25,118 nucleotides of DNA from a virus. Every line of letters begins with the position of its first letter. Within the stretch, counting starts at the first letter, position 1. Positions 1 to 25,118 of the stretch are shown here, piece after piece. Below the pieces are notes generated by a model, which made no database searches, was not told the origin of the DNA, and was given only the letters and a program-made list of their open reading frames with translations. The stretch spans positions 1 through 25,118 of the IMG/VR virus record IMGVR_UViG_3300030102_002052; one strand, 5' to 3'. The position numbers and the translations under genes were made by a program.

Positions 1-57
1 TTTTATAAACGCATCTCTTACAACACCTGAATATTCACACGCTACTAATACTTTCAT
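1..57 (-). CDS. DNA methylase-like protein, N-terminal fragment (runs off the left edge)
   Basis: Reading leftward from an ATG at 57, the 19 visible codons give MKVLVACEYSGVVRDAFIK. The opening (KVLVACEySGxVRDAF) matches what I know as the N-terminus of phage proteins annotated as DNA methylase or DNA cytosine methyltransferase-like, a Rossmann-type SAM-binding start. The ATG overlaps the stop of the preceding gene (TAATG), so it belongs to the same leftward operon. The rest of the protein lies outside the window, so catalytic motifs cannot be checked. It would be the second methylase-type gene of this arm. Confidence 0.6.
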   Translation of the reverse strand, partial: MKVLVACEYSGVVRDAFIK

Positions 58-422
58 TAGAAAGGTTTACCATCCTCTCGTTCTTCACCACTACCTTTAA
101 ACATATCTTTCAACATATTTCTTATCCTATCTACTTCTCTTATTCTCATGTCTTCTATCTGTTGTATAACCTCTTCTATTTCATCAAGCATGAGTGTTGA
201 TTCAAATCTTTTCTTACTATTTACCATTGTTATATCGCAGTTGTACAAGTCACTATAATTTAAATAGATAGTTCCTTGTGCGTTAGGTGTTGTAAACTCT
301 ATACCACCTCTTTCTTTGTTTAACTTTTTAAACACCCAATCTTGCATATTTATTTCTTTCTTATTAAATATCTGTACAATACCATTAAAACCATAATCAG
401 TTTCTTTAGAATGGGATTTCAT
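57..422 (-). CDS. Hypothetical protein, 121 aa
   Basis: The reading frame stays open upstream to 548, but the start chosen is the ATG at 422 (MKSHSKETDYGF...), because it follows AAGGAGG at ideal spacing; the upstream extension has no such site and would run far into the preceding gene. The protein has a probable beta-rich N-terminal half (GIVQIFNKKEI, GTIYLNYSDLYNCDITMV) and a charged helical C-terminus (LDEIEEVIQQIEDMRIREVDR). It overlaps the upstream gene by 17 nt and its stop overlaps the next start. I do not recognise the family. Its place next to DNA-modification and annealing-type genes suggests an early accessory role, which is inference only. Confidence 0.75.
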   Translation of the reverse strand: MKSHSKETDYGFNGIVQIFNKKEINMQDWVFKKLNKERGGIEFTTPNAQGTIYLNYSDLYNCDITMVNSKKRFESTLMLDEIEEVIQQIEDMRIREVDRIRNMLKDMFKGSGEEREDGKPF

Positions 423-702
423 CTTGTGTTCCTCCTTGTCTTTTCTTTTGTAATAAAGCGTGACACTCTTTGTATGACCAAGCATGAGGATTATTATCAT
501 CTTGTAGTTTAAATCTTCTACCACAGTAGATGTTTCCCTCAGTGTCACTGTAGGTTATGTTGCTTAAACCCTTGCAGTCATATTGGCTTTTACATTTTGT
601 ATCTGGTTCAGGTGGTATATCAAAATTATAATTAGGATATCTTTCCTTTATTCTTTTGATTAAATTATTTAAGTTTTCTCCACCTGCTTGTTCTAAAGCC
701 AC
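406..702 (-). CDS. Cysteine-containing hypothetical protein, 98 aa (GTG start)
   Basis: The start is a GTG at 702, 10 nt inside the end of the upstream gene, with only a weak purine stretch (AAAGAG) before it; no internal Met offers an alternative, so translation is probably coupled. The protein opens with a basic amphipathic helix (NLNNLIKRIKERYPNY). It then has four cysteines in a pattern C-x6-C-x16-C-x19-C between about residues 37 and 81 (CKSQYDC, YCGRRF, YKECHALL), which could bind a metal or form a small treble-clef-like fold. The C-terminus DEIPF resembles tails seen on ssDNA-binding phage proteins, but that is a loose likeness. No function can be assigned. Confidence 0.65.
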   Translation of the reverse strand: MALEQAGGENLNNLIKRIKERYPNYNFDIPPEPDTKCKSQYDCKGLSNITYSDTEGNIYCGRRFKLQDDNNPHAWSYKECHALLQKKRQGGTQDEIPF

Positions 703-1526
703 TCTTTAGGGCAGTCTGTATCACCCCAAGCTACCCATCCACAACCTTTATTGCCTTTGTATGTGCTACAAGACCATGATGGTATGCTGCCGAACTGTTC
801 TGGATTAGTTTGTTTCTTCTCTCTGTTGTCCTCTATCCACTCTGACTTACCACACTCAGGGCATGTAGGTATTACTTTTTCTATTACTTCTCCAAACACT
901 TCTTCTATTGGATTAGTTTTTTTTTGTGTTGCTTTCTCAAACAAATCTAAAAACTTTCCCATCTCATCATTAGTCCAAGACTCAACATCTTTAGACAATT
1001 TAGATTCTTTAAAGGCTTGTGCTTTATATGTATCAGCTACATCTTTACTAAATCCAAATCCTGCAATAACTTGATTAAGTTGTTTAGCATTTTTACCTTC
1101 TGTTTTTTCTTCAACCATTTCACTAACAACTTTTTCCATAGCTGCCTGTTCTTGTTTAGTAGGTTTCTTTACAGGTTTCTTTTCTACCTGGACCTTAGAC
1201 ATTTCTTCTTTGCTAGGTCTTGGTTTGTTGTTACCTTGATACTTCCAATTAGCCAAAGCTCTACCTATTGATGATGTTTCACAATTTTCCATCCAAGCAT
1301 CTGCATTAGCAAATCCACCTTGACCTTTAGTTTCTTGTGCAATTCCTGTTGCTACAGGATTTGTATCATTAATTTCTTTATAGATAGCAGACTTTATTGT
1401 TACGCATGTTCCATCATCTGTTATGTGTACAACTTCTGTTTCTATCCTGCCCTCTGGATAGTCTTTCCAAAAAACTTTAAGCCTATCTTCTACTGTTTCA
1501 TAATTGTTTAAATCAAACTTAGGCAA
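693..1526 (-). CDS. Probable ssDNA-binding / single-strand annealing-type protein with C-terminal zinc ribbon, 277 aa (TTG start)
   Basis: The start chosen is TTG at 1526: it lies 6 nt after a perfect AGAGGAGG and begins MPKFDLNNYETVEDRL, whereas the in-frame ATG at 1553 would put that ribosome site inside the gene. The N-terminal domain (about residues 1-100) has the signature ADAWMENCETSSIGRALAN, a motif I associate with phage annealing or ssDNA-handling proteins carried by many actinobacteriophages. A lysine-rich linker and a helical segment follow. The C-terminus, roughly residues 220-270, has CPEC...W-x-C...GCGW, a zinc ribbon. The family name is from memory; RecT, Erf and Sak assignments are not supported specifically. 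It overlaps the HTH gene upstream by 8 nt, so translation is coupled. Confidence 0.7.
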   Translation of the reverse strand: MPKFDLNNYETVEDRLKVFWKDYPEGRIETEVVHITDDGTCVTIKSAIYKEINDTNPVATGIAQETKGQGGFANADAWMENCETSSIGRALANWKYQGNNKPRPSKEEMSKVQVEKKPVKKPTKQEQAAMEKVVSEMVEEKTEGKNAKQLNQVIAGFGFSKDVADTYKAQAFKESKLSKDVESWTNDEMGKFLDLFEKATQKKTNPIEEVFGEVIEKVIPTCPECGKSEWIEDNREKKQTNPEQFGSIPSWSCSTYKGNKGCGWVAWGDTDCPKEWL

Positions 1527-1749
1527 TTTGTACCTCCTCTTCTTCTTTTGCATCAAGTATCTTGTATACTCTTTGTCTTGTCATGTTTAATGCTTGTGCA
1601 ATAGATATTACAGACATCCCATTATCGTAACAAAACCCTATGACACTTTGTCTTTGTTCGTGTAAAGAACTTAGCTCATCATTAGCCATGTCTATTTTAA
1701 CCTGGACAGTTCTTAAATTATTTTTCATCATCTCTTCATTAACGCTCAT
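1519..1749 (-). CDS. Small helix-turn-helix DNA-binding protein, 76 aa
   Basis: The start chosen is ATG at 1749 (MSVNEEMMKNN), preceded by AAGGA 8 nt upstream and overlapping the previous stop; the frame is open to 1785 but the upstream ATG lacks a ribosome site. An N-terminal helical part (residues about 10-38) leads into a helix-turn-helix (about 40-68) reading SVISIAQALNMTRQRVYKIL. This is like sigma-70 region 4 or Xre-type recognition helices: IAQALN is helix 2 and TRQRVYKIL is helix 3. Such small HTH proteins are common next to phage recombination genes. A role as a regulator of the leftward operon is plausible but not shown. Confidence 0.7.
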   Translation of the reverse strand: MSVNEEMMKNNLRTVQVKIDMANDELSSLHEQRQSVIGFCYDNGMSVISIAQALNMTRQRVYKILDAKEEEEVQIA

Positions 1750-1939
1750 TAAAATCATCCTTATACATATCTCTTTGTAATTCATCTATAAAGTCAACTG
1801 CATCTTCACTTAACTTTATATATCTAAATGGTCTGTTATCCCATATCCATATACCTGCTGCGACTATTACCACTAAAGCCATGATGGTAACAACTAGTGC
1901 AGTCAGTACTAAGACTGGAATCCAATAGTAATCTAACAT
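1739..1939 (-). CDS. Single-pass membrane protein, 66 aa
   Basis: The protein starts at the ATG at 1939, which overlaps the upstream stop as TAATG, with GAGGAG immediately before it. Residues about 6-32 form one long hydrophobic segment (IPVLVLTALVVTIMALVVIV plus AAGIWIW), followed by a positively charged region and an acidic cytoplasmic-type tail (SEDAVDFIDELQRD). It is probably an inner-membrane anchored protein with a short periplasmic N-terminus. A holin is conceivable, but it sits in the early arm far from the lysis-type genes and has only one helix, so I do not call it one. Confidence 0.7.
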   Translation of the reverse strand: MLDYYWIPVLVLTALVVTIMALVVIVAAGIWIWDNRPFRYIKLSEDAVDFIDELQRDMYKDDFNER

Positions 1940-2163
1940 TACTCCTCCTCTTTCTTTTCTTGTTCGTTTATTTCGTTTGCTATTTTAATTGTGTTCTCGT
2001 TATGGTCAGTCACAAACTCATCTAATAACTCTCTGAGTCTTTGAGGATTAGTCTTGGTTAACATAATAGACTTCTCCACCTTTTGACCACCACAAGCATT
2101 TGCTAATTTGATAGCCCAGGTTTTAAGTGATTTAGGGTCATCAAACATATTGCTATTAGCCAT
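1939..2163 (-). CDS. Hypothetical protein, 74 aa
   Basis: A clear ribosome site (GAGGAGG, 8 nt before the ATG at 2163) supports this start. The protein is short, helical and charged, with an acidic C-terminus (NEQEKKEEE). The middle segment SIMLTKTNPQRLRELLDEF looks like a helical hairpin. No family is recognised. It is followed without a gap by the membrane-protein gene (TAATG) and is probably the second gene of a unit starting at the promoter near 2380. Confidence 0.6.
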   Translation of the reverse strand: MANSNMFDDPKSLKTWAIKLANACGGQKVEKSIMLTKTNPQRLRELLDEFVTDHNENTIKIANEINEQEKKEEE

Positions 2164-2194
2164 AGCTACTTCCTCCTCTTCTATTTGTTTATGT

Positions 2195-2347
2195 TTACTG
2201 TGAGGTTTCTATCTCTTGTAACTTCACGATAAACATACTTCCATAATCTCTAAGTTCTCTAACTTTGCACTTTGCATCATGCTCGTTGTCAAACTCCCAT
2301 GTCATGTTCCCACCGAACATACTGACACTGATTACTTGATATATCAT
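2195..2347 (-). CDS. Small hypothetical protein, 50 aa
   Basis: An ATG at 2347 is preceded by ATAGGAGAACT, a good ribosome site. The translation begins MIYQVISVSMFGGNMTWEF and ends KLQEIETSQ, a compact alpha/beta pattern with alternating hydrophobics that looks like real protein. It is the first gene downstream of the leftward extended -10 promoter at 2374-2382. The function is unknown. Confidence 0.6.
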   Translation of the reverse strand: MIYQVISVSMFGGNMTWEFDNEHDAKCKVRELRDYGSMFIVKLQEIETSQ

Positions 2348-2373
2348 AGTTCTCCTATGTCAATCCTTGTTTA

Positions 2374-2382
2374 ATTATACCA
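2374..2382 (-). promoter_or_regulatory. Leftward extended -10 promoter
   Basis: The minus strand reads TGGTATAAT, a perfect extended -10 (TGnTATAAT). No good -35 hexamer is present at 15-17 bp. The predicted start of transcription is near 2367, only about 20 nt before the ATG at 2347. It would drive the unit 2347 to the left edge. Confidence 0.5.
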
Positions 2383-2390
2383 TCCTCCTT

Positions 2391-2411
2391 GTCTATAAGT
2401 GTAGACTTTTT
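2391..2411 (+). terminator. Weak terminator-like hairpin, plus orientation
   Basis: GTCTA (2391-2395) pairs with TAGAC (2402-2406) over a 6-nt loop and is followed on the plus strand by TTTTT and soon by a second T-tract. The stem is short and AU-rich, so termination would be weak alone. It lies just before a stronger plus-oriented terminator. Confidence 0.3.
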
Positions 2412-2428
2412 ATATTTTTTGTGGAGGT

Positions 2429-2468
2429 AAGGTCCAGGTCAAACAATGAAATATCCTGGACCTTTTTT
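2429..2468 (+). terminator. Rho-independent terminator, plus orientation
   Basis: AAGGTCCAGG (2429-2438) pairs perfectly with CCTGGACCTT (2455-2464) across a 16-nt loop, followed by a T-run to 2468 on the plus strand. On the minus strand the hairpin is followed by TTACC, a poor tract. Both neighbouring genes are on the minus strand, so the orientation is unexpected. It may block antisense transcription or, read leftward, act as a weaker terminator between transcription units. Confidence 0.5.
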
Positions 2469-2479
2469 AATTACTTGTC

Positions 2480-2716
2480 TTATGCTTTCCAATTATCAAC
2501 TAACACAAATTTAGAATATTCATCAACCAAATCTTCATCCTTAGTTAACTCAATACAATTCATTGTTAGTAAATAATTTACATTAGATAAATATACTTTT
2601 ATCCATTTATAAATTAGTTTTGGTATGTTATACCAGACAACATATATATCCCACATACCTATTGGATTAGGATTTTCTGTATCATCTATCATTATTAACC
2701 ACCAATATTTTTTCAT
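2480..2716 (-). CDS. Hypothetical protein, 78 aa
   Basis: The start at 2716 follows AAGGAGAAACA, the standard leader of this arm. The sequence is aromatic-rich (MKKYWWLIMIDDTENPNP, MWDIYVVWYNIPKLIYKWI) with no signal peptide or clear membrane helix. The pattern suggests a small beta-rich fold. No family is recognised. It is the last gene before the hairpin at 2429-2468 and so closes a leftward transcription unit. Confidence 0.6.
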   Translation of the reverse strand: MKKYWWLIMIDDTENPNPIGMWDIYVVWYNIPKLIYKWIKVYLSNVNYLLTMNCIELTKDEDLVDEYSKFVLVDNWKA

Positions 2717-2745
2717 TGTTTCTCCTTACTTTGTTTAAACTAATT

Positions 2746-2931
2746 TTATATTTCTTTAGGTTCTAATGTAAATTCTTTAGGGTTTGTATAATCTATAAGT
2801 TTAAAATACCCACCCTCTTTTGATACTTCTTCTACTGCATTTATAATTTCTGTAAAATTATCTATGTTGTGTTCTCCTGCAATAGTAAGAGTAAAAGATT
2901 CTACTTTTATTCTATCTTTAATATCAGGCAT
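2746..2931 (-). CDS. Hypothetical protein, 61 aa
   Basis: The ATG at 2931 sits after AAGGAGGAGGTGAGTA and overlaps the end of the methyltransferase gene by 8 nt, so it is probably coupled to it. The protein has an alternating beta-alpha-beta layout (SFTLTIAGEH, NFTEIINAVEEVSKEG, YFKLIDYT) resembling a ferredoxin-like small domain. The function is unknown. Its tight linkage to the methyltransferase hints at an accessory role, which is inference. Confidence 0.6.
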   Translation of the reverse strand: MPDIKDRIKVESFTLTIAGEHNIDNFTEIINAVEEVSKEGGYFKLIDYTNPKEFTLEPKEI

Positions 2932-3547
2932 TACTCACCTCCTCCTTGTCTATCTGATTGAGAATAGCTAAACCTAACTCTCCCTCAATAGCATTGTTTA
3001 ATAATGTTCTCTTATCTTTTTTATATCCATGAAAATCCTGGATTATAATTCCTTTGTCTTCCATCTTCTTTTGTAATGTATATCCCTTGTCGTTCCTAAC
3101 TTTCTTTCTTGTATCTAAATTAGGTATCTCAAAGTTTGCCCAGAAGTAATGACCACCACTGACCTGTGGCTCTATGAGTGGGTCATAATATGATTTAACA
3201 TTTTCCACAACCCAATAACCTTTGTAGAAAGTCTTTAGCAATATTATCTCCTCATACAACTTCATGTCTGGATACCTAGGCGTATAAGATTCTTTCTGAT
3301 TTAGTAAGAAGTTCATACGACTATGCGTTGGGCATGGAGGACTTGACCAAATAAAATCAAACAGTCCTTGCCTATGAACATCTAATAAATACTTGTGGGC
3401 ATCTGCCACAATCACAGTATCGTTTGGGTAAAGGTCTTGGTAAATTGCTGCTATGCTTTCATCATATTCAACTGCAACTACCTCGTGTTCATCTCCCCAG
3501 AGTCTTCTGTTTCCTCCGATTCCTGCATATAAATTTAATATTTTCAT
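2924..3547 (-). CDS. C5-cytosine DNA methyltransferase, short phage type, 207 aa
   Basis: Motif I (NLYAGIGGN, residues 5-13) binds S-adenosylmethionine. Motif IV (SSPPCPTHS, 68-76) carries the catalytic cysteine C72, and motif VI VVENV (113-117) the glutamate that protonates cytosine. GGHYFWANF (131-139) sits where the motif VIII region is expected, and LNNAIEGELGLAIL near the end resembles motif X. At 207 residues it is far shorter than the usual 300-400, leaving a minimal target-recognition region, as in other phage members I know. It would transfer a methyl group to C5 of cytosine in phage DNA, most likely to evade host restriction. No restriction partner is seen beside it. ATG at 3547 overlaps the upstream stop (ATGA). 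Confidence 0.88.
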   Translation of the reverse strand: MKILNLYAGIGGNRRLWGDEHEVVAVEYDESIAAIYQDLYPNDTVIVADAHKYLLDVHRQGLFDFIWSSPPCPTHSRMNFLLNQKESYTPRYPDMKLYEEIILLKTFYKGYWVVENVKSYYDPLIEPQVSGGHYFWANFEIPNLDTRKKVRNDKGYTLQKKMEDKGIIIQDFHGYKKDKRTLLNNAIEGELGLAILNQIDKEEVSNA

Positions 3548-3924
3548 TGTTTGTCCTCCTCTTGTTCAGACTCCATAATAAAATCTATTGTGCCTTGTAA
3601 ATCTTCTAACAAGTTAGTAAATTCAAAAGGCTCAAAGCTATCATAAAATTCAGGCTCAAACTTTGCATCTGTTCCTGCTCTTACTTCGTACCAATTATTA
3701 CTGTCTATTTCTATCAACCCATCATCAACTATTTGATTGAGTTGCTCATCAGTGTCTGCAATTTCTTCTGGTAATACTCTTCCTAAATCTTTATGATTTA
3801 TTTGTATCTCCCCACAAGCTACTAAACACCACTCACGATTTTTGTACTTTACTCTCATAACTACACCATCATAAAATAAACTGTCTTGTTTATCTTTTGT
3901 AGTTTTGTCTTCTAATATTTTCAT
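3544..3924 (-). CDS. Acidic hypothetical protein, 126 aa
   Basis: The start at 3924 has AAGGAGGACAAACA before it. The protein is strongly acidic, especially at the C-terminus (FTNLLEDLQGTIDFIMESEQ). The N-terminal half looks beta-rich (VVMRVKYKNREWCLVACGEI). Acidic phage proteins of this size are sometimes DNA mimics, but there is no motif to support that here. Its stop overlaps the methyltransferase start, so the two are co-expressed. The first codons (MKIL) and leader duplicate those of the methyltransferase gene. Confidence 0.65.
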   Translation of the reverse strand: MKILEDKTTKDKQDSLFYDGVVMRVKYKNREWCLVACGEIQINHKDLGRVLPEEIADTDEQLNQIVDDGLIEIDSNNWYEVRAGTDAKFEPEFYDSFEPFEFTNLLEDLQGTIDFIMESEQEEDKQ

Positions 3925-3947
3925 TGTTTGTCCTCCTTGTCTGTAAA

Positions 3948-3979
3948 CAAGAGAGAGGACTCATAATACCTCTCTCTTG
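3948..3979 (-). terminator. Strong hairpin between leftward genes
   Basis: CAAGAGAGAGG (3948-3958) and CCTCTCTCTTG (3969-3979) form a perfect 11-bp stem with a 10-nt loop. Read leftward it lies just after the 292-aa gene and is followed by TTT then mixed sequence, so it is an imperfect intrinsic terminator or an RNA processing/stability element. Confidence 0.5.
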
Positions 3980-3993
3980 CTATCTCCACCTAA

Positions 3994-4872
3994 TTAGTCT
4001 TCTAACCAGGTTTCTCTTCTTAGTGTGCCATTGTCTAATAAATCCCAACGACCATCTAAGTTTGTTTGGCTACCATCTTTGAAAAAGAAAGTAGTGACCC
4101 AAACTTTTCTCCTCTTGTCTTCTTGACTGCGAACTTTTCTCGCATGGATTCCATTTCTATATGTTCCATTTGGCTCTAGTTCTCCGAGATTGATTCCCAT
4201 GTAGTCATCCCCTTGCCAATTTGCTTTCCTGCCTTTGATAAGACCTTTAAGCAATTCCTCTGCATCTCTGTTCCACCAATCTTGGTCAAAGTTTCCATCA
4301 TCATCAACGCTATAGCTAGGATGATTGTCCAAGATTTCTTCTGGAGTATCTTTTGTAATCTCTTTACAAACTGATTCTTCTCCATCCCAATAGAATCTCC
4401 CTGTCTTGCACATAGTTTTTTGGAGTAGGCTTGGCATGTGGTTGGTGATTCCAGGAATATTCCCCTCGTACTGCTCAAATAAATAATTCTTTTGCTCTTT
4501 AATTGCGAGAGTGTCCAAGCATCTCTCGGCAAAATCAATTACTTCCTCTGCAGTATCAAAGTAAATAGAGAATCCATGACTTTTTCTTTCTCCTCTTCTT
4601 TCCTCTGCTGCCCATCCAACGACACGAACACCCTCACCGAATCGGTCACCATCAACATAGAGAGAAGATTCTCCTCCATAAATTGTATCTACCGAAATAG
4701 TTTGGCTTAACTCTTGCCTGTCTAGTGTTTCTTTCTTGGGTTTGAACTTGTCAGACCCTCTCTTAATATCTCCAGACAAATCCACACCCTTAACATTTTC
4801 GTTAAAAAGTTCTGCATCTGCTTGGTCTACTGCTTGACCTTTGGTTAAGGTCTGTTCTACTTTTTTATTCAT
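3994..4872 (-). CDS. Hypothetical protein, 292 aa
   Basis: The start at 4872 follows AAAGGAG. The N-terminal 60 residues are polar and low in structure (KGQAVDQADAELFNENV). The middle has a beta/alpha portion with VRVVGWAAEERRGERKSHGF, and the C-terminal third is rich in Trp and Asp (DQDWWNRDAEELLKGLIKG, WVTTFFFKDGSQTNLDGRWD). C154 and C168 are the only obvious spaced cysteines after C117, too few for a zinc site. I do not recognise it. It is the largest gene of the left arm and ends in the hairpin at 3948-3979. One copy of the recurrent palindrome (4448-4458) lies inside the gene. Confidence 0.75.
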   Translation of the reverse strand: MNKKVEQTLTKGQAVDQADAELFNENVKGVDLSGDIKRGSDKFKPKKETLDRQELSQTISVDTIYGGESSLYVDGDRFGEGVRVVGWAAEERRGERKSHGFSIYFDTAEEVIDFAERCLDTLAIKEQKNYLFEQYEGNIPGITNHMPSLLQKTMCKTGRFYWDGEESVCKEITKDTPEEILDNHPSYSVDDDGNFDQDWWNRDAEELLKGLIKGRKANWQGDDYMGINLGELEPNGTYRNGIHARKVRSQEDKRRKVWVTTFFFKDGSQTNLDGRWDLLDNGTLRRETWLED

Positions 4873-4896
4873 TGTTATATTTCTCCTTTGTTTGTT

Positions 4897-5211
4897 TTAA
4901 AATTCTGAGATTATTATTCTCTCTGAATTTTCTACTTCTATTACTACTGTGTGATATTCAAGGGCATCCAACGAACTTATTTCTTCGTTGCCTACTTCTT
5001 GCAAACACTCTTCTAGGCTTTCATATTCAGTGAACTGAACAATTAAACCTACTGCATCCATTTCAAATGGGTGTTCCTCTGTGTATATGCTCTCAATATA
5101 ATCATAAAGGGCATTTAATCCCTCATCACTAAATTGGTCGTTATAACTAGAGGCATCTCCAAATTCAAACTCTCGCTTGAATTCTTCTCTGCTTAATGTT
5201 TTTATTATCAT
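4897..5211 (-). CDS. Acidic hypothetical protein, 104 aa
   Basis: The start chosen is ATG at 5211 (MIIKTLSREEFKREF), after AAGGAGAATAAACAA. An in-frame ATG at 5286 would add 25 residues but has no ribosome site, and that stretch contains the palindrome at 5256-5266, so it is more likely leader. The product is acidic with a helical N-terminus and a probable beta C-terminus (YHTVVIEVENSERIIISEF). The function is unknown. It follows a long leader (5212-5481) bounded upstream by a terminator-like hairpin, so it likely has its own promoter. Confidence 0.65.
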   Translation of the reverse strand: MIIKTLSREEFKREFEFGDASSYNDQFSDEGLNALYDYIESIYTEEHPFEMDAVGLIVQFTEYESLEECLQEVGNEEISSLDALEYHTVVIEVENSERIIISEF

Positions 5212-5331
5212 TTGTTTATTCTCCTTATATTGTTTGTTACTTTCTAACTTACTACATCCCTGGAATATGCAAACGACCATTGTCAAACTAATTTCAATTT
5301 GAGTTGCATTTGGTTTTGAAATGTACTAGCT

Positions 5332-5353
5332 AGTCTTAGGCGAGTCTTAGGCG
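5332..5353. repeat. Tandem direct repeat, 2 x 11 bp
   Basis: AGTCTTAGGCG occurs twice head to tail (5332-5342, 5343-5353). The second copy can also form a small hairpin with the following AAGAC (GTCTT 5344-5348 with 5355-5359). It lies in the leader of a leftward gene and may be a protein-binding site. Confidence 0.5.
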
Positions 5354-5481
5354 AAAGACATACCATATATTGTGTGTCCTAATTGGCTCTATATGGGCTA
5401 TATGTGACAATAGTGGTAGACAGTAGCTCAAAGGGGGTTGCTGCTCTTAAAAGGCTTGTATCGTGTAAATAGAGGGTAACA

Positions 5482-5508
5482 AAAGCCCCTCCGATTTGGA
5501 GGGGCTTT
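5482..5508 (-). terminator. Intrinsic terminator, probably leftward
   Basis: AAAGCCCCTCC (5482-5492) and GGAGGGGCTTT (5498-5508) form a perfect 11-bp GC-rich stem with a 5-nt loop. Read leftward the stem is followed by TTTTGTT (counting the stem-end Ts), read rightward by TTTGC, so the leftward orientation is better. It would end the unit containing the 52-, 40- and 78-aa genes upstream. Confidence 0.7.
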
Positions 5509-5544
5509 GCTCACTAAGGGGGGTTAGTAATTATATGATTCTAA

Positions 5545-5703
5545 TTATTTTCTTCTCCTTGCTTTTGCTTTTTGAATCCTCATCTCATTTCTTCTTTTTT
5601 CATTTTCCATTTTTCTATATAATCTGTCAATTAATTTAGTTCTTCTCTCACCATGTGGGAGTTTATCAATTTTCTTCATATATTCTATAAGTTCTCTGTT
5701 CAT
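5545..5703 (-). CDS. Small basic protein, 52 aa
   Basis: The ATG at 5703 follows AGAGGAGGATAAATAAACA, one of the best ribosome sites in the arm. The product begins MNRELIEYMKKIDKLPHGE and ends in a very basic helix (RNEMRIQKAKARRRK). It is almost certainly all-helical with an Arg/Lys tail, which suggests nucleic-acid binding, but no family is recognised. It is followed by the terminator at 5482-5508. Confidence 0.65.
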   Translation of the reverse strand: MNRELIEYMKKIDKLPHGERRTKLIDRLYRKMENEKRRNEMRIQKAKARRRK

Positions 5704-5706
5704 TGT

Positions 5707-5829
5707 TTATTTATCCTCCTCTAATCGTTCTACCATTTGAAAGATAGAATAATTTTCTTTGTCGTACAATGTTTCGTTATCTAACTCTAATACTTCTTTT
5801 AGTAGTTTTAATATTTTTTCTTGTTCCAT
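5707..5829 (-). CDS. Small acidic helical protein, 40 aa
   Basis: The ATG at 5829 is preceded by AAGGAGAAAAAACA. The translation starts MEQEKILKLLKEVLELDNET and ends ERLEEDK, a two-helix acidic peptide. It is separated from the next gene by only 3 nt. The strong ribosome site and close packing are the main reasons to call it. The acidic/basic pairing with the 52-aa neighbour is noted without evidence of interaction. Confidence 0.55.
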   Translation of the reverse strand: MEQEKILKLLKEVLELDNETLYDKENYSIFQMVERLEEDK

Positions 5830-5870
5830 TGTTTTTTCTCCTTTTTGTCTGTGAGTCTGTAAGACTCCTA

Positions 5871-5894
5871 GAGGATTCCAGGAATAGAATCCTC
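5871..5894 (-). promoter_or_regulatory. Hairpin containing an operator-like palindrome
   Basis: GAGGATTC (5871-5878) pairs with GAATCCTC (5887-5894) around an 8-nt loop, and outer CTC/GAG can pair across an internal loop. The palindrome ATTCCAGGAAT (5875-5885) overlaps its left arm and loop. It lies between the 78-aa and 40-aa genes, 46 bp upstream of the latter, and has no T-tract, so it is more likely a regulatory or processing site than a terminator. Confidence 0.45.
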
Positions 5895-5902
5895 CGAGAG
5901 TG

Positions 5903-6139
5903 TTACAAATTTATAAGAATATCGTGCTTTAGTTTTTGAACTCCACAAGCCTCAATAAATTTGTAATAGTCAAAATTATCATTGAACTTTGTAAAGGTAT
6001 GACCCAAGTCATAAGCAAGATGGCTCAAAGTGTGCAACCCTGCAAATTTTTCCTTGTCGGTCATTTCTTGACTAAAGACTATTACTAATCCTCTTTTGTT
6101 AATATCTTCAGCTATTGCCTCAAAGTGTTTCTTTGTCAT
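5903..6139 (-). CDS. Hypothetical protein, 78 aa (first gene of left arm)
   Basis: The ATG at 6139 follows AAGGAGAAAACAAA. The product starts MTKKHFEAIAEDINKRGLVI, an opening often seen in small phage and plasmid proteins. It is mainly helical, with a His/Tyr-rich centre (LHTLSHLAYDLGHTFTKF) and one cysteine. The function is unknown. As the first gene after the leftward promoter at 6192-6220 it should be among the earliest expressed. Confidence 0.65.
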   Translation of the reverse strand: MTKKHFEAIAEDINKRGLVIVFSQEMTDKEKFAGLHTLSHLAYDLGHTFTKFNDNFDYYKFIEACGVQKLKHDILINL

Positions 6140-6191
6140 TTTGTTTTCTCCTTATTGTTTGTTTGTTACTACTAGTTTACAACATCTATAT

Positions 6192-6220
6192 TTTATATGT
6201 AGGGTTTTTTAAAGTTTCCA
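6192..6220 (-). promoter_or_regulatory. Leftward sigma70-like promoter of the left arm
   Basis: On the minus strand, TGGAAA (6220-6215, 4 of 6 to TTGACA) and TATAAA (6197-6192, 5 of 6 to TATAAT) are 17 bp apart. The predicted start near 6184 lies about 45 nt before the first gene. The recurrent palindrome (6215-6225) covers the -35, a usual place for a repressor site. Confidence 0.5.
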
Positions 6221-6225
6221 GGAAT
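6215..6225. promoter_or_regulatory. Operator-like palindrome, promoter copy (TTTCCAGGAAT)
   Basis: This is one of four occurrences of an 11-bp palindrome with consensus ATTCC-A-GGAAT. The others are at 4448-4458 (exact), 5875-5885 (exact) and 5256-5266 (ATCCCTGGAAT). Three of the four lie 45-76 bp upstream of leftward start codons, and this one overlaps the -35 of a predicted promoter. It is probably the binding site of a phage regulator. Confidence 0.45.
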
Positions 6226-6444
6226 AGTATTAACAGGCTATCCCTCTCTAGTTCATGTTTAAAAATGGTACATTGTCACCCTATATGGTCACAAAATAGG
6301 GTTATATATACCTAGAATAAGCCCAATGTTTATAAGGTGCGTTTGTCCTATAATACCTATTATGTTGCGTTTATTATGGGGGGGTTTAATGTTGACCCCC
6401 ATGTAATGTAATGTGTACCCTCAAAAAATATGCTGTTAAAACAG
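6226..6444. other. Non-coding control region, left part
   Basis: No supported gene. Two inverted repeats are visible: CCCTAT (6279-6284) with ATAGGG (6296-6301), and ATGGGGG (6376-6382) with CCCCCAT (6396-6402), the latter containing a run of seven G. It is AT-rich overall. With the repeats that follow it may be part of a replication origin or of divergent promoter control. Confidence 0.4.
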
Positions 6445-6491
6445 GTACTATATATTGTGGTACTACATATAGTGGTGTACTAAATATAGTA
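6445..6491. repeat. Three iteron-like 15-bp repeats
   Basis: Imperfect copies of GTACTAnATATAGTG occur at 6445-6459, 6460-6474 and 6477-6491. The first two abut and the third is offset by 2 bp. Each is itself partly palindromic (TACTA...TAGTA). Spacing near one and a half helical turns in an AT-rich region between diverging arms suits an initiator or regulator binding array. Confidence 0.5.
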
Positions 6492-6507
6492 TGTTTCACT
6501 AGTAAAG

Positions 6508-6535
6508 AAGATTGTGAAAAATATTTCACTATCTT
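6508..6535. repeat. 28-bp imperfect palindrome
   Basis: AAGAT-t-GTGAAA (6508-6519) pairs with TTTCAC-t-ATCTT (6524-6535) around AATA, giving 11 pairs and one T/T mismatch. It directly follows the iteron-like repeats and could be part of an origin or an operator. Confidence 0.5.
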
Positions 6536-6860
6536 TATTGATTGTGATTAATAACTGGTAATGTAGAGTGGTTCTAACCCTGTGTCACTCCCTCCCAAAA
6601 ACCAGAATGAACTAAAATCAGTAACATTTAAATATGTGAAGTAATAGCCTATCACGCTAGTTACCATGGTCCTGCTAATCCACTTATTTAATGAAGTATG
6701 GTCAAGAATCCTTTTCTAAAAGCAGGAAGGACTCCTTGCTTGTTTTCTTACTATAACACCTTTTGATTTAAATGCTAGTATTTAGGTAATGGGGTTTTTG
6801 TATAGTAGGAGTTTCCTCCTTTCGCCTACGAGCAGTCACACAGAAACCCCATAGATTTAC

Positions 6861-6887
6861 TTGATTATATACAATATGTGGTATACT
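6861..6887 (+). promoter_or_regulatory. Rightward extended -10 promoter of the right arm
   Basis: TTGATT (6861-6866) and TATACT (6882-6887) are separated by 15 bp, and TGG before the -10 makes an extended -10 (TGnTATACT). The predicted start near 6894 is followed at once by the 6897-6961 hairpin. The first gene is at 7268, giving a leader of about 375 nt. Confidence 0.55.
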
Positions 6888-6905
6888 TTTTGTATCAAGA
6901 AAGGC

Positions 6906-6947
6906 TTATGAGTCTTTATCAACCCTTCGTAGGGTAAATTTATTCAT
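6906..6947 (-). CDS. Possible 13-codon mini-ORF with strong ribosome site
   Basis: On the minus strand AAAGGAGGGCT precedes an ATG at 6947 encoding MNKFTLRRVDKDS and a stop. The ribosome site is excellent, but the same bases form one arm of the 6897-6961 plus-strand hairpin, so the match may be a by-product of that structure. There is no gene immediately downstream for it to regulate. Very tentative. Confidence 0.2.
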   Translation of the reverse strand: MNKFTLRRVDKDS

Positions 6948-7267
6948 AGCCCTCCTTTCTTTGTTTGTGTGGTACACGCCTCACGCAAGTGAGGCAGTAC
7001 TGCTGCTAAGAAAAAAAATTTTTTTACCACCTAATTCAATAACAACACTACACTATATCTGCCTGGAAAAGTTCTAGGTTGGTTGTATGGGGATATAACC
7101 AGTATGTAAAATAAATATCTACATACGAAATGAAAAAGAAAATGCTTGAAATCATAAAGACAAAAGTGTGTGTTGGTTAAAGTAATTTCATTTTCTTTCA
7201 TAACAGTTTGGACACTGTATACGAGCAGAACCTCACCTCGGTGAGGTTTTGTGCTATAGTGATGATT

Positions 7268-7333
7268 ATGAAAATGTATAAAAACAAAAAGAAAAAATCT
7301 AAAGGTAAAAGCAAAAAGAAACTAGGTTACTAA
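7268..7333 (+). CDS. Lysine-rich 21-aa peptide
   Basis: ATG at 7268 (or in frame at 7262) encodes MKMYKNKKKKSKGKSKKKLGY. More than half of the residues are Lys. There is no clear Shine-Dalgarno, but the stop overlaps the next ATG as TAATG, the coupling used along this whole arm, which supports it. A peptide this basic would bind nucleic acid. It is the first open frame after the structured leader. The small size keeps confidence low. Confidence 0.4.
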   Translation: MKMYKNKKKKSKGKSKKKLGY

Positions 7334-7458
7334 TGCCTTACAAAGATTATTCAGCAAAACAAAAGAAACTAGCTGCTGTAGCACCACCTTTTAAAAAGAT
7401 TACTGCTGCAGATTTTCAAAAGCTAAGAGATGGTAAGAGAAGACCTAAGATAACATAA
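7333..7458 (+). CDS. Small basic protein, 41 aa
   Basis: The frame starts at the ATG of TAATG (7333) and ends at another TAATG (7456-7460), so it is precisely fitted between two genes. It reads MPYKDYSAKQKKLAAVAPPF followed by KKITAADFQKLRDGKRRP. The pattern (KQKKLA...P...KITaaDF..LR) is one I have seen in small proteins near phage packaging genes. The role is unknown and the protein is basic, about one quarter Lys/Arg. Confidence 0.6.
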   Translation: MPYKDYSAKQKKLAAVAPPFKKITAADFQKLRDGKRRPKIT

Positions 7459-7715
7459 TGGCAACATACCAGGGTAAATCAGTCACACTAAATAAACCTT
7501 CTAGGATTAGTAAGGGTGAACCTGGGTATGGTCGTAAAAAGTTTAAGGTCTATGTCAAAGATGGTGACAAAATTAAAAAGGTTATGTTCGGTGACCCTAA
7601 TATGGAAATCCGAAAAGATAATCCGAAAGCTAGAAAATCTTTTAGAGCTAGACACAAATGCGATACAGCTACAGACAAGACTACACCTAGGTACTGGTCT
7701 TGTAAGATGTGGTAG
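7458..7715 (+). CDS. Conserved small phage protein with RHKCD...YWSCKMW ending, 85 aa
   Basis: The start overlaps the upstream stop (TAATG). The sequence has a beta-rich centre (KKFKVYVKDGDKIKKVMFGD) and the ending RKSFRARHKCDTATDK then TTPRYWSCKMW, with two cysteines. I recognise this ending from a widespread phage family in which K-x-x-x-R-Y-W-S-C-K-x-W is nearly invariant, usually found close to packaging or capsid genes; its function is not known to me. Being beside the terminase gene fits. The two conserved Cys and the His may bind a metal. Confidence 0.75.
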   Translation: MATYQGKSVTLNKPSRISKGEPGYGRKKFKVYVKDGDKIKKVMFGDPNMEIRKDNPKARKSFRARHKCDTATDKTTPRYWSCKMW

Positions 7716-7721
7716 GTCACA

Positions 7722-7901
7722 ATGATAAATTCAGAGAATCAGTTATCTAGTAACTTACCTACAGCTTATCAACTACATCCTAAAGGTAATCAGAACTGTG
7801 GTAACTGTACGCATTTTTTAGAGTCAGGTTACTGCACTTTATTTAAAGCATCTGTACAATCATTTGCATGGTGTAAGAAGTGGCTTGGAGGAAGGAAGTA
7901 A
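7722..7901 (+). CDS. HiPIP-like small cysteine protein, 59 aa
   Basis: The ATG at 7722 is 6 nt after the previous stop. Residues 26-51 carry CGNC (26-29), GYCTLF (36-41) and FAWCKKW (48-54): four cysteines at 26, 29, 38 and 51 in the order CxxC...C...WC. High-potential iron-sulfur proteins use the same order, with C-x2-C, then C, then a GWC-type last cysteine, to hold a 4Fe-4S cluster. The domain is shorter than classical HiPIP and has no export signal, so a zinc-binding role is equally possible. No Shine-Dalgarno is obvious; AGGTCAC lies just upstream. Confidence 0.6.
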   Translation: MINSENQLSSNLPTAYQLHPKGNQNCGNCTHFLESGYCTLFKASVQSFAWCKKWLGGRK

Positions 7902-7902
7902 A

Positions 7903-8121
7903 ATGGCAATACCAGAATCAGCAAAGAAAACTCTTAGAGCAAAAGCAAAGAGTTCAGGTTATAGTTACGAAAAACTAGCAGCAGTGTACAGAAGAGGACA
8001 GGGTGCTTATGTATCATCAGGTTCTCGTAATGTATCTATGGCAGCTTGGGCTATGGGAAGAGTTAATTCTTTTATCAGTGGAGGACATAAACAAGATGAT
8101 GACCTTAAAGGTAAAAGATAA
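7903..8121 (+). CDS. Small basic phage protein, 72 aa
   Basis: The start chosen is ATG at 7903 (MAIPESAKKTLRAKA) after GGAGGAAGGAAGTAA. The frame is open to 7864 but that extension overlaps the HiPIP-like gene. The sequence is basic and helical, with YEKLAAVYRRGQGAYVSSGS and WAMGRVNSFISGG, a pattern (YrrGqGAy..SGSR...AWA..RVNSF) I recognise as a conserved small phage protein of unknown role that travels with the gene following it. It ends with the overlap ATAATGG. Confidence 0.7.
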   Translation: MAIPESAKKTLRAKAKSSGYSYEKLAAVYRRGQGAYVSSGSRNVSMAAWAMGRVNSFISGGHKQDDDLKGKR

Positions 8122-8315
8122 TGGGTAACAGAACTCAACCTTACAGACATGGTGTACCTGCAAAGTATTTAAAAGGTTTATCACCTACTGAAGCTAAGAA
8201 AAGAGCAGCAGAAATAAAAAGAACAGCTAAAGCCTATAGAGAAGGTAAAAGAGTTGATATAGCTGCTGTGTCTAAGTCAAGAGCAAAGAGTGGAAGAAAA
8301 AACAAAATTACTTGA
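8121..8315 (+). CDS. Small basic phage protein, 64 aa
   Basis: The gene starts in a TAATG overlap. It encodes VPAKYLKGLSPTEAKKRAAE followed by IKRTAKAYREGKRVDI and a Lys/Arg-rich tail (KSRAKSGRKNK). The P-x-x-Y-L-x-G-L-S-x-x-E opening followed by a helix and Y-x-x-G is a pattern I have seen in small proteins of phages and large DNA viruses (DUF5824-like, from memory and unverified). Function unknown. The charge suggests DNA binding, perhaps in packaging. Confidence 0.7.
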   Translation: MGNRTQPYRHGVPAKYLKGLSPTEAKKRAAEIKRTAKAYREGKRVDIAAVSKSRAKSGRKNKIT

Positions 8316-8407
8316 TACCTGTCGGATGTCCGAGGTGTGGAGAAGAGTTGTTACCAAAGAACGACATGAAGTGTAAAAACAAGGATTGCAAGAACTATGA
8401 CAAATAA
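8312..8407 (+). CDS. 31-aa zinc-ribbon peptide (TTG start), coupled to terminase
   Basis: A TTG at 8312 overlaps the upstream stop (TTGA). The frame reads MIPVGCPRCGEELLPKNDMK then CKNKDCKNYDK, ending at 8407, 10 nt inside the terminase gene. Cysteines 6, 9, 21 and 26 give C-x2-C-x11-C-x4-C, a miniature zinc ribbon. There is no good Shine-Dalgarno, so it would be translated by re-initiation. The double overlap and the intact metal site argue that it is real. Confidence 0.55.
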   Translation: MIPVGCPRCGEELLPKNDMKCKNKDCKNYDK

Positions 8408-10313
8408 AAAATTATGTTACGCAGCAGGTTGTCATAAAGTATTGCCTCCTAAAGCTAGAAAGTTTTGTAGTGAAAGATGTCGTAACAGAATCAATACACA
8501 AAAGAAAAGGGCAAAGAAAAAAGGTATTGAGTGGACACAAGAAGAAGATGTTTTAAATATACCTAGTCAAAAAAATGTACAAACTCGTAGAGGTAAAGTC
8601 TATGATGATTTAAAAGAGTCTGGTCTTGGTAATGAAATACTCATAAAGAAAATGACCTTATCAGATGTAGCAAAAGTTTTAGATGTATCTATTGCATCTG
8701 TATCTATGGCTTACAATGCTTTCTTAGAAGATTTAGAAAACGAGAAACTACAAGAGTCTTGGTCACCTATAGAGTCAGAACAAACAATAGAACACTTTAA
8801 AGAATTTAGAAATAGATATTTTCAAACAGAACAAGGTGTACCTTATGACACACCAGAGTTTCATACTAGGTGGATAGAGGCAATACTGTCTTCTATAGAT
8901 AATGGTGAACAGCAAATGATACTGTCACCACCTAGACATGGTAAAACAGATTTACTTATACACTTTGTTGTTTGGTTAATTACACAAAACCCAAATGTAA
9001 GAATTTTATGGGTAGGTGGTAATGAAGATATTGCAAAGAACTCTGTATCTTCTGTAATGGACCAACTAGAAAACAATGAGTTATTAATAGAAGAGATATG
9101 TGGACCAGGACCAAAATTTAAACCACAGAACAGAAGTGGTAAGGCTTGGTCATCTACAGAGTTTACTGTAGGTACAAGAACTGTTACAGGTATCAAGTCA
9201 CCTACAATGGTTGGTATTGGTCGTGGTGGTAAGATACTTTCTCGTGACTGTGACATTATTATTGCTGATGACATTGAAGACCACAGTTCTACAATGCAAC
9301 CTGCATCAAGAGAAAACACAAGAAACTGGTGGACTACAACATTATCAAGTCGTAAAGAGGAACATACAGCTATGGTAGTTATTGGGTCAAGACAACATTA
9401 TGATGACCTGTATTCTCACCTAGTAGATAACGAATCTTGGAAAACAATAGTAGAAGAGGCACATGATAGTGGATGTAATAAAGCAGATTGGGATGAAGAA
9501 GAACATGTAGATTGTATGTTGTGGTCTGGTAAAAGAACTTACAAATGGTTGATGGATAGAAAAAGAGCAGCAGAAACTACAGGTGGTAGAGCTATATACG
9601 AAATGGTTTATCTCAATGTTGCTATGCCTGATGGTCTAGCTTTGTTTGACAGAGAAGAGATAGAAGCCTGTCGTAATCAAAAAAGAGATATTGGTCATGT
9701 GCCACATGGTACAAGACTTATTGCAGGATTAGACCCTGCATCTACAGGTTATCAAGCAGCTTTCTTATGGGCATACGAACCTATAGAAAACAAACTACAC
9801 ATGGTAGATATGAACAACAACCTTGGTGGTGGTATTCCACAAGCATTAGAGATAATGAAAGAATGGTGGATGAAATACAATTTATCACATTGGGTTATAG
9901 AAGAAAATGGATTTCAGAAAGCAATACGACAAGATAAAAGCATAAGAGAGTTTGCATCAGGTCATGGTATATTTTTAGAAGGACACGAAACTCATAAGAA
10001 TAAATTTGACCCTATGTATGGTGTGACAGCTATGCGACCTATGTTTCAAGAACAAAATATTTCTTTGCCATATCTTGGATTTGAAGCCCAAGAAAAGGTA
10101 AACTTATATACAAGTCAGTTGGTGTATTTCAGTTCTGCTAGAAATAAAAGCAAGACTGTAGGTACAAAGACTGACATAGTTATGGCTAGTTGGTTTCCAA
10201 TGAGAGCCATTAGAAGAATGCAAAAAGAAAGATTTGCAGAGTTAGGATATGATTATAGTCCTAGCTTTTCTGGGTACGAACCTAGTAATATGGATATAGA
10301 TAATTGGAGTTAA
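8397..10313 (+). CDS. terL: Terminase large subunit with N-terminal zinc finger and HTH, 638 aa
   Basis: The ATPase-nuclease that cuts concatemers and drives DNA into the capsid through the portal. Walker A is SPPRHGKT (177-184), Walker B IIIADD (287-292), and MVVIGSRQH (326-334) is the coupling motif. Nuclease acidic residues are D446 (AGLDPAS), E502/E503 (WVIEEN) and D593 (KTDIVMAS). Unusually, the first 40 residues are a zinc finger (C7, C12, C24, C28, then a Lys/Arg stretch), and residues about 86-110 form a helix-turn-helix (TLSDVAKVLDVSIASVSMAY). The core alone is about 500 residues, so some 130 residues are added DNA-binding modules. No separate small terminase is evident in the window, so these may supply site recognition, which is inference. 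It is adjacent to portal with no gap. Confidence 0.93.
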   Translation: MTNKKLCYAAGCHKVLPPKARKFCSERCRNRINTQKKRAKKKGIEWTQEEDVLNIPSQKNVQTRRGKVYDDLKESGLGNEILIKKMTLSDVAKVLDVSIASVSMAYNAFLEDLENEKLQESWSPIESEQTIEHFKEFRNRYFQTEQGVPYDTPEFHTRWIEAILSSIDNGEQQMILSPPRHGKTDLLIHFVVWLITQNPNVRILWVGGNEDIAKNSVSSVMDQLENNELLIEEICGPGPKFKPQNRSGKAWSSTEFTVGTRTVTGIKSPTMVGIGRGGKILSRDCDIIIADDIEDHSSTMQPASRENTRNWWTTTLSSRKEEHTAMVVIGSRQHYDDLYSHLVDNESWKTIVEEAHDSGCNKADWDEEEHVDCMLWSGKRTYKWLMDRKRAAETTGGRAIYEMVYLNVAMPDGLALFDREEIEACRNQKRDIGHVPHGTRLIAGLDPASTGYQAAFLWAYEPIENKLHMVDMNNNLGGGIPQALEIMKEWWMKYNLSHWVIEENGFQKAIRQDKSIREFASGHGIFLEGHETHKNKFDPMYGVTAMRPMFQEQNISLPYLGFEAQEKVNLYTSQLVYFSSARNKSKTVGTKTDIVMASWFPMRAIRRMQKERFAELGYDYSPSFSGYEPSNMDIDNWS

Positions 10314-12092
10314 ATGCCTTTAGATAGCGATAAATTATACGACAGAATAGATTACCTCAGAGTAATTAATCAAGAACAAATGATTGATAGGTCTAGGATT
10401 CGTGACATTATGAATGGTGGTGAAGCTGCAGTAAAAGCACTTCTTGGTAATTCAGTCAATGTAGAATATCACGAGTTACCTGCACCTAATTTATTTCTTA
10501 CAGCACTAGAGAGATTTGCACAAAAACTAGGTAGAAGTCCAGATTTAAAAGTAGATATAATCAATGAGAAAGATAGCGAGAGAGCTAGAAAGAAATCAGA
10601 GAAACTAGAAAGGATAGTTACTTCTTATGACAAGTTTCAAAAATTACACATGCAGTTACCACAAGCTGCAAGATGGTTACCTGGTTATGGATTTATAGTT
10701 TGGACTATAGGACATAAAAGAGATAAAGAAGGTAACCCATATCCTTATGCTGAACTACAAGACCCTTTTACTTGTTACCCAGGTATATTTGGAAATGACC
10801 AACAACCAAAAGAATTAGCAATAATTCGTAGAGTTCCACATAGAGTATTAGCTGACCAATATCCAGATGCTAAACAATATATATTTCAGAAAGAAGAAAA
10901 TGATGATGGATTTCAAAACCCATACTCTGCACTTATGGATAGTACAGATAGAGCAGGTAGTTGGGCAAACTCTACAGGTCATGGAAAAGTTGTAGTTGAG
11001 TATAAAGATATGGAAGGAACTTATGTATTCCTACCTGAAAACAAAAAGATTATAGATTTTATGCCTAATGTATTAGAGTCTGGACCTTGTTTTGTTGTGG
11101 CTAAAAGATATGCGTTTGACCAAATGCAATCACAGTTCCAACACATTACAGGTCTTATGGCAAATATGGCAAAGATTAACATACTTGGAACTATTGCTAT
11201 GGAAGATGCAGTATTTACAGAAACAAATATTGTTGGTGAGATTGAATCAGGAAAATATAGAAAGGGCAGATTTGCTGTTAACTATTTGACACCTGGTTCG
11301 CAAGTGTCTAAACCAGTCAACAATCTACCTTACCAATTATTTCAACAAGTAGATAGGCTTGAACGACACTTGCGACTTGGTGCAGCATATCCTGTATCTG
11401 ATGATGGACAATCACCTAACGCATTTGTTACAGGTAGAGGTTTAGAAGAACTAGGACAATCTGCATCTTTGCATGTCAGAGAATATCAAACAATATTAAA
11501 AGAAGCATTACAAGAAATAGATGCTAAAAGATTGGAATATGATGAGGTAATGTTTGGTAATGTGCGTAAACCTATTGCAGGTAGGCACAAGGGAACATCT
11601 TACAAAGAATCTTATACACCATCAACAGACATATCAGAAGTTTACGAAACTAGAAGAGTCTATGGAGTAATGGCAGGGTTTGATGAGCCACAGAAAATAA
11701 TTACAGGGTTGCAATTAAAACAACAGGGCATCATTGATACACAGACATTACAAGAGAACATGGATGGATTAGACAATATTACTAAGATACAACAAAGAAT
11801 ATCTGCAGAAAAAGCAGAAACAGTATTGTTTGAATCTCTTATGGCACAAGCAGCACAAGGTAATCCTAAAGCTACTCTTGCTGCTATAGAGATTAGAAAA
11901 AATCCACAAAAAATGTCAGAGATACTAGATAAGTTTTATACAGCAGAGGGTGAAGAACCTACACCAGAAGAAGAAGAGATAATTGGTGCAGGACCACAAC
12001 AACCACAAGTACCACAAGGTGAACCAGATATAGCTACTGTACTTGCAGGATTAGCAGGTGGTGTACCTGCACAAGGAGGTCCACTTGCCTGA
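10314..12092 (+). CDS. Portal protein, 592 aa
   Basis: The dodecameric ring at the capsid vertex through which DNA enters and leaves. Its ATG directly follows the terminase stop. Evidence is its position after terL, its size and a central segment (about residues 146-165) ELQDPFTCYPGIFGNDQQP followed by LAIIRRVP, a pattern I know from actinobacteriophage-type portals. The N-terminus is a helical stem-like region with MIDRSRIRDIMNGGEAAVKAL. The C-terminal 60 residues are low-complexity, rich in Pro, Gln and Glu (TPEEEEIIGAGPQQPQVPQG). It holds only two cysteines. The end overlaps the next gene's TTG start. I am confident of the role; the exact family is from memory. Confidence 0.85.
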   Translation: MPLDSDKLYDRIDYLRVINQEQMIDRSRIRDIMNGGEAAVKALLGNSVNVEYHELPAPNLFLTALERFAQKLGRSPDLKVDIINEKDSERARKKSEKLERIVTSYDKFQKLHMQLPQAARWLPGYGFIVWTIGHKRDKEGNPYPYAELQDPFTCYPGIFGNDQQPKELAIIRRVPHRVLADQYPDAKQYIFQKEENDDGFQNPYSALMDSTDRAGSWANSTGHGKVVVEYKDMEGTYVFLPENKKIIDFMPNVLESGPCFVVAKRYAFDQMQSQFQHITGLMANMAKINILGTIAMEDAVFTETNIVGEIESGKYRKGRFAVNYLTPGSQVSKPVNNLPYQLFQQVDRLERHLRLGAAYPVSDDGQSPNAFVTGRGLEELGQSASLHVREYQTILKEALQEIDAKRLEYDEVMFGNVRKPIAGRHKGTSYKESYTPSTDISEVYETRRVYGVMAGFDEPQKIITGLQLKQQGIIDTQTLQENMDGLDNITKIQQRISAEKAETVLFESLMAQAAQGNPKATLAAIEIRKNPQKMSEILDKFYTAEGEEPTPEEEEIIGAGPQQPQVPQGEPDIATVLAGLAGGVPAQGGPLA

Positions 12093-12300
12093 TATTAACA
12101 AAGAGTTTTATGACATTATTAATCAAGAAAATTGGGATGAAATATCTGTAGAAGATGACCCAACAATACGAACTGACATTTTAGGTATAGAAGTACCAGG
12201 AGATTTTCCTATAGGACAATATATAATGCCAACACCAATACCTGGTGTATGGATTAGTATTGCTTTAGGACTAGATATAGAAGACCCAGGGGAGTACTAA
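12085..12300 (+). CDS. Hypothetical virion-region protein, 71 aa (TTG start)
   Basis: The start chosen is TTG at 12085 because AAGGAGG lies 5 nt before it; the in-frame GTG at 12058 has no such site. It overlaps the portal stop by 8 nt. The protein starts MPDINKEFYDIINQENWDE and is acidic, with a Pro/Ile-rich second half (MPTPIPGVWISIALGLDIED) that may pack as a short hydrophobic element. Not recognised. Its position between portal and the giant gene suggests a connector or assembly role, which is inference. Confidence 0.65.
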   Translation: MPDINKEFYDIINQENWDEISVEDDPTIRTDILGIEVPGDFPIGQYIMPTPIPGVWISIALGLDIEDPGEY

Positions 12301-12656
12301 TGCCAAGAGGTAGAAAACCTTCAACACTTAAACAAATGACAGATACCAAAGTAGATGGTGCGTATGCAGATTTAGAAGCTATACCAGGTGATGAGTTTGG
12401 TGGAAGATTATTACAAGAAGATATGATTGCTTTAGAAAGAGAAAGGGTAGCAAGTGATACAGGTGTTACTGCTAGTCAAGTAAGAGGATTTGAAGCACAA
12501 GATATAGCTAGATTGACTGAAAGAGAATCAGAGTCAATAATGACAGATAGCACTAGAGGCACTCAAACAACATTACCATCAGGTACTAATACACAAGTTT
12601 TAGTAGATATGATTAAAGATAATTATGGTTATTTTGTTTCAAGAAGGTTTAATTAA
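12300..12656 (+). CDS. Hypothetical virion-region protein, 118 aa
   Basis: The ATG overlaps the previous stop (TAATG) with GGGGAG upstream. The N-terminus is basic (MPRGRKPSTLKQM). The body is charged and helical (ALERERVASDTGVTASQVRG, IARLTERESESIM) with a Thr/Gly-rich linker and a conserved-looking end (DNYGYFVSRRFN). It has no cysteine. The function is unknown; the location in the packaging/virion block and the basic head suggest DNA or portal contact. Confidence 0.65.
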   Translation: MPRGRKPSTLKQMTDTKVDGAYADLEAIPGDEFGGRLLQEDMIALERERVASDTGVTASQVRGFEAQDIARLTERESESIMTDSTRGTQTTLPSGTNTQVLVDMIKDNYGYFVSRRFN

Positions 12657-15600
12657 TGTCATTATGGACAAATTGGAGTCAAAACTGGTATAAGGGTTAC
12701 AAGGAAGAACAACTCTATAATAAACAATTAAATAAAGCAGAAGCAGATGCAGGACCAGATGTACAAAAGTTTGTACAAAAATACGAAGAACTAGAATCAC
12801 TTACACCTACAGAAGACCCTGAGTTTATAGCTGCAGCAGCAGACATGGGTTTGTCAGACCAAGAATACATTAGTGTTTGGTCACAAACTAGTACACCACC
12901 TGTAAGTTACACAAACAACAGAAGTCAAGGTGTAGATGAAAAAACAAAACAATCTTATGCTTTAGGACCTGCACTTATGTTGAAGTTAACAGGTGACTTT
13001 TTTGAAAATGTTGGTACAGCTACAAAAGAAGGTGCAAAAAGAGCAGCAGATAAGTTTGGTTCTTATTTGTTTGGAACACTTCGTATTTTTGCAGATGGTC
13101 TTATACAAGGTGCTGATAAAACAGTTAGAAATTACAGTGTTGAGTATCAAGCAGCATTAGAAGAAGAATTAAATAAAAAAGGTAAAACATTGTCTGATGT
13201 TGTACAGATAGCAGGTTATGAAAACTTAAAAGATAACGAGTTACCTTTTATACCTGCTTTAGTTGCACATGCAAAAGCATTTAGAAATTATAACGACCAG
13301 AGAACTGCAAAAATAATAAACAATGATACATACTACACACCATCAGATACAGCAAAGAATTTTTTAGTAGCTAGAGGTTTAACAGATGAAGAGGGTAATC
13401 CTTTAGTAACTAAAACAGATTTAGATATATTTAATGAACTATTTCCAGATATTATTGGTGAAAAAATAACAGCACTTAAAAATGAAAAAGGTAGAGATTT
13501 ATCATTTGGAGAAAAGGCAGGATTGTTTTTCCAAACTTTAGATAACATTATTGACCCAGATACAGGTGCAAAAGGTATTGCAGATGTAGTTGCATTAAGC
13601 CCTGAGTTTGATAGACAACAAGAACTAAACGAAACATTTTTTAATCAAGCTATACCTGTAGGATTAGGTGATGGTATTGTCTTTGGTTTAACAGGTAACT
13701 TATCTACTAATTATGGTTATGCAAACTATGTAACAGAATATTTAGATAACGAGTATGACAGGATAGAACAAGAAGCACAGGTAGCTTTAGACCAAGGAAA
13801 AATATCAGGAACTCAATACTTTGATATATTAGAGAACGCAGAACAAACAAAGTTCAACGCTATACAAGATTTAGGTTATGAAAAAACTAGAAGTATGGCA
13901 GGATTCTTTGCAGGACTTATTAACACAGCAAAGTATATATTTCTTGACCCTTTAAATTACATTGTTCCTGGTGCAGGTTTATTACAAAGAACAACTGCTG
14001 CTAATTTTGATGAGGTTCTTACATCACTAGGTAGGTCATTACCAGAACAATTAGACAATGGTTTAACTGCTAGACAGATATTTGATGATAATAAAGAAAC
14101 ATTTGAAGGTATTGCAAATTTAATTGTACAAGCAAAAAATGAAAACAGACCAGTTGCTACATACTTAATGAACGAAGGTTTTCATCCAGACTTTGCTTTT
14201 AGAATTAAATCTGCTGATACTACTGCAGATGACATAATGCAAACATTAGAACAAGGCATAGAAAATGGTTATGTTACAGATATGTTTTATGGTGGTAGTT
14301 TTATGGGTAAAGGTAAAAATAAACATTTACAATCAAAAGTATTATACGAAAGCAACTTAGAAGCATTAATAAACAAAGAATTAGATGAAGGTATAACAGC
14401 AGCATACAAAAGAGGTGGAGGTTTTAGAGATACTTTCTTAGCTAGAGATGTTAAATTACCTAAGTTAAAACCTGCAGATTTGCAGAATCCAAAAGAAGCC
14501 ATGGAGTATTTTATTAGATATGGATATGCAAGTAAAGTACCAGAAAGCAGAATAGAAGAATTAGCAACAGAGTTTTATGATGCTATATCAAATGGTCAAT
14601 ATTTTCAAGCAAAAGAAATATTTCAAAACAAATTAGTATTTGGAGAATTAGGATTACAACTTAAAAGTACTTATGGTTTAACAGACAATGAGATAGATGA
14701 CTTTATGAGTAAGTATTATCTTAAAAATGACAAACAAGGTTTTAGTGATGCCGAGTTTAAACCTATGTCACCATCAAGAAGTCCAGAGTTTTATGACCCA
14801 ATGGAAGTAGATATTATAACAAATAAAATGTTTGGTTCTGTTGCATCTGAACAAGATATGATACACCTCACAAAACAATCATTAGAACTATATGGTCAGT
14901 TAAAAAACTTAGATATACATGGACCTGATATACAAGGTTTGCTTAGAGCAACATCTGCTAAAAGAAGAGCAAGAAGATTAATTACAAACAAAGAGGGTGA
15001 TGAAGAAATCTTTGACATAGTTCGTAAAGCAGCAGATGAAGGTGTCAAAGTAGATTTTTGGAAAGAGAATAGTCCATTAAGAGAAGTAATTGATGATGTA
15101 TTTACAGACTTTGATGACCCTAACATTTTATTTAATGCTATGGAAAAAGGTGTACAGACATACGACAATGTTGTGTTTGGTTATATGAGAAACTTTAGAT
15201 ACCCTGCATTTTTGTTGTTTAGAGCTAGTTATCCATTAAAACTAATTGTTGATGCCATGGTTAAGTTTAATATGTTTGGAGTAAGAAACATGCTTAAAAA
15301 TCCTGTTGACTCATTAAAACTTATGCTTAATGACCCAGAGGGTATATTGACACGAGCTTTTGGAAAACCTTCAACTATGATTAGTGGACCATATAGAACA
15401 ACAAAAGAAATAGAAGCAACAACAAAAAGTCTAAAATTTTTAAATGATTTAATACCTAAAAGAGTAAGAAAGTCTTTAGGTGTGTTATCTGATTCCCAAG
15501 AGTTTGGTGCACCAGAAGTAGCACAGTTGTTCTCAGCAGATGTCAAGTTTGTAAACAATAGATTTATTACAAACACAGGACATACTCTTGTTAATAAACA

Positions 15601-18600
15601 AAGTGATGAACATGTTAAAGCGTATGAATATTTCTTATATAAATACATTGATGATGACCTTGCACCTGCTATAGCAGGAATGAAAAGACAAGGTTATACC
15701 ATAGAGCAAATGGCAAAGACATTACAAACAGAACCTGCTTTTCTTAAAATTATAGATGATGCCAATCAAGGGTTTCAAATTAGAGGACCAAAACAAAGAA
15801 ACTTGGATGTTGGTGTTGTTCAGACAGAAGAAGATTTTATAAGACTTGCAAAACACATGAGTCAAAGCATAGACAACTACACAGGAGGTTCTTCTGATTT
15901 ACTAAATGTTATTGCTGATGCAAAGATAGGAAACATTAATCTTAGAGATTTGTCTTCTACAACACCTGATATAGCAGAAAAAGCATCAAGAAGAATTGCT
16001 ACATTGTATAACAAGAATGTAGATAAATTGCCTTTTGAAATACCATATCCAAAAGTAGATGCTGAACGACAAATTTTAGAAGGAAAGAAAACATTTAGAA
16101 ACCTTTTAAACTCTTTGTTCTTTGCTACTACACAAGGAGAGGGTTCATTTATTCGTATACCTTATTTGAAACAAGCGTATGATGAATTTGTTAAAGCATT
16201 CTCTGTATTTGGTAGAAGAGCAGAGTTAGATGAGTTACTTAAAATACATAATGATGAAGACAGTGTTATTAATTTATCTGATGATGTTATAGAGGTAATA
16301 CAAAAAGAAAGAGATAGAGCAGTATCTACATTAGAAGAATATGATGAAGTATTAAATGTAAATATAAAACCACAAGTCACACAAAAGACTTACAAAGGAG
16401 AAACAACATTTACTGCAACTGTATTTACAGAACAAGGTGGTAATAGAAGTGTTAACTATCTTGCAAAAAACCCTCTCAATAAAAATAGTATAAAGTTTAC
16501 AACTGATGTACAAGAAGCAGAAAAATTAGTTTATGGTTCTGCAGATAATATAGCTGAGGGAAGACTAGGATTTGATGATTCCAAGGTAGGTACATTTGTA
16601 ACTAGTTTTAAGAAAGATGAAGTTATTTACAATGGTGCATTACCTAACGAAGGTTTATTAAAAGATGTACTTAAAAATAGTTATGACAGTGGTTATGCAG
16701 ATAGTGATATTGACATAATAATTAAAGAGGCAATAGATTATTTAAGTAAACCAGGTGCAACAAAAAAAGGATTAGAAGAGATACTAGGTTTATCTAACAA
16801 GCAACCAAACCTTACTGAACTTAGAAGTAAGTTTCAAGCATCTACAAAAGGTAAGTCACAGAAAAACAATTATAGTGGGGAACTTACATTTGATGTAGGA
16901 AGAAAAACTATAGAAAAAGTATTAGGTAAAAAAATAAATGTAGCTGTTCCAAAACAAAACATTACTGATGAACTCATTGATGAGGTATATAAATTTTCAC
17001 AAGCAAACATAGATGGATTTAGTTTAGATTTAGGAAACCCAGAGTCTTGGGGTAAAGAAGCTATGTTGTATGTATCACCATACAAAACAAGACAGCTTGT
17101 TCTCACAGGTAAAGATTCTTTAACTAAAGATGCAGTAACTATGTTTGTTAGAGATAATCAAGATAAATTAAGATTAGTTGACCATGTTCTAGGTGGTAAA
17201 TGGGATGAAGCAAGAGGTCAGTGGGTATTAGATGTATCAGTAAAAATAAACAGAGGAGTAAAAGATACAAGAATTGATGCAGGAGTACAAGCATATAATA
17301 AGGCTAAGTATCTTGCATTAGCAGCAGACCAGGTAAGTTTTGGAGAATCTTATTTAGTAAAAGAGGGTGAAGAAATAATAGAAGCCTTGTTTAAACAAGA
17401 TGACACATACGAAGTAATAAATAACTCTGCTGTATATAACCTACTTAGAACTAAAGGTAAAAAATTATTAAATGAAAAACAAGTTAAAGCATTAGGTGAT
17501 GAGCCTATAGTCCGAGGTAAAAATTATTTGGCTAGTAGGCAAGGTAAAGAGATAGAAGAAAAAGCATTTGTTGCAGATACTATATTTGAAAAGTCATTAA
17601 TCAAAGGTATCTTTGATAGAAAGAATAAATCTTTAGAAGTCTTTAATCCAAGAACTAGCAGCATTATGCAAAACATGGATGAATACAGTTACACAACATT
17701 GTTAGATATGAATGATGTTAGAGCAAATATAACTAGAAACATGAGTGCTATGGACATACATCAAAGAGCATTAGAAGCAGCTATGGAAGCAAACGCTAAC
17801 TTGTTATACAACTTGACTGAAAGAGGATATTTTGCACAAGCATACAGAAGTTCTTTTGCTTTCTTTGAAGCCTATCGTGAGTATATGGGTAGATATTTAT
17901 TACTTACTGCAAACAATCCTAAAGCAGCTGTACAAATAGGTCAGGGTGTTAGAAGAGGTATTGAGAACAATGTTATTGCACAAGATAGATTTGGTGATTT
18001 GTATGTGTTCATGCCTACAGCAGGAACACCATTACAAGTACACACTAAGTCTGAACTAGGTGGATTAGCCACAGAAGATGTATCAGATGAGGAAAGTAGA
18101 GTATATATTAAAAAAGGTTACCCACTTAAATCATTAGGTGTTGGTGGTGTAGGTTACTTGCCATCATTAGGTGATGGTATAACTATGCCTTTAGGTTTTT
18201 TACTTAGAAACAAACCTGCAGGTAGAAGATGGGTAGAAAAAAATATTATGGCAGGATTTCAGTTACCTTTCAGTGAAGAGCCATTATCACTAACAGAGTT
18301 ACCTGCAGAGTTAGTAGATATGTCAATACCATCAGTTGCAAAGAATTGGTTTAATTCTATGGGGGATTCATTCGGTTTAGAAGGAGTAGATGAGGATATA
18401 TGGATTTCTTCTACTACAAATGCTATGCAGATAGCAGCACAGTTACACCCAGAGTATGCAGATGATGTAGATAAGTTACAAGAAATAGGTGCATTAGTCA
18501 GAGATAACTTATACACAATAAAAACTTGGGATAGATTTGTTAGCCCATTTGCACCAAAACTTAGTGTGCTTTACAAGATAGAAGGTAATGAACAAAGTTT

Positions 18601-19564
18601 TAATGAGTGGTATGGAGAAGAAGGATATGAAGCAGGTATTGCATATAACAATATGGTTGAGTTAGCTGCTATACATGGTTTTTATCAAGATATGAGAAAA
18701 CAATGGAACTCTATACTTGGACCAAGACAGGGAGAATATTACGCATTACTTGAAGTTGTAAGATTGTTAGGTTTAGATAAGTATGACATAAACGAACAAC
18801 TTACATCTGCAGGATTACAAGTTAGAGGTAAGACAGTATCAGAGGCAGGTAGAGTACCTAGAACTACAAAAGAATATGAGTTTGTAAACGCACACCCAGA
18901 ATTAGCTGAAGACTTTGGTCCTGTACTGCCATATTTTTCAAGAAATATAGATGAAGGTAAAATAGATTTTAGTGGTTATCAAGCTGTTAAATACATGGGA
19001 TTAATAACTCCTAAAACAGGTGATGAAATGTATTTAGAGGTACAAAGATATTTAGCATCAATTGTAGGTAGAGCAGCAAAAGATGATAAGTTACAAAGTC
19101 TTATAGCTACAGGCACAGATAGTCCTGAAAATATACAAGCCTCTAACGCAGTCATAGATGCAAAACTTGGTAATTGGTTTCCTATGGCTTATGGTAAGTC
19201 AGAACAAATGAATAAAGTTTTAGGTGGTGAATTACCAGAAAGATTGCAAAATGGTGTGCTTGTAGATTATTTAGTAAGAGCAGTGGATGACCCAAGGTTT
19301 GCAGAGTTTGATATTACTCCTGCTATAAAAGAATATGTAGAGGCTAGACAAGCAGTAATAGATACAATACAAGATTTTAAAAACTATCCTAATGAACCAA
19401 AAGCAGTTGATTGGTTAATTACAAATGATTCTAATGAAGCACAAGAAATTAGAATGAAATTATATGATAAAGGATATGAGATTATAGCAAAACAACCTCT
19501 GTTTATGGTAGTATTTGATGAAGTATTTAGTTATGAGTTAAATAGATTTGGAGTCAACAACTAA
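12656..19564 (+). CDS. Giant cysteine-free virion-type protein, 2302 aa
   Basis: One uninterrupted 6.9-kb frame starting in a TAATG overlap; it is over a quarter of the window. I see no cysteine in 2302 residues. It is mostly helical and charged. Notable stretches are a hydrophobic region near 414-440 (GFFAGLINTAKYIFLDPLNY), a second near 843-878 (FRYPAFLLFRASYPLKLIVD), and an alpha/beta domain near 1450-1575 with LVDHVLGGKWDEARGQWVLD. A helical block near 1697-1757 includes FFEAYREYMGRYLLLTANNP, and RFVSPFAPKLSVLY lies near 1960. No RNA-polymerase motifs (TxxGR, HDS) as in the N4 virion polymerase were seen, and no protease or glycosidase site. The position between portal and scaffold and the company of a transglycosylase-like gene suggest an internal protein ejected with the DNA. 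I recall similar large proteins in actinobacteriophages; this is not verified. Confidence 0.8.
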   Translation: MSLWTNWSQNWYKGYKEEQLYNKQLNKAEADAGPDVQKFVQKYEELESLTPTEDPEFIAAAADMGLSDQEYISVWSQTSTPPVSYTNNRSQGVDEKTKQSYALGPALMLKLTGDFFENVGTATKEGAKRAADKFGSYLFGTLRIFADGLIQGADKTVRNYSVEYQAALEEELNKKGKTLSDVVQIAGYENLKDNELPFIPALVAHAKAFRNYNDQRTAKIINNDTYYTPSDTAKNFLVARGLTDEEGNPLVTKTDLDIFNELFPDIIGEKITALKNEKGRDLSFGEKAGLFFQTLDNIIDPDTGAKGIADVVALSPEFDRQQELNETFFNQAIPVGLGDGIVFGLTGNLSTNYGYANYVTEYLDNEYDRIEQEAQVALDQGKISGTQYFDILENAEQTKFNAIQDLGYEKTRSMAGFFAGLINTAKYIFLDPLNYIVPGAGLLQRTTAANFDEVLTSLGRSLPEQLDNGLTARQIFDDNKETFEGIANLIVQAKNENRPVATYLMNEGFHPDFAFRIKSADTTADDIMQTLEQGIENGYVTDMFYGGSFMGKGKNKHLQSKVLYESNLEALINKELDEGITAAYKRGGGFRDTFLARDVKLPKLKPADLQNPKEAMEYFIRYGYASKVPESRIEELATEFYDAISNGQYFQAKEIFQNKLVFGELGLQLKSTYGLTDNEIDDFMSKYYLKNDKQGFSDAEFKPMSPSRSPEFYDPMEVDIITNKMFGSVASEQDMIHLTKQSLELYGQLKNLDIHGPDIQGLLRATSAKRRARRLITNKEGDEEIFDIVRKAADEGVKVDFWKENSPLREVIDDVFTDFDDPNILFNAMEKGVQTYDNVVFGYMRNFRYPAFLLFRASYPLKLIVDAMVKFNMFGVRNMLKNPVDSLKLMLNDPEGILTRAFGKPSTMISGPYRTTKEIEATTKSLKFLNDLIPKRVRKSLGVLSDSQEFGAPEVAQLFSADVKFVNNRFITNTGHTLVNKQSDEHVKAYEYFLYKYIDDDLAPAIAGMKRQGYTIEQMAKTLQTEPAFLKIIDDANQGFQIRGPKQRNLDVGVVQTEEDFIRLAKHMSQSIDNYTGGSSDLLNVIADAKIGNINLRDLSSTTPDIAEKASRRIATLYNKNVDKLPFEIPYPKVDAERQILEGKKTFRNLLNSLFFATTQGEGSFIRIPYLKQAYDEFVKAFSVFGRRAELDELLKIHNDEDSVINLSDDVIEVIQKERDRAVSTLEEYDEVLNVNIKPQVTQKTYKGETTFTATVFTEQGGNRSVNYLAKNPLNKNSIKFTTDVQEAEKLVYGSADNIAEGRLGFDDSKVGTFVTSFKKDEVIYNGALPNEGLLKDVLKNSYDSGYADSDIDIIIKEAIDYLSKPGATKKGLEEILGLSNKQPNLTELRSKFQASTKGKSQKNNYSGELTFDVGRKTIEKVLGKKINVAVPKQNITDELIDEVYKFSQANIDGFSLDLGNPESWGKEAMLYVSPYKTRQLVLTGKDSLTKDAVTMFVRDNQDKLRLVDHVLGGKWDEARGQWVLDVSVKINRGVKDTRIDAGVQAYNKAKYLALAADQVSFGESYLVKEGEEIIEALFKQDDTYEVINNSAVYNLLRTKGKKLLNEKQVKALGDEPIVRGKNYLASRQGKEIEEKAFVADTIFEKSLIKGIFDRKNKSLEVFNPRTSSIMQNMDEYSYTTLLDMNDVRANITRNMSAMDIHQRALEAAMEANANLLYNLTERGYFAQAYRSSFAFFEAYREYMGRYLLLTANNPKAAVQIGQGVRRGIENNVIAQDRFGDLYVFMPTAGTPLQVHTKSELGGLATEDVSDEESRVYIKKGYPLKSLGVGGVGYLPSLGDGITMPLGFLLRNKPAGRRWVEKNIMAGFQLPFSEEPLSLTELPAELVDMSIPSVAKNWFNSMGDSFGLEGVDEDIWISSTTNAMQIAAQLHPEYADDVDKLQEIGALVRDNLYTIKTWDRFVSPFAPKLSVLYKIEGNEQSFNEWYGEEGYEAGIAYNNMVELAAIHGFYQDMRKQWNSILGPRQGEYYALLEVVRLLGLDKYDINEQLTSAGLQVRGKTVSEAGRVPRTTKEYEFVNAHPELAEDFGPVLPYFSRNIDEGKIDFSGYQAVKYMGLITPKTGDEMYLEVQRYLASIVGRAAKDDKLQSLIATGTDSPENIQASNAVIDAKLGNWFPMAYGKSEQMNKVLGGELPERLQNGVLVDYLVRAVDDPRFAEFDITPAIKEYVEARQAVIDTIQDFKNYPNEPKAVDWLITNDSNEAQEIRMKLYDKGYEIIAKQPLFMVVFDEVFSYELNRFGVNN

Positions 19565-20661
19565 TGCCACATATACCAGGACATACACAGGGTACAGAAC
19601 CAGTAGAAAATGAGGAAACAGGTGGTTTGCCATTCCTTATGCCAGATGAAGTAGAAGAAAATACTGGAGTAAAATCACCTGGAGAAATAGCAGAACCATC
19701 AGAAAGTATGTTTCCTGCAGGTACAGGTAATGCAACACAGTTTGCACAAGAAGTAGCAGATATATTAAATTTAGAAGTATCAGACCCTAATAAACCATTA
19801 GGTAGCAAGTTTCAAAAAGAATATCAAGTGCCTGTATATGGAGAAGATGGAGAAGTAGAAAAAGACCCTAGCAGTGGTTTGCCTAAAGTTAAGGTTGTAC
19901 CTGCAGAAGAGTTTTTAACAAGTGACTTATACCAAAGTGAAAGAAGAGAAATATTTGGTAGTGGTGAAGCATTTAAGTATGTTTACTATCAAAGAGATGT
20001 ATTAAGACAGTTCAACGCTTTACCTCCTGCTATGAGGGTGCAAACTAAAAACTTACTAGCCAATGCAGGGTTAATTAATTTAGATAAAACTTATGGTGCT
20101 TATGCAGATGCAGAAACAATAAAAGGTTTAAGACTAGCTATGGATTTCTCTATGAATAACTTAGGAAAATTATCTTGGATAAACGCAGCTAAATCATTAA
20201 ACGATTATTCACAATCACAAAAGGCATATAAGACAGGAACTTATGAATTTACAGAAGAAGATTTGTCAGATTTCTTTGATGACATGGTAGCAGGTGCAGA
20301 AACTAGAAAAGGTAGTGCATTGAGTCCATACGAAAAAGGAATACTTATGAAGAAGCTAGGTGTTACAGCAGAAGATTACGCATCATCACTTAGTGAATTA
20401 CAACCTGCACAACCAGACAGATTAGATTTCAACCCACTTACAGGAGAAACTATGTTTGTTCCTGGAGTAGAAGCAGAAGAACCAGATACAGAAGTTTTAA
20501 CCGAAGCAGGTGAAGATGTGTTAGATGAGATATTTGCACCTAGAGAAGCATTAGCAGCAAAAGCAGAAGCAGAAGATGATACTATGGCTAGGTTTACAAG
20601 AAACCTTAGAGGTCTAGCAGCAGCAGAAAGTAAATCTGCACCAAGAGCAGGTAGAGCATAA
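19564..20661 (+). CDS. Probable virion protein, 365 aa
   Basis: The start overlaps the giant gene's stop (TAATG). The N-terminal 70 residues are acidic and Pro/Gly-rich (TEPVENEETGGLPFLMPDEV), probably disordered. The centre is helical (KYVYYQRDVLRQFNALPPAM, LSWINAAKSLNDYSQSQKAY). The C-terminus is Ala/Glu-rich and ends in a basic tail (KSAPRAGRA). There is no cysteine. No family is recognised. Its arrangement in a coupled series with the giant and the transglycosylase-like gene suggests an ejected or internal capsid protein, by context only. Confidence 0.65.
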   Translation: MPHIPGHTQGTEPVENEETGGLPFLMPDEVEENTGVKSPGEIAEPSESMFPAGTGNATQFAQEVADILNLEVSDPNKPLGSKFQKEYQVPVYGEDGEVEKDPSSGLPKVKVVPAEEFLTSDLYQSERREIFGSGEAFKYVYYQRDVLRQFNALPPAMRVQTKNLLANAGLINLDKTYGAYADAETIKGLRLAMDFSMNNLGKLSWINAAKSLNDYSQSQKAYKTGTYEFTEEDLSDFFDDMVAGAETRKGSALSPYEKGILMKKLGVTAEDYASSLSELQPAQPDRLDFNPLTGETMFVPGVEAEEPDTEVLTEAGEDVLDEIFAPREALAAKAEAEDDTMARFTRNLRGLAAAESKSAPRAGRA

Positions 20662-21389
20662 TGGAAGACAACTATACAACGCAACAAGTTATTGAAGCAT
20701 TATTTGATGCAGGAGTGCCTCAACAAGTTATTGAGTTAGTAGTTCCTATTGCTGCTTATGAATCTAGGGTAGATGGTGTACCATTTGTACACGAGGCAGC
20801 AGATGCTTTGTCACCTTCTTATGGTGTGTTTCAAATTAATGTTGACTCAGAACCTGCATTTTATTATCAAGTAATGAGAGATGCAGGATTTAACATAGAT
20901 AATTTATTTACTAAAGACCAAATTATGCAACTAACTAATAATGTTGTTGGTGAAGATGATAAGGATGTTAGAGCATTTAGTGATGAGGCACAAGAAAAAG
21001 CAAAAACATTTATAGCTAAATCACCTTTAATAGAACAAGCTAGATTGTTTAAAAAAGTATATAACAATAAATCTAAAGAATTAAATACAGATGACCCTAT
21101 GACCATACTTAAAAGTATGTACACACTCACAGTAAATAAATATGAGGATGAAACTAATGAAGATGCACAAGCTGTTAAAACAAAAATAGAAGAAGAAGTA
21201 GATAAAGCTATAGGTCAAAAAACTAAATTAGAAGCAGATATGAATTTGTTTAAAGAAGTTGATGAACAATCTATGCAAGAATATGAATCTAAGTATGCAG
21301 ATTTGTCTATGTCTTTAATTGAAAAACAAGTTAATAAACAAAGAAAAGAAGCAGGACTACCTGCAGTTCCTAGGAGAGTAGGAAGATGA
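20661..21389 (+). CDS. Lytic-transglycosylase-like virion protein, 242 aa
   Basis: Residues about 24-62 resemble the goose-lysozyme/SLT fold: IAAYESR places a candidate catalytic glutamate at E34, and 18 residues on SPSYGVFQINV (51-61) matches the SxGxxQIN signature. Such enzymes cut the glycan strand of peptidoglycan so that a phage can pass DNA through the wall. The rest (about 90-242) is a charged coiled-coil-like helix region (VKTKIEEEVDKAIGQKTKLE) ending in a basic tail, so only the first third is enzymatic. The domain is short compared with about 150 residues usual for SLT. Placed among virion genes, it would act during entry rather than final lysis, which is inference. It has no cysteine. 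Confidence 0.6.
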   Translation: MEDNYTTQQVIEALFDAGVPQQVIELVVPIAAYESRVDGVPFVHEAADALSPSYGVFQINVDSEPAFYYQVMRDAGFNIDNLFTKDQIMQLTNNVVGEDDKDVRAFSDEAQEKAKTFIAKSPLIEQARLFKKVYNNKSKELNTDDPMTILKSMYTLTVNKYEDETNEDAQAVKTKIEEEVDKAIGQKTKLEADMNLFKEVDEQSMQEYESKYADLSMSLIEKQVNKQRKEAGLPAVPRRVGR

Positions 21390-22693
21390 CACTATATTAC
21401 AACGCAGAAGGTGAATCAAAAGACTTTAGTCCTGGAGATACTACAAGATTTGAAGAAGGTTATACATTTGATTCTGACCCAACTGAAGTAACTACACCAC
21501 AACCACAAGCACAACCCTTTCAAGAAACTCAAATATGGGTAAGAGATGGTGTTAAGTATGTTGTGTGGCAAGTACCTGACCAACCATTCTTTATGAGGTA
21601 TAAAACTACTGATGTAGAAATAAATCAATTTTATAGTGGTAGACCTAAACCTAGTGAAAAAACAGTTAGTGATGATGTATGGACTACTTCTGTTCTTTTT
21701 GGAACTAGCTTAGCAGAGTTACCAAGTAATGTGATATTACAAGGTGACTCACCTTTCAATGGTTTTATAGAACTTATAGATGCAGCAATAGATGCAAGAC
21801 CTTGGCTAGAAACAGATGAAGAAGTAAGAAATCTTTGGATTCAAGGAATAGTAGAAGACAGAGATATTACACAAGAAGAGTGGGCAGCAACAGATTGGTT
21901 TGAAACACAAACACAAGAAGTTATAGATTGGTTAGTTACATCTAAAGCAAGAGGTATAGATGATGAGAACTTACCTGCAGATGCTGCAGCACTTAGAGAT
22001 GAGAACAGATTAGTTTATTCACAAGCACTTAGAGATGCAGGTGTTGTTAATGTAGATGCAATAGTAGATGAGAATACAGGAAAGTCTTTTGGTCAGTGGT
22101 TCGGAGATATGGTTACTACAGGTCAGTTCACATCAACCTATGCAGCTTTCCAGGTTAAAGAACTAGGTGAAGATAGCACAAGTGCAAAGATAGATGACAA
22201 GATAACTGATTGGTTACAAGGTAAAGGACCATTAGCACAAACTAGGTCTGGTTATGCAACTGTACAAAACGCATCATACAAATGGTTAGGACCACTGTAT
22301 GGTATGTTAGACTCTGGTTCACAAGCAGAGTTGGCAAGGTTGTATAGAAATGCAGAATCACCTGAGGTTGGTAATGAATTACTTAACAATAGGTTTAAAG
22401 AAATAAGAAAAACTATTTTCCCTACAAGTGTTTATGATGAAAATTTAACATACGAAGATATAGCTACTCCATGGAGAAACTTTACATTTAACAAACTAGG
22501 TGAAAGAATGAGTGAAACATCACCAGTGTTTTATGAAATACTTATGGCTAATGATGCTACAAAAGCAGCAGAGTTAACATTGATATATGGTGCTAACAAT
22601 AACAACGCTAAAGTATTAGACAGCATAACAGATGATGCAGCACAATCACTTGGTGTAAGTCCTGCAGGAGTATTAAGAGGAGTACCTACATAA
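21386..22693 (+). CDS. Probable virion protein, 435 aa
   Basis: The ATG overlaps the previous stop (ATGA) after AGGAGAGTAGGAAG. The N-terminal 45 residues are low-complexity with PQPQAQPFQE, then a small beta segment (IWVRDGVKYVVWQVPDQPFF) and a long helical body rich in Trp, Asp and Ala. Near the end comes YEDIATPWRNFTFNKLGERM, a stretch that looks conserved and that I have seen in ejection or minor structural proteins of related phages, from memory only. It has no cysteine. Function not assigned. It is part of the coupled set from the giant gene to 23742. Confidence 0.65.
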   Translation: MTLYYNAEGESKDFSPGDTTRFEEGYTFDSDPTEVTTPQPQAQPFQETQIWVRDGVKYVVWQVPDQPFFMRYKTTDVEINQFYSGRPKPSEKTVSDDVWTTSVLFGTSLAELPSNVILQGDSPFNGFIELIDAAIDARPWLETDEEVRNLWIQGIVEDRDITQEEWAATDWFETQTQEVIDWLVTSKARGIDDENLPADAAALRDENRLVYSQALRDAGVVNVDAIVDENTGKSFGQWFGDMVTTGQFTSTYAAFQVKELGEDSTSAKIDDKITDWLQGKGPLAQTRSGYATVQNASYKWLGPLYGMLDSGSQAELARLYRNAESPEVGNELLNNRFKEIRKTIFPTSVYDENLTYEDIATPWRNFTFNKLGERMSETSPVFYEILMANDATKAAELTLIYGANNNNAKVLDSITDDAAQSLGVSPAGVLRGVPT

Positions 22694-23742
22694 TGGCACA
22701 GGTAAAACTATTTAGAAAAGATGACCTTACAGGTATTACAGTAGATAGAAAAAGAGCAGACTTGCTTATAGAAACAGCAGGATATACAGAGTCTTATGAA
22801 GAAGCATTGTCTGCATCTACTACATTAGGTGGTGTTAACTACACAGGTACAGCAGACACTCCAACTCAAAGTGATTCAATACAACTTACAGATGCAGCAA
22901 AAAATAGAATTGCAGAACAAGGTAAATTAAAGTTTGGTAATTTATTATCCAAACCTTTATTAGATGTATGGGTAGAAAACTATTTAAAGTTTGGTGAAGA
23001 TGAGTCATCAGCTATAGCAGCAGTTAGACAAACACCTGAATATAAACAAACATTTGCAGGTAACTTAAACCCTGATGGTGCAACTGTAAAATATAGTGAA
23101 GCAGAATATAGACAGATAGAAGATGGATATAAAAGAAAGATTGAAGCAATAAATGTTAATCCAGATGTCATACTTACACCTGAAAGAAAAGCACAGCTTA
23201 TAGAAAATGTTGTATCACCTGATGAATTAGGTGCAAGAATAGAAGCAGTAAGAGGTGATGTATTAGGTTCTATACCAGAAGTAAAAGAGTTTTACCTAAG
23301 AAACTTTAATCGTGTGCTAACAGATGAAGAGATATTGGTATCTGCAATAGACCCACAGATAGGTCAAGATATTATTTCTGGAACAATATCATCAAGAGAT
23401 ATAGTTGCAGAGAGAATAGAAACAGCACAGATAGGTGCAGAGGCATTACTTGCAGGTGAAGATATATCTGTAGAAGTTGCAGAACAACTAAAAGATTTAG
23501 GTCTTAGTGTTAGTGCAGCAAGAAGAGGATTCCAACAAGTAAGGTCTATACAGCAACAAGCATTAGCACAAGGTAGAGATGTACCAACTGTTGAAGACAT
23601 TATTGAAGGCACAGAACTAGGACAATCAGAAGAACTACGACAAGTAGTAAATATTATCAGACAACAAGAGTCGGCTAGTGCAGTTCAGTTAGGTGCAACA
23701 CAAGCTACAACAGGTGCAGTCACAGGTCTTTTAGAAGCCTAA
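22693..23742 (+). CDS. Probable virion protein, 349 aa
   Basis: It starts in a TAATG overlap. A helical protein with PEYKQTFAGNLNPDGATVKY and EYRQIEDGYKRKIEAINVNP around residues 115-160, then repeated helix-turn units such as VSPDELGARIEAVRGDVLGS. The C-terminus is Gln/Ala-rich (IRQQESASAVQLGATQATTG) and probably flexible. No cysteine, signal or membrane segment. It ends the first late block; a promoter and structured leader follow. Function unknown; internal or ejection protein by context. Confidence 0.65.
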   Translation: MAQVKLFRKDDLTGITVDRKRADLLIETAGYTESYEEALSASTTLGGVNYTGTADTPTQSDSIQLTDAAKNRIAEQGKLKFGNLLSKPLLDVWVENYLKFGEDESSAIAAVRQTPEYKQTFAGNLNPDGATVKYSEAEYRQIEDGYKRKIEAINVNPDVILTPERKAQLIENVVSPDELGARIEAVRGDVLGSIPEVKEFYLRNFNRVLTDEEILVSAIDPQIGQDIISGTISSRDIVAERIETAQIGAEALLAGEDISVEVAEQLKDLGLSVSAARRGFQQVRSIQQQALAQGRDVPTVEDIIEGTELGQSEELRQVVNIIRQQESASAVQLGATQATTGAVTGLLEA

Positions 23743-23757
23743 ACCTGTTTAAACAAC

Positions 23758-23784
23758 TTGCATTTACTATTTATATGATATAAT
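23758..23784 (+). promoter_or_regulatory. Extended -10 promoter for scaffold and capsid genes
   Basis: TTGCAT (23758-23763) and a perfect TATAAT (23779-23784) lie 15 bp apart, with TGA before the -10 (TGnTATAAT). The architecture, including the 15-bp spacer, matches the promoter at 6861-6887. The predicted start is near 23791, about 180 nt before the scaffold gene. It would raise expression of the most abundant virion proteins. Confidence 0.65.
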
Positions 23785-23805
23785 AGCTTTAGCTATTTTG
23801 TACCT

Positions 23806-23934
23806 AGGTCCGAAATTCAAACTAGACCTGGATTTTGTAATCGGTCTTGATGCCTACTGACAAGACCTGTCAAATAAAAACAGTAGAGTAAATAAAAATG
23901 GGTGGAAACACTCAGAGGTAACTCATACGCCTCT
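23806..23934 (+). promoter_or_regulatory. Structured leader of scaffold/capsid mRNA
   Basis: Stems visible: AGGTC (23806-23810) with GACCT (23825-23829); GGTCTTG (23843-23849) with CAAGACC (23861-23867), 7 bp and an 11-nt loop; AGAGG (23914-23918) with CCTCT (23930-23934). AGACC at 23824-23828 can pair instead with GGTCT at 23843-23847, so two alternative folds exist. A tiny frame MCEVRTIE ends in a TAATG overlap with the scaffold start. It may be translational control or antitermination. Confidence 0.4.
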
Positions 23935-23970
23935 TGTAAAAAAAATGTGTGAAGTAAGGACAATAGAATA

Positions 23971-24432
23971 ATGACAGAAGAGCTTAATAACTCAGAAGAA
24001 GCTACAAGTAGCGATAAGAACTGGAAAGAGATGAGAGAAAAACTTGACCTCTACGAAGGTAAAATCGCAGAATTTGAAGCTAAAGAAAGAAAACAAGTAT
24101 TTCAATCGGCAGGGTTAGACACTACAAAAGGTGTCGGCAAGGCAGTAGAGATGATGTACGAAGGTGATATGACTGTTGAAGGAATCCAGGCATACGCATC
24201 ACAAGAGTTTGGAGTTGAATTTGGGCAACAAGACAGATTACAAGAAGCTGTGCAAAGTACAGAACAAAGTCAAGAACGCTTAAATAACATACAAGCCAAC
24301 TCAGTTGTAGATACCTACGACACAGATGTGATAAGTCAAGTTCGTGAAATAGAACAATCAGGTAATGTACGAAACTCAATTGCTGCAAAACTTTCTGTTA
24401 TAGAGGAAGCGAAGAAAAACTCTAAACAGTAA
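23971..24432 (+). CDS. Capsid scaffolding protein, 153 aa
   Basis: Placed directly before the major capsid gene, small, acidic and helical, as scaffolds are. Residues about 15-45 form a coiled coil (KNWKEMREKLDLYEGKIAEF), followed by RKQVFQSAGLDTTKGVGKAV, a pattern (AGlDT..GvG.a) I know from scaffold-type proteins of actinobacteriophages. The C-terminal helix ends in Lys-rich sequence (EEAKKNSKQ), the usual capsid-binding feature. It would guide procapsid assembly and then leave. AAGGA lies 10 nt before the ATG. Confidence 0.75.
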   Translation: MTEELNNSEEATSSDKNWKEMREKLDLYEGKIAEFEAKERKQVFQSAGLDTTKGVGKAVEMMYEGDMTVEGIQAYASQEFGVEFGQQDRLQEAVQSTEQSQERLNNIQANSVVDTYDTDVISQVREIEQSGNVRNSIAAKLSVIEEAKKNSKQ

Positions 24433-24486
24433 TTTCTAAACTTCTTCTAACAATTTAGACAATTAACTTATAGGAGAAGATAAAAA

Positions 24487-25118
24487 ATGGCAAATATTTC
24501 GTTAACTAACAATACGATTTATGCACAAAATATCAATAACTTTACTGGTGAGTTGTTTAAAGTTGGTGGTCAAAGAACACCTTTATTGTCAGCAGTTGGT
24601 GGTTTGAATGGTGGTAAAGTATTAAACTCTACATTTTGGCAAGTCCAAGTAGAAGATAATGCAACCATTTCTTCAGAACCAACTAAAGGACAAGAAGGTT
24701 CTACACCTACAGAATATCTTGGAAGAGATAGAGCTGCATACACTTATGTAACTCAGATTTTCCATAAAGGTGTACAAATGACCTATACAGCTTTAGCATC
24801 TACAGGTAACCAAAATCCTTTTGATTTGTCAGCTAATATTGCAAACTCCTCTGATGGAGATGGAACAGTAACAGCAGCAGATAAATTAGGATTATTTGGT
24901 GGTAACCCAGTAAATGATGAATTTGCATTACAGCTTGAAAAAGCTATGGAAAAAGTAGCAAGAGAAGTTGAGTGGTTCGCATTCAATGGTTCTTTCTCTG
25001 ATGGTGCTAATGTCACCCCAGGGTCAGGAACAAGAGAAATGTATGGTCTTGATGTATGGATTACATTAAACAAGAACGCTGACAACTCTGCAGCAGTAAA
25101 CCCATTAGGTGGTAACTG
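24487..25118 (+). CDS. Major capsid protein, N-terminal part (runs off the right edge)
   Basis: ATG at 24487 follows ATAGGAGAAGATAAAA. The 210 visible codons start MANISLTNNTIYAQNINNF. Residues about 60-105 include EPTKGQEGSTPTEYLG, then VTQIFHKGVQMTYTALAS, which is the stretch I associate with HK97-fold capsid proteins of the SU10-like type, where a P-loop/E-loop region is followed by the vtQIF...v..S.T motif. ALQLEKAMEKVAREVEWFAF near 165-185 fits the long spine helix. No delta-domain protease is fused. The gene is cut at the window edge, so length and C-terminus are unknown. Confidence 0.85.
   Translation, partial: MANISLTNNTIYAQNINNFTGELFKVGGQRTPLLSAVGGLNGGKVLNSTFWQVQVEDNATISSEPTKGQEGSTPTEYLGRDRAAYTYVTQIFHKGVQMTYTALASTGNQNPFDLSANIANSSDGDGTVTAADKLGLFGGNPVNDEFALQLEKAMEKVAREVEWFAFNGSFSDGANVTPGSGTREMYGLDVWITLNKNADNSAAVNPLGGN

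Follow-up and report, generated by a model that had tools for sequence, protein, structure and literature searches.

The hairpin-rich gap between the two diverging gene arms of this virus, studied here within a window of 25,118 nucleotides, is by comparative sequence analysis a source of functional RNA and encodes at least two divergent structured RNAs: a leftward RNA of ~170 nt, whose conserved body occupies 6574 to 6742 on the minus strand, and a rightward unit on the plus strand at about 6788 to 7252. The division into two units follows from the wobble pairs, which are of the minus strand in the left part and of the plus strand in the right part. The leftward RNA constitutes a previously undescribed, strongly conserved family of folded RNAs, defined by cmsearch with the models R1 and R2, by 144 motif sequences, by 29 portal loci, and by covariation.

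The original prediction had proposed the interval from 6641 to 7254 as a candidate large phage RNA on the plus strand. The inverted repeats on which it was built are present in a gene-free gap: 6500 to 7400 contains 22 inverted-repeat pairs of at least 8 nt (for example, 6789-6801/6840-6852, 7226-7237/7240-7251, and 7135-7144/7189-7198), and the hairpin-rich stretch is without open reading frames of 60 aa or more and without detectable tRNAs. The predicted RNA fold of 6620 to 7270 is lower in energy than those of dinucleotide-shuffled sequences, for plus (z = -4.4) and for minus (z = -8.8) alike (20 shuffles per strand). The proposed covariation check across homologues was run and yielded covarying pairs, which support a structured phage RNA; however, a single plus-strand RNA of 0.6 kb was ruled out, since P1, the 5' hairpin of the leftward RNA, is unbroken solely on the minus strand. 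The predicted bounds were slightly off, as the leftmost element extends to 6574, and the stems described as forming only in plus-strand RNA hold for 6969 to 7252, whereas the wobbles within 6574 to 6742 mark the minus strand.

The gene downstream of the gap encodes the terminase large subunit (terL, phrog_38 type), and the leftward RNA adjoins it at a divergent junction in a large group of uncultured tailed phages. Homologues were gathered through terminase, portal, or motif searches. A terL scan returned 80 viral contigs, and by blastn most of the contigs long enough to include the site keep the non-coding region in the same position. A conserved 19-mer (6574 to 6592) matched at least 119 stretches among the matches listed, and a subset pattern of the conserved motif matched 57; altogether, 144 distinct motif-bearing sequences were obtained. 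The portal-protein scan served as an independent fetch of further loci, not by motif, from a viral contig collection that holds at least 592 portal-protein relatives. A model built from terL- and motif-derived sequences located the leftward RNA in 29 of 54 portal-fetched loci; most of the others end short of the site, and two (L284 and L305) extend to it without carrying the RNA. R1 and R2 score the RNA at 202 to 204 bits in the window, and it is single-copy in six long genomes. Matches of a 17-mer in bacterial genomes were rejected (best R1 score 13.6 bits; no R2 match on the five of them searched). Judging from contig names, the source contigs are mostly marine, and the only cultured relatives are distant Streptomyces phages at about 22 to 24% identity.

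The strand of the leftward RNA is set by two observations: the P1 helix is unbroken on the minus strand only, and across all counted helices of the minus-strand alignment A2 (67 sequences) the minus reading gives 248 G-U cells vs. 29 A-C cells. The consensus energy is likewise lower on this strand (-45.3 for minus vs. -34.0 for plus). An extended -10 element, TGTTATAGT, lies at 6750 to 6758 (minus strand), which makes the RNA promoter-proximal, and its pattern TGNTANNNT precedes the P1 loop by 31 to 33 nt in 82 and by 37 to 38 nt in 18, thus in 100 of 110 unique loci. Because of this fixed distance before P1, we place the probable 5' end near 6742; the conserved domain ends on its 3' side at 6574. 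Beyond the body, an AT-rich minus-strand hairpin (6508 to 6535) is a weak candidate for the 3' end of the transcript. In 67 loci, a comparable position holds hairpins unrelated in sequence, with a median tail of about 5 T in 10, and the weakness of these terminator-like hairpins across many lineages makes read-through into the leftward operon possible. Three loci (L177, L225, and L227) carry an insertion of ~80 to 100 nt in the 3' half of the RNA, between the 3' motif and the alpha strand described below.

The 5' half of the leftward RNA is organized around two hairpins with complementary loops. P1 (6704 to 6736, minus strand) is a 10-bp hairpin (6727-6736 paired with 6704-6713) in which both partners vary at nine of the 10 pairs, and its loop, UCCUGCU (6721 to 6727), is complementary to the loop AGCAGGA (6670 to 6676) of P2 (6667 to 6682, minus strand). 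This complementarity is complete (7/7) in 153 of 166 sequences and 6/7 in the remaining 13, and is preserved through many sequence versions. P3 (6641 to 6664, minus strand) follows as GUAA-C-UAGC ... GCUA-UUAC, with covariation at 6656-6648 (GC in 49, CG in 18). Taken together on A2, P1, P2, the kissing contact, P3, and the alpha helix have 94.1% of cells paired, with changes on both sides in 22 of 31 pairs and 318 double-change cells vs. 97 in shuffles and 39 to 88 when the partners were slid. Against a tree-simulated null, computed with our own script rather than R-scape, the pairs 6724-6673, 6639-6585, 6656-6648, and 6734-6706 reach E < 0.02, and 6624-6585 reaches E = 0.05. Single core sequences are no more stable than their shuffles (z about 0). 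The consensus contains no convincing helix enclosing P1 and P2, and a gamma helix pairing CAUUC with GAGUG was ruled out by the lack of covariation in A2.

The 3' half contains two further helices that compete for one strand. The alpha helix joins YCAC (6636 to 6639) to GUGR (6585 to 6588) and is paired in 67 of 67 sequences, with changes on both sides at two pairs; the beta helix joins UGYUACU (6620 to 6626) to AGUGRCA (6583 to 6589), is 92.5% paired, and in 30 sequences differs in both partners at its Y/R pair. Both are read on the minus strand (6585 to 6639 and 6583 to 6626, respectively), and since they have the GUGR strand in common they are mutually exclusive. A divergent portal-derived group retains both in altered form, alpha as UCAU/AUGA and beta as GUCAU/AUGAC. 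With P1 to P3 fixed, beta is favoured in the window by computed energy (-20.6 vs. -16.0 kcal/mol for alpha). Given that GUGR is able to pair with either strand and that both pairings co-vary, we infer that the RNA would be two-state and switch-like in vivo. It is also possible that alpha, at only 4 bp, and beta combine in a base triple at 6585, 6624, and 6639 instead of being rival helices; a plus-strand Y-R-R base triple was replaced by the exclusive minus-strand helices. The G tracts at the 3' end (6578 to 6603, minus strand; GG-N2..5-GGG-N1..2-GGG-N8..9-GGG) occur in 66 of 67 sequences with varying spacer lengths, and the predicted minimum-energy fold of the G-tract RNA contains no quadruplex.

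The rightward unit has its own signals on the plus strand. An extended -10, TGCTAGTAT, lies at 6773 to 6781 as the putative rightward promoter, and the pattern TGNTANN[AT]T stands 32 to 38 nt before the hairpin motif in 53 of 54 loci. The 5' hairpin (6789 to 6852) has a conserved apical GGAGUUUCCUCCUUUCGCC, both-side changes at 6790-6851 and 6791-6850, and 15 G-U vs. 3 A-C on plus. It is followed by a second extended -10, TGGTATACT (6879 to 6887), with a similar element 52 to 55 nt after the hairpin motif in 38 of 54 loci; by a GCAA-loop hairpin (6969 to 7003; 6983-6990 and 6984-6989 covary) and two more hairpins (7062 to 7099; both-side pair changes among 44 sequences), all with plus-strand wobbles, G-U in the GCAA hairpin; and by a terminator-like hairpin (7225 to 7252) with loop UUCG, CUCG, or GCAA and then UUUUGUG. 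In this terminal hairpin 7232-7245, 7233-7244, and 7235-7242 covary, with 56 G-U vs. 0 A-C on plus. The length of the unit differs between relatives, and a compact clade has no room for it, as terL lies about 216 to 260 nt from the motif. Distinct from the leftward RNA, the unit at 6788 to 7252 may serve the rightward (terL) operon as its leader or as an RNA of that operon. Immediately ahead of the rightward genes, one more extended -10 on the plus strand, TGCTATAGT (7252 to 7260), partly coincides with the last bases of the terminal hairpin. Two plus-strand stretches, CCTCCTTTC (6813 to 6822) and CCTCCTTTCTTTG (6950 to 6961), look similar to the anti-Shine-Dalgarno sequence at the 3' terminus of 16S rRNA; they might serve as decoys or else be complementary to ribosome sites on the minus strand.

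On the other side, three tandem imperfect palindromes of 15 to 17 bp (6445 to 6492), operator- or iteron-like by sequence, recur at the same place in relatives. Genes of the leftward arm include HTH and recombination functions; in a 42.5-kb relative this arm comprises ~8.5 kb, including a recombination function, and the remainder is rightward. The structural arm of the window includes a 2,302-aa open frame (12656 to 19564) without confident Pfam or PHROG assignment. In L053/L054 (L054:61-470) and in L305 (600 to 960), the core RNA is absent and another conserved minus-strand element occupies the site, with common GAAACACAAA, TACYCAAGGA, and TTACARGTAAAGT stretches and a similar promoter ahead. 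A different conserved element behind a similar promoter in two lineages suggests that phages exchange RNAs here. At L054:380-470, the GGAGTTTCCTCC hairpin, along with its TGGTATTAT promoter, has the inverse orientation to that in the other phages.

The reading we favour over a cis leader, a primer, or a packaging RNA, tentatively and at slightly under an even chance, is that the leftward RNA is a stand-alone regulatory RNA, transcribed by the host polymerase and able to adopt two exchangeable folds. Host RNA polymerase would start from the extended -10 at 6750 to 6758 and release a transcript of about 170 to 240 nt, in which the 7-bp loop-loop contact would lock P1 to P2 and fix the 5' half. 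The GUGR strand would then pair in alpha or in beta, and the state adopted would expose or mask the invariant G-tract/CACAGGG tail to a protein or nucleic-acid partner. The RNA might act in trans or autoregulate in the service of infection. We propose a stand-alone RNA because, in the relative G001, about 400 nt and the operator-like repeats intervene before the first leftward gene, and because hairpins follow it. The same spacing weighs against a cis-acting leader of the leftward operon, as does the absence of any sequence shared between the downstream hairpins and the switch strands; such a leader, a put-like antiterminator or an attenuator in which elongation or attenuation would be controlled by the alpha/beta switch or by the tail of G tracts, is nevertheless a possible, if doubtful, explanation, given that the RNA begins the leftward transcription unit, that its exclusive helices are switch-like, and that HTH and recombination genes lie on this arm.

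A replication primer, in which the G-rich nascent transcript gives rise to an R-loop at an origin and the AT-rich tandem repeats at 6445 to 6492 serve as iterons, would account for the near-universal G tracts with flexible spacers (66/67) and for the repeats directly past the RNA end. The change in sign of GC skew at the gap would also fit; however, the skew tracks gene direction (in G001 it peaks ~8.5 kb away, where the genes turn) and was ruled out as origin evidence, and with no quadruplex in the predicted fold we regard a primer as rather improbable. A packaging RNA, forming a ring on the packaging motor through intermolecular loop-loop contacts as in phi29 pRNA, is improbable: terL is adjacent (as close as about 220 nt in the compact clade) and the two hairpins have fully complementary loops, but no helix surrounds both hairpins, TerL is of the ordinary phrog_38 type, transcription points away from terL, and Rfam yields no pRNA match. 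A packaging RNA invented independently for a second time, in the form of a two-state RNA whose loops pair between molecules into a ring or other multimer on the packaging machinery of phages that have an ordinary terminase, would be very improbable. The palindromic repeats on the left side would suit structured DNA only (operators or cruciforms) with no RNA, which is scarcely credible in view of the strand-asymmetric wobbles, the loop-loop complementarity, and the RNA-type tetraloops.

Among known RNAs, HK022 put RNA consists of two plain stems; it binds the polymerase and counteracts termination. The leftward RNA is similar in being structured and lying where a phage transcription unit starts, but it is about 170 nt long, with kissing loops and exclusive helices. 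Like phi29 pRNA, it is a small phage RNA with two hairpins and complementary, co-varying loops, here adjoining the packaging ATPase gene; unlike pRNA, its contact is 7 nt rather than a few, its hairpins lack an enclosing stem or three-way junction, and it has in addition the alpha/beta switch and G-tract tail. The phi29 RNA sits as a ring on the portal and is required for packaging. Conserved loop-loop contacts, a feature shared here, also occur in the large structured RNAs GOLLD and ROOL of phages (PMC12286853). Those two classes span several hundred nt, often lie near tRNA clusters, and assemble into homo-oligomeric nanocages. The c4 antisense RNA of phages, listed in PMC2864571, is a small, structured regulatory RNA, as the leftward RNA would be; for the latter, no Rfam match and no complementary target were identified. 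Neither the window nor any of ten diverse relatives gave a match to Rfam 15 at gathering score, and searches of 6200 to 7400 up to E = 10 gave only chance-like weak matches, of which istR and Chlorobi-1 were dismissed as single hairpins. Since no Rfam family matched, the RNA is by these tests neither GOLLD, ROOL, nor phi29 pRNA, yet its mode of action would resemble that of other compact phage RNAs that make loop-loop contacts. None of the open-access papers searched described an RNA lying upstream of terL.

The comparative support for this family is unusually strong, combining a 7-bp kissing contact with two mutually exclusive co-varying helices, and its covariance model makes metatranscriptome tests immediate. 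The different conserved element that some lineages carry at the locus suggests that phages exchange RNAs there.
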